From NCBI RefSeq assembly GCF_003967015.1, contig NZ_AP017560.1, positions 2,294,001 to 2,358,000 on the forward strand: a stretch of 64,000 nt of DNA, given 5' to 3'. Within the stretch, counting starts at the first letter, position 1, and every line of letters starts with the position of its first letter. Both the position numbers and the translations under genes were made by a program. The notes beneath the pieces are model-generated. The model was not told the DNA's origin. It did not search any database and was given only the letters and a program-made list of their open reading frames with translations. Of this stretch, positions 1 through 64,000 are shown piece by piece. The stretch comes from Pseudanabaena sp. ABRG5-3 (GTDB lineage: Bacteria; Cyanobacteriota; Cyanobacteriia; Pseudanabaenales; Pseudanabaenaceae).

Positions 1-1330
<1,330 letters not shown>

Positions 1331-1334
1331 TAAA

Positions 1335-1646
1335 CTATGAAACGATCGCTAAAATATCTTTTTCGGCTAGCAAGACATACTCATCGGAGCCGAGCTTAAT
1401 GTCAGTGCCAGCATATTTGGAGTAAAGAACTTTGTCTCCAACTTTAACTTCGAGGGCTTGGCGAACACCTTTGTCATCAAGTTTGCCAGGACCTACTGCG
1501 GCGATTTCGCCAACTTGGGGCTTTTCTTTTGCGGTCTCAGGTAGGAAAATACCACCTGCGGTTTTTTCTTCTTTAGCGCTTACTTTGATAAATACGCGAT
1601 CGGCTAAAGGTTTTACAGTTGTTACGTTTAATGTCGTTGTTGCCAT
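1335..1646 (-). CDS. groS: Co-chaperonin GroES (10 kDa)
   Basis: Heptameric lid of the GroEL chamber. The 103-residue length is normal for cyanobacterial GroES. The N-terminus holds [11 protein letters not shown], and the mobile loop reads [20 protein letters not shown], with the GroEL-binding GGIFLP tripeptide region. The core motif [16 protein letters not shown] follows. First gene of the groESL operon. The start ATG is followed by [12 protein letters not shown], an N-terminus slightly longer than in E. coli, as is usual in cyanobacteria. CIRCE lies about 50 bp upstream of the start codon, so HrcA should repress transcription and heat should relieve it. Confidence 0.97.
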
Positions 1647-1694
1647 AGGTATTCACTCATTGGACTAGCATTTTGAGGCTTTGTCTAGAGTGGT

Positions 1695-1721
1695 TTAGCA
1701 CTCTAGGTGACTGAGTGCTAA
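1695..1721 (-). promoter_or_regulatory. CIRCE operator (HrcA-binding site) of groESL
   Basis: Perfect inverted repeat TTAGCACTC-N9-GAGTGCTAA, the canonical 9-9-9 CIRCE element. It lies 49 bp upstream of the groES start codon. HrcA binding here represses groESL at normal temperature. No hrcA gene is present in the window. Confidence 0.97.
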
Positions 1722-1749
1722 TTTAACCGAAAGGGTTGCAATGTCTATA

Positions 1750-1765
1750 GTGTGGTTTACCGAAC
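1750..1765 (-). promoter_or_regulatory. K-box heat/light regulatory element upstream of groESL
   Basis: Read on the minus strand the sequence is GTTCGG-TAAA-CCACAC, an exact match to the cyanobacterial K-box consensus GTTCGG-NNAN-CCNNAC. It is about 29 bp upstream of CIRCE, the arrangement reported for cyanobacterial groESL1 operons, where the K-box is a positive or HrcA-independent element. The match is seen; the function is by analogy. Confidence 0.75.
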
Positions 1766-1795
1766 TGAAGGTAGACAAGTTAACAAAGCTAGGCT

Positions 1796-1860
1796 TTATA
1801 GCTGAGAATGGCGGCGCGAAGCGCCGCCATTCTCTTCTTGGATTTTGATTGTGTTCAAAC
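1796..1860. repeat. Palindromic element, family A (partial copy)
   Basis: A 12-bp stem at 1804-1834 with arms GAGAATGGCGGC and GCCGCCATTCTC is followed by TCTTGGATTTTGATTGTGTTC. This right flank matches the right arm of the full-length family A element at 25731-25847 (TTCTTGGGTTTTGATTTTGTC). The left end keeps TATAGCTG but lacks the longer left arm. Confidence 0.6.
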
Positions 1861-1931
1861 CCGAACCAAGAAAAATTTTAAAAGCTTTGCTTCGCAAGGC
1901 TTTTAAAATTTTTCTTATGGTTTTTTGATCG
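1857..1931. repeat. Palindromic element, family B
   Basis: A long, nearly perfect AT-rich stem with loop TTC (1868-1916) is flanked by CCGAACCAAG on the left and CTTATGGTTTTTTGAT on the right. The same flanks and architecture recur at 4935-5012, which defines a two-copy family in this window. It lies 3' of the unknown gene at 1938 and could also end its transcription. Confidence 0.6.
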
Positions 1932-1937
1932 GTTGTC

Positions 1938-2492
1938 CTACAGCCGTTCTGAGGAATTTGTTTTGATTAGTTTTAGGACTGAGGTTCTGAGATTGTGGAT
2001 GGTTTGCTTGTCCTCTTCTTCAGAGGTGTAAGTCACGTCATCAGGAACATTGTTAGACAATTGCTCATGTTCGGTGGGCTTTTGACCTAAGCGATCGCAT
2101 AGAGCCTCCAAATGTGTAACTAGTTGTACTGGTACATGTGGTGAGACTAGATCAAGATTGGGATGGTTGGGTAAATCATCACAGGGGCAGCAAACAGGTA
2201 CACGTGGTCCTACCCCCAAGGTTGGTACAAGTAAGTTACAACGAGCGCAAGCAATTATTTCCCATTGATTGCTAAGTAGGTCGCTAATTGTTTGGTCAGT
2301 ACCACTTAAATATGCTTCGTTCGCTTTGGTCGTACTAATCTCATCCCAGAGATTGTTAAATATGGTGGAATACCTCTCACCCTTTAAAATTTGATAGATA
2401 TGAACCTGCTTGCTTTGGCTCGATAGACTTACGGTCTTGCCCATCTGCATCCATTGAGCAAGATAATTTTTGACTAAGGTTCGAGATGCCAT
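1938..2492 (-). CDS. Hypothetical protein with Cys-rich knuckle
   Basis: I do not recognise this family with certainty. The 184-residue protein has a central cluster CARCNLLVPTLG followed by VPVCCPCDD (residues about 81-104). This gives a CxxC...CCxC pattern typical of a structural zinc site. The rest is a polar helical N-terminus (QMGKTVSLSSQSKQ) and an acidic C-terminal third rich in Glu, Asp and Ser. No signal peptide or membrane segment is seen. It stands alone: palindromic elements lie 3' of it and a 335 bp spacer lies 5'. The codon pattern looks like that of its neighbours, so it is probably a real conserved cyanobacterial protein of unknown role. Confidence 0.7.
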   Translation of the reverse strand: MASRTLVKNYLAQWMQMGKTVSLSSQSKQVHIYQILKGERYSTIFNNLWDEISTTKANEAYLSGTDQTISDLLSNQWEIIACARCNLLVPTLGVGPRVPVCCPCDDLPNHPNLDLVSPHVPVQLVTHLEALCDRLGQKPTEHEQLSNNVPDDVTYTSEEEDKQTIHNLRTSVLKLIKTNSSERL

Positions 2493-2624
2493 GGTTTAGA
2501 ACCTTTGATAAATAATCAAATTGAGTTTCTGTAGGCAGTCAATAAATATGCCTATCATAGTTAATATAGTCTGAGAGCTTCATAAATAATCTGAACAAAT
2601 CTTTTATTTTTTCATTTACCTAAG

Positions 2625-2815
2625 CTATATAGCAGTCCCCAAGGCTTTGTAGATGTTTTGGTTTATGGAATCGCATCCCAAAGGGGCGCGATTCCATAAA
2701 CCATTTGGGACAAAATCAAAACCCAAAAGAGAATTGCTGAACAAAGTGTTGTCAATCTCTTTGAGGTTTGATGTCCTAACTCAAATGGCTATAGCTATAC
2801 TTACTTTTGTCTATA
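2625..2815. repeat. Two adjoining palindromic elements in the 335 bp spacer
   Basis: This occupies most of the spacer between 2492 and 2828. The left part begins TATATAGCAGTCC and has the stem TTTATGGAATCGC / GCGATTCCATAAA (2662-2700). The same end sequence and a similar stem occur at 25844-25934. The right part, read in reverse, begins TATAGCCATTTGAGTTAGGACAT, close to the left end of family A elements. A small open frame over the palindrome (2653-2871) is not a gene. Confidence 0.6.
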
Positions 2816-2827
2816 GGTTACTAGACT

Positions 2828-3613
2828 ATGCTCGAAACTCCTTACGCGCCTTCATCATCATTTCTTGCTAATACGGAACCATCAATTAAAATTCGCAACT
2901 TAAATTTTCACTATGGCGAAGGTGATTTATTTAAGCAGGTTTTGTTTGACATCAATTTAGATGTCTATCCTGGGCAGATTGTAATTTTGACAGGTCCTTC
3001 TGGTTCAGGAAAAACGACGCTTTTGACATTGATTGGGGCTTTACGCACAATTCAAGATGGGAGTCTACAAGTTTTAGGACAAGAACTCAGAAATCTCCAT
3101 CCTAAAAAGTTAGTGCAGATTCGTAAAAATATTGGTTTTATCTTTCAAGCCCATAATCTCTTTCACTCATTAACCGCAAGACAAAATGTGATGATGTCCA
3201 CGGATTTGTTTCAGCATGAGGGGGGAAATGCAGTAGCTTCCAATAAAGCTGCCGAAATTTTAACAGCGCTGGGGCTAGGACAACGCATTGACTATAAACC
3301 CCATGAGCTATCAGGTGGGCAAAAACAACGGGTGGCGATCGCTCGTGCTTTGGTCAATCGTCCAAAGTTAATTCTTGCAGATGAACCAACGGCAGCACTG
3401 GACAAAAAATCTGGGCGTGATGTGGTGACACTAATGCAAAAAATGGCAAAGGAAGAAAACATCACGATTTTGATGGTGACTCACGATAACCGTATCCTTG
3501 ATGTAGCCGATCGCATTGTGAACTTAGTCGATGGTAATTTGGAATCAGATAATGTGGTCAATGACACGATGCTAGGTGGTGTAAATGGTGAGTCACGTAC
3601 ATTTATGCTGTAA
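2828..3613 (+). CDS. DevA-type ABC transporter ATP-binding protein
   Basis: ATPase of a MacB/LolD/DevA-type exporter, acting on the cytoplasmic face of the inner membrane. Walker A is GPSGSGKTT (residues about 57-65), the Q-loop is FIFQAHNLFHSLTARQNV, the signature is LSGGQKQRVAIARAL, Walker B is LILADEPTAALD and the H-loop is VTHD. The phrase FQAHNLFHSLTARQNVMM and the 261-residue length match the DevA subfamily, whose partners are the adaptor DevB and permease DevC. No devB or devC gene is adjacent. In heterocyst formers DevBCA exports envelope glycolipids with TolC; here the substrate is unknown. The methyltransferase starts 43 bp downstream and may be co-transcribed. Confidence 0.88.
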   Translation: MLETPYAPSSSFLANTEPSIKIRNLNFHYGEGDLFKQVLFDINLDVYPGQIVILTGPSGSGKTTLLTLIGALRTIQDGSLQVLGQELRNLHPKKLVQIRKNIGFIFQAHNLFHSLTARQNVMMSTDLFQHEGGNAVASNKAAEILTALGLGQRIDYKPHELSGGQKQRVAIARALVNRPKLILADEPTAALDKKSGRDVVTLMQKMAKEENITILMVTHDNRILDVADRIVNLVDGNLESDNVVNDTMLGGVNGESRTFML

Positions 3614-3656
3614 TGATGGCGCTTTGTCCTGTCATTCCTAGTGAACGATCAACCTC

Positions 3657-4409
3657 ATGCAAGATTTAAAAAACAATTCATCTGATCTTCAAAGCAACTC
3701 TGGTTTTCAATACCACTGTCCACTCTGTGATGCTAGTTTAGAAACATTTTTGCCCTTTGGTCTGGACTTTCCTGTACTTCAAGAAAAAAGCATTATTGGC
3801 GGGGGGCATCGCGATCACGCCCTCTGTCCTAACTGTGGATCGCTTGATCGCGAACGATTAGTTTATTTGTATTTAAAAAACAAAACTAATATTTTTGAAC
3901 AGCCCACGAAATTGCTGCACATGGCTCCAGAACCTAAACTGGAAAAAATCTTGAGACAGCATGAAAATATTGATTATCTATCAGCCGATCTTTATCTAGA
4001 AAGGGTAATGGTCAAGATGGATATTACCAATATGGCTTGGGAGGAGGCTACTTTTGACGCGATTATTTGCAATCACATCTTAGAGCATATTATTGACGAT
4101 CATCTTGCGATGTCGGAGCTTTATCGTGTTTTAAAACCTAATGGGTGGGCGATTTTACAAGTCCCAATTTCCTATGCGATCGCCCAAACCTATGAAGATG
4201 CCACGATGATTACTCCAGAGCAACGTGAGCAAGCCTTTGGACAATCCGATCATGTCCGCATTTATAGCCATGATTATTGCGATCGGCTGAAGCAGGTTGG
4301 CTTTAAAGTCGATGTGTTTGAGTGGATCAAAGATGACCAGTTATTTGGTGGGCAAGAAAATAAATTTGGCTTAATCAAAGAAGAGAGAGTCTTTTTTGTA
4401 ACTAAATAA
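3657..4409 (+). CDS. Class I SAM-dependent methyltransferase with N-terminal zinc ribbon
   Basis: Predicted cytosolic methyltransferase of 250 residues. A zinc-ribbon-like pair, CPLC (about 22-25) and CPNC (about 59-62), precedes the Rossmann domain. Visible motifs are the SAM-binding region LLHMAPEPKLEKIL (weak glycine motif), acidic loop YLSADLYLE, motif IV FDAIICNHILEHIIDD and the post-motif ELYRVLKPNGWAILQVP. These are typical of the Methyltransf_11 group. The substrate is not evident. It follows the DevA-type ATPase by 43 bp and is closed by a strong terminator at 4423-4459. Confidence 0.85.
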   Translation: MQDLKNNSSDLQSNSGFQYHCPLCDASLETFLPFGLDFPVLQEKSIIGGGHRDHALCPNCGSLDRERLVYLYLKNKTNIFEQPTKLLHMAPEPKLEKILRQHENIDYLSADLYLERVMVKMDITNMAWEEATFDAIICNHILEHIIDDHLAMSELYRVLKPNGWAILQVPISYAIAQTYEDATMITPEQREQAFGQSDHVRIYSHDYCDRLKQVGFKVDVFEWIKDDQLFGGQENKFGLIKEERVFFVTK

Positions 4410-4422
4410 ATAGTCTCTACTA

Positions 4423-4459
4423 AAAAATAGAGGTCACACTTTGTGTGACCTCTATTTTT
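4423..4459 (+). terminator. Intrinsic terminator after the methyltransferase gene
   Basis: Perfect 17-bp stem with arm AAAAATAGAGGTCACAC, loop TTT and the complementary arm ending in TTTTT. It can act in both directions, but only the plus-strand gene ends here. Confidence 0.85.
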
Positions 4460-4554
4460 CTTTGTAGTCAAAGGTTAAATTTTAGCTGTTGCTTCTTGAG
4501 GCTAGCAAAACCTATGATGAAATCTAGGTGAACTCTATTGAGACAAAACTTTCT

Positions 4555-4884
4555 ATGACTACAATCCGTCAAGTAACTGGTGATCCTAACGAATTTTGGA
4601 GTGAACTAAGTTGGTCAGATCTTTCTAGCGCTGAACAAGATCTCTGGACACAGTTAGGCTGGAATGAAGAAAACTGGGATGACGAACTAGATTTTCCTGA
4701 ATGGGATGATCTTTCTAGCGAAGACCAAAAACTTTGGGGAGTATTAGGTTGGACGCAATCTAGCTGGGAAGGAGAAGATGATATTCCTGAGTCTGCGGAC
4801 AAATCTTGGGAAGAGTTAACCAGTGAAGAACAGGCCGCTGCCACTGAACTTGGTTATACCCAAGATAAATGGGACAACGAATAA
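4555..4884 (+). CDS. Small acidic protein with three Trp-rich repeats
   Basis: A 109-residue, strongly acidic protein made of three tandem units of about 30 residues. Units begin WSDLSSAEQDLWTQLGW, WDDLSSEDQKLWGVLGW and WEELTSEEQAAATELGY, and each ends in a W plus acidic run (NWDDE, SWEGED, KWDNE). The pattern WxxLSxxExxLWxxLGWxxxxW predicts a short helical hairpin per unit. I recognise no characterised family; similar Trp/acid repeats occur in cyanobacterial and algal proteins of unknown role. No signal peptide. An in-frame GTG at 4528 would add nine residues; I prefer the ATG because the repeat architecture and the MTTIRQVTGDP start read naturally. It stands alone between a terminator and palindromic repeats. 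Confidence 0.8.
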   Translation: MTTIRQVTGDPNEFWSELSWSDLSSAEQDLWTQLGWNEENWDDELDFPEWDDLSSEDQKLWGVLGWTQSSWEGEDDIPESADKSWEELTSEEQAAATELGYTQDKWDNE

Positions 4885-4888
4885 AAAT

Positions 4889-5012
4889 TGTGTCGCGGCA
4901 AAGCCGCGATAAAGATAACTTACAGCGCTTTGCGCTCAAAACCAAACCAAGATATTTTTTGAAAGGCTTGCAAAGCAAGCCTTTCAAAAAATATCTTGTG
5001 GTTCGTTTGATC
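4889..5012. repeat. GC hairpin plus palindromic element, family B
   Basis: A short CGCGGC-AAA-GCCGCG hairpin (4894-4908) follows the small acidic gene. It is followed by a perfect 23-bp stem with loop AAA (4949-4997), flanked by AAACCAAACCAAG and CTTGTGGTTCGTTTGAT. These flanks match the copy at 1857-1931. No gene is seen between 4885 and the tRNA at 5134. Confidence 0.65.
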
Positions 5013-5133
5013 TAAAATTGCGGCAAAGCCTTATTTGGCGAGGCTTTAAGTTGATTTCGCTAGATAATTTTGTAAATTATCAAAATTCTGATGTTAAAGT
5101 TACGCATTTCGGGTTAGAATAACAAAGCCTTTC

Positions 5134-5216
5134 GGGGGTGTGGCGGAATGGTAGACGCTACGGACTTAAAATCCGTTGACCGCAAGGTCGTAAGGGTTCA
5201 AGTCCCTTCACCCCCA
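5134..5216 (+). tRNA. trnL: tRNA-Leu(UAA), intronless
   Basis: Class II tRNA of 83 nt. The acceptor stem is GGGGGTG / CACCCCC with discriminator A. The anticodon stem is ACGGA / TCCGT around the loop CTTAAAA (5165-5171), giving anticodon TAA. A long variable arm (TGACCGCAAGGTCG) and T arm AAGGG-TTCAAGT-CCCTT complete the cloverleaf. CCA is not encoded. The anticodon loop is uninterrupted, so the group I intron often found in this tRNA in cyanobacteria is absent. Confidence 0.96.
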
Positions 5217-5230
5217 CTTTATGAATTACA

Positions 5231-5258
5231 AAAAAGCCCTGCTAATGCAGGGCTTTTT
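5231..5258. terminator. Bidirectional terminator between tRNA-Leu and hemH
   Basis: Arms AAAAAGCCCTGC and GCAGGGCTTTTT with loop TAAT. It has an A tract on one side and a T tract on the other, so it can end both the plus-strand tRNA and the minus-strand hemH. Confidence 0.85.
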
Positions 5259-5262
5259 ACGT

Positions 5263-6276
5263 TTAAGCAGGAACTGCTGCCATTTTTGTTGTGCCGAGGG
5301 ATTCCATAATCAACTCAGCGAGATCGTTGATAAAGATTGGGTGGCTATTTAAAGCAGGAACGCGATCGAAATTGTGAATACCTGCTTCTTCTGCAACTTC
5401 ACGATATTCGATGTCAATCTCTTGCAAGGTCTCAATATGTTCAGAAACAAAACTGATGGGAACTACTAAGAGATCCTTAATGCCGCGTTTAGCGAGATTA
5501 TGAATTGCTTCTTCGGTATAGGGCTGCAACCATTCCACTGGACCAACTCGACTTTGATAGGCAAGGGTATGGGCATTGTAGCGATGATAATCACGACGGA
5601 TTGCTTTCATGATGCCATCGACACAGTTTTCCATTTCCGATTGATAGGGATCATTGTATTCGGTGACATATTTTACGGGTACACCGTGAGCGCTGAAGAA
5701 AATATGCACATTCTCTGGATCGGCAAAGCTTTGCAACTTAGCATCGATCAGTTCATTCGTGGCACGAATGTAACCAGTGCGATCGTACCAAGATTGGATG
5801 GTGATGCGCTCGATCGCCTGTAGTTCAGGATCGGTTTCCCAGAGGTCGTCGAGTTGCTTAATGCTAGAGCCACTGGTGCTGATTGAGTACTGAGGATATA
5901 GAGGCAATACTACAAGGCGAGTAATTCCATCCTCTTTGATTTTAGCGATCGCTTCTGAGGTGTAGGGATGCCAGTAGCGCATACCGACATACACCTTTGC
6001 CTCGATGCCATTACGCTGCAAGACATTTTCGATATTTTCGCCTTGCTCTTCGGTGATTTGCCTTAGGGGTGAACCTCCGCCAATCATGCGGTAATTTTCT
6101 TGACTAATGGGAGCGCGACTAGCCGCAATTAAGGAAGCGATCGGCTTTTGCAAAAAAGGAATTGGCAAGCGAATAATTTCTGGATCGGCGAACAGGTTAT
6201 ACAAGAAAAGGTAGACATCATCTAACTTTTCAGGACCTCCTAAATTTAACAGTAGTACTCCAACACGACCAGACAT
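5263..6276 (-). CDS. hemH: Ferrochelatase, short form without CAB domain
   Basis: Inserts ferrous iron into protoporphyrin IX, the last step of protoheme synthesis. Motifs run in the usual order: [17 protein letters not shown] at the N-terminus, the [14 protein letters not shown] segment, [16 protein letters not shown], the active-site [12 protein letters not shown] with the catalytic His, [17 protein letters not shown], and [15 protein letters not shown] with the conserved His/Glu pair. The protein is 337 residues and ends in [13 protein letters not shown]. Most cyanobacterial ferrochelatases are about 385 residues because of a C-terminal linker and a chlorophyll a/b-binding-like helix; that extension is absent. 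The stop is followed at once by the shared terminator, so no separate CAB exon remains. Monocistronic. Confidence 0.96.
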
Positions 6277-6498
6277 AAAACAGTTTCCTAAATTTGATAA
6301 TTTATAAATTTTTACGATTTGTCAGAAACACAAGATGTATCTCTGTATTTTTAATGTAAATAATGCGAATAAATAAGTTTTGAAAAAATATATGGGATTT
6401 ATTAAATGAAGTTGTAAAGCTTTTTTAACTTTAAACTCTCTCTAAATCTTAGTCTAAGTTATATATAACTACAGGCTTTTGTTTTGAGGTTCATTGAC
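6277..6498. other. Noncoding spacer upstream of hemH
   Basis: AT-rich 222 bp that should hold the hemH promoter (minus strand). I see no small gene, operator or repeat in it. Confidence 0.5.
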
Positions 6499-6533
6499 AA
6501 AAGCAGAGTCGCGGAAAGCTCTACCCTGCTTTT
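6499..6533 (-). terminator. Possible terminator overlapping the response regulator stop
   Basis: Arms AAAAGCAG (6499-6506) and CTGCTTTT (6526-6533) flank a loop of about 19 nt. The stem includes part of the stop codon of the minus-strand response regulator gene. The loop is large, so this call is tentative. Confidence 0.4.
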
Positions 6534-6918
6534 ATTTCCTGTCTAGCCATTGTTTGACACAGGCTTCTAACAAATCAATATCTAAAGGCTTTGTCAGATA
6601 ATCATCACAACCCGATGCGATCGCTGATTCTTTATCACCTTTCATTGCATGAGCCGTTACCGCCACAATCGGAATACTCGATGTGCGATCGCTAGCTTTG
6701 AGTTGTCTCGCAATTTCCCAGCCGTCGATTTCTGGCAAAGATAGATCAAGCAAAATTAGATCGGGATGATTTTTTTCTAGCCAATCTAACGCCGCTTGAC
6801 CATCTTGGATACAGGTGACGTTATAGCCTGAATCTTGAAACACCTGCTCCACCAAAACTTGGTTATCAGGGGCATCTTCGACCACTAAAATTAGCGGCGG
6901 GCTGTTAGGTGCGGGCAT
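6532..6918 (-). CDS. Single-domain response regulator (CheY-like receiver)
   Basis: 128-residue stand-alone receiver domain with no output domain. The acidic pair is VVEDAPDN (residues about 12-19), the phosphoacceptor Asp is in LILLDLSLPEIDGWE (about 57), the conserved Thr is in VAVTAHAMKGD, and the Lys is in DDYLTKPLDIDLL. All phosphorylation residues are present. The sequence is of the type found in cyanobacterial hybrid-kinase output chains (DLSLPEIDGWEIARQLK). The gene overlaps the 3' end of the DUF362 gene by 14 bp, which implies translational coupling. No kinase is adjacent. Confidence 0.92.
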   Translation of the reverse strand: MPAPNSPPLILVVEDAPDNQVLVEQVFQDSGYNVTCIQDGQAALDWLEKNHPDLILLDLSLPEIDGWEIARQLKASDRTSSIPIVAVTAHAMKGDKESAIASGCDDYLTKPLDIDLLEACVKQWLDRK

Positions 6919-7870
6919 AGGTACTAAGCGGTTCTTTGATGAACTTAATATATAGATGTTTAAAGGTTGATCGTACTACTCTCGGTAACTCAAAATCGAT
7001 CGCCATCATGGTTGTAGGTAGTTGCCAGTCAGGGCTTTGTAACTGCGCGATCGGATCACCAACAATGTCAATGGCGCTCAAATCGCTGCATAGTCCTGTA
7101 CGAATCGAGGCAGCAACCGTTGGCACATCAAGGGGATTTACACCAAGAATCTCTACCATAACGCGATCGAGGGCAAAAACATCACGGGAAGCCGCTAAAA
7201 CTCCCAACTCTTTTGGCTCCCCAGCACTAGGTCCATTGCCCTCATGTCCAACAATGCCATCAATGATTGTGAGTTCAGGATTAATTGTGCGTGCTGTCTC
7301 AATCAACATTTGCGCGAAACGATTCACATCCTTACCTGCTTCCATATGCCACCAAGCCTTCATTTTCCCCGGTACACAACCAAAAAGATTTTTCACGCCG
7401 AGGGTAAGGGTGAGTTGCATATGCGATTTTACCTTGGGCAAATTGATCACCACATCCGCATCCATCGCTTCTTTACTGAGGCGGAGATTATGTAGTTCTC
7501 CTTCCCCCTCCGTTTCATAGCGTTTGCCATGAAACTCTACGATGGGAATTCCTAATTCTTCGGCAAGAGGTAATAACCCATTGGCTTTAGCAATTCCTTT
7601 GACGCTACCAAAGGCAGGGCTATCACCTAAAAATGGCTTACCACCAGCATCGATCACCATCTTGGCAACGCAATATACCAATTCAGGACGGGTAGTGCAT
7701 TCTTTGGTGGGACGTGAGCCTGTAAGTAAATTGGGCTTGAGGAGAACGCGATCGCCTGCTTTGACGATGCTGGACATACCTCCTAGGGGTGCAAGTACTG
7801 CCTCTAGCGACTGCATAAGCGATGCAATTTCATAGCTAGAGGTATGTAAGAGACTGACAATTGGTTTCAT
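6905..7870 (-). CDS. DUF362 domain protein
   Basis: 321-residue protein of the DUF362 family. The family core is clear: VLLKPNLLTGSRPTKECTTRPELV near the N-terminus, PFLGDSPAFGSVKGIAK, the segment DADVVINLPKVKSHMQLTLTLGVKNLFGCVPG, and the C-terminal IIDGIVGHEGNGPSAG with VFALDRVMVEILG. The function of the family is not settled; some members carry ferredoxin-type clusters, but this one has no Cys cluster. No signal peptide is seen. The response regulator gene begins inside its last codons, so the two proteins are expected to be made together. Confidence 0.88.
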   Translation of the reverse strand: MKPIVSLLHTSSYEIASLMQSLEAVLAPLGGMSSIVKAGDRVLLKPNLLTGSRPTKECTTRPELVYCVAKMVIDAGGKPFLGDSPAFGSVKGIAKANGLLPLAEELGIPIVEFHGKRYETEGEGELHNLRLSKEAMDADVVINLPKVKSHMQLTLTLGVKNLFGCVPGKMKAWWHMEAGKDVNRFAQMLIETARTINPELTIIDGIVGHEGNGPSAGEPKELGVLAASRDVFALDRVMVEILGVNPLDVPTVAASIRTGLCSDLSAIDIVGDPIAQLQSPDWQLPTTMMAIDFELPRVVRSTFKHLYIKFIKEPLSTYART

Positions 7871-7980
7871 GAATGTTTCTAGAAGGTGGTTGGTCAGCGA
7901 ATTGCTTAGAATTACTTAAAAATATAGCCTAAAACCCAGATTGTTATGATGCTTACTATTCTGGCATCACGATTTATATG

Positions 7981-8017
7981 GTAAGGATGGGCAGCGCGAA
8001 GCGCCGCCCATCCTTAC
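7981..8017. repeat. Hairpin 3' of the Fe-S membrane protein gene
   Basis: Stem GTAAGGATGGGC / GCCCATCCTTAC enclosing GCGC-GAA-GCGC. It resembles the other GGCGGCGCGAAGCGCCGCC cores in the window and lies 10 bp beyond the minus-strand stop at 8027. It may act as a terminator, although it has no strong T tract. Confidence 0.6.
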
Positions 8018-8026
8018 GATTGGTAT

Positions 8027-10795
8027 TTACTCTTTACTGAGTAGGGTTTTGAGACGACCACTCTCTAGTTCTAAGACCTTTAAGGCTAAACTGCGATCGC
8101 GATCCATAAGATCATCAAAAGTATCAACGGGAATCGCCAAAACTCTAGTTGGTGAAGATTTTGCCGTGATTGTACCTGTCAAATTGGTATGGGTTAAAAC
8201 TTCTAATTCATCCAAAACTTTCCCTGATACAAGATTTGAGATGGTTTCGGATTGATCAGCACGGATGATCCTAATTTCCACATTTCCCTCAATCAGCAGT
8301 AGCAACTCTCGACAAGTATCACCAGCCTCAGTAATATGTTCATTTTCTAGGTACGATTTGACATAGGCGCGATCGCTTAACTCGATCAAAATTTCATTGT
8401 CGAGAGAATGGAAAAAGTCACTATTGAATAGATATACCACCCGCTCTAATTTCTCAAAATTCGCCAAAGGCAAGGATTGCGTACTTTTGAGAATTAAGGT
8501 GATCATTTCTTGAACTAAGGGATGCTGACTTTCGATTTCAACCGCCGCAACTCGACTCGCCGCAAAGTCTAAAACCTGCAATAAATACAAGCTTACGGCT
8601 TGAATTAACGGGTTTGGTTCCTGTAACAGATCCGTTAGGGTATCAACTACCTCAGAAACAGCGATCGCCACTGAGCAAGCCATATTTTCTGAGGATAGTC
8701 TTAGTAAGTCGATCTGGTTTGATGGAATTTTTTGCAACCAAACAGAATTTGGTTCTTCGAGTATATCGCCCAAAACCGTAGGCGAAAGCTTACCCAAATT
8801 AGAGGCGATCTCATTGCCTTCAGAGGTATTGAGACTAGCGATCGCCTCTAGCAATGCTAATACCAAAATTCTCTTTTTACGGGAGATTGCCTCTAGTAAT
8901 AGGGAGACGGCAGGACGATATTCTAAGAGACAGGGTTGATTGAGGTTGTGGTAAGACTGCAATAGCTGGGCAAGGCGATCGAGATAAAAATAGGACTTTT
9001 GCTTTAGAGACGCATCGTGATCGAAATCTTGCGTAATTTCTTGTTCCTCCGTAGGCGTGATGTTATAAGTTTGAGCCAATTGCTGTGAGGCAGTATTAGC
9101 ATCTAAATTTTGGAGATAAACTAAGCGCTCAAGAGCCTTGCGATAGCCCGAGATGCGGACTAAGTTCTCAAGATTACGCTGGCGATTAGGGTCGAGGAGT
9201 TGGGGATCTTCTACACCTAACTCTTCGAGGAGACTGCGGTGTTCGGTATCAGAAATATCTAACTCTGTACGTAATTGCCTTAATAGTTCCAAGCTACTAG
9301 CAGAATTGGTATAACCCTCCTCCAAGGATTCACGCAAAACCCCTTTATAAGCTTCATAGCGCTTTTGTTTGGTAAATCCTGGTAACACCTTCGCCAACAC
9401 ATAGACCTCATGGGGATTGAGATCATCCACATCGCGATCGCTAAAGTATTGATTTAAAGGGAAGTTCATCTTCAATAATTGCTTGCGGAATCTACCTGCC
9501 AAGCCTTCCCTTGCATAGAGTTCAGGATCGCGTTTGAGGGTGTGAGCTAACCACAAAGTACTGACTAAAACGACAACTACATCAATGGTTTCTTGAAAAA
9601 AATTGGGCAATAGGCGAATAAAGGGACGACCACCAAAAATAAAAAATAGATTGAAAGCAATAAAGGTGCTGATACTAAATAAATGATGGCGAATCAATAA
9701 ATTAGAAGTTTTTTGTTTAGAGAAATTGAGGTAAGAGCGATAAAGACGTTCGCTGAGCGTACCAAAGATATAACCTAATCCTGTAAATAAGCCCAAGGTT
9801 AGCGGCACGGCTACAATTTTGGGAATAGGAATAGCTTGATTGTATAGATAAAATCCAGAGGACAGTAATTTTTGAATGGAGTTGCCCTCCATCGCCCAAG
9901 CCCCTGAAAAATAATAGTCCCAACTGCCTGCATAGAGATAGTAATAAAAGAAATAGCCCACTACTAATCCCAAATAGCAGTAATAAAGGAATTTAGTCTC
10001 AGGCTTCTCAATACCATCCCAATAGGATCGCTCTGAGTCGATGTCAATACAAGGATTTTGGCAAGCTACGCAGGCGCTTTGCTCTTTCCCATCATTGGTA
10101 ATCGTGCGACACATCGATTGGGTAATTGATACTTCGCTCATATGTGCCTTAGTCGCCAATAGAGCCGATGGTTCCGCATAGATTTTCTGCACAGGAGCCA
10201 TCGGACAGAAGTAATTACACCAAGTCTTACCGCCATAGAGATATCCGACAACGATAGCTGCGGCGATCGTCAGCAGTAGCCATAAACCGAGAGCGATCGC
10301 ATTGCCATTAATAAACAAGATCCGACTACATAGACCAATAAATAATAGTCCAAACTGAAGGTATAGATAGTTTTTGCCTAGCCAAGAATCCTTTTTTACT
10401 TTTGGAATTTCATAACGAACTTTCCCTGTTTTGCTATCAGTTCTTTTGATTTGTCTTTGCCATCCTAAAGCACGAGGAATTTGCGATAGGAAGGATAAAG
10501 GGCAAATCCGCCGCCATAGCTCATGCCCAAATACCAATAGGATAAAAATAGCGCTAGGTACAATTATGCCCCAAAATATTGGTGCACCAAGGGGATAGGG
10601 TTGCAATTCTAGACAAGTATTTTGAACAGAAATACAATCTTCGGGCTTGATGCGAAAAGGACTCCAAGTTTGACTTGGAGTTGTAATTAAAGGAGAAATC
10701 GGATCATAAAAGAGGGAAGCAATGAGAAGTAACCAAGCACAGGTTAATACCCAACGTACTTTTCGTATTTGCTGCTCAGATATGTTGTAAAGCAT
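8027..10795 (-). CDS. Polytopic Fe-S membrane protein with HEAT-like region and C-terminal cNMP-binding-like domain
   Basis: 922-residue fusion. Residues 1-420 hold about seven hydrophobic segments (near 13-30, 72-92, 143-160, 165-187, 268-290, 325-345 and 370-415). NapH/CcoG-like cysteine motifs are present: RRICPLSF (about 97), WCNYFCPM (about 192-199), and a ferredoxin-like set C229-x12-C242-VA-C245-QNP-C249. Residues about 420-790 are soluble, helical and HEAT/TerB-like. Residues about 795-915 have the cyclic-nucleotide-binding fold (GDTCRELLLLIEGNVEIRI, then LVSGKVLDELEVLT). The phosphate-binding cassette lacks the usual Arg (DELEVLTHTNLTGT), so nucleotide binding is doubtful. A membrane electron-transfer role is inferred. 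It is divergent from the bicarbonate operon with a 296 bp shared spacer. I know of no characterised protein with this layout. Confidence 0.85.
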   Translation of the reverse strand: MLYNISEQQIRKVRWVLTCAWLLLIASLFYDPISPLITTPSQTWSPFRIKPEDCISVQNTCLELQPYPLGAPIFWGIIVPSAIFILLVFGHELWRRICPLSFLSQIPRALGWQRQIKRTDSKTGKVRYEIPKVKKDSWLGKNYLYLQFGLLFIGLCSRILFINGNAIALGLWLLLTIAAAIVVGYLYGGKTWCNYFCPMAPVQKIYAEPSALLATKAHMSEVSITQSMCRTITNDGKEQSACVACQNPCIDIDSERSYWDGIEKPETKFLYYCYLGLVVGYFFYYYLYAGSWDYYFSGAWAMEGNSIQKLLSSGFYLYNQAIPIPKIVAVPLTLGLFTGLGYIFGTLSERLYRSYLNFSKQKTSNLLIRHHLFSISTFIAFNLFFIFGGRPFIRLLPNFFQETIDVVVVLVSTLWLAHTLKRDPELYAREGLAGRFRKQLLKMNFPLNQYFSDRDVDDLNPHEVYVLAKVLPGFTKQKRYEAYKGVLRESLEEGYTNSASSLELLRQLRTELDISDTEHRSLLEELGVEDPQLLDPNRQRNLENLVRISGYRKALERLVYLQNLDANTASQQLAQTYNITPTEEQEITQDFDHDASLKQKSYFYLDRLAQLLQSYHNLNQPCLLEYRPAVSLLLEAISRKKRILVLALLEAIASLNTSEGNEIASNLGKLSPTVLGDILEEPNSVWLQKIPSNQIDLLRLSSENMACSVAIAVSEVVDTLTDLLQEPNPLIQAVSLYLLQVLDFAASRVAAVEIESQHPLVQEMITLILKSTQSLPLANFEKLERVVYLFNSDFFHSLDNEILIELSDRAYVKSYLENEHITEAGDTCRELLLLIEGNVEIRIIRADQSETISNLVSGKVLDELEVLTHTNLTGTITAKSSPTRVLAIPVDTFDDLMDRDRSLALKVLELESGRLKTLLSKE

Positions 10796-11091
10796 GGCTT
10801 TTTATTGTTGAGTTGAATGAGGGAATTAATTAGGACGACTGATTAGGTTTATTTATCTAACTAATCTATGGGGTTTATTTCTAGAAGCTAGATTTAGCAA
10901 GCATGGGCGCATAATTGGGGCGAAATTAGCATGGCAACTATATAGAACAACCTATAGTTCACCTTAGCAAGAAAATACATAGATGAAAACTTATCTTTAT
11001 TATAAGAATAATAGACTTTACTCTATTTACCCTTCACTCTAAGATACCAATAGAGATAAATCAATCGTTCTTGCGAATCACTTAATAAGTT
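10796..11091. promoter_or_regulatory. Divergent promoter spacer between the Fe-S protein gene and cmpA
   Basis: AT-rich 296 bp that must contain both promoters. I see no NtcA box (GTA-N8-TAC). CmpR, the LysR regulator of cmp operons, binds TTA-N7/8-TAA; only near-matches with other spacings were found (for example TTA-TCTAAC-TAA near 10850). A dyad CTTATctttATTATAAG lies near 10988-11010. No gene is seen here. Confidence 0.4.
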
Positions 11092-12438
11092 ATGTCTAAT
11101 TTAAAAAACAATATTTCACGGAGACGATTTATAGCTACGGCTGGAGTTACTGCTCTTAGCTCAGTACTTCTCAAAGGATGTCTTGGTAATCCTCCCGAAG
11201 ATACCCCAACTATAAGTTCTGCTAATGCTACTAAAATAAATTTACCTCCTGAGCAAGTTCCTGAAACAACAAAAGTCAAACTTGGTTATCTACCAATTGT
11301 TGAAGCAGCAGCACTAATTGTTGCCAAAGAGAAAGGTTTCTTTGCAAAGTATGGCATGACTGATGTTGATCTTTCCAAGCAAGCCAACTGGGGAGCTGCG
11401 AGAGACAATGTCAAACTTGGTTCGTCAGCAGGTGGAATTGATGGCGGTCAATGGCAAATGCCAATGCCCTACTTGATTTCTGAAGGAATTATCACCGATA
11501 ACCTCAAAATCCCTATGTATGTGCTGTTGCAGTTAAACACACAGGGTAATGGTATTGCGATCGCAGGCAAGCATAAAGGCAAAAATATAGGTCTGAAAAT
11601 CGATAAAGCCAAGGATTTATTTGAAAAGACCAAATCTGAAGGTGCGAAATTCAAAGCTGCTTACACCTTCCCAAAAGTAAACCAAGACTTTTGGATTCGC
11701 TACTGGCTAGCTGCTAATGGTGTTGATCCTGATGCTGATGTCGAATTGTTAACCGTACCTTCGGCACAAACCGTAGCCAACATGAAAACTGGCACGATGG
11801 ACGCTTTCAGTACAGGCGACCCTTGGCCCTATCGCATCGTCAAAGAGAAGATCGGCTTTGTTTCTGCACTTACCGCCGAAATTTGGAAAGCCCACCCTGA
11901 AGAGTATTTAGCAATGCGTGCGGACTGGGTAGATAAGAATCCCAAAGCAACCAAGGCTTTGCTCAAAGGAATTATGGAAGCACAACAATGGTGTGATAAC
12001 TTCGACAATCGTAAAGAACTAGTCCAAATCGTTGCCACTCAAAATTACTTTGGAGTCTCTCCTGATATTCTTGAAGACCCAATGATGGGCAAGTATGACA
12101 TGGGTGATGGTCGCACTATTGATGATAAGAGCATGGCTCCCCTTTATTGGAAAGATGCTAAGGGCAATGTTTCCTATCCCTATCAAAGCCATGACCTTTG
12201 GTTCTTAACTGAGAGTGTACGTTGGGGCTTCTTACCCAAGGATTCCCTAGCCAAAGCCAAGGATTTAATTAAGAAGGTCAACCGTGAGGATATCTGGCGC
12301 GAAGCCGCTAAGGAAGCAGGTTTCTCTGATATTCCCACTAGTACCTCTCGCGGTATTGAGGAATTCTTTGATGGCACGAAATTCGATCCTGAAAATCCTC
12401 AAGCCTATCTCGACAGCCTAAAGATCAAGAAGGTATAG
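11092..12438 (+). CDS. cmpA: Bicarbonate ABC transporter substrate-binding lipoprotein CmpA
   Basis: Periplasmic lipoprotein that captures bicarbonate for the BCT1 transporter. The N-terminus has a twin-arginine motif ([10 protein letters not shown]) and a lipobox (LLKGC, Cys about 30). The NrtA and CmpA families are very similar. The choice of CmpA rests on [54 protein letters not shown] and [13 protein letters not shown], which follow CmpA rather than NrtA (where the corresponding stretches read GGIDGAHILTPMP and FCVGEPWP). The 448-residue length is normal. First gene of the cmp operon; the porin gene begins 78 bp downstream. In other cyanobacteria this operon is induced by low inorganic carbon through CmpR, which is not encoded in the window. 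Confidence 0.9.
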
Positions 12439-12516
12439 AGCAAAAAATCAGTTTAAAGGCTTCAAAAGCTCTAGTTCAGTAAACAAATTAAAAATATTGT
12501 GTGAGGAAAATTGCCT

Positions 12517-14271
12517 GTGAAAATTGATACGAAGCTTGGATTACTTCTACTCAGCTTGCCCCTATCTTTGGGAGCGATATCTCTATCAGCCGAAGCAAAG
12601 CCCGCTAATCCTTCAACGACTCCTTCGACAGTCGCATTCACTGAAACCACAACTGCTTCAGTTGCGCCAATTTCTAGTGAATCTAGTGAATCCCCACTTA
12701 AAGCGATCGCTAATGATCCCATTGCTCAGAATGTCACATCGGTTTCTCAACTATCGGATGTACGTCCTACGGATTGGGCTTTTACCGCACTCCAATCGCT
12801 AGTTGAGCGCTATGGCTGCATCGCAGGCTATCCCGATCGCACATTTCGCGGCAAACAAGCAACCTCACGCTACGAGTTTGCGGCTGGTTTAAATGCTTGT
12901 CTTGACAAGATCAATGAGATTATTTCGGCGGGCTTGGCTGACAAGGTTAGTAAAGAAGATCTCGCAACCTTGCAAAAGCTCCAAGAGGAATTTGCTGCGG
13001 AACTTGCAACTTTGAGAGGTCGTGTTGATGCTCTTGATGCGAAGACTGCCAAGCTTGAGGCTCAACAGTTTTCTACAACCACTAAACTGAGTGGCGAAGC
13101 AATTTTCAGCGTGTCGGGGGCAACAGGAGCTAATCCTACTGGTGGCACAAACACCAACATTGTGTTTAATAACCGTGTCCGCCTGAACCTATTAACCAGT
13201 TTCTCTGGTAAGGACTTATTGATTACAGGCTTGCAAGCTACCAATATCAATAGCCTAGCTGCACCTTTAGGTTATGCCGATACTACCCTCAATAGCTCTA
13301 GTAATGTCCGCTTGGGCTTTGAGAATCAATTCCTCAATTTCAATCCATCTAACTCCAATACATCAGCCTCTAACTCAGTCAATCTTTACAAGCTACTTTA
13401 CATTTTCCCCGTTGCTGACAAGTTGACAATGTTTGCAGGTTCTAACGCAGAAGTTTCCGATGCTTTCCCTGCGATTAGCCCCTTTGCTAGTGAAAGTCAA
13501 GGCTCGATCTCTCGCTTTGGTCAGGGTCTCAATGCTGCAACCCGTGTATCTGGCGGTACATCTGGTACTGGTCTAGCTGCTGCCGTTGGTTTCATTTGGA
13601 CTCCTTCTGATCAGGTTGACTTCCGTGCTTTATATGGCAGTGTTAACTCAGCGATCGCCGCTAACAGCCCCACTACTCTACTTGGTGCTGGCTTCTTTGG
13701 TGGTAGTACCATTGCGGCTGCTCAATTAACCCTCAAGCCCACTTCCAATCTTGATATCGGACTGAACTATGCCAATAGCTATCACCAGATCAATATTTTG
13801 GGAACCGGCTTAGCTTCCGCAGACATTAATGCAATTAATGTAGGAGCAGGAAACAATATTAATGACCCAATTAAATTAAATTCTATTGGTTCAACTTTGA
13901 CATGGCGGATTACTCCCAAGATTGCTTTTAACCTATCTGGCGCTTGGATCTTTGCCAATCTTACTAATAAGGATGCTTCCACCACCTTTACTAGTTGGAT
14001 GACTGGATTTCATTTCAGTGATGTATTTAATGAAGGCAACACGGCTGGTCTTCTCTTTGGACAGCCTCTAGTACGTAATGCTGTTGGTGGACTTGCCACA
14101 ATTCCCACTGGGTTTACCGCCACACCCTATCAATTGGAAGGATATTTCAATTTTAAAGTTTCTAAAAACATCAGCGTTACCCCTGGCGTGTTCTTTGTGT
14201 TTAATCCAGAAGGCATCAATAATGCACCTACCGCAACTGTCGGTGTGGTAAGGACTACATTCACATTCTAA
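12517..14271 (+). CDS. SLH-domain outer-membrane porin of the cmp operon
   Basis: Cyanobacterial OprB/SLH-type porin (annotated as iron uptake porin in many genomes). The signal peptide is MKIDTKLGLLLLSLPLSLGA and ends at AEA-K. The SLH domain (about 75-130) reads DVRPTDWAFTALQSLVERYGCIAGYPDRTFRGKQATSRYEFAAGLNACLDK. A coiled coil follows (KLQEEFAAELATLRGRVDALDAKTAKLEAQ), then a long beta-barrel ending in VVRTTFTF with a terminal Phe. The GTG at 12517 is preferred over a TTG at 12511 because GAGG at 12503-12506 is better spaced. It lies between cmpA and cmpB; Synechocystis also has a porin gene in its cmp cluster, but after cmpB. Its role is probably outer-membrane passage of bicarbonate or other small solutes (inference). 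Confidence 0.9.
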   Translation: MKIDTKLGLLLLSLPLSLGAISLSAEAKPANPSTTPSTVAFTETTTASVAPISSESSESPLKAIANDPIAQNVTSVSQLSDVRPTDWAFTALQSLVERYGCIAGYPDRTFRGKQATSRYEFAAGLNACLDKINEIISAGLADKVSKEDLATLQKLQEEFAAELATLRGRVDALDAKTAKLEAQQFSTTTKLSGEAIFSVSGATGANPTGGTNTNIVFNNRVRLNLLTSFSGKDLLITGLQATNINSLAAPLGYADTTLNSSSNVRLGFENQFLNFNPSNSNTSASNSVNLYKLLYIFPVADKLTMFAGSNAEVSDAFPAISPFASESQGSISRFGQGLNAATRVSGGTSGTGLAAAVGFIWTPSDQVDFRALYGSVNSAIAANSPTTLLGAGFFGGSTIAAAQLTLKPTSNLDIGLNYANSYHQINILGTGLASADINAINVGAGNNINDPIKLNSIGSTLTWRITPKIAFNLSGAWIFANLTNKDASTTFTSWMTGFHFSDVFNEGNTAGLLFGQPLVRNAVGGLATIPTGFTATPYQLEGYFNFKVSKNISVTPGVFFVFNPEGINNAPTATVGVVRTTFTF

Positions 14272-14408
14272 AGAACATAGGACTTAGGTAAGCCTAATTA
14301 ATCTACTGTTTTGGGTAAATGTAGTGCTGGTAAAACCCAAACTATATTTACTCGATATATGAAGTTCTCAACTAAAAACAAATTTAATTTTGCAGGAGTA
14401 AACAGTTT

Positions 14409-15251
14409 ATGGCAGCAAGTATTGGTAATCGTAATGGCAGTTTAGGGCGATCGCTCTCTAAATTTTGGGAAAAGAATGCTCAAAATTGGGCGCTTCCAAT
14501 TATTGGGATTGTCGGATTTTTATTTATTTGGCAACTTCTTTCTAGCGTTGGGTTGATCAAGTTGCCTGGACCTTGGAATATCATGGCAGAAAAAACCACC
14601 CGCAACCTCTTGCTCTATCCCTTCTTTGATCGCGGTGGTACAGATAAAGGACTATTCTGGCAGACTCTCGCTAGCTTTGAGCGCGTGGCAAAGGGCTATT
14701 CAATTGCAGCGATCGTGGGTATTAGCGTCGGGATTCTGGTGGGGACTAATGCAGTTATTGATAAAGCCCTCGATCCATTGTTCCAATTTTTGCGAACAGT
14801 GCCACCTCTTGCATGGGTTCCGATCGCTCTCGCCGCATTGCGTCAAAATGAACCAGCAGCATTGTTCGTTATCTTTATCACTGCTGTATGGCCAATCCTG
14901 TTAAATACTGCGGTGGGTGTGAAGCAAATCCCCCAAGACTACCGCAACGTTTCGCGAGTGCTACAACTTTCTAAGCAAAAGTACTTCTTCAAAATTTTGA
15001 TTCCCTCCGCCTTGCCTTATATCTTCACTGGCTTACGCATTTCCATCGGTCTAGCATGGCTTGCCATTATCGCTGCTGAGATCATCATGTCAGGTATTGT
15101 TGGAATTGGTTTCTTCATCTGGAACTCCTACACCAATGACAAGGTGGGTGAAGTTATCTTGGCTCTGGTTTACATCGGTGCTGTGGGTTTGATTCTCGAT
15201 CGCGCTGTGGCATGGTTGCAAAATGTAATCTTGCCTGAAGAGCAGAAGTAA
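14409..15251 (+). CDS. cmpB: Bicarbonate ABC transporter permease CmpB
   Basis: Inner-membrane permease of BCT1. 280 residues with about six membrane segments. The first is LPIIGIVGFLFIWQLLSSVG; later ones include YSIAAIVGISVGILVGT and LAWLAIIAAEIIMSGIVGIGFFIW. The EAA-type coupling loop is NVSRVLQLSKQKYFFKILIPSALPYIFTGLRISIGLAW, typical of the NrtB/CmpB/SsuC family. A Shine-Dalgarno GGAG precedes the ATG. The family cannot be split into nitrate and bicarbonate types on its own; the assignment follows CmpA and the porin. Confidence 0.92.
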   Translation: MAASIGNRNGSLGRSLSKFWEKNAQNWALPIIGIVGFLFIWQLLSSVGLIKLPGPWNIMAEKTTRNLLLYPFFDRGGTDKGLFWQTLASFERVAKGYSIAAIVGISVGILVGTNAVIDKALDPLFQFLRTVPPLAWVPIALAALRQNEPAALFVIFITAVWPILLNTAVGVKQIPQDYRNVSRVLQLSKQKYFFKILIPSALPYIFTGLRISIGLAWLAIIAAEIIMSGIVGIGFFIWNSYTNDKVGEVILALVYIGAVGLILDRAVAWLQNVILPEEQK

Positions 15252-15252
15252 T

Positions 15253-15335
15253 ACCCCCCTTAGTCCCCCCTTCAAAGGGGGGAGATAAGAAATCTTGTTC
15301 TCTCCCCTTTCAAGGGGAGGGTTAGGGAGGGGTTA
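15253..15335. repeat. C-rich/G-rich inverted repeat between cmpB and cmpC
   Basis: Two nested hairpins, CCCCCCTTCAAAGGGGGG (15265-15282) and CTCCCCTTTCAAGGGGAG (15302-15319), lie inside a larger inverted repeat (CCCCCTTAGTCCC at the left, GGGTTAGGGAGGGG at the right). The same unit occurs in short form at 17368-17398 and inside the gene start at 18480-18518. It lies within the operon, so it is transcribed and may cause partial attenuation between cmpB and cmpC. Confidence 0.75.
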
Positions 15336-15369
15336 AAAACAGTTTTATAAAACGAAGGAGAATTTTAAA

Positions 15370-17367
15370 ATGCAGGATTTTGTTTTAGTTGATCAGGTAG
15401 AGAGAACATTTCCCTTGGGTGGAGGAAAAGAATATATTGCTCTCAAAGGAATTGATCTCCAAATAAAAAAAGGTGAATTTATCTCTCTCATCGGTCACTC
15501 TGGTTGTGGCAAATCCACCTTGCTCAATATGATTGCAGGTTTGGACTTGCCTAGCGGTGGCGTGGTTATGCTCGAAGATGAGCGCGTAACTCGCCCTGGA
15601 CCTGATCGCATGGTGGTATTCCAAAACTATTCGCTGTTGCCTTGGCTATCAGTACGTGAAAATGTGGCTTTGGCGGTTGACGAAGTACTTTCCCATTTGC
15701 CCAAAGGTGAACGCCATGATCTAGTTGAGCGTTATGTGAGCATGGTGGGACTTGCCCATGCGATCGACAAACCACCCACCCAGCTATCAGGCGGGATGCG
15801 TCAACGGGTAGCGATCGCCCGTGCTTTAGCAGTACGTCCCAAACTCTTGTTACTTGATGAACCATTTGGCGCATTGGATGCGCTGACTCGTGGGAATCTG
15901 CAAGAAAAGCTGATGCAGATCTGTAATGAAGACCAGATCACTGCGGTAATGGTTACTCACGATGTCGATGAAGCAGTATTACTAAGCGATCGCATTGTGA
16001 TGTTGACCAATGGTCCCGCCTCGAAAATCGGCAACATTTTGGAAGTGGATATTCCTCGTCCCCGTCAACGTATGGAAGCGGTAAATCATCCTAGTTACTA
16101 CAGTCTTCGCAGCGAAATTATTTACTTCTTAAACCAGCAAAAGCGTGTCAAGAAATTGAATGCTCGCAAAGTCACCACTGTAGCAAGGCATGGTTTGGAA
16201 AAGGTCAACTTAGAAATCGGCTTCGTTCCCTTAACCGCCTGTGCACCGATCGCTGTCGCTAAGGAAAAAGGCTTCTTTGAGAAGCATGGACTCGATGAAG
16301 TTTCCCTCGTTCGTGAAACCAGTTGGCGCGGTATTGTCGATGGGATTTCGGGCGGCTATCTCGATGCAGCACAAATGCCTTCAGGTTTACCAATGTGGCT
16401 CACCCTCGGCGGTAATGGCGCTTGCAAACCCATCGTTACGGCGCTCACCATGACCCGCAACGGTAACGCCATTACCCTTGATAAACATTTCTACGATCGC
16501 GGCATTCATACCCTCGCTGATTTCAAAGCGATGTTGCAAAATACTCGTGATCGTACTCACCGCATGGGTGTAGTCCACCCCTCATCAATGCACAATCTGT
16601 TACTGCGTTACTGGTTGGCGGCTGGTGGCATCGACCCTGATCACGATGTGGAACTCAAAACTATTCCTCCTGCCCAAATGGTGGTTGACCTCAAAGCAGG
16701 TAGCATCGACGGTTTCTGTGTTGGCGAACCTTGGAACTTCCGCGCTGCCATGGAAAATATCGGCTTCACCGTCGCCACTGACCTCGAAATCTGGAACGGT
16801 CACCCCGGAAAAGTTCTCGGTGTGCGCGAAGACTGGGCAAATGCTTATCCAAACACCCATATCGCTCTCGTTAAGGCCCTGCTAGAAGCCTGCATGTACT
16901 GCGCTGATCCCAATAATGCCGAAGAGATCCGCCAGATTCTCTCCCGTCGCGCCTACGTTAGCACCAATGTGAACTACATCCATTTAGGCAATCCCGATGA
17001 TGTCACCTGTGCGCTCGACACTCCCATGCGCGAACCTGCTCACCACCAGTTCTACGGCGCTGGCGTTAACCGTCCCAGCCGTTCGGAGCATCTCTGGCAC
17101 ATTACCCAAATGGCACGTTGGGGCGATGTTCCCTTCCCTCGCAACTGGGTGGAAGTATTAGAGAAAACCTGTCGCGTCGGCGTGTTCAGTACCGCCGCCC
17201 GTGAACTCGGTCTAACGGATATCACCTACAGCCGCAATGCGATTCAACTCTTTGATGATATTCCCTTTAATGCCGAAGATCCCATTGGCTATCTCAATCA
17301 TCTAGATATTAAACGCAATATCACGATGGCAGAAATTGCGATGGAATCAGTACGAATGGTTGCTTAA
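15370..17367 (+). CDS. cmpC: Bicarbonate ABC transporter ATPase with fused binding domain, CmpC
   Basis: Fusion ATPase of 665 residues. Residues about 1-255 are the nucleotide-binding domain: Walker A GHSGCGKST, Q-loop VVFQNYSLLPWL, signature LSGGMRQRVAIARAL, Walker B LLLLDEPFGALDAL, H-loop VTHDVDEA. Residues about 280-650 form a second CmpA/NrtA-like binding domain ([69 protein letters not shown]). In the family this cytoplasmic binding domain regulates transport. The length is the usual one for CmpC/NrtC. A clear GAAGGAG ribosome-binding site precedes the ATG. Confidence 0.93.
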   Translation: MQDFVLVDQVERTFPLGGGKEYIALKGIDLQIKKGEFISLIGHSGCGKSTLLNMIAGLDLPSGGVVMLEDERVTRPGPDRMVVFQNYSLLPWLSVRENVALAVDEVLSHLPKGERHDLVERYVSMVGLAHAIDKPPTQLSGGMRQRVAIARALAVRPKLLLLDEPFGALDALTRGNLQEKLMQICNEDQITAVMVTHDVDEAVLLSDRIVMLTNGPASKIGNILEVDIPRPRQRMEAVNHPSYYSLRSEIIYFLNQQKRVKKLNARKVTTVARHGLEKVNLEIGFVPLTACAPIAVAKEKGFFEKHGLDEVSLVRETSWRGIVDGISGGYLDAAQMPSGLPMWLTLGGNGACKPIVTALTMTRNGNAITLDKHFYDRGIHTLADFKAMLQNTRDRTHRMGVVHPSSMHNLLLRYWLAAGGIDPDHDVELKTIPPAQMVVDLKAGSIDGFCVGEPWNFRAAMENIGFTVATDLEIWNGHPGKVLGVREDWANAYPNTHIALVKALLEACMYCADPNNAEEIRQILSRRAYVSTNVNYIHLGNPDDVTCALDTPMREPAHHQFYGAGVNRPSRSEHLWHITQMARWGDVPFPRNWVEVLEKTCRVGVFSTAARELGLTDITYSRNAIQLFDDIPFNAEDPIGYLNHLDIKRNITMAEIAMESVRMVA

Positions 17368-17398
17368 CCCCCTCTAACTCCCCCTTTCAAGGGGGAAG
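17368..17398. repeat. Short C-rich/G-rich hairpin after cmpC
   Basis: CCCCCTCTAACTCCCCCTTTCAAGGGGG, a reduced copy of the element at 15253-15335. It begins at the cmpC stop codon. Confidence 0.6.
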
Positions 17399-17410
17399 AA
17401 GTTGATTTTT

Positions 17411-17480
17411 GTAGGATGCTGCAACGTAACGCATCAACTAGACCAAAATGATGGGTTACGCGATCGCTAACCCATCCTAC
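17411..17480. repeat. GTAGGATG...CATCCTAC inverted repeat
   Basis: Ends GTAGGATG (17411) and CATCCTAC (17480), with inner copies of GTTACG/CGTAAC that can also pair. A related perfect hairpin with GGGATGGGTTACG arms lies at 42897-42946. This is a common type of cyanobacterial spacer repeat. Confidence 0.6.
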
Positions 17481-17586
17481 TGGACTGTTTCATCTAAAGT
17501 GATGCAATAGAAAACTTGGTAAAGTCAGTCTTGATAACTTTTTGATAGATAGCCTATTGCACTATTTTAGATAAAACAGTCCACTA
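17478..17586. mobile_element. MITE-like element with TA ends between cmpC and cmpD
   Basis: 109 bp element with terminal inverted repeats of about 33 bp. The left end begins TACTGGACTGTTTCATC and the right end, read in reverse, begins TAGTGGACTGTTTTATC. Both arms continue to TGCAATAG with about five mismatches in all. The ends fall on TA dinucleotides, the target duplicated by IS630/Tc1-mariner transposases. There is no coding capacity. With the repeat before it, it makes the cmpC-cmpD gap 272 bp. Confidence 0.7.
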
Positions 17587-17639
17587 CATTTAACAACCTA
17601 GTTACTTTCACAACCAATTTTTCAAAGAGAGCAAAAAAC

Positions 17640-18476
17640 ATGACCCAAACCATTCTTGAACACACCAACCAAACCTCCCAAATTCCACCCCAAGAATCTT
17701 TCCTTCGCATTGAAAATGTTTCCAAAATCTATCCCACACCTAAGGGTGAATATGTTGTTCTCAAAGATGTCAATCTACATATTCAAGAAGGCGAATTTAT
17801 TTGCTTAATTGGTCACTCTGGCTGTGGTAAATCTACTCTTTTAAATATGGTCGGCGGCTTCTCAAAGCCTTCCATTGGTGAAGTAAAAGTTAATGGCAAA
17901 CTGATCACTAAACCAGGTCCTGATCGCATGGTCGTATTCCAAGGCTATGCGCTATTACCTTGGCTAACGGTTTATGAAAATGTGATGCTTGCCGTTGATT
18001 CGGTTAACCCCAATATGTCGAAAGGCGAAAAAAATGATATTGTTCGCCATCACCTTGCAATGGTGGGCTTGAGCGAAGCCGCCGAGAAAAAGCCAACCCA
18101 AATTTCAGGAGGAATGAAGCAACGGGTATCGATCGCTAGAGCCTTAGCCATCCGTCCTGAAGTTCTCATTCTTGATGAACCCTTTGGCGCATTGGATGCA
18201 ATTACCAAAGAGGAACTGCAAGAGGAGCTATTGCAAATTTGGACAGAGCATCGCTGCACGGTATTGATGATTACTCACGATATCGATGAAGCATTGTTCC
18301 TAGCCGATCGCTTAGTGATGATGACCAATGGTCCTGCCGCTAATATTGGCGAAATCATGCGAATTCCTTTCCCTCGTCCCCGCGATCGCGCCCAAATCAT
18401 GGAAGATCCTCTATACTACGATCTCAGAAATATGGCTCTAGACTTTCTATATAACCGTTTTGCTCATGATGAGTAA
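17640..18476 (+). CDS. cmpD: Bicarbonate ABC transporter ATPase CmpD
   Basis: Second ATPase of BCT1, 278 residues. Walker A GHSGCGKST, Q-loop VVFQGYALLPWLTVYENV, signature ISGGMKQRVSIARAL, Walker B VLILDEPFGALDAITK, and H-loop ITHDIDEAL are all intact. It lacks the fused binding domain of CmpC, as expected. The ATG is preceded by AGAGAG. The spacer before it is 272 bp and contains two repeats, so cmpD may depend on read-through or on an unseen promoter. Its last codons overlap the next gene. Confidence 0.92.
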   Translation: MTQTILEHTNQTSQIPPQESFLRIENVSKIYPTPKGEYVVLKDVNLHIQEGEFICLIGHSGCGKSTLLNMVGGFSKPSIGEVKVNGKLITKPGPDRMVVFQGYALLPWLTVYENVMLAVDSVNPNMSKGEKNDIVRHHLAMVGLSEAAEKKPTQISGGMKQRVSIARALAIRPEVLILDEPFGALDAITKEELQEELLQIWTEHRCTVLMITHDIDEALFLADRLVMMTNGPAANIGEIMRIPFPRPRDRAQIMEDPLYYDLRNMALDFLYNRFAHDE

Positions 18477-19371
18477 TGCTCTCACTCCTAGCCCCTCTCC
18501 TAATAAGAGAGGGGAACAAGACCATCGGATCGAGTTTGCTGATCGCCTTGCGGTGATTGCCACAATGCATCGTAAGGAATTAGCGATCGCCCCAATTCTC
18601 CAAACATCATTAGGAGTCAAAGTTACCGTACCGCAGAATTTTGATAGCGATCGCTTTGGTACATTTACCCGCGATATTGAGCGTCCTGCCAATCAAATTG
18701 AAACTGCAAAAATTAAGGCTGATAAAGCTTTAGAAATCATTGATGCAGATTTAGCGATCGCCAGTGAAGGTAGTTTTTTTCCCCATCCCATCTTAGGAAT
18801 TCCCTACAATCGTGAAATAGTTTTACTACTAGATAAAAAACATAATTTCACCGTTTATGGAGAAGCAGTCTCCACTGATACAAACTTTCGTTATCAAGAA
18901 ATTTCCAGCTATGATCAAGCCTACGAATTTGCTCTCAAAATCGGCTTTCCCGATCATGCAGTTGTATTAATGCCCGATGCTCAAACTTCTGCAAAGGAGA
19001 CTATTTTCAAAGGTATTAATTCAGAAAATTTGTTGAGGAATACAGTCAGGGAACTGCTAAATATATCATCAACAATTCACATCGAAACTGATATGCGAGC
19101 GCTCTATAATCCCACGCGCATGAGCAATATTGCAAAGGCAACTGAAGATCTCGTTCGGAAACTAGGGCAACTTTGCCCCAATTGCAATTTTGTAAATTTC
19201 GATGTGGTAGAAAAGCTAAAGGGCTTACCCTGCGAGTTTTGTAATTTACCAACTCAATCTACTCGCGCTCATTTGTATCAATGTTCTCGCTGTAAATTTC
19301 AGCGAGAGCAAATATTCCCTGATGGAAAACAATTTGCCGATCCGATGCATTGCTCCTATTGCAATCCTTGA
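18466..19371 (+). CDS. DUF6671-like protein overlapping cmpD
   Basis: About 301 residues. The core starts at FADRLAVIATMHRKE and includes KVTVPQNFDSDRFGTFTRDIER, ADLAIASEGSFFPHP, HIETDMRALYNPTRMSNI and a C-terminal zinc-ribbon set: CPNCNF, CEFCNLPTQSTRAH, CSRCKF and CSYCNP. I assign it to the DUF6671-type family from memory of these motifs; its function is unknown. ATG at 18466 (or 18469) overlaps the cmpD stop (ATGATGAGTAA), implying coupled translation. The first 20 residues (ALTPSPSPNKRGEQ) are the translation of a spacer repeat that also occurs at 15265-15335, so the N-terminus has been rebuilt by a repeat. No other start lies upstream of the conserved core. Confidence 0.78.
   Translation: MMSNALTPSPSPNKRGEQDHRIEFADRLAVIATMHRKELAIAPILQTSLGVKVTVPQNFDSDRFGTFTRDIERPANQIETAKIKADKALEIIDADLAIASEGSFFPHPILGIPYNREIVLLLDKKHNFTVYGEAVSTDTNFRYQEISSYDQAYEFALKIGFPDHAVVLMPDAQTSAKETIFKGINSENLLRNTVRELLNISSTIHIETDMRALYNPTRMSNIAKATEDLVRKLGQLCPNCNFVNFDVVEKLKGLPCEFCNLPTQSTRAHLYQCSRCKFQREQIFPDGKQFADPMHCSYCNP
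18480..18518. repeat. CCCCTCTCC hairpin inside the DUF6671-like 5' coding end
   Basis: Arms CCCCTCTCCT and AGAGAGGGG with a short loop. It is one of the C-rich/G-rich family seen at 15253-15335, here translated as part of the N-terminus. Confidence 0.6.
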
Positions 19372-19410
19372 AACTAATCAACAAGAAGCTCTTTGCACTT
19401 CTTGTTGATT

Positions 19411-19827
19411 TTAACTATCTCCATAACTAATTGCTCCTGTGTAGAGATATCCATAGAAAGCAGCAAGAGCGATCACCATACTAATTCCTAATAGCCAAGC
19501 TCGTAAATTTTGCGGTACTTTCCCCAAGATTTGCTCTCCCATAATCCATCCCAAATACCCACCAAATAAAGCTCCGTAGAGAGGCATATGGATAAAGTTG
19601 TCGTACCAACCATATTGAGCATTTGCACCTTGGCTTAAGTTCCATAGAGTGCCTAAAATGCCTGTAGCCAAAACAGTTCCCCATACTGCACCTAGACAAT
19701 TCCATTTTGTTTTGTGAAACTTTAATGAGCGATAAACGACAAAATTAATCACAAAAATCAAGCAGGAAAGAAGTACTAAACCTACTAATAAATTAATCAA
19801 AACAGAGAAAATTGCAAAACCAAACAT
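19411..19827 (-). CDS. Small four-helix membrane protein, unknown
   Basis: 138 residues with four hydrophobic segments: residues about 3-30 (FAIFSVLINLLVGLVLLSCL), 45-62 (LGAVWGTVLATGILGTLW), 82-98 (MPLYGALFGGYLGWIMG) and 108-128 (LLGISMVIALAAFYGYLYTG). GALFGGYLGWIMGE recalls glycine-zipper packing. I do not recognise the family. It converges on the DUF6671-like gene, with a 39 bp gap holding AACAAGAAG/CTTCTTGTT, which can form a hairpin. Confidence 0.7.
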   Translation of the reverse strand: MFGFAIFSVLINLLVGLVLLSCLIFVINFVVYRSLKFHKTKWNCLGAVWGTVLATGILGTLWNLSQGANAQYGWYDNFIHMPLYGALFGGYLGWIMGEQILGKVPQNLRAWLLGISMVIALAAFYGYLYTGAISYGDS

Positions 19828-19892
19828 AGCTGTTTCCCATCGTCAGTATATTTTGAGCAGAAAACAAATCGATCTCATTGAGCTAATTACTG

Positions 19893-19958
19893 TTAAGCGA
19901 ACAGGCTAAGTTCTGAACCTTCGAGACTGGCATAGAGCAAATTGGCAGCTTTCAACAT
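19893..19958 (-). CDS. Candidate 21-residue peptide with strong Shine-Dalgarno
   Basis: Reading MLKAANLLYASLEGSELSLFA then stop. An AGGAGG Shine-Dalgarno (complement of 19962-19967) lies three nt before the ATG. Most genes here have much weaker ribosome-binding sites. The spacing is shorter than ideal. The peptide is mildly amphipathic and has no membrane helix. It lies upstream of, and on the same strand as, the small membrane protein gene, so it could be a leader peptide or an independent small protein. No homologue is recognised. Confidence 0.35.
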   Translation of the reverse strand: MLKAANLLYASLEGSELSLFA

Positions 19959-20077
19959 TTACCTCCTAATGTGATTGCTATTACCTAAAATCATCACCTA
20001 AAAAACTAATGTCATGACTTTGAGGTAAAGTATTCAATACTTAAGTTTTAACGTCAACTTGACGAGGGTGTTTACTG

Positions 20078-21142
20078 ATGACGGGTGTGATAGATTTAAA
20101 GGCAAAATCTCCTCTTTATGTCGGTTTGCTATTTGGTGGACAGTCAGGTGAACATGATGTCTCCATCACATCGGCAAAAGCGATCGCCTCCGCCCTCAGT
20201 CAAAACTCACGTTACGAACTACAGCCATTTTATATTCAACGTGATGGCACATGGCGCAGTCCTGATATATCACGGCAGGTTTTAGAATCTGGCAAAGCCT
20301 TACAGGATTCAGAATTATTAACCAATGCTGCTTTTTTCTTGCCGACGGAAGTACAGCAAGTCGACCTCTGGTTTCCAGTCCTACATGGACCAAATGGCGA
20401 GGATGGTACATTACAGGGACTATTACAATTGATGCACAAGCCATACGTTGGTAACGGGGTGCTTGCCTCATCAGTGGGAATGGATAAGATCGCAATGAAG
20501 GCGATTTTTGCAAATGCTGGTTTGCCACAAGTCAAGTATGTAGCGCTAAATCGTTGGCAATGGCAACAGGATGAGCTAGCGTGGAGTGAGCATATTGAAG
20601 CTACTCTTGGTTATCCCTGCTTTGTGAAGCCTTCTAATCTTGGCTCATCGGTGGGGATTTCTAAGGTACGTGATCGCCAACAGCTAAAAGATGCGATCGC
20701 TAGTGCCACTAGCTATGATCCACGCATCATTATTGAGCAAGGCGTAACTGCTCGCGAGATCGAATGTGCTGTCCTTGGTAATGAGCAACCTCAAGCTTCG
20801 GCGATCGGTGAGATTACTTTCACAAGCGACTTCTATGACTACGAAACTAAGTACACCGCAGGTAAGGCGGATCTAATTATCCCTAGCAAGTTGCCAGATA
20901 ATGTGACTCAAGCAGTCCAGTCAATGGCAGTAAAAGCTTTTCAAACGGTAGCAGGTTCAGGTTTAGCTAGAGTCGATTTCTTCTATGTAGAAGCTACAGG
21001 AACTGTGTTAATCAATGAGATTAATACTTTCCCTGGATTTACTGCGCTGAGTATGTATCCCAAATTGTGGGAGTACTCTGGTATTCCTTTTACAGAATTA
21101 TGCGATCGGCTTGTAGAGTTGGCATTGGAGAAACATGCTTAA
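20078..21142 (+). CDS. ddl: D-alanine--D-alanine ligase
   Basis: Makes the D-Ala-D-Ala dipeptide for peptidoglycan, using ATP in the cytosol. 354 residues, ATP-grasp fold. Diagnostic segments are [21 protein letters not shown] (N-terminal binding loop), [54 protein letters not shown] (nucleotide loop), [18 protein letters not shown] and [22 protein letters not shown] with the metal-binding Glu/Asn. The Y in the omega loop (DYETKY) fits a D-Ala rather than D-Lac ligase. Monocistronic; a MITE-like element starts 18 bp after the stop. Confidence 0.96.
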
Positions 21143-21159
21143 AGAAGGATCTCTATTAG

Positions 21160-21301
21160 TAACTGATGTTAAGTGGAACTATCACTCCATCAGGCTATCT
21201 TTTACAGAGTAGGGGCGGGTTTAGCATATAGATCTTGCTTCAGCCCAGAATTATCAAGTAAACCCGCCCCTACTTTAGAAACTTCCACGTAACATCAGTT
21301 A
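21160..21301. mobile_element. MITE-like element with 19 bp terminal inverted repeats
   Basis: 142 bp element. The left end is TAACTGATGTTAAGTGGAA and the right end, read in reverse, is TAACTGATGTTACGTGGAA (one mismatch). Inside is the inverted pair AGTAGGGGCGGGTTT / AAACCCGCCCCTACT (21208-21274), which also occurs alone at 53155-53220. TTAG occurs just before the left end and at the right end, a possible target duplication. No coding capacity. Confidence 0.75.
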
Positions 21302-21574
21302 GCAGATATTCAACCCATTACCATTGAAAAAGAAAATGATTGCTCTTTAAGCATAGTTGAAAGTCTGCTAGCTGAAGAAAATCTATCGCCAGAGCAAGAA
21401 CAGATATTGCGTCTTCTGGTGACATTGATTGAAAAATTTGAAGAAGAACATTATCAGTTAGCAACTTCAACGCCTCATTCTATCTTGCTATATTTAATGG
21501 AAGAGAGAGGATTGAGACAGGCTGACCTTGTAGTGAAGTACGGGATTGTGACCCCGCCGAAGGTGGGGGCATAA
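21299..21574 (+). pseudogene. HigA-type antitoxin remnant, truncated at both ends
   Basis: In-frame translation gives LADIQPITIEKENDCSLS, VESLLAEENLSPEQEQI, LRLLVTLIEKFEEEHY and LYLMEERGLRQADLV. This is the N-terminal half of the HigA/HTH antitoxin family (core LVTLIEKFEEEHY then MEERGLRQADL). There is no start codon: an in-frame TAA at 21290 lies in the MITE end. The helix-turn-helix recognition part is lost where a second repeat begins at 21531, after which the frame runs through repeat sequence to a stop at 21572. No toxin gene remains nearby. A clear relic of a toxin-antitoxin locus. Confidence 0.75.
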
Positions 21575-21610
21575 TCCTGTGTAACTCTCTTGCTTGAAAA
21601 GCGCTATGTA
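21531..21610. repeat. Palindromic element, family E
   Basis: TAGTGAAGTACGGGATTGTG, an imperfect CCCCGCC-GAA-GGTGGGGG core, then CTTGCTTGAAAAGCGCTATGT. The same left and right sequences flank the hairpin at 48303-48376. This copy lacks the left terminal ATATAGCG seen there, so the antitoxin relic is joined to a truncated element. Confidence 0.7.
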
Positions 21611-21732
21611 TTGCCCGATGTTTGATTTGCTCAAAATGTTTGATTTTGTTGTAAATATATACATTGAGGCTATTGGCTTTTGACTACAATTAATATGTAT
21701 TACTAAAAATTAAAGAATAGGGGATTTCTATC

Positions 21733-22698
21733 ATCTCTAAGCGATCATTAAAAGCATCAGTAGCAGGTATCAAGCAAGCTAAAAAGCGGTTTGCTCAAAA
21801 AGGTTGGACTCAAGATTATCTTGCAGAGGAAGTGGGTGTCAAAACACGACAACCTATTTGGCGTTTTTTTGCAGGAAAGCCAGTCGATCGATACACATTT
21901 TTTGAAATTTGTGCAAGGCTAGACTTGAATTGGGAAGAGATTGTTGTCAAGGTGCTTTTAGAAGAAGAGGAATCTACTGATGACAAACTGAAAATCACTT
22001 CTCATGCCACTGATCTGGCTAGCATCTCTACAGTCTCTAGTATTCCTGTAGAAGTTGATAAACGACATTATGGACTGAATGAAAGTATCCACTATTATTG
22101 CGCTCAGCGATCTGCTGAAGTCTTAAAAAGAGATATTAAAGACTTGCGACTAATTACTTGTAATTTAGACAGTGGTTGTTCTCTTGCTGCCATTCATCAT
22201 GGTCAGATCATTGATACGGCTACTGGATTTACCCCTTTAGAAGGCTTGATGATTGACTATAGCTCTGGCTCAATTGATACTGATGTCTTAAATGAGATGA
22301 TGCGAAAGGACAATGACACTAGTGAGCCATCAAAGCGAGAAGTTGACAAAGAATCAAGTTTAGTTACTACTTCTGAGAAATCTGACAATCCAAAATCTGT
22401 GGGATCTGCGATTGATACAGATAATTCTAGAGCAAAACAAGCCTTGGATATTTACCTTCATCGTTTGCGATCTTGCCTTGGTTCCATGCTTATGAGTTTA
22501 GGTGGTATGGATGCGATCGTGTTTACATCGGAATTAAGCGAGAATTCGGAGATCGTCCGCGAACTTATTTGTCAATCCTTGGGATTTCTGGGTTTAAAAC
22601 TTGATTTAAAACAAAATCAAAACGATCCTCTAGATTTAGACATTGCCACAACTAATTCTAAAGTGCGCGTGTTGGTGATTAACCCCCAAGAGGTTTAA
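21733..22698 (+). CDS. Helix-turn-helix protein fused to a degenerate acetate kinase C-terminal domain
   Basis: 321 residues if initiated at ATC 21733. Residues 1-75 form a helix-turn-helix domain (SKRSLKASVAGIKQAKK, GWTQDYLAEEVGVKTRQ, RFFAGKPVDRYTFFEICARL), the type found at the N-termini of cyanobacterial NACHT/NB-ARC proteins. Residues about 110-320 follow the C-terminal half of AckA: LITCNLDSGCSLAAI, IIDTATGFTPLEGLM, ALDIYLHRL, GGMDAIVFTSELSENSEIVREL, VRVLVINPQE. AckA catalytic features are changed: the FHGTSH His is Asn (YGLNESIH), TRSGDID is YSSGSID (Arg lost), ITCHLGNG is ITCNLDSG, and GGIGEN is SELSEN. The AckA N-terminal half is missing and an acidic linker replaces a middle loop. 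It is probably a non-catalytic sensor or regulator. No ATG, GTG or TTG precedes 21832 in frame; GGGGA at 21720-21724 suits ATC 21733 (ATT 21724 is a weaker alternative). Confidence 0.75.
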   Translation: MSKRSLKASVAGIKQAKKRFAQKGWTQDYLAEEVGVKTRQPIWRFFAGKPVDRYTFFEICARLDLNWEEIVVKVLLEEEESTDDKLKITSHATDLASISTVSSIPVEVDKRHYGLNESIHYYCAQRSAEVLKRDIKDLRLITCNLDSGCSLAAIHHGQIIDTATGFTPLEGLMIDYSSGSIDTDVLNEMMRKDNDTSEPSKREVDKESSLVTTSEKSDNPKSVGSAIDTDNSRAKQALDIYLHRLRSCLGSMLMSLGGMDAIVFTSELSENSEIVRELICQSLGFLGLKLDLKQNQNDPLDLDIATTNSKVRVLVINPQEV

Positions 22699-22771
22699 GA
22701 GAGGTTTAAGCAATTGCAAATTCAGTTAAAATTGTTATAGCAAACCTCATTAGTCTGATTCAAAAGAATCT

Positions 22772-23437
22772 ATGCCGTCTAAAGCCGTACAAACCATTGT
22801 TAAAGATAAATACAACGACAATTTTATAGATCGTCTGTTTATCTGGCTATTTTCTAGCAAGATGGCGAAGGCTCTAGGAAAAGGAACTGAAATCGAAGGC
22901 TATGCTGGCTTTGTTGATTTGTCAAAACAAATTATGCAGGGACGGAATGCTCAAGAGCAGCAAGTAATTGTCGCAAAAGTGTTGCAGTCTCTAGTGCCAT
23001 CACCAGCGCTCTGGGCAATTCGCACATTTTTCTCTCCCACAAGGTTGGTGTGCGTTCTTAATGCATGGTTTGCAGCACAAATGTTTGAGTGGTTGGTGGG
23101 ACCTTGCGAAGTTGCTGAAGCGGAGATTGATTTGGTAGATGGAACTGTGCGATCGCAACCTTCGGCTGTCCATATCAAAAAATGTCGTTATCTCGTCGAT
23201 AGTGGTTGCGTTGGCATGTGTGTCAATATGTGTAAAGTTCCTACTCAAACATTTTTTACAGAGGAATTTGGTATTCCCCTCACCATGACCCCCAACTTTG
23301 AAGATCTCAGTTGCAAAATGATTTTTGGTCAACTTCCTCCCGATCCAGAAGTAGATCCAGCCTATGAGCAATCATGTTTAGAGTATCAATGTCCAACAGC
23401 AAGTCTCGCCACAACTGCTTGTCCTAAACTGAGTTGA
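22772..23437 (+). CDS. D27-like (DUF4033) beta-carotene isomerase family protein
   Basis: 221-residue protein of the DWARF27 family. The diagnostic block is CRYLVDSGCVGMCVNMCKVPTQTFFTEEFGIPLTMTPNFEDLSCKMIFGQ (residues about 138-187), with the conserved Cys residues that in plant D27 relate to iron binding. The C-terminal CLEYQCPTASLATTACP adds further Cys. Plant D27 converts all-trans to 9-cis beta-carotene for strigolactone synthesis. Cyanobacterial members are presumed carotenoid isomerases or related enzymes; their role is not established. It begins 73 bp after the acetate-kinase-like gene on the same strand, so the two could share a transcript. A strong terminator follows at 23552. Confidence 0.85.
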   Translation: MPSKAVQTIVKDKYNDNFIDRLFIWLFSSKMAKALGKGTEIEGYAGFVDLSKQIMQGRNAQEQQVIVAKVLQSLVPSPALWAIRTFFSPTRLVCVLNAWFAAQMFEWLVGPCEVAEAEIDLVDGTVRSQPSAVHIKKCRYLVDSGCVGMCVNMCKVPTQTFFTEEFGIPLTMTPNFEDLSCKMIFGQLPPDPEVDPAYEQSCLEYQCPTASLATTACPKLS

Positions 23438-23551
23438 TGATGATTTTGCTAACTTTTATCTTGGGGCTTTACTCCATCCACTCGCGATCGCCTCAGATTC
23501 TGTACAAAACCATTTCGTAAAATGACAACTTATATTTTTAAGAAAAGCATA

Positions 23552-23587
23552 AAAATGCAGCCCTTACTTTAGTAAGGGCTGCATTTT
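23552..23587. terminator. Bidirectional terminator between D27-like gene and ftsH
   Basis: Perfect 17-bp stem with arms AAAATGCAGCCCTTACT and AGTAAGGGCTGCATTTT and a TT loop. It lies between convergent genes. Confidence 0.85.
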
Positions 23588-23611
23588 GTAGAAATAAGGT
23601 AGATCTATAAA

Positions 23612-25528
23612 TTAAAGGGCCGCAGCCAACTTCAATTCGTTTGTTTCTAAAATTTGTTGCAGCTCTTCGGCATCAACGGTTTCACGCTCAACGAGATCCT
23701 TCGCGATTTTGTCAAGAACGTGACGGTTATCAACAAGCAGTTGCTTCGCACGACGGTAAGCATCGGCTACGAGAATGCCAACTTCTTCATCAATAGTTGC
23801 CGCAGTTTCTTCCGAGAAGTCACGCTCAGCAGCAATGTCACGACCAAGGAACATATTGCCATTAGAACGACCAAGGGCAACAGGTCCAAGCTTCTCACTC
23901 ATACCGAAACGCATCACCATTTGACGGGCGATCGCAGCAACTTGTTGGAGGTCACTGGATGCACCTGTGGTAACTTCTTCTTCACCAAAGACGATTTCTT
24001 CAGCGATACGTCCACCGAGTGCAACTGCCATCTGGTTCTGTAGGTAAGCACGGCTTTGCATTCTCTCTTCGGTAGGCAAGAACCATGTCAAACCACCAGC
24101 ACGGCCGCGAGGAATGATAGTCACCTTTTGGATGGCATCATAGTCAGGCATCAAAGCGCCAACGAGGGCATGACCTGCTTCATGGTAAGCAACTAATTCT
24201 TTGCGCTTTTCGCTCATAACGCGATCTTTCTTTTCAGGCCCCACCAAGACGCGATCAACAGCATCATTGATTTCGTCCATCGAGATTTCGGTCAAGTTAC
24301 GACGGGCAGCCAGAATCGCGGCTTCGTTCAACAGGTTAGATAAGTCAGCACCTGTGAATCCGGGGGTACGACGGGCAATCTTTTCCAGATCGACATCCTT
24401 TGATAGAGTCTTGCCGCGTGCATGGACTCCGAGGATTTCGAGACGACCTGCGAAGTCGGGACGATCAACAACCACTTGGCGATCGAAACGACCGGGACGT
24501 AGTAATGCGGCATCCAATACATCAGGACGGTTGGTTGCAGCAACGATGATGATACCTGTGTTGCCTTCAAAGCCATCCATTTCGGTGAGCAGTTGGTTCA
24601 AGGTTTGTTCACGCTCATCGTTACCACCACCGAGACCTGCGCCACGTTGACGACCGACGGCATCAATTTCATCGATAAATACGATACAAGGGGCATTGGC
24701 TTTGGCTTGCTCGAACAGGTCACGCACACGGGATGCACCGACACCGACGAACATTTCTACGAATTCTGAACCAGAAATACTGAAGAAAGGCACGCCAGCT
24801 TCACCAGCTACGGCACGCGCTAGTAGGGTTTTACCTGTTCCGGGAGGGCCAACGAGCAATACGCCTTTAGGAATCTTTGCGCCGACAGCGGTAAAGCGAT
24901 CGGGATTTTTGAGAAAGTCTACGACTTCGGTAAGTTCAAATTTAGCTTGCTCAATACCTGCGACATCGGTGAAGGTGACTTGGGTTTGAGGCTCCATCTG
25001 CACGCGAGCGCGAGACTTACCAAAATTCATGGCTTGGTTGCCAGGACCTGCTTGGGCGCGACGTAGTAGGAAAAATAAGCCGACTAAAAGCAAAATTGGC
25101 AAAATCAAGCTACTCAAGGTTTGAATCAATGCGCCATCGGTACGACGGGGAGCTACATCTAATTCAACATTGTTTTCTCTGAGGGTTTTGATGAATTCAG
25201 GGTCGTTAGGCAAGTTGACGCGAACTTTGCGCTTACCTTCAGGTCCCCCAGGTACGGTTGCTTCGGCAAAGGTGCGATCGGGACTAAGGGTAACTCTAGA
25301 AACGCCTGCGGGTTTCTTTCTGACTTCTTCGAGTAGTTTGCTATAGCGCCATTCCCCTTGAGTGGCGGGCTGACTATCGAGCAGGGTTGTCCCTAAGGTA
25401 ATGACGACAATGCCAAGCAGTGCGTATAAACCAAAATTTTTCCACTTTTTATTATTATTGTCGTTTTTATTATTGCTTTTCACTACTACTGCTCCATCAA
25501 TAGAGATGTTCTTAGTTGATTTTGCCAA
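23612..25528 (-). CDS. ftsH: ATP-dependent zinc metalloprotease FtsH
   Basis: Membrane-anchored AAA+ protease that removes damaged membrane proteins, in cyanobacteria notably photosystem II D1. 638 residues. The layout is a polar N-terminus, TM1 ([19 protein letters not shown]), a lumenal/periplasmic FtsH-ext domain, TM2 ([15 protein letters not shown]), then the AAA domain with Walker A GPPGTGKT, Walker [13 protein letters not shown], pore loop MFVGVG and SRH ([20 protein letters not shown]). The zinc protease site is [13 protein letters not shown]. Four FtsH homologues are usual in cyanobacteria; I cannot say which this is. A truncated copy of its 5' end lies upstream at 26127. Confidence 0.96.
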
Positions 25529-25730
25529 GAACGAATGATTTTATTAACTAATCTTAACGTAAGTAGACTTGGATCTGCTTAAACGAATTCAGAATCCCTC
25601 TTTAGATCGATACTGAATGTAGATGGACATTATTAAATTGCAAAATCACAGTAGTAAAGTTGCAATTCATAGGGACGCAACCTTAACTAAATTGGATAAT
25701 TCATTTTGTACAAATAGTTATAGCCTTATA

Positions 25731-25847
25731 TATAGCTGTCGCCAAGTGTATCAGGACATAAAACCCAAGAAGAGAAAGGCGGCGCTTTGCGCCGCCTTTC
25801 TCTTCTTGGGTTTTGATTTTGTCTTAACATAAGCGATGGCAGCTATA
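25731..25847. repeat. Palindromic element, family A (full-length)
   Basis: 117 bp with ends TATAGCTGTCGCCA and TGGCAGCTATA. The central stem is CCCAAGAAGAGAAAGGCGGCGC pairing with its complement around a short loop. Other copies lie at 35732-35830 and 48466-48559, with a partial copy at 1796-1860. It lies in the 598 bp spacer between ftsH and its truncated copy, where no gene is seen. Confidence 0.75.
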
Positions 25848-25934
25848 GCAGTCCTAAATCATTGCTAGATTTTTGAGTTTATAGAAGTGTACTCTTTCAG
25901 GGTGCGCTTCCATAAAACATCTAGGATTGCTATA
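25844..25934. repeat. Palindromic element with TATAGCAGTCCTA ends
   Basis: 91 bp with terminal inverted repeats TATAGCAGTCCTA and TAGGATTGCTATA. It overlaps the family A element by four bases (TATA). The inner stem (TTTATAGAAG / CTTCCATAAA) resembles that at 2662-2700. Confidence 0.7.
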
Positions 25935-25997
25935 GCGATCGCAGAACAAGAAAAAGGTGATTACTAGAAACGGATTTTGTTGCTTAACGAAAATTTT

Positions 25998-26069
25998 AAA
26001 CGCGAGTTCGGAATAATTTGAAACGAGCTTTGAGAGAGGGTTTGCCAGCTTAGCCCGAACTGACATTAA
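25998..26069. repeat. Element family C (deletion derivative)
   Basis: Ends AACGCGAGTTCGG and CCGAACTGACATTA are inverted repeats. The inside carries AATAATTTGAAACG and CTTTGAGAGAGGGTTTGC, as in the fuller copy at 36732-36869. One arm of the inner hairpin is missing. Confidence 0.65.
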
Positions 26070-26126
26070 TTAAACTTGATGGCATTTCTTGATTTGCATA
26101 AATCTCAGTAAATTTACACAAATAAA

Positions 26127-26675
26127 CTACCTGACTAGAAAAATAAAAATAATCAGACTTAGTAAGAAAAACAAACTGACTAATAGTAAAACAGGCAAAA
26201 TAGGCAAAATTAACATGCTCAAGGTTTGCAATAATGAGCGTTCAGTGGAACGTAAAGCAACATCTAGCTCAATGTTATTTTCTCTAATAGTCTTAGTGAA
26301 ATCAGGGTCGTTAGGCAGATTTACATGAACTTTTTTCTTGCCTTCAGATCCATCAATTACTGTCACTTCTGCAAAAGAGCGATCGGAACTAATGCTAATT
26401 CTGGAGACACCTGTGGGTTTCTTCCTGATTTCTTCGATTAGCTTGCTATAGTTCCATTCCCCTTGAGTGTTTGGCTGTCTATTGAGGAGATTGCTATCGA
26501 GGAAATATGGTACTAGGGCAATTACGACAATGCAAAAGGTAATAAAGTCAATGACAAGTAGAGCGTATAAGCCAAATAATTTCCACTTTTTATTATTGTA
26601 GTTTTTATTATTGCTTTTCACTATTACCGTTCCGTCAATAAATTCGATAAAAATGTTCCTAAATGATTTTGTCAA
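26127..26675 (-). pseudogene. Truncated FtsH: N-terminal membrane region only
   Basis: 182 residues matching the first 160 residues of the FtsH encoded at 23612. Shared segments are VIVKSNNKN, KKWK-FGLYALL, TQGEWNYSKLIEEIRKKPTGVSRI, SDRSFAEVTV, GKKKVHVNLPNDPDF, RENNIELDVA and LILPILPVLLLVSLFFLL. The AAA and protease domains are absent; after TM2 the reading frame continues for only a dozen hydrophobic residues (SLIIFIFLVR). The sequence upstream also matches that of ftsH (ATTTTATTAACTAATCTTAACG in both), so gene start and promoter were duplicated together. It is either a decaying duplicate or a small membrane protein that could interact with FtsH. Confidence 0.8.
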
Positions 26676-26764
26676 GAAGGGATAATTTTATTAACTAATC
26701 TTAACGCAATCAGTCTAAAATCTATCTAAACGACAGTAGAATTTCTCTTTGGATCGATAACTCC

Positions 26765-27523
26765 ATGAATGCAAATCAATGGCAATGGCGAGACGGCGTA
26801 TTAACTTGTAAATTATTGTCTGACTGGTCTCATGGTTTTTTTACGCGATCGCACGCTCCTAAATTACCTAATGATCTCCATAATCATCTTGCTGAGTCAG
26901 GTAAAGCCTATCGTGCTAAGCAAGTACATGGTAATCGCTTGATTCATGCTAATGAAATTGAAACTATTCCCGATTCCGTCTTACCTGAAGCCGATGGCGT
27001 ATGGGCAACCTGCGATCGCCACAATATTAATAGCAATCGCTCGGTATGGGTATGTACGGCTGATTGCGTACCTGTATTGATTGGCGATCGCAAGTTAGGT
27101 TCCGTTGCCGCAGTTCATGCAGGTTGGCGCGGCACAGCTTCAGGAATTGTGACTAAGGCGATCGCTACATTATGCGAACAAGGCAGCGAATTAAAGGATT
27201 TACGGGTTGCTCTGGGCCCAGCGATTTCTGGACAGGTGTATCAAGTGTCACAGGATGTTGCTCAGCAGGTGACAGCGACGATTAATCAATCAGTGGGTGT
27301 CCATCCCGATGAGCATCCTGAACGGGTAAAGCTAGATTTGCGCCAAGTGCAAATACAACAGCTTAAAGAATTAGGAATGCCCTCAGAAAATGTGGCGATC
27401 GCGCCTTACTGCACATTGCAGCATGAGGAAATTTTCTTTTCCTATCGGCGCTATTTTCTGAATAATCCTAATCCCCAACCAAGAGCGCCACAGGTGCAAT
27501 GGTCAGGGATTGCGATCGCCTAA
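26765..27523 (+). CDS. pgeF: Multicopper-like YfiH/PgeF domain protein (purine nucleoside/peptidoglycan editing)
   Basis: 252-residue laccase-domain (DUF152, YfiH) protein. The family zinc-site motifs are all present: KQVHGNRLIHA (His), WVCTADCVPVLIGD (Cys) and VAAVHAGWRGTASGIV (His). Family members act as peptidoglycan editing factors or as purine nucleoside phosphorylase/adenosine deaminase enzymes. The C-terminus keeps CTLQHEEIFFSYRR, which is usual. It diverges from the truncated ftsH copy with a 90 bp spacer that includes the duplicated ftsH promoter region. It converges with the acidic membrane protein gene 12 bp away. Confidence 0.92.
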   Translation: MNANQWQWRDGVLTCKLLSDWSHGFFTRSHAPKLPNDLHNHLAESGKAYRAKQVHGNRLIHANEIETIPDSVLPEADGVWATCDRHNINSNRSVWVCTADCVPVLIGDRKLGSVAAVHAGWRGTASGIVTKAIATLCEQGSELKDLRVALGPAISGQVYQVSQDVAQQVTATINQSVGVHPDEHPERVKLDLRQVQIQQLKELGMPSENVAIAPYCTLQHEEIFFSYRRYFLNNPNPQPRAPQVQWSGIAIA

Positions 27524-27534
27524 TAGCCAATTCT

Positions 27535-30500
27535 CTATTCTGGATTGTCAGACAAGGGCTTTCTATTCAAGAGGGCTTCAAGATCAGCAAACTCATCTAG
27601 TACGGGAGGATTAGACTCATTATCAGAATTACTCTCAAAGGTGATTTCTGGAGTTGATTCAGTATTAGTCTTGTTTACCTTGTCAGCATTATTTAGTTCT
27701 TCAAGCTTAGCTAAAAACTTATCCACAAGAAACTCTTGTACTAGATACTTAGGATCTTTATGTTCTGGGTTGTTTTCTGGTGTGGTTTCCTGCGAATCTT
27801 CCGCGATCGCTTCTGTTTCAAGTGTTGCGGGAGGTTCAATTGATTCAGGAATAGCTGTTTCCAAAATCTCCTCAGCAATTAAGACTTCTTCGGCGATCTC
27901 GGTTGCTTGTTCTGATACCGCAGATATTTCTATAATATCTTCAACTTCTTGATTTTCATCATCAATTTCTTCGTTAGAGTCGCCTAGATATTCTTGGAGG
28001 ATATTCTCTACATAGACATTGAAGGCAATCAGCTCATCCAATTCCTCATCAAAATCCGAGGATGCATTCTCTGGAGTTTCTACTTGCTCAATTGTTAGCT
28101 CCGCTTGCACATCTGTTTCCGTTTCTGGAATTAACGCATTAGTTGATTCTTCTACAATCTCTTCTAGTTCTGGATTAGTATCGGCAATATCAAATCTAGA
28201 TTCCACAGACTCTTCAGAAACGATGTCACCTACCTCTAGCTCATTATCATCTTCAACGCTGGCTTCTAGCTGATCAATATCAGTTTCGTTGGTAATACTA
28301 GGTTTTGCCGACTTCCCAAATCCATAAATCTTTTGAGAGAAACCTTTCTTGCGAGACTTTCTAAAGAGGTCTATAGACTTTTTTGATTTTTGGGATTTTG
28401 CCTCCGTAGCTAAATCAGTCTCAACAGAATCATTGATTTCAGTCTCTGTAATCGCATCATCAACTATCTCAGGCGCATCAATCTGTCCTTCATCAGATTC
28501 GGCAATTTCTTCAAGCTCTGAATCTACAGGATTATCCGCAAAATCTATAATCTCCTCACTTTCAGATTCTTGACTAGGCTCATTAAGCTCTAGAGCGTTA
28601 GTTTCTTCGGAAATTTGATCTCCTATGCTTTGTGTATCTAGCAGATTAGCGTTAATTTCTAGGTTTGTCCCAATTTCACTTTCGGCGTAAACATCGTCAG
28701 ATAATTCAGTGGTGAAATCTCCAACCTCATTATTAATCTCACTGATAGATGATTCTTCACCAATTTCCGAAGTTTCTGCGTTGGGGTTATCAGTAAATGA
28801 AGCGATCGCATCAATCTCAGGCTCTGCAATTTCTAATGCTGTATCCGAAAGATTAGTAATCTCTTCATTGGTATCTTCATCAAAATTATCAGATACTAAT
28901 TCTTCAGTGATATCTGCGAATGGGTTATCTAGATTTACACCAATTTCTTCATCTGTAGAATCTGGCGATTCATCAATCTCTAGTTCAGAAACAGTATCAT
29001 AAACAGGCAAATCCTCAGTAACATCGCTAGCAGTTTCTTGAATGTCTAAATTGATATCAGAGATATCATAGCTAGTATCAAAAGTATCTTCTGCGATATC
29101 TTGAGATTCAGACTTTGGGACATCTTCAGTAATATCTAGGAATGTCTCAGATTCAATCTCGTTAAATTCTGCTTGTGTAACTTCTTCGGGAGTAGGATCT
29201 ATAAAAACATCACCTTTTAGAGCTTCAGATATTTCTAATTCGGACTCGGCAACTACTTCATTAAGCTCTAAAGCTTCACTAGCATCTGAAATATTTTCGT
29301 CAATCTCTAATTCTTCAGAGGTTTCTGTAATCTCCTCAACGAGGTTATTGGTAACTTCTTGAGATGCAAAAGCCTCTGGCAATTCCTCCGAAATTAAATT
29401 AGCATCATTATCAATAACTTCTGAAATTACCTCATCTATAGATTCATGAGCAGATTCATCAAATTCTGAGGTTGCCTCCAGTTGATCTATAGATTTAGCA
29501 TTTACTGGTTCTTCGGGTGCTTCATTAACAATTACTTCAGCTACTTCTTCGAGAGTGTCATCATAAAAATCTGCAACTACTTCAGAGTCCAGATATTCAG
29601 GTTCCTCAATCGTTATTTCTTCGCCAAGGTTTACTTCAGCTTCTGTAGTTACTTCTACAAGAGCATCGACTTCAAACTCTGAGATGTCTGATTCTTCCTG
29701 AACAGCGATCGCATCATCTTCGGCTACCAATTCCTCAGAAATAGGTTCAGCAATTTCTAAGCTTAACTCAGGAGCTGATTCTTCTTGAAGATCTGCTTCT
29801 GCTTGAGCAATCACTACCTCCTCGGAAACTACTTCTTCAGTAAAGTTGTTAACCTCAAAATCTTCATCCACAGACTCAGCAACTTCAACTAATTCTGGGC
29901 TTGATTCGGTTACAGCCTCTTCGGTAGTGTCACTAATCTCTGCATCCTGAGATTCCTCTTGAGATGCCTCTACAACATCTTGAGTTTGATCAGATGTTGC
30001 TTCTTGAGGCTCATCTTTTTCCTCAACAGTCTCAGAAATTGGAGTTTCCTCAAAAAACTTTAATAGCTGAGGTACTTGCCAGCCGATATTAGTAAAGTTA
30101 TTTTTGATTTTCTCAATTGCAAAGGGTTGCAAGCTCGTTATTTCTGACTCAGCCGTGAGCTTAATCCGTAGAGCCGAAACCCCTGATTGCAATAAAACGT
30201 TACTTAATAAAAAGCAAATCTCAGCCCAGATAATCCCAAATAAACGTAATCCCTCAGGAAATGGCGCGATCGCTTGAGCTAGTGGTGCAGCAATATAGAG
30301 CTTACAAAAAATTGCACTGATTACAAAGGCAACTGCGATCGCTACCCAGCCTGTGACATACCAACCATTGCGTTGTTGCTTAACTAGAGTCAATACACGA
30401 AGTTCATCTTCGCTCAAGCTCTCGGAGGGCTTAAATAAAAACCAGAGACTAAAAGGTGAAAAAGGTTGTTGCCACTGGAGCCACACAACTGCGGCGATCG

Positions 30501-30684
30501 CAGGAAATCCCAGCAAAAATATCTCTAACCATGTGGGAAATACAGGATCGCCCACCGCTAAACCTGCCATGCTTAGTGCCAGTAACCACGGCACACCAGC
30601 AAGAAAAGCAATATTTCCCCAAATAAATGGATGGTTACTGATGGAGGTATTGCCACTTAAGGCACTGGGATTTGGTGATGTCAT
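27535..30684 (-). CDS. Membrane protein with an 850-residue acidic low-complexity tail
   Basis: 1049 residues. The N-terminal 200 hold about four hydrophobic segments (IWGNIAFLAGVPWLLALSMAGLAVG, WLEIFLLGFPAIAAVVWLQW, WYVTGWVAIAVAFVISAIFC, FGIIWAEICFLLSNVLLQ). From about residue 215 to the end the chain is dominated by Glu, Asp, Ser and Ile/Val, in loosely repeated phrases such as SEELEIDE and ISEEL. A single basic island, KSQKSKKSIDLFRKSRKKGFSQKI, lies near residues 765-790. The extreme C-terminus (DKFLAKLEELNNADK, LDEFADLEALLNRKP) is helical and may be a docking segment. I recognise only the N-terminal part as a type found in cyanobacteria (low-complexity tail protein). Function unknown. Small open frames on the opposite strand here are by-products of the Glu/Ser repeats. 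Confidence 0.82.
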   Translation of the reverse strand: MTSPNPSALSGNTSISNHPFIWGNIAFLAGVPWLLALSMAGLAVGDPVFPTWLEIFLLGFPAIAAVVWLQWQQPFSPFSLWFLFKPSESLSEDELRVLTLVKQQRNGWYVTGWVAIAVAFVISAIFCKLYIAAPLAQAIAPFPEGLRLFGIIWAEICFLLSNVLLQSGVSALRIKLTAESEITSLQPFAIEKIKNNFTNIGWQVPQLLKFFEETPISETVEEKDEPQEATSDQTQDVVEASQEESQDAEISDTTEEAVTESSPELVEVAESVDEDFEVNNFTEEVVSEEVVIAQAEADLQEESAPELSLEIAEPISEELVAEDDAIAVQEESDISEFEVDALVEVTTEAEVNLGEEITIEEPEYLDSEVVADFYDDTLEEVAEVIVNEAPEEPVNAKSIDQLEATSEFDESAHESIDEVISEVIDNDANLISEELPEAFASQEVTNNLVEEITETSEELEIDENISDASEALELNEVVAESELEISEALKGDVFIDPTPEEVTQAEFNEIESETFLDITEDVPKSESQDIAEDTFDTSYDISDINLDIQETASDVTEDLPVYDTVSELEIDESPDSTDEEIGVNLDNPFADITEELVSDNFDEDTNEEITNLSDTALEIAEPEIDAIASFTDNPNAETSEIGEESSISEINNEVGDFTTELSDDVYAESEIGTNLEINANLLDTQSIGDQISEETNALELNEPSQESESEEIIDFADNPVDSELEEIAESDEGQIDAPEIVDDAITETEINDSVETDLATEAKSQKSKKSIDLFRKSRKKGFSQKIYGFGKSAKPSITNETDIDQLEASVEDDNELEVGDIVSEESVESRFDIADTNPELEEIVEESTNALIPETETDVQAELTIEQVETPENASSDFDEELDELIAFNVYVENILQEYLGDSNEEIDDENQEVEDIIEISAVSEQATEIAEEVLIAEEILETAIPESIEPPATLETEAIAEDSQETTPENNPEHKDPKYLVQEFLVDKFLAKLEELNNADKVNKTNTESTPEITFESNSDNESNPPVLDEFADLEALLNRKPLSDNPE

Positions 30685-30758
30685 AGGGCATTCAGAAATA
30701 ATTTATATGTTAGATATATTTTTTAAACTTTTGAGATGCGTCTCCTGTACCTAGTTTT

Positions 30759-31907
30759 TTATCCTAAACCAGTAGTTAAGCGAGTCCAAAAACCTTCATA
30801 AATCTGCAATACTTCAGGCTCAAGTTTAGTAATGCGATCGCTTCTGGCAATCATACTTTCTGTCGGTTCTAAAGCTTTGATTGCTTTGAGATCATCAGGG
30901 AGCATTGATTTAGCGATTTTATTCGTTGTCCCAAAACTATTAGCATCACTAATTTTTGCAGCAACTTCGGGCTTCATTACATAATTGATCCAAGCATGAG
31001 CACCTTCGATGTTGGACGCACCTCTAGGAATTGCCATCGTATCTGTCCAAATCGATGTCCCACTACTCGGCAAAATATACTTAATATTTGGATCTTGTCT
31101 TGCTAATCCAATAGCGTCACCCGAAAATGCCATACACATCATCAAATCCCCTGAAGCTAAGGGATCTCTCCAAGCATCGGTAGTGAAATTGGCGATCGCA
31201 GGCATTAGTTCCCGTAATTTCTGAAAAGCTTGCTCAATATTTTCTTTTTCTTTAGTGTTATAGGAATTACCCAGAGTATGTAATGCCATTCCTAGAACTT
31301 CACGATAATCATTAACTAAGCTAATTCGCAGCTTACTTTTGTGTTCCCATAGGTAACTCCAATCGGTTGGTTCTTCTCCAATGATCGAGTTAACTGCCTT
31401 GACATTATAGGCAAGCCCTGTTGTCCCTAAACTGACGGGAATACTAAATATTGCGCCGCGATCGTGGGGCAATTCCAGATATTTACTAGCAATATTACTG
31501 ATGTTGGGTAGTAACTTTTTGTTGAGGGGGGAAAGCAGCTTGAGATCCCGCATTTGCGTCACCATATAATCACTAGGATAAATGACGCTATAGCCCGATC
31601 GCCCACCTGATGCTTCCAACTTGGCTAACATCACCTCATTAGAGTCATAGGCATCACCCACAACTTTAATGCCAGTCTCTTTGGTAAAACCCTCTAAAAC
31701 CTCTTGGTTATTAATATAGGTAGACCAACCATAGATATATAAAGTTTGTTTGTCTTGGGTAACTGGACGTACTACCTCATCTTTGCCAGATTCTGTATCC
31801 TGTGGCTTTTGAATAAAAATGTTACAGGCCGAGAGAGTTGATGCTCCAGCAAGAGCCGATGAGACATAGGCAGTTTGTCTAAGAAATTTACGCCGAGAGA
31901 TACTCAT
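30759..31907 (-). CDS. potD: Spermidine/putrescine ABC transporter substrate-binding lipoprotein
   Basis: Periplasmic polyamine-binding protein, 382 residues. The N-terminus is SRRKFLRQTAYVSSALAGASTLSAC: a twin-arginine motif and a lipobox with Cys near residue 28. The mature part begins with the PotD-type strand QTLYIYGWSTYINNQEVLEGFTKETGIKVV and has YPSDYMVTQM, ATTDAWRD-type and MCMAFSGDAIGLA segments, typical of PotD/PotF. The gene is 66 bp downstream of potA on the same strand. No PotB or PotC permease gene is present in the window. Confidence 0.92.
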   Translation of the reverse strand: MSISRRKFLRQTAYVSSALAGASTLSACNIFIQKPQDTESGKDEVVRPVTQDKQTLYIYGWSTYINNQEVLEGFTKETGIKVVGDAYDSNEVMLAKLEASGGRSGYSVIYPSDYMVTQMRDLKLLSPLNKKLLPNISNIASKYLELPHDRGAIFSIPVSLGTTGLAYNVKAVNSIIGEEPTDWSYLWEHKSKLRISLVNDYREVLGMALHTLGNSYNTKEKENIEQAFQKLRELMPAIANFTTDAWRDPLASGDLMMCMAFSGDAIGLARQDPNIKYILPSSGTSIWTDTMAIPRGASNIEGAHAWINYVMKPEVAAKISDANSFGTTNKIAKSMLPDDLKAIKALEPTESMIARSDRITKLEPEVLQIYEGFWTRLTTGLG

Positions 31908-31973
31908 ATATTCTTTTAATTGTTAAATTGCTCATTTTGAATAGTGCTTTGCATGGTACGCAACTGTCCAAAA

Positions 31974-33128
31974 TTAGGTAGCAACAGTAGTCTTAGGAAG
32001 AGCAACACAATCTTCAGGCATCCATGAGACATAGACTTGACTGTTAAAGGGAGGAGTCCTTTCACCTTGGTGGTTAGAGCGTACCAGCATTACCCTAACT
32101 GGCGGTACATTTTCGCTTGCATGGAGATCAACTACAAATTGGGAGTGATCACCCAAATAAAGCACATTATTGAGGATGCCGCGATAGGTGTTGTAGGGCT
32201 GGTTGGGATATTCGGTAGAGAGCTTAATTTTTTCAGGACGGACACTTACCACAGCTTCAGGTATGGGCAGCCAGTTTCTAGGCTTAGCAGCAACGATCGC
32301 TAAACCAGTGGACGATCTCAACTCCACAAAAGCCCCATCCTGTTCAATCACGCGACATTCAAATAAATTGGTTTCGCCTACAAAATCAGCAACAAAGGCT
32401 GAGGATGGGCGATCATAAACCTCGGCAGGTGTGCCGATCTGCTCGATCCTGCCTTGATTCATCACCGCAATTCTAGAGGAGATCGCAAGGGCTTCCCCTT
32501 GGTCGTGAGTAACCATGATGAAAGAAATACCGAGGTCATACTGCAAGTTTGATAGCTCTACCTGCATTTCCTTACGCAGCTTGAAGTCTAGAGCTGCGAG
32601 GGGTTCATCTAGCAAAATTACCTTGGGGCGATTAACTAAGGCTCTTGCCAGTGCAACTCTTTGCTGTTGACCGCCTGAGATTTGACTAGGATAGCGATCG
32701 CTTAAATGATCAAGGCGCACTTGCTTCAGCGCATCCTTCACCCTCTGCTGAATCTCCGACTTTGCCACACGTTTGACTGATAAGCCAAAGGCAACATTAT
32801 CAAAAATAGTCATATGCCCGAATAGAGCATAGCTTTGAAATACCGTATTTACAGGACGTTGATAGGCTGGAATATAGGTCATCGGATTGCCTTGAATCAG
32901 CACTTCCCCTGCTGATGGCTCCTCAAACCCTGCAACTAGCCTGAGTAACGTTGTCTTACCACAACCTGATGGACCGAGAATACTAAAAAGTTCGCCTCTC
33001 TGAACTTGCAGATCGACACCTTGAACAACGGTATTTGCACCGAACATTTTAAAAACTCGTTGGAGTTCAACATCGGGGACTGTACCTGTGGAGGTAGCGA
33101 ACTGTTTAGCAGTGGTTGACTGTGCCAT
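31974..33128 (-). CDS. potA: Spermidine/putrescine ABC transporter ATP-binding protein
   Basis: 384-residue ATPase of the polyamine importer. Walker A GPSGCGKTT, Q-loop NTVFQSYALFGHMT, signature ISGGQQQRVALARAL, Walker B VILLDEPLAALD, H-loop VTHDQGEAL. The C-terminal TOBE/OB domain (VGETNLFECRVIEQDGAFVEL, VSVRPEKIKLS) is of PotA type. The N-terminal 18 residues (AQSTTAKQFATSTGTVPD) are a variable extension. It is the first gene of a potA-potD pair. The gene upstream encodes an unrelated ABC-2-like membrane protein, so the permeases must lie elsewhere. Confidence 0.93.
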   Translation of the reverse strand: MAQSTTAKQFATSTGTVPDVELQRVFKMFGANTVVQGVDLQVQRGELFSILGPSGCGKTTLLRLVAGFEEPSAGEVLIQGNPMTYIPAYQRPVNTVFQSYALFGHMTIFDNVAFGLSVKRVAKSEIQQRVKDALKQVRLDHLSDRYPSQISGGQQQRVALARALVNRPKVILLDEPLAALDFKLRKEMQVELSNLQYDLGISFIMVTHDQGEALAISSRIAVMNQGRIEQIGTPAEVYDRPSSAFVADFVGETNLFECRVIEQDGAFVELRSSTGLAIVAAKPRNWLPIPEAVVSVRPEKIKLSTEYPNQPYNTYRGILNNVLYLGDHSQFVVDLHASENVPPVRVMLVRSNHQGERTPPFNSQVYVSWMPEDCVALPKTTVAT

Positions 33129-33210
33129 GTTGTAATGCTCAAACGTCTACTAATCTGTAATCAAATATTTTGGTTTCACTGCACCTGCAATAAAAACAAA
33201 ACTCAAGTCA

Positions 33211-34809
33211 CTAAGTCTCTCGCATTTTAGCGCGTTGTAGCTGATAAATGAGTTGTAATGCCAAGGCAATTATTACGGAAATTTGTCCTCCGAAGGCAAG
33301 AATGATATCAGAAAGTTTGATATTTGCGACCACAAACCAAGGGAATCCAAAAAATAACCAGACTCCTGCATGGCGTTCAGGGGTGATCGACAGACTGAGC
33401 ATAATCAAAACTGGCAGAAAAATTAATGCGGAAACAGTACCCGTTGCCCATGCCGAAGGATTACGATTTTTGAGAAATAAAATTAATTGGGTAACTAGAG
33501 AAAGCAGCAGGATAGAGAGCGCAAAGGATGCTATCACAATCAATGCTTTGCCACGAATATCTACACTATTCCATGAATTTACCCAAATCAAAACTGGTAA
33601 TTGGGTAATTAAGAGATTAATAGCGATCGCGATCGGGGCAGGGCTTTTATCTGACCAAATCAGATCCCGCAAGATATAGCCAAATCCCGATGGATGCTCC
33701 TCAGTAGTGGATAATGCCCCAAATCTGACCCAGTCTAACAATGCTTGTCTTTGAGGGGTGAGAGCTGTAATCGCTGCTAGGAATACTAAGAAATTAGCAA
33801 TATAAATAAATAGCATCAGCAAAAACAGGAATTCTCCATATAAGCCCTTGTCTGAAAATCCCGACTGTACGCAAAAGCCCAACATTAAGATTTCTAGATA
33901 TAGGGTTACTAGATAGCTGTGTCCCTTGCTGATGATAGTTGCCGTGGGGTTATGAAAGCGTCTTTCTAAAATGCGCCAGATTGCCAAGCTCAAGATGCCT
34001 AGATTCACAACTGTAAAAATATGTGAAGTCCAAATATTAGAAGTTATAGGTAAGTACCACCATTCGGCTTGAATCGCATTGATACGTCCACCTACTAAAA
34101 CTTTGCTAAAGCTGCTCCATGCGGTAAAGATATTCCACCACATAAATGCAGGCACAATCCAGACAAATGTAACAAATGAAAAAACTAAGGCTCCTGCGGT
34201 TACTTGTCCACCAAATTTGGCTTGCCAACCACTCAGTAAAGCTAACAAAATTGCCCCGCTAAACAAGAGAAAGGCAGTGGCTATGAGTAATACATAAAAA
34301 CTTAGTAAAAAGATGATCGGGACATTGCCGCCGATCGCAGCCGCAATGTGATACGGAATAATCAAACCGATACCAATATAAGCAAGCAATGGCACGCCCA
34401 TGATTTTACCCATGAGAATACTAATACTTGATCGCGGACTAATCCGAATAAAGTTGAGAGTGCCTTTATAGTCTTCAAGGGAAAGATCGGAGATGAGGCT
34501 ATAGACTCCCGCTAAAAATAAAATGAATGGCTCAGCCCAAGTAATAAGTCGAAATTGCTCTAACCACCAGTCTTGCCAAGAGGTCGCACAGCCAAATCCA
34601 CGTATCTGCACATAGCAATCTTCGCTAGGTATCCGTTGGCTATAAAACAAAAGTAGCAGGAGTTGAAATAGTAGAGATAGCCCGATCGCTACCATGAGAT
34701 TGCGTAACTTGAGTTTGCCACGAATCTCCCGCAATAGTTGCGGATTCCAATTACCGATACGATCAAGCCAAGATAATGTTTCTGGCGCGTTCATTGGAGA
34801 ATTGTTCAT
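33211..34809 (-). CDS. Polytopic ABC-2-like membrane protein
   Basis: 532 residues with about twelve hydrophobic segments. The N-terminal LSWLDRIGNWNPQLLREIRGKLKLRNL, followed by LMVAIGLSLLFQLLLLLFY, and the segment DLSLEDYKGTLNFIRISPRSSISILMGKIMGVPLLAYIG recall the permease subunit of ABC-2 exporters, where this region contacts the ATPase. No ATPase gene of the exporter type is adjacent (potA is an importer type). I know of related cyanobacterial proteins but no defined substrate. Divergent from the gene at 34908 with a 98 bp spacer. Confidence 0.78.
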   Translation of the reverse strand: MNNSPMNAPETLSWLDRIGNWNPQLLREIRGKLKLRNLMVAIGLSLLFQLLLLLFYSQRIPSEDCYVQIRGFGCATSWQDWWLEQFRLITWAEPFILFLAGVYSLISDLSLEDYKGTLNFIRISPRSSISILMGKIMGVPLLAYIGIGLIIPYHIAAAIGGNVPIIFLLSFYVLLIATAFLLFSGAILLALLSGWQAKFGGQVTAGALVFSFVTFVWIVPAFMWWNIFTAWSSFSKVLVGGRINAIQAEWWYLPITSNIWTSHIFTVVNLGILSLAIWRILERRFHNPTATIISKGHSYLVTLYLEILMLGFCVQSGFSDKGLYGEFLFLLMLFIYIANFLVFLAAITALTPQRQALLDWVRFGALSTTEEHPSGFGYILRDLIWSDKSPAPIAIAINLLITQLPVLIWVNSWNSVDIRGKALIVIASFALSILLLSLVTQLILFLKNRNPSAWATGTVSALIFLPVLIMLSLSITPERHAGVWLFFGFPWFVVANIKLSDIILAFGGQISVIIALALQLIYQLQRAKMRET

Positions 34810-34907
34810 AGGTTATTTTAGGCGATCGCCCATCGATCAGGCGCGATTAGATTTTATGATATAGCTACAAAATAGTGATAAAAGTCCAAATAATTAAAAT
34901 AATTAAT

Positions 34908-35708
34908 ATGGAAAATGAAGGGGAGCAATCAGCCTCAAAAATAGATACAACAGAACAGTCAGCCGATCAAATAGATATAGCTAGTCTCGAACAAGTTAAA
35001 CCAAGCAATGATCTATCAAGTGATTTGTCCAAGCCCAAGTACCAAAGACTTCGCTTTGGGTTACTTGCGGTTTTAGTGACTGGGAGCCTGTTAATTTTTG
35101 TGCGCTCAGTTCTTGACAGTGGGCTTGGGAAGCCAACACCTCTAATTTTTCCTGAAAATATCGAACTAACACAAGCGAAAACGACAAACTCAGAGGCAAT
35201 TATCGATACTAAAAACTTTCCTTTTAAACCCAAATATCTATCGGGACAAAGTTATCGTTTCTTAGTAGATAATCAGCCGATTGATATCGCTTTGAGATAT
35301 GCAGTAGGTACAGAAGGGGATATTCCTCTCTTTCTCAAAGAATTAATCAATATCGAGTTTAAAGATGATGAATTCAGACAAAAAATAGTGCGCCGAGATC
35401 CCATTGGTTATTATGCAGCGTTTACCTATCAAGATCGGGCATATTTAACTGCTTGCATTAATCCAAGGGGTATTTCTACTGTTACTAAAGAACAATTTGA
35501 TGATAATGCGAGTAATCATGTGATGGATCGTGATGTCATCATTGGTTGGTTACTAGGACAAAGAGATCTCCGCGATCGGCGTTGTCTATGGACATTAATT
35601 TCCACACCATTAGCATCTGATCGCGATCGCGAGGCAGTCACTCAAAAATTAGAGAAAATTTGGATTTCGTGGTATGAATGGTGGAAACCAAAGTTCCCCC
35701 AGCCTTAA
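34908..35708 (+). CDS. Putative cyanoexosortase A system-associated protein
   Basis: 266 residues from the ATG at 34908 (a GTG at 34875 would add 11). A polar N-terminus is followed by one membrane segment (FGLLAVLVTGSLLIFVRSVL, about residues 49-68). Then comes a soluble domain with DRAYLTACINPRGISTVT, WLLGQRDLRDRRCLWTLISTPL and the terminal WISWYEWWKPKFPQP. I associate these motifs with proteins that accompany cyanoexosortase A. The next gene on the same strand resembles the HpsJ-like protein of the same system, which supports the call. No exosortase gene is in the window. Confidence 0.6.
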   Translation: MENEGEQSASKIDTTEQSADQIDIASLEQVKPSNDLSSDLSKPKYQRLRFGLLAVLVTGSLLIFVRSVLDSGLGKPTPLIFPENIELTQAKTTNSEAIIDTKNFPFKPKYLSGQSYRFLVDNQPIDIALRYAVGTEGDIPLFLKELINIEFKDDEFRQKIVRRDPIGYYAAFTYQDRAYLTACINPRGISTVTKEQFDDNASNHVMDRDVIIGWLLGQRDLRDRRCLWTLISTPLASDRDREAVTQKLEKIWISWYEWWKPKFPQP

Positions 35709-35731
35709 AATATCTTTTTTAATTTATGTAT

Positions 35732-35830
35732 TATAGCTGTCACAACTTGCATTAAGACAAATCAAAACCCAAGAAGCGAGTGGTGACGTTTCGCGTCGCC
35801 ACTCTTCTTCTGGATTTGTGTCCTAACAAG
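35732..35830. repeat. Palindromic element, family A
   Basis: Begins TATAGCTGTCACAAC and has the family phrase AAACCCAAGAAGCGAGTGG. The core is imperfect (GTGACG-TTT-CGCGTC), and the right arm ends TCTGGATTTGTGTCCTAAC. It fills the spacer between the two putative exosortase-associated genes. Confidence 0.7.
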
Positions 35831-35909
35831 AATAATGAAACATAGGATGACCCGCCAGTTCTGCTAATTGATACGCTTGAGATAAATTTATAACTTCTAC
35901 TTTGAAAAA

Positions 35910-36704
35910 ATGAGTAACCCTAATTCAAATTCTACTGAGGTAATTACCGCTAACCTACTCCGTTTCGCAGGTTATGGACTTTTATTGCTAGCACTTTCTA
36001 ACTTTGCTGATGCACTAATTCCACCTAGATTTGGTCAAGATGCTGGATGGGAATTCAGCACATTAGGTAAGCTAGTTGGCACTTCTCCCGTTCCAATTAT
36101 TGGTTTAATTTTGGTGTTTTATGGTGAAGCTACTGCCCGTTCACCTCTCGGCAAGACCATCTTAAAAATTCTGTCGTGGCTGTCGTTAGTATTGAGTATT
36201 TTATTTGTGATAATGCTATTAATAGGTATTAGCGCCGCAATTCGTATTAATGGAGATAATAATACTCAAGCTAGTGCAGTTTTGTCTCAACAACTTTCGC
36301 AGTTCAGTGCAATTAAGGAAAATCTTAAAAACACTAATGACACTAATTTACGTAAAGCTGCCGAGTTTATTGAGAAGCGATCGCCAAATATTAAATTGAA
36401 TAAGGATAATCCTGCTGAACTTAGGAAACAGTTAGAAACAGAGATTGTTAAAAGTGAAAATGCAATCAAGCAAAATATTCAAGAAGGGCAAACTAAAGCA
36501 GGTCGTCAACTAATTAAGCAAGCATGTAAATGGTATTTTGAAGCTATTGTTTCAGCCTTTGTCCTATTTGGCATTTGGAATCAAACCAAATGGACAAGAA
36601 CTAACTCACGACGCAAGAAAAAAGGTGGTAAAACACCAACTAGCTTGGCTGATGTTGCTAGTGCGCCAACATTGGAGAATGAAACATCCGATTCTGAAAA
36701 TTAA
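35910..36704 (+). CDS. HpsJ-like membrane protein (cyanoexosortase A-associated type)
   Basis: 264 residues. Membrane segments are LLRFAGYGLLLLALSNFADALIP (about 11-33), FSTLGKLVGTSPVPIIGLILVFYG (about 47-70), ILSWLSLVLSILFVIMLLIGISAAI (about 85-110) and a last helix near 208-225 (AIVSAFVLFGIWNQT). Between them is a helical stretch rich in Lys/Glu (FIEKRSPNIKLNKDNPAELRKQLETEIVKSENAIKQNI). The N-terminal part follows HpsJ, a protein linked to exported polysaccharide in filamentous cyanobacteria. A basic tail (NSRRKKKGGK) faces the cytoplasm. The role in envelope protein or polysaccharide export is inferred. Confidence 0.65.
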   Translation: MSNPNSNSTEVITANLLRFAGYGLLLLALSNFADALIPPRFGQDAGWEFSTLGKLVGTSPVPIIGLILVFYGEATARSPLGKTILKILSWLSLVLSILFVIMLLIGISAAIRINGDNNTQASAVLSQQLSQFSAIKENLKNTNDTNLRKAAEFIEKRSPNIKLNKDNPAELRKQLETEIVKSENAIKQNIQEGQTKAGRQLIKQACKWYFEAIVSAFVLFGIWNQTKWTRTNSRRKKKGGKTPTSLADVASAPTLENETSDSEN

Positions 36705-36731
36705 AAAATTTCATTTCCCTCCAGTTCTATT

Positions 36732-36869
36732 TAACGTCAGTTCGGCTTAATTAAAAGCCCAAAAGTAAAATCCTTGCTACGCAAGGATTTTACTTTTGGG
36801 CTTTGAGAGAGGGTTTGCTTAGCAAACCCTCTCTCAAAGCCCGTTTCAAATTATCCCGAACTCGCGTTA
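36732..36869. mobile_element. MITE-like element, family C, with two inner hairpins
   Basis: 138 bp with ends TAACGTCAGTTCGG and CCGAACTCGCGTTA (inverted, two mismatches). Two long perfect hairpins lie inside: one with arms of about 20 bp ending CCTTGC-TAC-GCAAGG, and one with arms GGGCTTTGAGAGAGGGTTTGC. Related copies lie at 25998-26069 and 47144-47221. Confidence 0.7.
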
Positions 36870-36903
36870 TTTAAAGGATAGGCGGCGCAAAGCACCGCCT
36901 ACC

Positions 36904-38091
36904 TTATACAGACTTTCTAAATATTTCAATTAAGGGTTTAGTTAGCCAATGCGTGCCAATCTTCCATTGATGTTGGAGGGTTGGCATTCTTAATAAATAG
37001 GCTAGCCTTCTCATGGCATGAGCTGGTAATCCATCAATGCTAAATTTGCCCAAAATGGAAGCAGTTGCCCCATCAATTCCTAAACTAATAAATTCACCAA
37101 GAGGAATATAGCTAAAGTTTACTAAGGATTTTTGGTTAATGCTAGCCCAGATATTCCAAGCACAATATTGCGATTGCTGAAAGGCAACTTGTGCTGTAGC
37201 TGGTAAAGTCTGTCCATTGGTCTCTAGTCCTGCTAAATCGCCGATCGCAAATACATGGGGATAGCCTTGAACCTGTAAAGTTGGCTCCGTGGCGATCGCG
37301 CCAAGGCGATTATGGGCAATGGGTAAATTTTGAATCACCTTCGAGAAAGTACTACCCACTGTCCAAAGCACAATATCTACGGGTAATGTATCGCTGCCAT
37401 CGGCATAGTCAAGGGTAACTTCATCCTCCGTTACTTGAGAAACTCTAGTATTGAGATCCGTCCAGACACCACGTTGAGAGAGCGCAAGCTCAGCGATCGC
37501 TCGATTCGCATCGGTAGAGTTGACTAAAATTTTGTCATTGCGATCAACAAGACGCACCCGCCCCCGCTCTTTGAGGCGGTCAGCAATTTTACACGCAAGC
37601 TCAACACCGCTACTACCGCCACCTGCAATACATACACGGATCTTGTCGCGGTTGGAGGCTTCTAACAGTTCCAGCTTGCTATTGAGTCGATAAAAGTCAT
37701 TCAGATTCCGAAATGGAATTGCATATTCTGAAGCTCCAGCCACAAAGTGCATTGGTGTTTCGCCCCCGATCGCCAAAACGAGATGGTCATATTCCACCAA
37801 ACTACGCTGACCGATATTAACTTCTACTTGCTGCGCCTCAAAATTAATATTGGTCACAGTTCCCTGCATAAACTGGATGCCTGTATCTGCAAACAGTTCC
37901 GTAAATGTGGGTGCAATTTCCCATTCCTGCATTTCGGCAGTGATCAACTCGTAGAGAAATGGCGTAAATAAAAAGCGATCGCTTTTATCAATCAGGATAA
38001 TTTCAGGCATGACCGCCCAAGGCAGACGGGATAGATTTAGAGCAGTATACAAACCGCCAAAACCACCACCAAGAATACAAATTCGTGTCAT
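36904..38091 (-). CDS. ndh: Type II NADH dehydrogenase (NDH-2)
   Basis: Single-subunit, non-proton-pumping NAD(P)H:quinone oxidoreductase bound peripherally to the membrane. About 395 residues. FAD-binding motif MTRICILGGGFGGLYTALNL at the start; the second dinucleotide fold is KIRVCIAGGGSSGVELACKIADRL. Other motifs are DHLVLAIGGETP, VDIVLWTVGS and PHVFAIGDLAGLE near the C-terminus. An in-frame ATG at 38103 would add MDFF; I prefer the internal Met because the FAD motif normally follows it closely. Cyanobacterial NDH-2 enzymes are thought to sense or adjust quinone redox state. Divergent from the sensor kinase gene. Confidence 0.93.
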   Translation of the reverse strand: MTRICILGGGFGGLYTALNLSRLPWAVMPEIILIDKSDRFLFTPFLYELITAEMQEWEIAPTFTELFADTGIQFMQGTVTNINFEAQQVEVNIGQRSLVEYDHLVLAIGGETPMHFVAGASEYAIPFRNLNDFYRLNSKLELLEASNRDKIRVCIAGGGSSGVELACKIADRLKERGRVRLVDRNDKILVNSTDANRAIAELALSQRGVWTDLNTRVSQVTEDEVTLDYADGSDTLPVDIVLWTVGSTFSKVIQNLPIAHNRLGAIATEPTLQVQGYPHVFAIGDLAGLETNGQTLPATAQVAFQQSQYCAWNIWASINQKSLVNFSYIPLGEFISLGIDGATASILGKFSIDGLPAHAMRRLAYLLRMPTLQHQWKIGTHWLTKPLIEIFRKSV

Positions 38092-38134
38092 GAAAAAATC
38101 CAATTCGATTTTTTCATTTTATACGATCGCTTCT

Positions 38135-38170
38135 TTAGGAAGTGTACTGCTTTGCAGTACGCTTCCTAAA
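38135..38170. repeat. Hairpin between ndh and the sensor kinase gene
   Basis: Arms TTTAGGAAGTGTACTGC and GCAGTACGCTTCCTAAA with one mismatch and a TTT loop. It lies in a divergent spacer, so it is not a terminator. Confidence 0.65.
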
Positions 38171-38268
38171 AATTAACTTCTGGTTAAATTTAGGTTATCT
38201 ATTTTCACTTGTATCCAAATATTGTCAGAGCTTACTATAAAACAAGAATTTTTTTAGTTGGGGAAATC

Positions 38269-40254
38269 GTGGCTAAATCTGTCTTGCTCGCTCAGTTGTC
38301 AGAAGAGCAATCGATGATGTGGCATAAAGCCTTATCATCACATCAGCTAGAAGTTTGGGCAGCGCCTGAATCACAAGATTTGTTAAAGCTGCTTGCTCAA
38401 AAATTTCAAGCTCAACAGCCTTTGCCAGAATTAATTATTTCTGATATTGGCGTGAGATATGGGGGCGGGACATCCTTACTAGCCACTGAACTATGTAAAT
38501 GGTGTGCAGAGCATGTACCCCATGTAAGAGTTCTGCTCGTAAATCCTCGGCAAACTCAAATTAAGGAAGTAGAAAAGCGTTGGGCAACTCGTAGGGGAGC
38601 GATTGACCTATTACCGAAGATTTCTATAGATAATCTTAGCTATGCTTTTACCATTGCTGCCCAAGTCTTAGGGATAGAGGTGAAATCAGAGTCCCTGCAA
38701 ACTGTGATTACCAATCTCAAATATCAAAAGACTCAACTAGATCGAGGTGCAGTTCATGGTAAAAGCATCAGGCAAACTGCAACTGAAGAGTTAGCCCGCA
38801 AAATGGCAATGATTCCGTTAATGGTGATGGCAAGTGAGCCTACAACAGAATCAAATCAACATACATTGCCAAGCCAGAAGCGTCAATTAGCTCTAGATGC
38901 GACTATTTCAGAATTAAAGTTATATGATTTGCAAATTGATTTGGAGCAGGTAGGGGCGATCGCTCGACAGCTTTTTCAGGATAATCCCCTCTTGCCAGCA
39001 CTTGTAGTTCAAGACCAAGGTAACTATGTCGGCATGTTATCTCGTCGCAGGTTTCTAGAATGTTTGAGCAAACCTTATGCGATTGAATTATTTACCAAAC
39101 GACCATTAAGGGTTCTCTATGAGCAAGCTCAATCAGAAATTCTGCAATTACATGGTAATACCTCTATTGTCTTAGCATCTCAATTAGCACTCAGTCGCTT
39201 AAATGATGAGATTTATGAGCCTATCATCGTTCATCTTGATGGAGATATTTATTCTGTACTGGATATTCATGATCTATTACAAGCGCAGTCTTATATCCAT
39301 GAACTAGCTACTAAGCTTTTGCGTGAACAGACCCAAACTACGATGTTTCAAACGGAAAAAATGGCAAGTTTGGGACAAATTGTAGCTGAGGTATCCCATG
39401 ATATTCGCAATCCTGTATCTGCAATTTATGGCAATACTGAGAGTCTCTTAACTTACATTGAAGGTGTAATGCAAATTTTGCGGGCTTACGAAAAGGAATA
39501 TGGAACTTCAGCACCAGCTATTAGCGAAACATTAGAACAAGTTGATTGGGATTTTGTGCGCTCAGATTTGCCACAGGTTGTACGAAGCATTCAATCTGGA
39601 TCAAAGTATCTACGGCGCTTAGTGGATACTTTACAGAGTCTATCGCATATGAAAGATAATGCGATGCCAGAACCAGTTGATTTAATAGAATGTGTTGATA
39701 GTAGTTTAATGATCCTCAGTAGCCGTATTAGGAATATACAGATTGTAAAAAATTATATTAATCTTCCCAAAATCAATGGATATAGCGATCGCTTAATTCA
39801 GGTGTTTATGAACTTGATCGGTAATGCGCTAGATGCTTTGATAGATCTGCGATCGCAACCTGATTTGATCAGACAACGGCATCAAATTCTACATAAAGAA
39901 GTAGATGAAATTCACAGCTCAGGGAATCTTCAGACAGTATCGGAGATTACATGGCAGCCATTGGTAATGATTTCTGCCACAATTGCCAAAATTGATGATC
40001 GCAACTGGGTATCGATCAAGATTGCCGACAATGGTATGGGAATTCCCCATGAGATTCAGGATCGAATTTTTGATAGTTTCTTTACTACCAAAGGGAACAC
40101 CAAAGGTACGGGCTTAGGGTTAGCAATTTGCCATCAGATTATTACACAGCAGCATAATGGCAAAATTGTATTGCGATCGCCCTATCTCAATGACAGAGGT
40201 GATGTCACGATAGGAACTGAATTTGAAGTACTTTTGCCAACTATGGCTCTATAG
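38269..40254 (+). CDS. Sensor histidine kinase with receiver-like and CBS-like N-terminal regions
   Basis: 661 residues from GTG 38269, which follows GGGGAA; a TTG at 38209 would add 20 less likely residues. Residues 1-130 resemble a degenerate receiver fold (SVLLAQLSEEQS, LIISDIGVRYGGG, VRVLLVNPRQ). Residues about 215-345 are CBS-like: IARQLFQDNPLLPALVVQDQGNYVGMLSRRRFLECLS and EPIIVHLDGDIYSVLDIHDLL. The kinase core follows: H box AEVSHDIRNPVSAIYGN, N box VFMNLIGNALDALI, G1 IADNGMGIP, F box FDSFFTTKG, G2 GTGLGLAIC. No membrane segments, so it is a cytosolic sensor. No response regulator gene is adjacent. Confidence 0.88.
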   Translation: MAKSVLLAQLSEEQSMMWHKALSSHQLEVWAAPESQDLLKLLAQKFQAQQPLPELIISDIGVRYGGGTSLLATELCKWCAEHVPHVRVLLVNPRQTQIKEVEKRWATRRGAIDLLPKISIDNLSYAFTIAAQVLGIEVKSESLQTVITNLKYQKTQLDRGAVHGKSIRQTATEELARKMAMIPLMVMASEPTTESNQHTLPSQKRQLALDATISELKLYDLQIDLEQVGAIARQLFQDNPLLPALVVQDQGNYVGMLSRRRFLECLSKPYAIELFTKRPLRVLYEQAQSEILQLHGNTSIVLASQLALSRLNDEIYEPIIVHLDGDIYSVLDIHDLLQAQSYIHELATKLLREQTQTTMFQTEKMASLGQIVAEVSHDIRNPVSAIYGNTESLLTYIEGVMQILRAYEKEYGTSAPAISETLEQVDWDFVRSDLPQVVRSIQSGSKYLRRLVDTLQSLSHMKDNAMPEPVDLIECVDSSLMILSSRIRNIQIVKNYINLPKINGYSDRLIQVFMNLIGNALDALIDLRSQPDLIRQRHQILHKEVDEIHSSGNLQTVSEITWQPLVMISATIAKIDDRNWVSIKIADNGMGIPHEIQDRIFDSFFTTKGNTKGTGLGLAICHQIITQQHNGKIVLRSPYLNDRGDVTIGTEFEVLLPTMAL

Positions 40255-40336
40255 CAACTTTCAATTTGCCGTAGGCAAATTGAAAGTTGCTGAAATTGAT
40301 TTTTTGTTTTCCGATGAGCATATGCTCATCGGAAAA
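40253..40336. repeat. Two perfect palindromes between convergent genes
   Basis: First, arms AGCAACTTTCAATTTGCC and GGCAAATTGAAAGTTGCT with a GTA loop (40253-40291). Second, a 30-bp perfect palindrome with half-site TTTTCCGATGAGCAT (40307-40336). They lie between the stops of the kinase and the MacB-like ATPase and probably end transcription from both sides. Confidence 0.75.
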
Positions 40337-40346
40337 TGGCTATGAT

Positions 40347-41102
40347 TCAAATTACATGGTTGAGATCGGCAGGAGAGAGGTGATCATTCATGATTTGACC
40401 ATCGCGGAACCAGATAATTCGTTGGGTATTTCTTGCAACATCTGCTTCATGGGTCACCATCACCACAGTAATGCCACTGTCATTCAGTTCACCAAATAAT
40501 TCGATGACTTCAGCCGTTGTATGGGAATCTAGCGCCCCAGTCGGCTCATCGGCAAGTAACATTACTGGATTATTGACGATCGCTCTGGCGATCGCCACCC
40601 TCTGCTGTTGACCACCAGACATCTGATTGGGGCGATTATTGAGGCGATGTCCCATAGCTACCCGTTCTAGTGCCGCCGCCGCCCGTTCCTTTTGCTCCTT
40701 GGGGCGCACATTGGCATAAGCCATTGGTAACATCACATTCTCCAAAGCCGAGAGTTGTGGTAGTAGGTGATATTGCTGGAACACAAAGCCAATTTTGAGA
40801 TTGCGAACCTTAGCAAGATCCTTCTCCTCCATGCCTGAGACATCTTCTTCATCCAGAAAATAGTGACCAGAGGTGGTGCTATCGAGACAACCGATGATAT
40901 TCATGCAGGTGGATTTGCCCGAACCTGAAGCCCCCATGATCGCGCAATATTCCCCTTGCTTAATCACAAAGCTGACATTATCTAAGGCTTTTACTAAGGT
41001 GTCATCTTGACCATAGTATTTACAAACTTCATTAAGGCGCACAATTTCGCGTCTTGATTCGGATACTTCAGGAAGGGGTGTGATGAGGTCGTTGGTTAGC
41101 AT
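40347..41102 (-). CDS. MacB-type ABC transporter ATP-binding protein
   Basis: 251-residue ATPase of a MacB/LolD-type exporter. Walker A GASGSGKST, Q-loop FVFQQYHLLPQLSALENVMLP, signature MSGGQQQRVAIARAI, Walker B MLLADEPTGALD, H-loop VTHEADVA. The segment GKSTCMNIIGCLDSTTSGHYFLDEEDVS is strongly of this family. The permease gene lies immediately upstream on the same strand with a 115 bp repeat-containing gap. No membrane-fusion protein gene is adjacent; the adaptor at 62328 belongs with an RND pump. Confidence 0.93.
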   Translation of the reverse strand: MLTNDLITPLPEVSESRREIVRLNEVCKYYGQDDTLVKALDNVSFVIKQGEYCAIMGASGSGKSTCMNIIGCLDSTTSGHYFLDEEDVSGMEEKDLAKVRNLKIGFVFQQYHLLPQLSALENVMLPMAYANVRPKEQKERAAAALERVAMGHRLNNRPNQMSGGQQQRVAIARAIVNNPVMLLADEPTGALDSHTTAEVIELFGELNDSGITVVMVTHEADVARNTQRIIWFRDGQIMNDHLSPADLNHVI

Positions 41103-41217
41103 GTTTTTTGGCTTTTGGCGGTTAGCAGTTAGCGATTAGCTCTTGGTAATTCGTAATTCGTAATTAGCTTTTGGTAATTGGTGATTGGTGATTGGGGAAT
41201 TCCCCCTTTTTCCTTGC
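41103..41217. repeat. Short direct and inverted repeats between permease and ATPase genes
   Basis: Contains GTTAGCAGTTAGCGATTAGC, then AATTCGTAATTCGTAATTAGC and TGGTAATTGGTGATTGGTGATTGG. These short-period repeats are of the kind also seen at 1201-1330. Transcribed as part of the two-gene operon. Confidence 0.6.
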
Positions 41218-42444
41218 TTAAATGCTTCTTAGAGCCACAATTGGATCTAGTCTTGCCGCTTGGCGGGCGGGGAAAATACCGAAAAATAGACCAATGCCAC
41301 CCGATACACCGACGGCTAGACAAATTGCACTGATGGATACACCTGCTTGGAGAGGGGAAACTGCGGCGATTAACAGGATGCCACCAATACCGATCGCTGT
41401 ACCGATCGCACCGCCTAGTAAGGACAAAATCACAGCTTCAATGGTGAATTGCATCAGAATGTCGCTGGGAGATGCACCGATCGCTTTACGCAGTCCTATT
41501 TCGCTGGTGCGTTCGGTAACTGAGACGAGCATGATGTTCATAATGCCGATGCCACCGACTAGGAGCGAAATTCCTGCGATCGCGGCAAGCATGATCGTTA
41601 GTGCGCCTGTGATGTTACCAACTATTTCTAAAGCATCCTGTTGGGTACGAATGGTAAATGTGTCGTCAGCATTGATATCGGAAGTACGGTGGCGCAACCT
41701 TAATAGATTGGCAATTTGGAACTGGGCGGCGCTGACATTATCGTTACTGGTTGCCGATACGTTAATTACGGCAACGGCAACGCCATAGGGTGAGGTTTTA
41801 CCTGTGAGGCGACTCGTCATTGTCGTAATCGGCAAAAAGATCGTGTCATCTTGGTTAGTTCCTAAAAATGCGCCTTTCTCGGACATGATGCCGATTACTT
41901 CGTAGCTAGTACCACGTATTCTGACTGTCTGCCCGAGGGCGTTACCCTGTGGAAATAAATCTCTGGCGATCGCTGATCCTAAAGTCACCACCCTTGAATT
42001 ACGCTTAATATCTTCTGCATTAAAAAAGCGTCCTGACCCAACCTCCGCAGTTCTTACTTTTACATAATTATCGGTTGTGCCAATCAGGGTGGCGCGTTTG
42101 GTGTTATTACCTGCGATCGCTAGTTCTGAGCCATTGATCTGGGGGGCAACACTGCGGACTGTTGGTACTTGAGTAGCGATCGCTTCGGCATCGGCAAGGA
42201 CGAGACGATTGGGCGGCGCGATCACATTACGGCGTGCATTATCAGTTCCCGTAATTACAAAGATCACATCCGTACCTAATGCCTGAAACTGCTGTGAGGC
42301 ATATTTCTGAGCACCTTGCCCAACACCCACCATCAAAATTACTGAGGCATTGCCAATGATGATACCTAGCATCGTCAATGTGCTACGCAATCGATTAGCT
42401 GCAAGGGTTTTCCCTGCCATGCGTAAGCTTTCCCAAGTATCCAT
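41218..42444 (-). CDS. MacB-type ABC transporter permease
   Basis: 408 residues of the FtsX/MacB family. An N-terminal membrane segment (LRSTLTMLGIIIGNASVILMVGVGQG, about 18-43) is followed by a large periplasmic MacB_PCD domain with NRLVLADAEAIATQVPTVRSVAPQ and RFFNAEDIKRNSRVVTLGSAIARDLFP. The C-terminal three-helix FtsX domain follows: ISLLVGGIGIMNIMLVSVTERTSEIGLRKAIGAS, then FTIEAVILSLLGGAIGTAIGIGG. First gene of the pair with the ATPase. Substrate unknown; such pairs export peptides, lipoproteins or macrolide-like compounds. Confidence 0.92.
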   Translation of the reverse strand: MDTWESLRMAGKTLAANRLRSTLTMLGIIIGNASVILMVGVGQGAQKYASQQFQALGTDVIFVITGTDNARRNVIAPPNRLVLADAEAIATQVPTVRSVAPQINGSELAIAGNNTKRATLIGTTDNYVKVRTAEVGSGRFFNAEDIKRNSRVVTLGSAIARDLFPQGNALGQTVRIRGTSYEVIGIMSEKGAFLGTNQDDTIFLPITTMTSRLTGKTSPYGVAVAVINVSATSNDNVSAAQFQIANLLRLRHRTSDINADDTFTIRTQQDALEIVGNITGALTIMLAAIAGISLLVGGIGIMNIMLVSVTERTSEIGLRKAIGASPSDILMQFTIEAVILSLLGGAIGTAIGIGGILLIAAVSPLQAGVSISAICLAVGVSGGIGLFFGIFPARQAARLDPIVALRSI

Positions 42445-42647
42445 CCTGAAGTTTCCTGATTTATTTTTTTAGATATTGCCAAGGCGCAAAGCGTCATGTA
42501 GACATTCATTGGAACTTACCATTACACCTTGGATTTAGCATCATCTCATAGAGCGAAATTAAAATAAGTATAGGCGGCACAAAGCGCTGTATCAGGTTTT
42601 GCGTTAGCATAAGTTTTAGTTGAACCTGACTCAATTCATAATTTTCT

Positions 42648-42890
42648 ATGCCTAAGCTATCCAAGCCGCCAGATCCTAACGATCCTGAATACCAAAACCT
42701 TGAACGTAGAGTTAACTTTTATCTACACCTCGCTATCTATTCTGCTTGCAGTACCTGCATGTGGTTCATCCAATCTATCACCGAAAAAGTATGGATCTGG
42801 TCAGTGTGGGTCGCAGTAATTTGGGGAATATTGATCCTCGGACATGGTATCTGGGTACTGACGAAGGAAAAGCAAACACAACAAGTCTAG
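42648..42890 (+). CDS. 2TM domain protein
   Basis: 80 residues. A short Pro-rich start (MPKLSKPPDPNDPEYQNLERRVNFY) is followed by two membrane helices (LHLAIYSACSTCMWFIQSI and IWSVWVAVIWGILILGHGIWV). This is the layout of the 2TM family, domains that often accompany signalling proteins. Followed 7 bp later by a 50 bp perfect hairpin. Confidence 0.75.
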   Translation: MPKLSKPPDPNDPEYQNLERRVNFYLHLAIYSACSTCMWFIQSITEKVWIWSVWVAVIWGILILGHGIWVLTKEKQTQQV

Positions 42891-42896
42891 GCTTGA

Positions 42897-42946
42897 TTAA
42901 CTTTAGGGATGGGTTACGAGATCGCGTAACCCATCCCTAAAGTTAA
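42897..42946. repeat. Perfect 22-bp-stem hairpin with GGGATGGGTTACG arms
   Basis: Left arm TTAACTTTAGGGATGGGTTACG, loop AGATCG, right arm fully complementary. The GGGTTACG/CGTAACCC core recurs at 17445-17475. It can serve as a terminator for the 2TM gene. Confidence 0.75.
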
Positions 42947-43027
42947 TTCTTATGAATTTGCTAAGGCAATCTAATCTTCTACATAGTGGTTGCCCATATT
43001 CCTAATCTACTGAATAAAGGTAAAGCT

Positions 43028-43477
43028 ATGGAAACTAACTTGTATGAAACTGATTTTTACAGTTGGACAGTCGAACAGTCTCAGTTCCTACAATCTGGCA
43101 AGTTTGAGCATCTAGACTTGATCAATTTATCAGAGGAGATTGCGTCTTTGGGTAGACAGGAAAGACGAGATTTAGAGAATCGTTTAGGTGTTCTGATTGG
43201 GCATTTATTAAAGTGGCTATATCAACCCGAAAAGCTTAGTAGAAGTTGGCAAGTAACGATTAACGCGCAAAGGAGAGAAATTAAGAAACTTTTAGCTAAC
43301 AACCCTAGTTTAAAATCTCATCTAGATGTCGTGATCGCGGAAGGTTTTATCCAAGGATTAGATTTAGTATTTACAGAAACTCCTTTAAAGAAAAAAGATT
43401 TACCCTCTGAACTTCCCTATAGTCAAGATCAAATTTTTGATAGTAGTTTTCCTGAGGACATTGATTTTGAATTTTAG
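43028..43477 (+). CDS. DUF29 domain protein
   Basis: 149 residues from the ATG at 43028 (an upstream GTG at 42986 is less likely). The family pattern is clear: YETDFYSWTVEQSQFLQSGKFEHLDLINLSEEIASLGRQERRDLENRLGVLIGHLLKWLYQPEKLSRSWQ, then RREIKKLLANNPSL. DUF29 proteins are small helical proteins, very common and often multicopy in cyanobacteria, of unknown function. Next to a Uma2 gene, another expanded cyanobacterial family. Confidence 0.88.
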   Translation: METNLYETDFYSWTVEQSQFLQSGKFEHLDLINLSEEIASLGRQERRDLENRLGVLIGHLLKWLYQPEKLSRSWQVTINAQRREIKKLLANNPSLKSHLDVVIAEGFIQGLDLVFTETPLKKKDLPSELPYSQDQIFDSSFPEDIDFEF

Positions 43478-43545
43478 TTGGGTGGTGGTTTATGTTGCCC
43501 ATCTTAACCTTTAAATTACTACATTGAATTTTAGGAATAGAGAAA

Positions 43546-44121
43546 ATGTCAGCTAGTTTATTAAAATCTAACCTCAATACTATTTCCTTAGAGGAATTTT
43601 TAGCTCTACCAGAAACTAAACCTGCTAGTGAATATATCGATGGTCGAATCTATCAAAAGCCAATGCCACAGTTTCAACACAGTACCTTCCAAGCAGAAAT
43701 AGTTACATCGATCAACCAAATTGGCAAACCCCATAAAACTGCTTTTGCTTTTCCAGAACTGCGCTGTAATTTTGGTGGGATATCACTAGTTCCTGATATT
43801 TCTGTGTTACGGGGGCAAAATATTCCTTTTCTGCCCAATGGAAGAGTTAGCAATAAAGTTCCATTAGCTCCTGATTGGGTGATTGAAATCCTGTCACCAG
43901 CACAATCACCTTTACTCGTGATGAATAAAATTGGTTTAGCAATTACCAATGGTTCACAACTAGGTTGGTTAATTTCTCCGCAACAAGAGTTAATTGTGGT
44001 GTATGTTGGGGATCAGATTCCTGAAACCAAGAAAGGTAAGGACTTATTACCTGTTTTAGATGTTTTAGGGGATTGGCAAATATCGGTAGATGATGTGTTC
44101 AATCTTCTGAGTTTACAATAG
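43546..44121 (+). CDS. Uma2 family (DUF820) putative endonuclease
   Basis: 191 residues. Family features are TISLEEFLALPETKPASEYIDGRIYQKPMPQFQHS, the PD-(D/E)XK-like core FGGISLVPDISVLRGQ with PDWVIEILSPAQS, and the C-terminal QQELIVVYVGDQ and LLPVLDVLGDWQISVDDVFNLL. Asp and Glu of the nuclease-like core are present. Uma2 proteins occur in tens of copies in cyanobacteria; the physiological role is unknown. Same strand as the DUF29 gene 68 bp upstream. Confidence 0.92.
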   Translation: MSASLLKSNLNTISLEEFLALPETKPASEYIDGRIYQKPMPQFQHSTFQAEIVTSINQIGKPHKTAFAFPELRCNFGGISLVPDISVLRGQNIPFLPNGRVSNKVPLAPDWVIEILSPAQSPLLVMNKIGLAITNGSQLGWLISPQQELIVVYVGDQIPETKKGKDLLPVLDVLGDWQISVDDVFNLLSLQ

Positions 44122-44177
44122 ATTGATGGCGGAGGCTTTTCGTCCCGCTTATTACAGAGTCATTATCAGTGATCAAA

Positions 44178-44468
44178 ATGAGTACTACAGAACGTATTGA
44201 ACAGTTAGCTGCTGCGATCGCAGAAGATGTATATATTGACATCGCGAAGTGGCATTTATATTTGAATGATGCCCATTTGCATCGCCCCCTTGCCGAGAAG
44301 TTTTATCCAATGCTTGTGGCTGGCATTAAAGCAACAGATGTGAGCCAAGTCCTAGACGAAACTAAGATTGCTATTGGTGGTGGTAAACGCGAGATTCCTT
44401 TGAGTGATTTAATTCCCAGTTCTTGCCAAAAACGATTGTTAACCATTTTAGAAGAGTTTGACTACTAA
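44178..44468 (+). CDS. DUF3181 family protein
   Basis: 96 residues from ATG 44178 (a GTG at 44169 would add MIK). The sequence STTERIEQLAAAIAEDVYIDIAKWHLYLNDAHLHRPLAEKFYP is typical of the small cyanobacteria-specific DUF3181 family, which has no known function. The downstream kinase gene overlaps its last codons by 11 bp, which suggests coupled translation. Confidence 0.85.
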   Translation: MSTTERIEQLAAAIAEDVYIDIAKWHLYLNDAHLHRPLAEKFYPMLVAGIKATDVSQVLDETKIAIGGGKREIPLSDLIPSSCQKRLLTILEEFDY

Positions 44469-45792
44469 TCCTGCTCCAAAACCTGCCACTAATCCAGTAT
44501 TCCAAGCCATGCGCCGCCGCTTGGCTCTGTGGTATGCGATCGTCACAGCGATTTTGCTGATTGTCTTTGCGACGGGATTCTATCTCTATGTGCAGTCTAC
44601 CTTGATTGATCGCATTGATGACACGATCGATCATGTTGCCGAAGTCATCGAGCGATCGCTAATTCGTTCTAATCTAATTGACTTAGAATCTGATTTTAGT
44701 CGTAACTTTTCGGCAAATGCCCAAGAGATCGATGCCGATCATATTGATATTGATTGGTTTAGTCCCAGTGGAGAGATTCTCTGGACGACTAATGGTAATT
44801 CTGATTCTTTGCAACAGAGAGAACGCGGAATTTTGCAGCCAGTTTATCGCACAGTGCATTTATCGGAAGCAGAACCTTTGCGCCAGATGACCGAACCAAT
44901 TGTGATTAATGGCAAATTGCTGGGATATTTGCGGATTAGTCATCCTTGGTTTGAAGTCACTAAGCCCGTAAAGCAGCTATTTCTCGATCTCGCGGTGGGG
45001 ACAACGCTAATGGTGGGCGTGGTTTTGCTATGCGGCTGGTGGTTAGCAGGAATTGCCATGGAACCTGTGCGCGAATCCTATCAACGGCTAAAACAATTTA
45101 CTGCTGATGCTTCCCATGAATTGCGGAACCCGATCGCTGTGATTCAAACCAATGTCCAAGTAGCGCTCTCCGATCCTAATCCTGATCTAGAGTTTCAGAA
45201 ATCTCAACTAGAAACCATTGAAAGGATTACGCGCCGATTAGGAAGACTGATTGAAGATTTACTCTTTTTAGCGCGGCATGATGGCGGTATTACGAATCAG
45301 AAGCGCGAGACTTGCAATTTGTCACAAATCCTCTATGAGGTAGGCGAAGAACAGCAGGCGATCGCCCAACAAAAACAAATTACGCTCGAATTACCTCATA
45401 AAGACAAAAATCTTTTAGTATCTGGCGATCGCGATCGCTTAGGGCGTTTGTTTACAAATCTTGTTAGCAATGCGATCGCCTATACGCCCAAGGGTGGCAA
45501 AGTGGAAATTATTGCTAACCCCCTCAATTCTATAAATCAAGTACAGGTTCAGGTTAGAGATACTGGCATTGGCATTCCTGAGGCAGAGCTATCCCAAATT
45601 TTTGAAAGGTTCTATCGTTATCAACCACAAAAGAGCAGCAAGTCTAGTTCTAAATCGGGAAATTCGGCTACTAGTGAATCGGGTTTAGGCTTAGCCATTG
45701 CCAAGGCGATCGCCGAAAGTCATCAGGGACAGATCAATGTCGAAAGCAAAGTTGGACAAGGAACTACTTTTACAGTGAATTTGCCAATTTAA
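44458..45792 (+). CDS. Membrane-bound sensor histidine kinase
   Basis: 444 residues from TTG 44458, inside the end of the DUF3181 gene; ATG 44506, which would give MRRRLALWY, is an alternative. TM1 is LWYAIVTAILLIVFATGFYLYV (about 28-49). A periplasmic domain of about 120 residues follows, then TM2 LFLDLAVGTTLMVGVVLLCGWWLAG (about 178-202). The kinase core has H box FTADASHELRNPIAVIQTN, N box TNLVSNAIAYTPKGG, G1 DTGIGIPEAELSQIFERFYR and G2 ESGLGLAIAKAIAE. It resembles cyanobacterial metal- or stress-sensing kinases, but the signal cannot be read from the sequence. No cognate regulator gene is next to it. Confidence 0.9.
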   Translation: MTTNPAPKPATNPVFQAMRRRLALWYAIVTAILLIVFATGFYLYVQSTLIDRIDDTIDHVAEVIERSLIRSNLIDLESDFSRNFSANAQEIDADHIDIDWFSPSGEILWTTNGNSDSLQQRERGILQPVYRTVHLSEAEPLRQMTEPIVINGKLLGYLRISHPWFEVTKPVKQLFLDLAVGTTLMVGVVLLCGWWLAGIAMEPVRESYQRLKQFTADASHELRNPIAVIQTNVQVALSDPNPDLEFQKSQLETIERITRRLGRLIEDLLFLARHDGGITNQKRETCNLSQILYEVGEEQQAIAQQKQITLELPHKDKNLLVSGDRDRLGRLFTNLVSNAIAYTPKGGKVEIIANPLNSINQVQVQVRDTGIGIPEAELSQIFERFYRYQPQKSSKSSSKSGNSATSESGLGLAIAKAIAESHQGQINVESKVGQGTTFTVNLPI

Positions 45793-45793
45793 G

Positions 45794-45827
45794 AACGAAT
45801 GGTGGGGCTTCACACCCATCATTCGTT
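45794..45827. terminator. Hairpin between convergent kinase and rhomboid genes
   Basis: Arms AACGAATGGTGGG and CCCATCATTCGTT (imperfect), followed by TTACTTTTTT. Suitable as a terminator for the plus-strand kinase gene. Confidence 0.6.
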
Positions 45828-46478
45828 TTACTTTTTTGCAAGTTTTGAGTAGATCAAAACAGCGATCGCGCCTACCACAAAACCGCTAACATGAGCCAAA
45901 TAAGCCACCCCTGGTAAATTTGGGTTTGCCATCGCTGCATATATCGTCTGTCCAGCAATCCATAGACCGAGAAATACGACTGCAGGAATGGGAATGGGAA
46001 TAAAAGAAAATCCAATCCATAATAAGGTCACGATTCTAGCGCGAGGAAATCTGACTAAATATGCACCCATCACTCCTGATATTGCACCACTTGCCCCTAG
46101 CATTGGTAGTCCTGACATGGGTGCAGTGATGACCTGTGCTAATCCTGAAAATACTCCACAAAGTAGATAGAAAAACAAAAATTTCCAGTGACCGAGCTTA
46201 TACTCAATATTGTTGCCAAATAGATAGAGAAACCACATATTCCCAACTAAATGCAAAATATTACCATGAAGAAATTGTGATGATATTAAAGTAATTGCTT
46301 CTCTTATGGGATTAGCAACAAATCCCTTGGGGATTAAGGCCCAATTCCCTATCCATTGTGTAAATTGAAAGTCTAGCAAACTCAACTGATATCCAAAGAT
46401 CAGGACATTCACCACAATCAAGCTATAGACAACAATAGAAGTATCTTGGGTCGGATTGTCATCATATAAAGGAAACAT
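45828..46478 (-). CDS. Rhomboid family intramembrane serine protease
   Basis: 216 residues, six membrane helices. The catalytic serine is in MLGASGAISGVMGAYL (about residue 131), and the catalytic His is in VAYLAHVSGFVVGAIAV near the C-terminus. The conserved GNILHLVGNMWFLYLFGNNIEYKLG (His/Asn of the oxyanion region) is present. It cleaves membrane protein segments within the bilayer; substrates are unknown. The cytosolic N-terminus is short (FPLYDDNPTQDTS). Divergent from the exported protein gene at 46649. Confidence 0.93.
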   Translation of the reverse strand: MFPLYDDNPTQDTSIVVYSLIVVNVLIFGYQLSLLDFQFTQWIGNWALIPKGFVANPIREAITLISSQFLHGNILHLVGNMWFLYLFGNNIEYKLGHWKFLFFYLLCGVFSGLAQVITAPMSGLPMLGASGAISGVMGAYLVRFPRARIVTLLWIGFSFIPIPIPAVVFLGLWIAGQTIYAAMANPNLPGVAYLAHVSGFVVGAIAVLIYSKLAKK

Positions 46479-46648
46479 TGCGAATCATGGGTAATAGTTG
46501 CATAGATTTTAACAAGGCTAGTGATAGCTATAAAGCCGAAAGTCGTAAATTCTAATTTTTCGGGAACTAATTACAAACTTAAAAAGTCTATTTTAGCTGG
46601 GGTATCTAGAGGCAATCTAAAGGCTTAAATATTAAGGGAGATCAAATT

Positions 46649-47134
46649 GTGAAATATTACAAAAAAGCTGTCATATTACTATGCGCTCTGACTTTGGGTA
46701 GTAGTGTTTTAGTTCCTGTGATGGCAGAAGCCAAAAAGCCTACTAAGGTAAAACCATCTGAAAGCACTGAAGTAACTAGGACAACAACAACTACGACTAC
46801 AAATACTTCTCAGACAACTACTTTTACTACTTCTCAAACTACGCAAATCGTTGAAATTATTCGTGGGACAAGTTCGTCCAGTTATTTAATTACTGATAGT
46901 CTGCGCGACCAAATTTATGCTCAGCAAGCTTCTTTACCCCCAGGGATTCGGAAAAATCTATTGCGGGGTAAGGGTTTGCCACCAGGAATCGCAAAGAAAG
47001 TCAAACTTCCTATAGCAGTTTGTAACTATGTCAATTTACCTGCGAATACAAATATTGTTGTTGTCGGCTCTAATATAGTTTTAGTGAATTCAGTTACAAA
47101 TGTAGTTCTTGATATTGTTTTCAATATTTTGTAA
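46649..47134 (+). CDS. Exported CigR/RcnB-like protein
   Basis: 161 residues from GTG with GGGAG upstream. The signal peptide is MKYYKKAVILLCALTLGSSVLVPVMAEA. A Thr/Ser-rich linker (TRTTTTTTTNTSQTTTFTTSQ) follows. The C-terminal domain has two LPPGI units (ASLPPGIRKNLLRGKGLPPGIAKKVKLP), the hallmark of the CigR/RcnB group of periplasmic proteins. The end is hydrophobic (NIVVVGSNIVLVNSVTNVVLDIVFNIL). The function is unknown here; in enterobacteria relatives act in metal homeostasis or virulence control. Confidence 0.75.
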   Translation: MKYYKKAVILLCALTLGSSVLVPVMAEAKKPTKVKPSESTEVTRTTTTTTTNTSQTTTFTTSQTTQIVEIIRGTSSSSYLITDSLRDQIYAQQASLPPGIRKNLLRGKGLPPGIAKKVKLPIAVCNYVNLPANTNIVVVGSNIVLVNSVTNVVLDIVFNIL

Positions 47135-47143
47135 CTGTAAACA

Positions 47144-47221
47144 TAACGCGAGTTCAAGATAACTCAAAACAAAGAGATAAAAGTATTGCTACGCAATACT
47201 TTTATCTCTTTGTTTTGAGTT
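47144..47221. repeat. Element family C, short copy; likely bidirectional terminator
   Basis: Starts TAACGCGAGTTCAAGATAA, then a perfect hairpin with outer arms AACTCAAAACAAAGAGATAA and inner turn ATTGC-TAC-GCAAT. It lies between the stops of convergent genes; its last bases abut the stop codon of the permease gene. Confidence 0.7.
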
Positions 47222-48250
47222 CTATTCCATATCATCGAGCTTAATACGGGGATCGACGGCTTTAAGGAGTAAATCACCGATCAGATTTCCTACCACTAAC
47301 ATTAAAGTGCCGAGCATCAGCCCCGCCATGACCAAATTAGTATCTTTTTCTTGAGTTGCTTGTAATAGCAATTTCCCTAACCCTGGCCAACTGAAAAAGA
47401 ACTCAGTGATAAATGCGCCGCCCAGTAATCCCCCAAACTCAAAGCCTAAGAGAGTAATTAAAGGATTGATTGCATTACGCAGGGCATGGACATAAATGAC
47501 TTTATTTTCAGGTAAACCCTTGGCGCGGGCGGTTTTGATATAGTCTTGGCGCAATACATCGAGCAAGCTACCGCGCATGATCCTTTGCAACCCTGCAAAG
47601 CTGACAATGGTAAGTGTCAAAGTTGGCAAGACCATGTGATGGGCTATATCTAAAAACTTGCCCAAGGGTGAAAGATCCGCAAAATTGATACTGGTCATAC
47701 CACCCACAGGGAACCAGCCTGTATTTTGCGCCAGCATCAGTAATAAAATCGCTAAAACAAAGCTGGGAAAGCCCTGTGTGGCATAGCTGATGATTTGGAT
47801 CAGGCGATCGCTCCATGTATTTTGCTTAACAGCGCTATAAATACCGAGAGGAATCGCCAGTAGCCATGTGGTGATTAATGAGGCAAGAGACATTAGGAGG
47901 GTGTTGCCTGCCCGTTCGATAATCAGGGGAGTGACGGGTGCTAGTCCTTGGCAACGCACGCCTAGATCACCATTTAAGGTATTCCGCAGCCAGAGCAAGT
48001 ACTGCATTGCTTCAGGCTTATCGTAATTTAGTTGCTTTTCTAACTGCTCAATTGTCTTTTTAGGGGTGCTGGGGTTATTTCGTAATTCCGAGAAACAATT
48101 TCCTGGGGATTTGGTAATGGCAAAAAAGCTCAGGATGGATACGCCTAAAATGACGACAACTGCTTGCCCCAGACGTTTGACCACAAAGCTAGTCGTATCG
48201 TTGAGAATAAAACGCCAGAAAGATCGATTTCCTCTATTTGCAGTTGTCAT
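47222..48250 (-). CDS. Orphan DppB/OppB-type ABC transporter permease
   Basis: 342-residue inner-membrane permease of the peptide/nickel importer family. The N-terminal segment is VVKRLGQAVVVILGVSILSFFAI (about 24-46). The family signature WLLAIPLGIYSAVKQNTWSD and the coupling loop RGSLLDVLRQDYIKTARAKGLPENKVIYVHALRNAINPLITLLGFEFGGLLGGAFITEFFFSWPGLGKLL are present. An unusual N-terminal extension precedes the first helix. No DppA, DppC, DppD or DppF gene is nearby; in cyanobacteria these subunits are often scattered. Its upstream region carries a palindromic element. Confidence 0.9.
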   Translation of the reverse strand: MTTANRGNRSFWRFILNDTTSFVVKRLGQAVVVILGVSILSFFAITKSPGNCFSELRNNPSTPKKTIEQLEKQLNYDKPEAMQYLLWLRNTLNGDLGVRCQGLAPVTPLIIERAGNTLLMSLASLITTWLLAIPLGIYSAVKQNTWSDRLIQIISYATQGFPSFVLAILLLMLAQNTGWFPVGGMTSINFADLSPLGKFLDIAHHMVLPTLTLTIVSFAGLQRIMRGSLLDVLRQDYIKTARAKGLPENKVIYVHALRNAINPLITLLGFEFGGLLGGAFITEFFFSWPGLGKLLLQATQEKDTNLVMAGLMLGTLMLVVGNLIGDLLLKAVDPRIKLDDME

Positions 48251-48284
48251 AGCTTGAAATGGCTAACTAATCAATTTTGTTCGT

Positions 48285-48376
48285 ATATAGCGTATATCAA
48301 TCTAGTGAAGTACAGGGTTGTGTCCGCGCCGAAGGCGCGGACACAACCCTATTTGCTTGCTTGAAAAGCGCTATAT
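48285..48376. repeat. Palindromic element, family E (full-length)
   Basis: Ends ATATAGCG and CGCTATAT. Inside are TAGTGAAGTACAGGGTTGTG, the perfect stem AGGGTTGTGTCCGCGCC / GGCGCGGACACAACCCT around GAA, and TTGCTTGCTTGAAAAGCG. A partial copy is at 21531-21610. Confidence 0.75.
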
Positions 48377-48465
48377 CCAGTCATATTAATCCAAAAAGTG
48401 TTTTCTTTTAAAACTCAGACAAGTTGGTAGAATGTTCACATAAATTTAGGGGCTACAATTTTTAG

Positions 48466-48559
48466 ATAGCTGTAACCAGTCTTATTAAAAGCCCAAGAAG
48501 CGAGTGGCGGCGCTTCGCGCCGCCACTCGCTATCCTAGATTAAGACTGATTGACAGCAA
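48466..48559. repeat. Palindromic element, family A, with terminal inverted repeats
   Basis: Ends GCTGTAACCAGTCTTA and TAAGACTGATTGACAGC are inverted repeats. The core is GCGAGTGGCGGCGC-TTC-GCGCCGCCACTCGC (48500-48530). It directly precedes the NACHT gene and probably overlaps its promoter region. The 340 bp spacer 48251-48590 holds this and the family E element and no gene. Confidence 0.75.
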
Positions 48560-48590
48560 GTCCTGAATCATATCCTTGGAGTTTGAGGCA

Positions 48591-51500
48591 ATGATTGATT
48601 GGTTAGTAATTTGGGGTGTGACACAGGCGGCAGGTGTGGTCGTTTATCCCATTTTGGAGAGTCTGGCTCAGGATGCGGCAAAGGATTATGGTAAGGACTT
48701 TTTTAAGGATTGCCTGAAAAAGGTGATCCGCTTGCCTGAGCCAAATCTGCTGAAGGAAGCCTATGGGAAAGCGCTCAAAGAATTTCTAGAATTGATTGAG
48801 GAAGAACTCAAGGATGCGGGTTATCAAGAGGCAATCATTAAACAATACATTCCCTATTTGCAAAAGTTTGTCAAACGTGAAGATGTAAGTGCGGCGCTAG
48901 GGATGGCGTTTAATGTGGAATGTAAGGCGATCGATACGGCGCTATTGGTGAGAGTTTGGACAGAGTTAAATTCGCCACATTTGCCAGAGGATATGAACTG
49001 GGACTTTTTGAGTAAGGCGTACATCCGAGCCGTGAAGAAGATTGTCCAGAATTCGGATAAGTTGCGTCCGATTTTTGAGGTGCAGACCTTGGATAAAATA
49101 GCGGATGCTGTGCAGGAAGTAGCGGGAATTCCGCCAGCGTTTGATTTGGAGAAGTATGCGGAAGGTTTGCGGGAGCAGTATGGCAATTTGAAGTTGGAAT
49201 CGTTGGATACGACTGGGGTTTATTACAACGAGTTGAAGCTGTGGAAGATCTTTATTCCTCAGAATTTGCGGGAATGTCAGGAGTTTATTCCGCAGGTGTA
49301 TGAGTTGCCGAAGGATCGATCGCGGCTGTTGCAGGAGAGTGGACAGTTGGATGCTTTGGAACTTGCGGAAGCGGAGTTAGAGAATCATCGCAAGCGCTAT
49401 GTCGAGCAACCGATTCGGGGAGTGTTTGAGGTGTTGGGCGATCCGAATGAGGTGGCGAAGGAGGTCGTTGCTAAATATGCGGTGATCTTGGGCGATCCCG
49501 GTTCAGGAAAATCGACTCTGTTGCAATATCTGGCGTTGATTTGGGCGGAGCGATCTGTGCGAGATTTGCCTTTGTATCCCTTGCCGCTTTTGTTGGAGTT
49601 GCGTACCTATGCCCGTGATAAGCAAGCGAGGAAATGTAAGGATATTGTTTCGTTTATTCATGGTGGGAATATTACCTGTCGGCTGAATCAGCAGGAGTTG
49701 CATGAAAAGCTGAAGAATGGGGATGTCATTGCCCTTTTTGATGGGATTGATGAGGTGTTCGATCCTGCGTTGCGCGATGAGGTGGTGACGGATATCCATC
49801 GCTTTACGAATGAGTATCCTGCGGTGAGATCAATTGCGACTTCGCGGTGGTTGGGCTATAAGGCGCAAAGGTTAAGGGATGCGGGGTTTCAGCACTTTAT
49901 GCTGCAAGAGTTGAATGATGAGCAGATGCAGGATTTTGTGGTGCGTTGGCACGATCTGAATTTTGCGGAGGGTGTGGATAAGGAGCGCAAGCGGGAGCGT
50001 TTGCAGAAGGCGATTAGGGAGTCGCGATCAATTAAGGAGTTGGCGGGTAATCCTTTGTTATTAACGATGATGGCGATTCTCAATCGTAATCAGGAGTTAC
50101 CGAGGGATCGTCCTGAATTGTATAACCAAGCTTCTAGGGTGTTGTTGCATCAATGGGATGTGGAACGGGCGCTAGTGGAGGATCGGCGGATTGACCCGAA
50201 AACGATTGACTATCGCGATAAGCAGGCGATGTTGCGGAAGGTTGCCTATTATATGCAGTCGAGTGCGAAGGGTTTGGCGGGGAATTTGATTAGTGCGGCG
50301 CAGTTGGAGAGCATTTTGACGGATTATCTGAAGACGATTGAGGTGGAGAAGCCAAGGGAAATCGCTCGCATCATGATCGGTCAGCTTCGCACCCGCAATT
50401 TCATCCTTTGCGATCTGGGTGGGGATTCCTATGGTTTTGTGCATCGCACTTTTTTGGAATATTTTTGTGCGTGGGAGTTTGTGTGGCAGTTTAAGGAGTC
50501 GCAAACGCTGACGATTGAGCAGTTAATCCATGATGTGTTTGGGAAGCATTGGCAGGATGAATCATGGCATGAGGTTTTGCGATTGATTTCTGGGATGATC
50601 GAGCCTAGATTTGTTGCTGATATTATTGATTTTCTTTTGGAACAGGAAGTTGACAAGAGTGCATTTTTAGACGAAGGCAGACTTAAAAAAGATGGCTTAT
50701 CTAATCTTTTACTAGCAGCAGATTGTTTTGTCGAAGTAAGAAATAGAAATACGATTTCTAATATCTCAAGTAAATTACTAAAAGCATTACAAATTGAGCT
50801 GGAGAAAGAATTTCCTTATAAGTTCAATTATGAAACAGCATATATACTTGCAAAAACCATTGCTACAGGATGGAAAGAGATTTCTGAGATACTATCTTGG
50901 TTAAAAAAGCGTCTTAGAGATACGTCATCTACATTTGTAGGACATTCAGTGTTACAAGTAATTGTCGAAGTTTGGAAAGATGATCCTACGATCATTCTTT
51001 TTGTCAAAGAGTGTATTCTTAATGATGATAAATGGTATGTACGAATTTCGGCAGTAGAAGCAATCTCTCAATTCTGGAAAGATGATTCTGCTACCCTTCC
51101 TTTGCTAAAAGATCGTGCTATTAACGATCAGAATGAATATGTGCGAAGTCAGTCGATAGAATCTCTCGCCCGAGGATGGGAAAATGACTCTGATACTCTT
51201 CCTTGGCTAAAAGACCGTGCTATTAACGATCAGAATTGGGAGGTACGAAAGGCGACGGTAGAAGTAATCTCCCAATTCTGGAAAGATGAGTCTGACACCC
51301 TTCTTTGGCTAAAAGACCGTGCTATTAATGATCAGAATCATGCAGTGCGAAATGCATCGGTACAAGAGATCGCAAAAGGCTGGAAAGATGAGTCTGACAC
51401 CCTTCTTTGGCTAAAAGACCGTGCTCTTAACGATGAGAATTATGCGGTACGAAGTACATCGGTAGAAGAGATTGCAAAAGGCTGGAAAGAAGACATACAA

Positions 51501-51743
51501 ACATTTGATTTTGTGTGTGATCGTGCTATAAATGATACGTTTGTTCGTGGTAAAGATCAGTTTGATATTTACCGAACTAATCCTCGTCAAACTGCACTAG
51601 CAGCAATTCTCGAACATTACAGCGACAAACCTCAAACATTGGAATTATTGAAGACAGTCTCTAACAACGATCCTGATGAAAAATTAAAGGAATTTGCGAA
51701 GAAGGAATTAGCAAAATTGAGTGAGAATCCCGTAGGGGCATAG
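48591..51743 (+). CDS. NACHT-domain STAND NTPase with C-terminal 34-residue HEAT-like repeats
   Basis: 1050 residues from ATG 48591 with GAGG upstream (a TTG at 48576 is less likely). The N-terminal 280 residues are helical and begin MIDWLVIWGVTQAAGVVVYPILE, an effector/NACHT-associated region. The NACHT core has Walker A ILGDPGSGKSTLLQYLA, Walker B GDVIALFDGIDEVFD, sensor SIATSRWLGY, LKELAGNPLLLTMMA-type helix (SIKELAGNPLLLTMMAIL) and the winged-helix end FVHRTFLEYFCAWEF. From about residue 760 there are some seven 34-residue repeats of the form WKDESDTLLWLKDRAINDQNxxVRxxSVEEIAKG, probably the ligand-sensing superhelix. Related bacterial NACHT proteins defend against phage; that role here is inferred. 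Codon and base use shift to AT-rich near 50640. The last residues (NPVGA) come from a spacer repeat. Confidence 0.9.
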   Translation: MIDWLVIWGVTQAAGVVVYPILESLAQDAAKDYGKDFFKDCLKKVIRLPEPNLLKEAYGKALKEFLELIEEELKDAGYQEAIIKQYIPYLQKFVKREDVSAALGMAFNVECKAIDTALLVRVWTELNSPHLPEDMNWDFLSKAYIRAVKKIVQNSDKLRPIFEVQTLDKIADAVQEVAGIPPAFDLEKYAEGLREQYGNLKLESLDTTGVYYNELKLWKIFIPQNLRECQEFIPQVYELPKDRSRLLQESGQLDALELAEAELENHRKRYVEQPIRGVFEVLGDPNEVAKEVVAKYAVILGDPGSGKSTLLQYLALIWAERSVRDLPLYPLPLLLELRTYARDKQARKCKDIVSFIHGGNITCRLNQQELHEKLKNGDVIALFDGIDEVFDPALRDEVVTDIHRFTNEYPAVRSIATSRWLGYKAQRLRDAGFQHFMLQELNDEQMQDFVVRWHDLNFAEGVDKERKRERLQKAIRESRSIKELAGNPLLLTMMAILNRNQELPRDRPELYNQASRVLLHQWDVERALVEDRRIDPKTIDYRDKQAMLRKVAYYMQSSAKGLAGNLISAAQLESILTDYLKTIEVEKPREIARIMIGQLRTRNFILCDLGGDSYGFVHRTFLEYFCAWEFVWQFKESQTLTIEQLIHDVFGKHWQDESWHEVLRLISGMIEPRFVADIIDFLLEQEVDKSAFLDEGRLKKDGLSNLLLAADCFVEVRNRNTISNISSKLLKALQIELEKEFPYKFNYETAYILAKTIATGWKEISEILSWLKKRLRDTSSTFVGHSVLQVIVEVWKDDPTIILFVKECILNDDKWYVRISAVEAISQFWKDDSATLPLLKDRAINDQNEYVRSQSIESLARGWENDSDTLPWLKDRAINDQNWEVRKATVEVISQFWKDESDTLLWLKDRAINDQNHAVRNASVQEIAKGWKDESDTLLWLKDRALNDENYAVRSTSVEEIAKGWKEDIQTFDFVCDRAINDTFVRGKDQFDIYRTNPRQTALAAILEHYSDKPQTLELLKTVSNNDPDEKLKEFAKKELAKLSENPVGA
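50871..51584 (+). repeat. Tandem 102 bp coding repeats in the NACHT gene
   Basis: Units begin with TGG at 50871, 50973, 51075, 51177, 51279, 51381 and 51483, exactly 102 bp (34 codons) apart. The units at 51279 and 51381 share long identical stretches (for example GAGTCTGACACCCTTCTTTG in both), so they duplicated recently. Earlier units are more diverged. Confidence 0.9.
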
Positions 51744-51803
51744 CATTTGCGCCACAATTTTTAAAACCCGCAACAATATCAATCTGCAAATGCTTTGCCC
51801 TCT
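51732..51803. repeat. GTAGGGGCATAGCATTTG inverted repeat at the NACHT gene end
   Basis: Arms GTAGGGGCATAGCATTTG and CAAATGCTTTGCCCTC pair imperfectly. The left arm supplies the final codons and stop of the NACHT gene. A common type of cyanobacterial spacer repeat. Confidence 0.65.
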
Positions 51804-51916
51804 ATGCCTTCACAGACAAATTGTCCCTGCGTTGTGAGGTTTTGGGCAAAGATTCCCAAATTAAGGCAACCTGAAAATTTATAGATTTTGCAAAAACGTT
51901 ATACTAGGCATCGATC

Positions 51917-53137
51917 ATGATATGCGTTGCTATGAATATTGCTCCCCTAAGCTGGACAGAACTAGAAATTCTTACCGATTTCCAAATAGATTATGTCAAT
52001 GGACTGACTAACGCACAATCAAAATTGCGCCTATTTGGGCATCCCGAAACAGATGTGCGCGTCACCCTATATCGCGATAACCATGCTTGGTGTCCCTACT
52101 GTCAAAAAATCTGGCTATGGCTCGAAGAGAAGCAAATTCCCTATCGCATCGAAAAAGTAACCATGTTTTGCTATGGCGAGAAAGAAAGCTGGTACAAACG
52201 GAAAGTACCATCGGGAATGCTACCTGCGATCGCATTAGATGGGCGCTTAATTACCGAAAGCGATGATATTTTGATTGCCCTAGAGCAGGTATTTGGCTCG
52301 CTAAGTCGCAGCATGACCGATGCCCAAGTATTACCGATTAGAAGACTAGAACGCATCCTATTTAGATCTTGGTGCGAATGGCTCTGTCGCCCGATCGTAT
52401 CTGCCAAACAAGAACAGCGTCATCGCGAACAATTTATCGAAGTCATGCAAAAAGTGGAAGAGGTTTTAGGAAGTACGCCTAGCCGATACTTTTTAGATGA
52501 GTTCGGCACTGCGGATGTCATCTTTACCCCCTATGTCGAGCGGATGAATGCCAGCCTCTATTATTACAAGGGCTATTCTATGCGCGAAGAAAATCCTCGC
52601 ATGGCGGAATGGTTTAATGCGATGGAAAGTCGATCTACCTATCGCGGAACTCAGAGCGATTTCCATACCCATGCCCATGATTTACCACCACAGATGGGAG
52701 GCTGTTGGGAAAATGGCGAACCACAGATGCTCATTAATAAATCAAAGGTGGATAATGGCTCTTGGTTTGGTTTACCCGATGTCATGTATCCTGAGCCAGA
52801 AAACTCGCGTGCCGAAGCTCTCTACCGTGTCCTCAAACATCGCCAAAATATCATTCGTGTTAATCCTGCGGACGATCGCTTATTTGATGAAGCCCTACGC
52901 TGTGCTTTAACCAACATGATCAAAGATGATACAGGTTGTGTCCCCCCAGATGGTGCTGATGCGGCACTACGGTATTTACGCGATCGCATTAGTGTGCCGC
53001 GTGATATGTCGATTTATGCAGCCAAGCGCTTGCGTGAAGCTTTAGAAAAAACGGCTGCACTAGTAGGCGATCGGCAAGGTGTTCCCATTCCCTTCAATCA
53101 TCGTCGCGATCAAGACCCCAGCAATTTTAGAGACTAA
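51917..53137 (+). CDS. Glutathione S-transferase family protein
   Basis: 406 residues, longer than a classical GST. The thioredoxin-like N-terminal domain carries [33 protein letters not shown] with a CPYC redox motif (about residues 59-62). [29 protein letters not shown] is the glutathione-contact region (cis-Pro and ESDD). A helical C-terminal domain follows ([30 protein letters not shown]). The extra 130 residues ([45 protein letters not shown]) form a cyanobacterial/plant-type extension. ATG 51917 or 51932 could start it. Probably cytosolic thiol or detoxification chemistry; substrate unknown. Confidence 0.88.
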
Positions 53138-53154
53138 GGGGAGCGTAAATTAGC

Positions 53155-53220
53155 GTAGGGGCGGGTTTTGCTGATAGCATTACAGTATATAGTCAAATCA
53201 TCGACTAAACCCGCCCCTAC
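53155..53220. repeat. GTAGGGGCGGGTTT inverted repeat
   Basis: Arms GTAGGGGCGGGTTT and AAACCCGCCCCTAC separated by 38 bp of AT-rich sequence. The same arms lie within the MITE-like element at 21160-21301. It lies between two convergent genes. Confidence 0.75.
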
Positions 53221-53266
53221 AAAAGATGATGATTTTATTAAATTCCCAATCCTAAGTAATTTGCTT

Positions 53267-54919
53267 TTAATCAAAAGTATTTTCATTGATCAACATTTGG
53301 CGTGGCAGGACACGTAGAGCCTCCTCTAAGGTTGTAACTCCTGTAGAAACTTTCTGTCGCACGCTATCGCCAAAGGATTCATAGTTGTGATCTGCTAAGT
53401 AAGCAACTAGTTGGGATTGATCTTCTGCATTGATTATTTTTCGTAGTTTTGGAGTGATATTTAGGACTTCAAATATTGCCTCACGCCCCAGATAGCCAGA
53501 ACCAAAACAATGTTCACAACCCTTGCCCCGTCGCCAATCTTGATACTTAACTTCTTGGATAGGGATATTAAGTAAGGTGAGTTCTGATTTTGTTGGTACA
53601 TAAGCCTCAGCACAAAAAGAACAGATCTTTCGTACCAATCTTTGAGCAACTATACCTAATAGGGATTCCATGATTAAATTGGTATTCATTCCCAAATCCT
53701 TTAATCGAGCGATCGTACTAATGGCATCATTAGTGTGCATCGTTGATAGCACTAGATGTCCTGTCAAGGCGGCTCTAACTGTAATTTCTGCGGTTTCTAG
53801 GTCACGAATTTCTCCCACCATAATGATGTCTGGATCTTGACGCAAAATTGACTTTAGTCCAGAAGCAAAAGTGAGTCCTCCGACCTCCTGCACTTGACCT
53901 TGAGTGATATTTGATAAATTATATTCAATCGGATCTTCCATCGTAATGACATTGACTTGATCCGTTGCTAGCAATTGCAAAGTGGCATAGAGGGTGCTCG
54001 TTTTTCCTGAACCTGTAGGTCCCGTCACGATAATTAAGCCTTGAGGTTGAGATAGCCAATTGCGATAGATATTTAGCGATCGCTCACTAAAGCCAATATC
54101 TTCCAGTCGGGTCATCATCATTTTGTTACGGGGCAATAGCCGAATTACCGCTTTTTCGCCACCAACACAAGGAAAGGTACTTACCCGCATATCTAAATCA
54201 AGGTCAAGATTATCGGCAGTGACGTAGTGCTGACTAATGCGTCCATCTTGAGGACGACGACTTTCGCCAATGTTCATGTTACTCATAACCTTGAGAGCTA
54301 CGATTGTCTTGCGGCTGACTTCGGGCGGTAAGATGCGTGTTGTTCTTAAGATGCCATCAATGCGATAACGTACTCTCAGTCCCAAGTCTGTAGGTTCTAA
54401 GTGAATATCACTAGCTCGATGTTGCAGCGCAACGGAAATCAAGGCATTAATCCGATGGGTTTGATCAAGTGCTTGGGATAGATATATTTCCGAGATCTCG
54501 TCGAGATGTGCTTCTTCATTGTCTCCTGTAAGAGGATTGACAATTGGAGAAGCAATATTATTCGGTTCAGGCAAATTTTGTCTAAGAAACCATAGCAAAT
54601 AGCTTTCAGAAGAGACGTTTACATTCTTGATACCTGTCAATGTACGATTGCTGATTAGCTCAATTTCTTCATTACTCAATGGACGTGGTGAACCAAGATA
54701 AAAATAGCCATGCCATAGGAGCAGAGGAATTACGGGTGGTAGGGATTTGCGGTCTTCAAAACAGTGAAAAAATCGGTAATTAATATCTTCATCAAGGAGG
54801 TCAATGCGTAAAGCACCTCTTTTATCAACTATTAGCCCAATGGCTTCTTCGCAAGTAATTTCTTGTCTGCGGAGACGCTTCCATACAGATACAGGAGAAT
54901 TCACAAGTACGTTAGTCAT
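53267..54919 (-). CDS. GspE/PilB-type secretion or pilus assembly ATPase
   Basis: 550-residue hexameric ATPase of the type II secretion/type IV pilus family, acting at the inner membrane. The N-terminal region is short and divergent. The core runs HRASDIHLEPTDLGLRVRYRIDGILR, DGRISQHY, STFPCVGGEKAVIRLL, Walker A VTGPTGSGKTSTLYATL, Asp box TMEDPIEYNL, Walker B LRQDPDIIMVGEIRDLETAE and the His box GHLVLSTMHTNDA. The zinc tetracysteine is CSFC with CEHC (about 440-480). It is shorter than the main pilus extension ATPase PilB of cyanobacteria (about 670 residues), so it may be the second, GspE-like paralogue. No other pilus gene is adjacent. Confidence 0.9.
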   Translation of the reverse strand: MTNVLVNSPVSVWKRLRRQEITCEEAIGLIVDKRGALRIDLLDEDINYRFFHCFEDRKSLPPVIPLLLWHGYFYLGSPRPLSNEEIELISNRTLTGIKNVNVSSESYLLWFLRQNLPEPNNIASPIVNPLTGDNEEAHLDEISEIYLSQALDQTHRINALISVALQHRASDIHLEPTDLGLRVRYRIDGILRTTRILPPEVSRKTIVALKVMSNMNIGESRRPQDGRISQHYVTADNLDLDLDMRVSTFPCVGGEKAVIRLLPRNKMMMTRLEDIGFSERSLNIYRNWLSQPQGLIIVTGPTGSGKTSTLYATLQLLATDQVNVITMEDPIEYNLSNITQGQVQEVGGLTFASGLKSILRQDPDIIMVGEIRDLETAEITVRAALTGHLVLSTMHTNDAISTIARLKDLGMNTNLIMESLLGIVAQRLVRKICSFCAEAYVPTKSELTLLNIPIQEVKYQDWRRGKGCEHCFGSGYLGREAIFEVLNITPKLRKIINAEDQSQLVAYLADHNYESFGDSVRQKVSTGVTTLEEALRVLPRQMLINENTFD

Positions 54920-55028
54920 ACTATTTTCTTGTAACTTATTCTCTTACTCGTAATCGCGATCGTCACTACACAACTATAACAACAGCTATCTTAAATTTAC
55001 GTTCAACGTCTACCCCCATTTGATGATT
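54920..55028. other. Promoter spacer of the GspE-like gene
   Basis: AT-rich sequence with one GCGATCG-type HIP1 variant. No gene or repeat seen; the rest of the 334 bp gap (55029-55253) is occupied by two palindromes and about 110 bp of plain AT-rich DNA before the diguanylate cyclase. Confidence 0.45.
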
Positions 55029-55061
55029 AATGAAAAAAGTCGCTTCACAACTTTTTTCATT
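55029..55061. repeat. Hairpin AATGAAAAAAGT / ACTTTTTTCATT
   Basis: Perfect 12-bp arms with a nine-base loop (CGCTTCACA). It adjoins the family D element. Confidence 0.65.
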
Positions 55062-55063
55062 AC

Positions 55064-55142
55064 GTAGCTGGGAAAAACCTGTGACGCACGCGCAGCGTGT
55101 GTCACAGGTTTTGGGATTTTATATTTAATTGCATCTAGCTAC
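55064..55142. repeat. Palindromic element, family D
   Basis: Ends GTAGCT and AGCTAC. The stem has arms AAACCTGTGACGCACGC and GCGTGTGTCACAGGTTT around GCA, followed by TTTTATATTTAATTGCATCTAGCTAC. Copies at 56130-56170 and 60086-60187 share the stem pattern and the right flank. Confidence 0.75.
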
Positions 55143-55253
55143 TTAGCATAATTAGGAAACTCTCTAAAATATTAAATTTGACTGGTTATTTGGCAATTTC
55201 CTAAAGCTGTTCTAGAATTGCTAAACCCAACGTCCAATCTGGAAAAGTAAAGT

Positions 55254-56099
55254 ATGGAAACTGAAAATTATCAACAAGTTCCCACGGAACCACTTTTCTT
55301 GACTAAAGTTGAGAACCTAGAACAAGAAATTCAGGATTTAAAAGCTCAAAACCAAAATCTCAAAGATCAGTTAAACAACAAGATTATTCATGAACAGCAA
55401 CTTGCCCTAGCTAATTATTCCCTACAAACTGAAATAATCGATCGCCAACAGACTGAGGCAGCTCTACGCTTGCTTGTAGAAAAGCTTGCTGGTGAAAAAA
55501 ATGATTTAGAACTGATTTTAGATACTACTACTGCCCATAGTGACACGATTGAGGCATTGCTCTACGATAAAGCCCTATCGCTTGCCCGCGAAGTAACGAT
55601 TGATGGCTTGACTCAGATTGCAAATCGTCGCGCCTTTGATCAACGCTTAGCTACGGAATGGCAACGTCTAGCTAGGGAATGTTCACCACTTTCCTTACTA
55701 TTATGCGATGTTGATTTTTTTAAACGCTTTAATGATCGCTATGGACATCCTGCGGGGGATGAATGTTTAAAGTCGGTGGCAAAGGCGATCGAATCTTGTA
55801 TCCGCCGTCCCGCCGATCTTGCCGCACGTTATGGCGGCGAAGAATTTGCAGTGATTTTGCCAAGTACCCAAAAAGATGGAGCAATCTACATTGCGGAACA
55901 AATTTGTCAAGCTGTAAATGCGTTACAGATTCCTCACGAAGCTTCCTATGTGAGAAGTCATGTGTCAGTGAGCATTGGTGTATCTACGATATTTCCTGAG
56001 CGGCACATAGATGCCAAGGTTCTAATTGAGGCGACAGATAGAGGTTTATATTTAGCGAAGGATCAAGGACGCGATCGCGCAGTATTTAACATTGCTTAG
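55254..56099 (+). CDS. Diguanylate cyclase (coiled coil plus GGDEF)
   Basis: 281 residues; makes the second messenger cyclic di-GMP from two GTP. Residues about 15-110 form a coiled coil (VENLEQEIQDLKAQNQNLKDQLNNKI, then ALRLLVEKLAGEKNDLELIL) that should dimerise the enzyme. The GGDEF domain follows: VTIDGLTQIANRRAFDQRL, LLLCDVDFFKRFNDRYGHPAGDECL, and active site RYGGEEFAVILP. The inhibitory I-site RPAD lies five residues before GGEEF, so product inhibition is expected. No sensor domain or membrane segment. The gene stands alone; a family D hairpin follows. Confidence 0.94.
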   Translation: METENYQQVPTEPLFLTKVENLEQEIQDLKAQNQNLKDQLNNKIIHEQQLALANYSLQTEIIDRQQTEAALRLLVEKLAGEKNDLELILDTTTAHSDTIEALLYDKALSLAREVTIDGLTQIANRRAFDQRLATEWQRLARECSPLSLLLCDVDFFKRFNDRYGHPAGDECLKSVAKAIESCIRRPADLAARYGGEEFAVILPSTQKDGAIYIAEQICQAVNALQIPHEASYVRSHVSVSIGVSTIFPERHIDAKVLIEATDRGLYLAKDQGRDRAVFNIA

Positions 56100-56129
56100 C
56101 ATCCTCCAGTTGAAAGTAAAAACCAGAGC

Positions 56130-56170
56130 AAAAACCTGTAGCGCACGCGCAGTGTACGCTACAGGTTTTT
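56130..56170. repeat. Palindromic element, family D (core)
   Basis: Arms AAAAACCTGTAGCGCACGC and GTGTACGCTACAGGTTTTT around GCA, followed by AGGTTTTATATTTATTA. It lies between two convergent genes. The last codons of ldhA (encoding KYKT) are read from the right flank of this element. Confidence 0.75.
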
Positions 56171-57191
56171 AGGTTTTATATTTATTAGCGATCGCGTTAT
56201 CTATCTTGACCTCATTGGTACAGGTTCCGCTTTCTGCAAATTCAGTAATATTTGCGAGGGTTGTCTCGGCGATATTCGCAAGGGCTTGACTAGTGAAAAA
56301 AGCTTGATGTCCTGTGACAATCACATTAGGAAAAGTGAGTAAGCGCTGAAAAGTATCATCTTGAATGACTTCATTGGATAAATCTTCAAAAAATAAATCT
56401 GCTTCCTGTTCATATACATCAATGCCAAGATAGCCGATCGCACCAGATTTCAAGCCATCGATCGCCGCCTGCGTATCGATCAGTCCGCCGCGACTGGTAT
56501 TAATCAGCATTGTGCCAGTCTTAAGCTTAGCGATCGCTTCTGTATTAATCAAATGATGGGTATCAGGAGTTAATGGACAATGGAGGGAAATAATATCGGA
56601 CTGCGATAATAGTTCTGCCATAGACACATATTTCATGCCTAGTTCTAAACAGATCGGATTGTGATAGGCATCATAACCTAATAATTTGCAGCCAAATCCA
56701 CGCATAATCTGGGCGAAAATTGCGCCGATTTTCCCTGTCCCCACAACACCAACCGTTGCTCCATGCAAATCAAAACCGAGTAATCCCTCAATGGAAAAAT
56801 TGCCTTCTCTGACACGGTTGTAAGCTCGATGAATCTTTCGATTTAAAGACAAAATCAAAGCGACGGCATGTTCAGCTACCGCATAGGGCGAATAGGCAGG
56901 AACACGCACGATCGTCATCCCCAAATTGCTTGCAGCAGTCAAGTCTACATGGTTAAACCCTGCCGATCTTAGCGCGATTAATTTTGTGCCACCCTTAGCA
57001 AGGATTTGCAGCATTTCGGCATTGAGATAGTCATTAATAAAAATGCAGATGGCGGGAAATCCTGCGGCAAGAGAAATTGTCTCATAGCTTAGGTGTGACT
57101 CAAAAAAGATGATTTCATGGCGATGCTTCTCATTTTCTACTCCAAAAAATTGGCGATCGTAGGGCTTGGTATTGAAAAACGCGACTTTCAT
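56169..57191 (-). CDS. ldhA: D-lactate dehydrogenase family (2-hydroxyacid dehydrogenase)
   Basis: 340 residues from [16 protein letters not shown], the start typical of LdhA; an ATG at 57215 would place the start in the preceding terminator region. Reduces pyruvate to D-lactate with NADH. NAD fold [20 protein letters not shown] (about 145-164). Active-site Arg is in [14 protein letters not shown], the Glu in [13 protein letters not shown], and the His in [30 protein letters not shown]-type segment [18 protein letters not shown] is present. The gene follows glgP on the same strand, 66 bp away with a hairpin between, linking glycogen breakdown to fermentation. Confidence 0.93.
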
Positions 57192-57218
57192 AATTAGTTG
57201 GATAGTGTACATCACATA

Positions 57219-57245
57219 ATAAAGGCTCGCTTAGCGAGCCTTTAT
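57219..57245 (-). terminator. Terminator between glgP and ldhA
   Basis: Perfect stem ATAAAGGCTCGC-TTA-GCGAGCCTTTAT, 12 bp beyond the glgP stop. Partial read-through to ldhA is possible. Confidence 0.75.
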
Positions 57246-57257
57246 CAAGTTTAAGAA

Positions 57258-59792
57258 TTAACCACCAACCTTCAGGGTAGCTTTGGCTGGGTCATAGGGT
57301 TCTAGTTCTACCTTAACGGGTTTAACTTTCCAGATGTCATCGCAATATTCTTTAATTGTGCGATCGGAAGAGAACTTGCCAGAACGCGCAACATTGAGAA
57401 TACTCATAGTTGTCCAAAGCTCGACATCCTTATAGGCTTCACTTACCTTTGCCTGACAGTCAGCATAGGCTTGGTAATCTGCCAACAGCATATAGTCATC
57501 ACGATGGAGGAGTGCATCGACCAAAGGCTTAAACAAGTCCTTTTCTCCAGGGGAGAAATATCCCATGCTCAGGCGATCGAGAACATGACGCAGTTCTTCA
57601 TTTTTCTCGTAGAAGGAATAGGGGTTATAGCCTTCAGACTTCATCTGTTCTACTTCCGCAGCCGTGAGACCAAACAGGAAGAAGTTCTCTTCACCGACTT
57701 CCTCGCGAATTTCGATATTGGCTCCATCCAATGTGCCAATGGTTAAGGCTCCATTCATCGTGAATTTCATATTGCCTGTACCAGAAGCTTCTTTACCTGC
57801 GGTAGAGATTTGCTCTGATAGATCCGCCGCAGGATAGATCAACTGTCCTAACGAAGCGCTGAAGTTAGCTAAAAAGACAACTTTCAGTCTGCCATGGACA
57901 TCAGGATCGCGATTGACGACATCGGCTACGGCATTGATTGCTTTGATAATCAACTTCGCCATGAAATATCCAGGGGCTGCCTTGCCACCAAAGATGAAGG
58001 TGCGAGGAGTCATTTGGATACTAGGATTTTGCTTGATGCGAAGGTACAGGGCAATGATATGCAGCAGATCAAGATGTTGACGCTTGTATTCATGAATCCG
58101 CTTGACTTGAATATCAAAGATGGAGTTGACATCCACTTCCACGCAATTGTGAGCCATGATGTAATCAGCCAGTTTTTGCTTATTAGCTTGTTTAATCTGT
58201 CTCCAGCGATCGCGAAAATCTTTATCATCCACAAAAGCTTCGAGTTTACGCAGTTCATCAAGATGCTTGAGCCAAGTATCACCGATTTTTTCGGTAATCA
58301 ATCCTGACAAGGCTGGGTTAGCAAGCAGTACCCAACGGCGAGGTGTGACCCCATTAGTTTTGTTGTTAAACTTCTCTGGCCAAAGTTTGTAGAAGTCCCT
58401 CAAAACATCTTGCTTGAGTAGCTCAGTATGCAATGCCGCAACACCATTAACTGCGTGACTGCCAACGGTGGCAAGGTTTGCCATGCGTACCTGTTTGCCA
58501 CCACTTTCTTCAATGATCGAGAGGCGAGACAATAATTCTTCATCATCGGGATACCAAGTCTGCACATCCTGCAAGAAGCGATGATTGATCTCATAAATGA
58601 TTTCCAAATGCCGAGGCAATAGACTCTCAAATAGAGGTACACCCCATTTCTCTAATGCCTCAGGCATGAGCGTGTGATTTGTGTAAGCAAAGGTACTTTG
58701 GGTGATCCGCCATGCTTCATCCCAGAAGAGTTCATGCTCATCGACTAACAGACGCATCATTTCTGCAATACTGATTGCGGGGTGCGTATCATTTAGCTGG
58801 ATCGCGGCATGTTCAGGTAAGTTGTCGAGACGATTGTATTTTTTAAGATGACGACGAATGATATCTTGCAGTGAGCAGGATACAAAGAAAAATTGCTGCT
58901 CTAGACGCAACTGACGACCTTGAGGGGTGTTGTCATTGGGATAGAGAACCTTGGAAATGGTTTCTGATTTGATCTTGGTGGCTACCGCGCCGTCATAGTC
59001 GCCAGAGTTAAAGGCTTGGAAGTTAAAGTCTTCACCTGCTTCCGCTTTCCATAGACGCAAAGTATTTACGGTGTTGGTTTGATAACCGGGAACTGGGGTG
59101 TCATGGGGGATGCCTTCAACGGTGAAGCTAGGAATCCAACGGGTATGGGGACGACCGCGATCATCATTGTAGATTTCCGTATGTCCACCAAATTTTACTT
59201 GGACGGTGGACTCATAGCGGACGACTTCCCAAGGATTGCCACAACGTAGCCACTTGTCGGGGATCTCCACCTGCCAGCCATGCTGAATTGATTGGTTGAA
59301 AATACCAAATTCATAGCGGATGCCATAGCCCATGGCAGGGACTTCTAAGGTAGCTAGGGAATCGAGGAAACAAGCAGCTAAACGCCCCAAACCACCGTTA
59401 CCTAAACCGGGATCAGGTTCCTGCTCTAATACTTCGGTAAGGTCTAGTCCCGACTCTCGTACAGCTTGCTCGATCGATTCGTAGAGGTCAAGGTTAATCA
59501 AGCTATTACCAAGATGTCGCCCCATCAAAAATTCGGCAGACAGGTAATAAACAGTCTTGATGTCTTGCTCATGGTAGACCTTGAGGGTTTGAAGCCAACG
59601 TTGCAACAGGCGATCGCGTGTGGTGTACGACAACGCCATGTAGTAGTCGGTGAAGTTTGCCAGAAGTGCCAGTTTGCCTTGTATGTAGAAAAGGTTATCG
59701 GCAAATGCTCGCTTGAGGGTTTCAATACTTAAACCTGTGCGATCGTCTTCTACCGTAATATTGCTGGTTTGATTAGCAACATTTGTTTGCAT
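57258..59792 (-). CDS. glgP: Glycogen phosphorylase
   Basis: 844 residues; releases glucose-1-phosphate from glycogen using inorganic phosphate and pyridoxal phosphate. Family segments are clear: YYLSAEFLMGRHLGNSLINL, EPDPGLGNGGLGRLAACFLDSLATL, YGIRYEFGIFNQ, HPAISIAEMMRLLVDEH, FNNKTNGVTPRRWVLLANPALS, VKRIHEYKRQHLDLLHII, and the PLP-lysine region EASGTGNMKFTMNGALTIGTLDGANIEI. The length is normal. No phosphorylation or extension motif is seen. It supplies carbon for dark respiration and fermentation; ldhA lies directly downstream. A HIP1 octamer lies within the 5' coding part. Confidence 0.97.
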   Translation of the reverse strand: MQTNVANQTSNITVEDDRTGLSIETLKRAFADNLFYIQGKLALLANFTDYYMALSYTTRDRLLQRWLQTLKVYHEQDIKTVYYLSAEFLMGRHLGNSLINLDLYESIEQAVRESGLDLTEVLEQEPDPGLGNGGLGRLAACFLDSLATLEVPAMGYGIRYEFGIFNQSIQHGWQVEIPDKWLRCGNPWEVVRYESTVQVKFGGHTEIYNDDRGRPHTRWIPSFTVEGIPHDTPVPGYQTNTVNTLRLWKAEAGEDFNFQAFNSGDYDGAVATKIKSETISKVLYPNDNTPQGRQLRLEQQFFFVSCSLQDIIRRHLKKYNRLDNLPEHAAIQLNDTHPAISIAEMMRLLVDEHELFWDEAWRITQSTFAYTNHTLMPEALEKWGVPLFESLLPRHLEIIYEINHRFLQDVQTWYPDDEELLSRLSIIEESGGKQVRMANLATVGSHAVNGVAALHTELLKQDVLRDFYKLWPEKFNNKTNGVTPRRWVLLANPALSGLITEKIGDTWLKHLDELRKLEAFVDDKDFRDRWRQIKQANKQKLADYIMAHNCVEVDVNSIFDIQVKRIHEYKRQHLDLLHIIALYLRIKQNPSIQMTPRTFIFGGKAAPGYFMAKLIIKAINAVADVVNRDPDVHGRLKVVFLANFSASLGQLIYPAADLSEQISTAGKEASGTGNMKFTMNGALTIGTLDGANIEIREEVGEENFFLFGLTAAEVEQMKSEGYNPYSFYEKNEELRHVLDRLSMGYFSPGEKDLFKPLVDALLHRDDYMLLADYQAYADCQAKVSEAYKDVELWTTMSILNVARSGKFSSDRTIKEYCDDIWKVKPVKVELEPYDPAKATLKVGG

Positions 59793-60085
59793 AGAATTAT
59801 TCCTGAATGATTACTTGTCTTATTGCCGTTCTGCTGACCCTAAGGCGGAGGGCAAGGCTACACTCCTATCCAAGCATAAACTTTGGGATGTTGGGTATTT
59901 ATTAACTGATAATTTATGTTTGGAGAGCGCAATATTTACGGTTTCCTGACATTAGCTTAAATTTTTATAAAAAAAAGCTTGTTTAGCTCAATTCGTACAT
60001 GCAAAAGTAGACATTTAAAATACTTGTAGCGATTTGCGCTCTCTGAAAGGAACCATAAAGGAGCAACATTCTTATTGGAATTGGT
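59793..60085. other. Noncoding spacer upstream of glgP
   Basis: AT-rich region that should hold the glgP promoter on the minus strand. An imperfect inverted pair (GAGAGCGCAA near 59935 and TTTGCGCTCTC near 60032) brackets about 90 bp. I see no gene in it. Confidence 0.4.
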
Positions 60086-60187
60086 AACCAGCTAGGCATA
60101 ATTAAAAACCACAGTTAAAACCTATGACGCATGCTGTGCGTGCGTCATAGGTTTTAGGGCTTTGTATTTAATTGCACCTAGCTACCT
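60086..60187. repeat. Palindromic element, family D, with inverted ends
   Basis: Ends AGCTAGGCATAATTAAAA and TTTAATTGCACCTAGCT are inverted repeats. The stem has arms AAAACCTATGACGCA and TGCGTCATAGGTTTT. A TTG at 60172 sometimes taken as the start of the next gene lies inside this element. Confidence 0.75.
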
Positions 60188-60255
60188 ATGAAATAGTACT
60201 TTCAATAAAAACAAAAATCTTGAAAAACCTTGCCAACATCGCCACTCACGTATTT

Positions 60256-62085
60256 ATGAAGCCCAACAAAATAATCAATGTAATCAATACCTCTTGGTGG
60301 ATTGATAATGCCATTGTTGCTTTGCTTTACTTTGTTTTTGGTGCATTGGTTCTGAAACTGCCCCAATCCCCTCTTGGTTCACCATTTTGGCCATCTGCGG
60401 GGATCGCTGTGGGGGCTTTACTTGCAAGAGGGCGATCGCGATGGTTTGGCATATTTTTGGGAGCAGCTTTAAACAGTCTTTTGAATTCTAAAGTGCCTTT
60501 CATTTTCGCAATCATGGCAGGGCTTGCACCTGCGATCGGCGCTTTAGTATCGACTACTTTGGTATTGCATTTTAACAAGACCAATTATTTCTTAGGCTAC
60601 GTTAATCATTTTGTAGTATTTGCGCTGTCAGTCACCTTTAGCGGCACGATTTTGCAAGCATTATTGGGGTCTTCAATCGTACTTTGGGCGGGATTACTCC
60701 CTTTAGATATCTACTGGAGTGTTACCTTAGGATGGTGGGTTGGCGATGTGGTAGGTATTTTAGTATTTGCCCCTTTGATCTTGGCATGGTGGAATAAGGA
60801 AACAAAAATAAAACTGAATAAGATCAAGCAAAAACTTGACATTCTTGATAACCAATTTGATTTCAAAGAACTATTTTTCGCGGTAACGCTCTTAATTGTT
60901 ATTTCTTATTTAGCACTTATAAAAAGTCAACCAATTGAGTATTTACTACTGCCATCTTTGCTATGGTCTGCCTTCCGATTTGGTTCCAAAATCACAACCT
61001 TGCTCGTAACAACTACGGCAATGGTAGCTTCCATTAGTACAGCCTATAGAATTGGGGTTTTCTACAAAGTATCTCAAGAGAGTAGTTCCCTCTTACTGCT
61101 ACAACTATTTATGGGAGTGATCTCCATAACTGCGATCGTGGTCTTAGCCTTGGTTGCCGAAAATAATCGAGCCGCCGCAAAACTTCAAGAGCAGGTATTT
61201 CTCAAAGATCAAGCATATACTCAGCTAGACCAAGTTAACAAAAATCTCGAAGATATCATTGCAGAACGAACTAGTGAATTGGTGGAAGCAAATAGAGAAA
61301 TCAGCTTCCTTAATCAGCAATTAACCACTGAAAATATCCGCATGAGTTCAGAGCTAGCCGTTACTCGACGCTTGCAGGAAATGATCTTACCAAAGGTCAA
61401 AGAGTTAAACAGTATTGCAGAACTAGATATTGTGGGATTTATGGAACCTGCCGATGAGGTGGGTGGCGATTATTATGATGTTCTACAACAAAATGGAAGG
61501 ATTAAAATTGGTATTGGTGATGTGACGGGACATGGATTAGAAAGTGGCGTAATCATGATTATGGTGCAAACAGCTATCCGCGCTTTATTAATTAATGGCG
61601 AGACCGATCCTGTGAGATTTTTATCAACAGTCAATCATACGATCTATGAAAATATTCAGCGCATGAATTCCGATAAGAATTTAAGTCTCATTCTCATGGA
61701 TTATCACGAAAATGTACTGCGTCTAAGTGGACAGCATGAGAGTGTGATTGTCTCTAGAGCTAATGGGGATGTTGAAATTATTGATACAGACTCGTTAGGT
61801 TTTCCGATTGGTTTAACGGATGAAATTAGTGAGTTCATCTTTGAAATAAATATCAATTTAGAACTGGATGATGTAGTGGTACTCTATACAGATGGTATTA
61901 CTGAAGCGGAGAATGTAAACAAGCAGTTCTATGGGCTTCCACGGTTAATCGAAGTAATTAAACAAAACTATCAAGATTCTGTTGATCAAATCAGAGAAAT
62001 GATCATTGCTGATGTCCGTGAGTTTATTGATTCTAGCAAAGTTTATGATGACATCACTCTTGTGGTGATGAAGCGCAAAATTTAA
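60256..62085 (+). CDS. MASE1 membrane sensor with SpoIIE-type PP2C phosphatase domain
   Basis: 609 residues from ATG 60256. The MASE1 domain (about 1-300) has eight or so hydrophobic segments (NAIVALLYFVFGALVLKLP, SPFWPSAGIAVGALLARG, VTLGWWVGDVVGILVFAPLILAWW). A coiled coil follows (EQVFLKDQAYTQLDQVNKNLEDIIAERTSELVEANREI). The C-terminal PP2C/RsbU domain has DEVGGDYYDVLQ, GIGDVTGHGLESGVIMIMVQTAIRALL, VVLYTDGITEAEN and YDDITLVVMKRK, with the metal-binding Asp residues intact. Such proteins dephosphorylate anti-anti-sigma factors in partner-switching pathways. No STAS or anti-sigma gene is adjacent. An upstream TTG (60172) would add 28 residues encoded by a repeat and is rejected. Confidence 0.92.
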   Translation: MKPNKIINVINTSWWIDNAIVALLYFVFGALVLKLPQSPLGSPFWPSAGIAVGALLARGRSRWFGIFLGAALNSLLNSKVPFIFAIMAGLAPAIGALVSTTLVLHFNKTNYFLGYVNHFVVFALSVTFSGTILQALLGSSIVLWAGLLPLDIYWSVTLGWWVGDVVGILVFAPLILAWWNKETKIKLNKIKQKLDILDNQFDFKELFFAVTLLIVISYLALIKSQPIEYLLLPSLLWSAFRFGSKITTLLVTTTAMVASISTAYRIGVFYKVSQESSSLLLLQLFMGVISITAIVVLALVAENNRAAAKLQEQVFLKDQAYTQLDQVNKNLEDIIAERTSELVEANREISFLNQQLTTENIRMSSELAVTRRLQEMILPKVKELNSIAELDIVGFMEPADEVGGDYYDVLQQNGRIKIGIGDVTGHGLESGVIMIMVQTAIRALLINGETDPVRFLSTVNHTIYENIQRMNSDKNLSLILMDYHENVLRLSGQHESVIVSRANGDVEIIDTDSLGFPIGLTDEISEFIFEININLELDDVVVLYTDGITEAENVNKQFYGLPRLIEVIKQNYQDSVDQIREMIIADVREFIDSSKVYDDITLVVMKRKI

Positions 62086-62145
62086 GAGGAACTTGTTGCT
62101 AGATCTAGCCAATAATTACTGAATATTTAGAGCGCTTTGCACCGA

Positions 62146-62190
62146 CTTAAAGCCCAAAGCAACACTTTCAAAAGCTTCTTTGGGCTTAAG
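62146..62190. repeat. Hairpin CTTAAAGCCCAAAG / CTTTGGGCTTAAG
   Basis: Thirteen-base arms with an 18-base loop. The AGCGCTTTGC just before it resembles other decayed spacer repeats. It may end the phosphatase transcript. Confidence 0.6.
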
Positions 62191-62327
62191 CATCAACGGG
62201 ATGTAGTTGGTAAATGTATTGATGACAATAGGTATTTGTGAACTCAAAGCCCTATCTTGGAAGCTTCACACAAAATAAGTAGCATCAATTAGAATAACCT
62301 TAGGAAATACTTGCCATCTTCAATTCT

Positions 62328-63653
62328 ATGAAAGCTTTTTGGATATTAGCCGCGATCGCTAGCTTGTCAGGTGTAACTGCGAGTTGCACGCAAAACAATA
62401 AGGATGCCTCCCAAGCTCAAGTACAGAGCCAAAAACCTGCTGTAGCCGTGGATGTGGCGATCGCAAGTTTAGAGCTACTGGAAGAAGAAAATGAATATAC
62501 GGGAACGACTGCACCAATTAGAGAGGTGTCAGTGCGATCGCGTTTGGAAGGACGATTACTAGATTTGAATGTGGATGTTGGCGATCGCGTGGCAACTGGA
62601 CAGCCAATCGCCCAATTGGATGATGCAGTTCTATCCGCAACTGTGCTACAGGCAGAAGCGGAAGTTGCAGCAAGGGAATCGGAAGTATCGCAAGCAACCG
62701 CCGCAGTGGGTAATGCTCGCGCCCAAGTGGAAAGAGCGAGAGTACAGTACCAGAATGCACAAGCGAATGCGCAGCGCTTCACCCAATTGGCTAAAGAAGG
62801 AGCCGTTTCTCCTCAAACTGCCGAGAATGCGATTACTGAAGCGAAAGCTGCTGAACAGTCTTTGCGATCGGCCGAGCAGCAAGTTAGCCTTCAACAGCAA
62901 ACCGTGAGCGCTAGTTCCCAAAGGGTTTTAGCTCAGGAAGCCATCAAGCTCAGAGAGCAGGAGCGCCAGTCCTATACAACTATTACATCTCCTATTAATG
63001 GAGTTGTCCTAGAGCGTGTGAGTGAAATTGGCAATCTGCTATTTGCAGGCAATGAAGTTGTCAAGTTAGGAGATTTTAGCCAAGTTAAGGTAATTGTGCT
63101 GATTTCAGAATTAGAGATTGGCAAAATTCGCTTAAATCAATCCGTTAATGTCCGTTTTGACACTTTCCCCGATCAAAAGTTCACGGGAACAGTAAGACGC
63201 ATTTCGCCAGTAGCCGATCCAGTGGCACGATTAATTCCTGTGGAAGTAGTAGTGCCTAATCGAGATGGAAAACTGGGTAGCGGTCAATTAGCGAGAGTGC
63301 AGTTTTCTGGCAAACAGGAACGTCAAATCGCGATCGCAGAAACGGCTCTAGAGGTAGCAGGAAGACCGACTCAAGCGCCTAAAGATGCAAATACCCAAGC
63401 GAAATCGAAAACCGATACCAAGTCTAGCCCTAACGTTAGTGACAGAGGCAAACCCAAAACTGGCACAGTTTTTGTAGTTACGGGCGATCAGAAAGAACCA
63501 AAAGTGTTGGCGCGTAAAGTGACCCTTGGCGATCGCCGTGACGGTAAGGTTGTGATTCTCTCTGGTTTAAAAGAAGGCGATCGCATTGTCGTCAGGAGTG
63601 GTGGCAAGTTACAGGATGGTGATGCTGTCAAGCTGAGCGTGTTATCCCGATAA
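62328..63653 (+). CDS. RND efflux periplasmic adaptor (membrane-fusion) lipoprotein
   Basis: 441 residues. The N-terminus MKAFWILAAIASLSGVTASCTQNN is a lipoprotein signal with Cys near residue 20. The HlyD/AcrA layout follows: barrel start NEYTGTTAPIREVSVRSRLEGRLLDLNVDVGDRVATGQPIAQLDD (lipoyl half), a long alpha-hairpin rich in Ala/Gln/Glu (LQAEAEVAARESEVSQATAAVGNARAQVERAR), second lipoyl half YTTITSPINGVVLERVSEIGNLL, then beta-barrel VNVRFDTFPDQKFTGTVRRISPVADP. A Lys/Thr/Ser-rich insert (APKDANTQAKSKTDTKSSPNVSDRGKPKTG) splits the membrane-proximal domain. The pump gene begins 63 bp downstream. Confidence 0.93.
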   Translation: MKAFWILAAIASLSGVTASCTQNNKDASQAQVQSQKPAVAVDVAIASLELLEEENEYTGTTAPIREVSVRSRLEGRLLDLNVDVGDRVATGQPIAQLDDAVLSATVLQAEAEVAARESEVSQATAAVGNARAQVERARVQYQNAQANAQRFTQLAKEGAVSPQTAENAITEAKAAEQSLRSAEQQVSLQQQTVSASSQRVLAQEAIKLREQERQSYTTITSPINGVVLERVSEIGNLLFAGNEVVKLGDFSQVKVIVLISELEIGKIRLNQSVNVRFDTFPDQKFTGTVRRISPVADPVARLIPVEVVVPNRDGKLGSGQLARVQFSGKQERQIAIAETALEVAGRPTQAPKDANTQAKSKTDTKSSPNVSDRGKPKTGTVFVVTGDQKEPKVLARKVTLGDRRDGKVVILSGLKEGDRIVVRSGGKLQDGDAVKLSVLSR

Positions 63654-63716
63654 GTAATGATATCAAGCATTTCGGGCTTTAGATCATTACTTTTTTTGAT
63701 TTTTTAAGAGGAAACT

Positions 63717-64000
63717 ATGAGCGAACAGAAATCATCTCATCCCAAACCGACAGGATTTAGTATTAGTGCGATCGCGATTCGGCGACATATTGGCACATTG
63801 ATGCTGACCTTAGCGATTTTTGTGATGGGAGCCTTTTATATCAGCCGTTTGCAGGTGGATTTGCTGCCATCCATCGTTTATCCCCGCATTGGCGTACAGG
63901 TCAATATTCCAGGGATTAGTCCAGAAGTTGCGATCACGGAAGTTACCAAACCCCTCGAAGAATCTCTAGCTTTGACGGAAGGAGTGAATCAAATTTTTTC
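63717..64000 (+). CDS. RND efflux pump inner-membrane transporter, N-terminal part
   Basis: First 94 residues of an AcrB/MdtB-family proton-driven pump; the rest lies past the right edge. It begins MSEQKSSHPKPTGFSISAIAIRRHIGTLMLTL, with TM1 near residues 26-47 (GTLMLTLAIFVMGAFYI). The family phrase DLLPSIVYPRIGVQVNIPGISPEVAITEVTKPLEESLALTEGV is decisive. An AAGAGG ribosome-binding site precedes the ATG. Forms an operon with the adaptor gene; whether it carries metals or drugs cannot be told from this part. Confidence 0.93.
   Translation, partial: MSEQKSSHPKPTGFSISAIAIRRHIGTLMLTLAIFVMGAFYISRLQVDLLPSIVYPRIGVQVNIPGISPEVAITEVTKPLEESLALTEGVNQIF

Follow-up and report, generated by a model that had tools for sequence, protein, structure and literature searches.

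A gene joining a helix-turn-helix domain to half an acetate kinase

The window analysed here is a stretch of 64,000 nucleotides from Pseudanabaena sp. ABRG5-3. On its forward strand, a frame that is open from stop to stop over 21721-22698 (325 codons before the stop) contains a fusion gene at 21733-22698, which encodes 321 residues counted from the putative start at 21733. The protein comprises, in order, an XRE-like helix-turn-helix (HTH) domain (residues 2-72), a linker (73-106) and lobe II of the acetate kinase AckA (107-321). An automatic ORF list begins the gene at GTG 21832 and thereby cuts the HTH domain. The features of the locus are the following:

21641-21665, + strand: 25-bp promoter box TGATTTTGTTGTAAATATATACATT, conserved upstream of the fusions and of some siblings with the same HTH
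21685-21690, + strand: TACAAT, candidate -10 element recognised by eye 19 nt past the box, at similar spacing in most of 14 orthologues
21719-21723, + strand: AGGGG, Shine-Dalgarno-like site 9 nt before the ATC; orthologues have a purine-rich site
21733-21735, + strand: ATC, putative non-AUG start codon, from comparison of 16 fusion genomes
21736-21948, + strand: XRE-like HTH domain, residues 2-72, a domain type common to NACHT-type proteins
21949-22050, + strand: variable linker, residues 73-106 (dN/dS about 0.58; 0 of 34 columns invariant)
22051-22695, + strand: non-catalytic acetate kinase lobe II, residues 107-321, from Pfam, fold match and alignment
22078-22080, + strand: Asn116, where AckA has its transition-state His; so in all 16 fusion genomes
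22261-22263, + strand: Ser177, where AckA has its substrate Arg; so in all 16 fusion genomes
22303-22398, + strand: stretch of the former adenosine loop (residues 191-222), now variable, with 1 of 32 columns invariant

Pfam Acetate_kinase (PF00871) matches the fusion at 2.9e-52, and only over model positions 153-386 of 392. In a predicted AlphaFold model of moderate confidence (mean pLDDT 66, pTM 0.50, weak in the linker and loops), the ASKHA fold of lobe II is present: residues 111-321 match 2iir_A with Z 19.6 (rmsd 2.8, 180 aligned). This best match covers chain residues 174-387 of the acetate kinase, so that the two-lobe architecture of the enzyme is lacking in the fusion. A first-pass annotation of this DNA had read the gene as an HTH domain joined to the C-terminal half of AckA, with the N-terminal half gone and an ASKHA fold after residue 110, and the confined Pfam match and the fold comparison agree with it. 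A complete acetate kinase is also encoded in the same genome (G000:C1:239191).

The N-terminal domain is recognised by several weak signals that agree. Pfam HTH_3 gives an E-value of 0.056, which falls short of the Pfam cut-off, NCBIfam HipB gives 0.059, and a profile of the domain (A2) finds XRE-type HipB antitoxins in the PDB with an E-value of 0.0026. By fold comparison, residues 4-68 match chain 7o81_AU, presumably that of the HTH protein EDF1, over 62 residues. The Z of 8.4 is near a level that, by the tool's own description, small helical folds commonly reach, and of the 50 fold matches listed for the model one alone falls within the HTH. Together these signals identify an XRE-type HTH fold, and a single chain carries both an HTH and an ASKHA fold. 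No ROK domain is among the three Pfam families that match the fusion up to an E-value of 1, and the NACHT NTPase domain is absent from its Pfam matches.

Distribution and selection

Among the 58 genomes nearest by kinship, the fusion occurs in 15 of 26 from the genus (own genome included) and in one of nine other family members (G027). The other matches listed in those genomes are acetate kinases, one remnant and HTH domains of other proteins. No further fusion appeared in a 388-genome draw of the class at an E-value of 1e-55, with at most five candidates scored per genome. Eight named records (L033-L040) carry the fusion, several being the same genomes as those compared here under G handles: five are titled Pseudanabaena, one Phormidium tenue, and two are MAGs, one of Oscillatoriales and one of an uncultured cyanobacterium. 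None of 399 matching plasmid records covers 80% of the query (of the eight listed, seven are annotated as kinases and one is unannotated), and PADLOC gave no match.

The fusion is intact and without internal stops in all 16 genomes, which rules out a unique frameshift fusion and bears out the two-domain order proposed earlier. With saturated pairs excluded, each region was compared over 109-119 of 120 pairs (median dS 0.67-0.94). Median pairwise dN/dS came to 0.15 in the HTH, 0.10 in each of two parts of the lobe, 0.58 in the linker and 0.51 in the former adenosine loop. The low values for the HTH and the lobe indicate strong constraint on both domains, which are maintained as protein, with the linker and nucleotide loop much freer. 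In G022, a 5′-truncated remnant (L049, 9077-9562) holds the lobe part only, and a D27-like gene still follows it.

Origin of the two parts

This HTH domain also stands at the N-terminus of longer proteins of the genus, most of which measure 710-797 residues from stop to stop. In the own genome, the sibling of 771 residues contains NACHT (PF05729) and NCH2 (PF22727) by Pfam, in line with the earlier view that this type of domain precedes NACHT proteins in cyanobacteria. The HTH of the fusion is 63-68% identical to that of seven siblings that bear the promoter box. A near sibling of the domain is also present in 14 of the 16 fusion genomes, with none for G002 and G015 among the matches listed. 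Nine genomes of the genus have no fusion, remnant or close kinase; among the matches listed, four of these (G004, G006, G008 and G013) have a long HTH protein and G019 has a short one. A divergent relative of the domain (L176, 3-791, in G000) heads a protein with apparent pentapeptide repeats and, judging from this protein, the domain may be a portable N-terminal module.

In the tree, the fusion lobes fall into a single clade (100/100), with L019 of G010 as its sister (100/85); the remnant L020 was omitted from both alignment and tree. The housekeeping acetate kinases of the genus fall elsewhere, and descent from them is ruled out by the union with L019. L019, a complete acetate kinase, carries an EF-hand insert, and its gene adjoins that of a transaldolase with EF-hands. 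The fusion lobe, which is 45% identical to the resident AckA of its own genome, appears to derive from a second acetate kinase of this sort. In a tree from a short alignment that is poorly resolved, the fusion HTH domains also group as one clade among the sibling domains (97/97). A single fusion event would be the simplest account of both trees.

At L048 of G010 (7405-9977), the EF-hand insert lies in the N-terminal part of the acetate kinase, and directly upstream is the transaldolase with C-terminal EF-hands. By eye, these genes sit in a run that resembles carbohydrate metabolism. The EF-hand acetate kinase of G010 is possibly a calcium-responsive enzyme.

Loss of the active site

In 53 acetate kinase rows, which include five duplicate loci and leave out the very divergent L107, 100 positions of the lobe II half are invariant (95% or more). 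At least 15 of the 16 fusions keep 54 of these (L038 duplicates G007 in sequence; both enter only one alignment, of 17 rows). Eight AckA residues are each swapped for a single other residue in at least 15 of 16 fusions. In the numbering of the own AckA, these are His186 to Asn, Gly187 to Glu, His214 to Asn, Gly216 to Asp, Gly245 to Asp, Arg247 to Ser, Gly337 to Glu and Gly339 to Ser. The phosphate glycines are among them, with Gly216 and Gly337 replaced in 16 of 16 and Gly339 in 15. Lobe I, with the remaining substrate and metal site, is missing from the fusion. Because the replacements are so uniform, they point to a new settled state of the sequence and not to decay. We expect the fusion, as predicted from these residues, to have no acetate kinase activity.

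The first-pass annotation had described the catalytic His, the substrate Arg and the nucleotide loops as replaced, and the alignment confirms this, the adenosine-loop stretch being nearly as variable as the linker. It had also proposed that the kinase fold senses acetyl-phosphate, acetate or a nucleotide. Such sensing at the old site finds no support: a cleft that takes two lobes to form cannot do without the missing lobe I, the Arg, His and phosphate-loop glycines are replaced, and the adenosine loop has drifted, its dN/dS of about 0.51 comparing with about 0.10 elsewhere in the lobe. Given that the catalytic residues are replaced uniformly, ligand sensing at the old active site seems unlikely.

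According to PMC3475010, the Salmonella AckA dimer is held mainly by domain II (lobe II), and a citrate-binding pocket sits at the dimer interface. Since the body of this lobe is what the fusion retains, a role in assembly fits better than ligand sensing. We paired the pocket residues with fusion positions by hand. Matched by motif, Asp227 and Thr228 of the pocket presumably correspond to Asp161 and Thr162, which all 16 fusions retain; the presumed counterpart of Arg178 is His in all 16 and that of Met230 is Thr in 15.

A putative start codon other than AUG

The first-codon position reads ATC in ten of the fusion genomes, ATT in five and ATA in one (together, ATH); none of the 16 has ATG. In siblings with this HTH, the same position is ATG in all 20 near ones and in the next 13 more distant ones (L159-L171). 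The first-pass annotation was silent on the ATC that stands at 21733 in place of ATG, GTG or TTG. A purine-rich site lies 6-10 nt ahead of the ATH (GGAG in 13 genomes, AGGGG in the window and AGGAA in two). An in-frame stop occurs 5-6 codons upstream of the ATH in 11 of 16 fusions, and in six of those 11 (G015, G018, G017, G020, G021 and G027) the stretch from stop to start is free of ATG, GTG, TTG, CTG, ATT, ATC and ATA.

A start further upstream was rejected, as the stretch that runs from the last in-frame stop to the ATH is free of ATG, GTG and TTG in 14 of 16 genomes; the exceptions have distant candidates (in G014, ATG at codon -42 and TTG at -39; in G007, TTG from -40 upward). The internal GTG at 21832 was also rejected: four of 16 genomes (G015, G017, G020 and G027) contain no ATG, GTG or TTG in the first 60 codons. 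Codons 2-33, which this start would skip, are constrained (dN/dS 0.24). With ATH in 16 of 16 genomes, stops upstream and constrained codons downstream, initiation at AUC, AUU or AUA (AUH) is the best reading of these sequences. A hairpin that masks the start was discarded; it is weak in the own genome, and pairing between the Shine-Dalgarno site and the start is limited, by eye, to ATC copies with GGAGAT or GGGGAT.

In E. coli, infC and pcnB have AUU starts. The infC of the own genome gave no sign of a parallel rare start, as ATG stands at a fitting place in its frame. In Streptomyces, the GTC start of sigR is repressed by IF3 and well conserved across the genus (PMC5472188); as would be the case in the fusion, a rare start is kept genus-wide in a regulator gene. 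The fusion differs from all three in that it would use AUC, AUU or AUA, exchanged between species, and control by IF3 would be an additional possibility here. A trimmed or missed HTH domain is what would result from gene finders limited to ATG, GTG and TTG, as with GTG 21832 in the ORF list. The 16 AUC, AUU or AUA genes and their AUG relatives form a natural set in which non-AUG starts in cyanobacteria are directly testable.

A conserved promoter box

A counterpart of the box lies upstream of 14 of the 16 fusions, its core 69-182 bp before the start, though the neighbouring genes differ between lineages; the fusions of G018 and G009 have no box within 400 bp. The TACAAT element is missing from a promoter prediction list that also requires a -35 match. 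For a matrix built from the 14 fusions alone, the cut-off was 13.8, a score at the 99.9th percentile for random 250-bp stretches. The upstream regions of 8 of 20 near siblings exceed it. Of 20 more distant HTH genes none does; four of these (L174, L176, L177 and L178) have no start codon at the assumed place and so have shifted search regions. In a stricter test, five of the 20 siblings (L058, L066, L067, L068 and L075) beat all 30 shuffles of their own region. L056, L057 and L060 fail it, yet their sites stand at -105 or -106, the same place as in L058.

Searching 20 whole genomes with a pattern from both groups gave 32 matches with at most two mismatches, against 9 in a reversed control; this pattern was drawn after both gene groups had been seen, and the fusion-only matrix is the less biased test. 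Of the 32, 11 precede a fusion, judging by coordinates, and 7 precede a sibling with this HTH; these 18 include all seven exact matches. The remaining 14, compared with 9 in the control, look like chance, and a wider regulon was rejected. Downstream genes were inspected for 12 of the 14 (G003:C63 and G021:C2:655959 got no locus); one of the 12, a match with one mismatch in G013, lies where its contig ends, and no gene can be read beyond it. Another ten genomes, which lack the fusion, yielded six matches, all with two mismatches. In the own genome, a stricter pattern has one exact match, at the fusion gene, and 12 matches at three mismatches versus 13 in the control.

The promoter and the HTH were probably captured together, and their joint occurrence points to common descent and long retention of both. 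By inference, the box is a binding site of the HTH. Against this stands the helix segment TRQPIWRFF: among the 20 more distant HTH genes, in none of which the box was found, 9 share it exactly and another 4 almost exactly, so that box and HTH may be linked by descent only.

Relation to known systems and possible function

Like AckA, of the ASKHA superfamily, the fusion has the lobe II fold and 54 of the 100 family-invariant positions of that half; unlike AckA, it has no lobe I and carries other residues in place of the transition-state His, the substrate Arg and the phosphate glycines. NagC and other ROK repressors join a winged HTH to an ASKHA fold and are regulators made from a kinase scaffold. 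The parallel that was drawn with them earlier, of an HTH joined to a non-catalytic kinase fold in one chain, holds, and the ROK repressor 5f7q is among the fold matches (Z 8.4). The fusion departs from ROK proteins in its XRE-like HTH, single ASKHA lobe, acetate kinase ancestry, lack of a sugar site and match to Pfam Acetate_kinase. It shares its N-terminal domain with the cyanobacterial HTH-NACHT proteins and its box with 8 of 20 near siblings; in contrast to these siblings, which start with ATG, it has the kinase lobe in place of the NACHT NTPase and C-terminal part.

No description of the fusion was found among the literature listed for acetate kinase, ROK/ASKHA regulators and HTH-NACHT proteins in cyanobacteria, and it is not described where PMC7159879 deals with HTH and NACHT. 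Enzyme folds turned regulators are known from ROK proteins; a single dead acetate kinase lobe together with a genus-wide AUH start appears to be new. The case is a well-documented one of a single lobe of a central enzyme being kept as the non-catalytic part of a likely regulator, with the likely parental paralogue still recognisable, and suggests that half an enzyme was turned into a low-dose regulator.

In the account that we prefer, and whose chances we judge to be even, the protein is a scarce HTH regulator that uses its lobe for assembly and acts on its own gene, at a dose limited by the AUH start. The HTH and promoter of a NACHT-type gene would have been joined to lobe II of a second acetate kinase. 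Lobe II would have lost catalysis and ligand binding and been kept as an assembly surface, most likely the dimer contact of AckA lobe II. A dimer of lobes would set two HTH domains side by side, as XRE-type regulators need, and the protein would probably act on its own promoter at the conserved box. Initiation at AUC, AUU or AUA would keep the dose low and open to IF3 control. The protein could also repress in trans both its own promoter and those of the sibling NACHT genes through the shared box, dimerising by the dead lobe at an IF3-tunable AUH dose. We regard this as unlikely; if true, one half of a metabolic enzyme would have gone into a silencer of conflict systems.

Other readings assign the lobe or the HTH a different task. 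A repressor in which the HTH is switched by a ligand of the dead kinase fold, whether acetyl-phosphate, acetate, a nucleotide or another acid, would follow the ROK plan, and the citrate pocket at the AckA dimer interface (PMC3475010) offers a site of which Asp161 and Thr162 persist in all 16 fusions. However, the loss of lobe I, the replaced Arg, His and phosphate-loop glycines, the variable adenosine-loop stretch and the changes at the pocket itself, as matched by hand (Arg178 to His in 16 of 16, Met230 to Thr in 15 of 16), make this rather doubtful. The shared HTH might instead make protein contacts, with the fusion acting as an adaptor or brake that caps or recruits the sibling NACHT NTPases. 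The identity of 63-68% to seven box-bearing siblings and the near sibling in 14 of 16 fusion genomes, among the matches listed, are in keeping with this, but the domain resembles a classic XRE HTH, and HTH-domain proteins in genomes without the fusion (long in G004, G006, G008 and G013, short in G019) evidently do not need it; we hold this adaptor role to be improbable to a similar degree.

Lobe II is the dimer-forming lobe (PMC3475010), the own genome encodes a true AckA, and in G018 the two genes lie 2-3 kb apart; the fusion could pair with AckA as a subunit poison that alters its activity, the HTH being a stabilising head only. Against this, the fusion descends from another acetate kinase and is 45% identical to the resident one, such closeness was seen in G018 only, and the constraint on the HTH is left unexplained, so that we give this pairing little credence. 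That the gene is a decaying pseudogene or a chance open frame might be argued from the lack of a canonical start codon, the truncated remnant of G022 and the absence from other genomes, which show that loss is possible. Low dN/dS at a median dS of 0.67-0.94, frames without internal stops in 16 of 16 and conservation of the box and start region make this hardly credible.

Genomic neighbourhood

Directly 3′ of the fusion in the window is a D27-like gene (22772-23437, Pfam D27-like_C), an arrangement of one lineage of the genus. Such a gene follows in six compared loci (the window, L033, L034, L039, L049 and L055), of which five are one clade and one is the remnant. Beyond these cases, the neighbours differ between lineages among the loci listed; an operon logic was rejected, and no target gene is linked by neighbourhood. 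Close linkage of fusion and AckA genes was found in G018 only.

Upstream, at 21136-21575 of the window, lies a frame recognised by eye as a HigA-like antitoxin. An insertion with inverted ends, roughly 140 bp long, breaks it at about 21160-21300. The 3′ end of this frame is changed, and the sister genome G002 keeps an intact copy of 126 residues. Further downstream, a fragment at 26127-26675 resembles the N-terminus of the FtsH-like protein encoded at 23612-25528, identified as such by eye.
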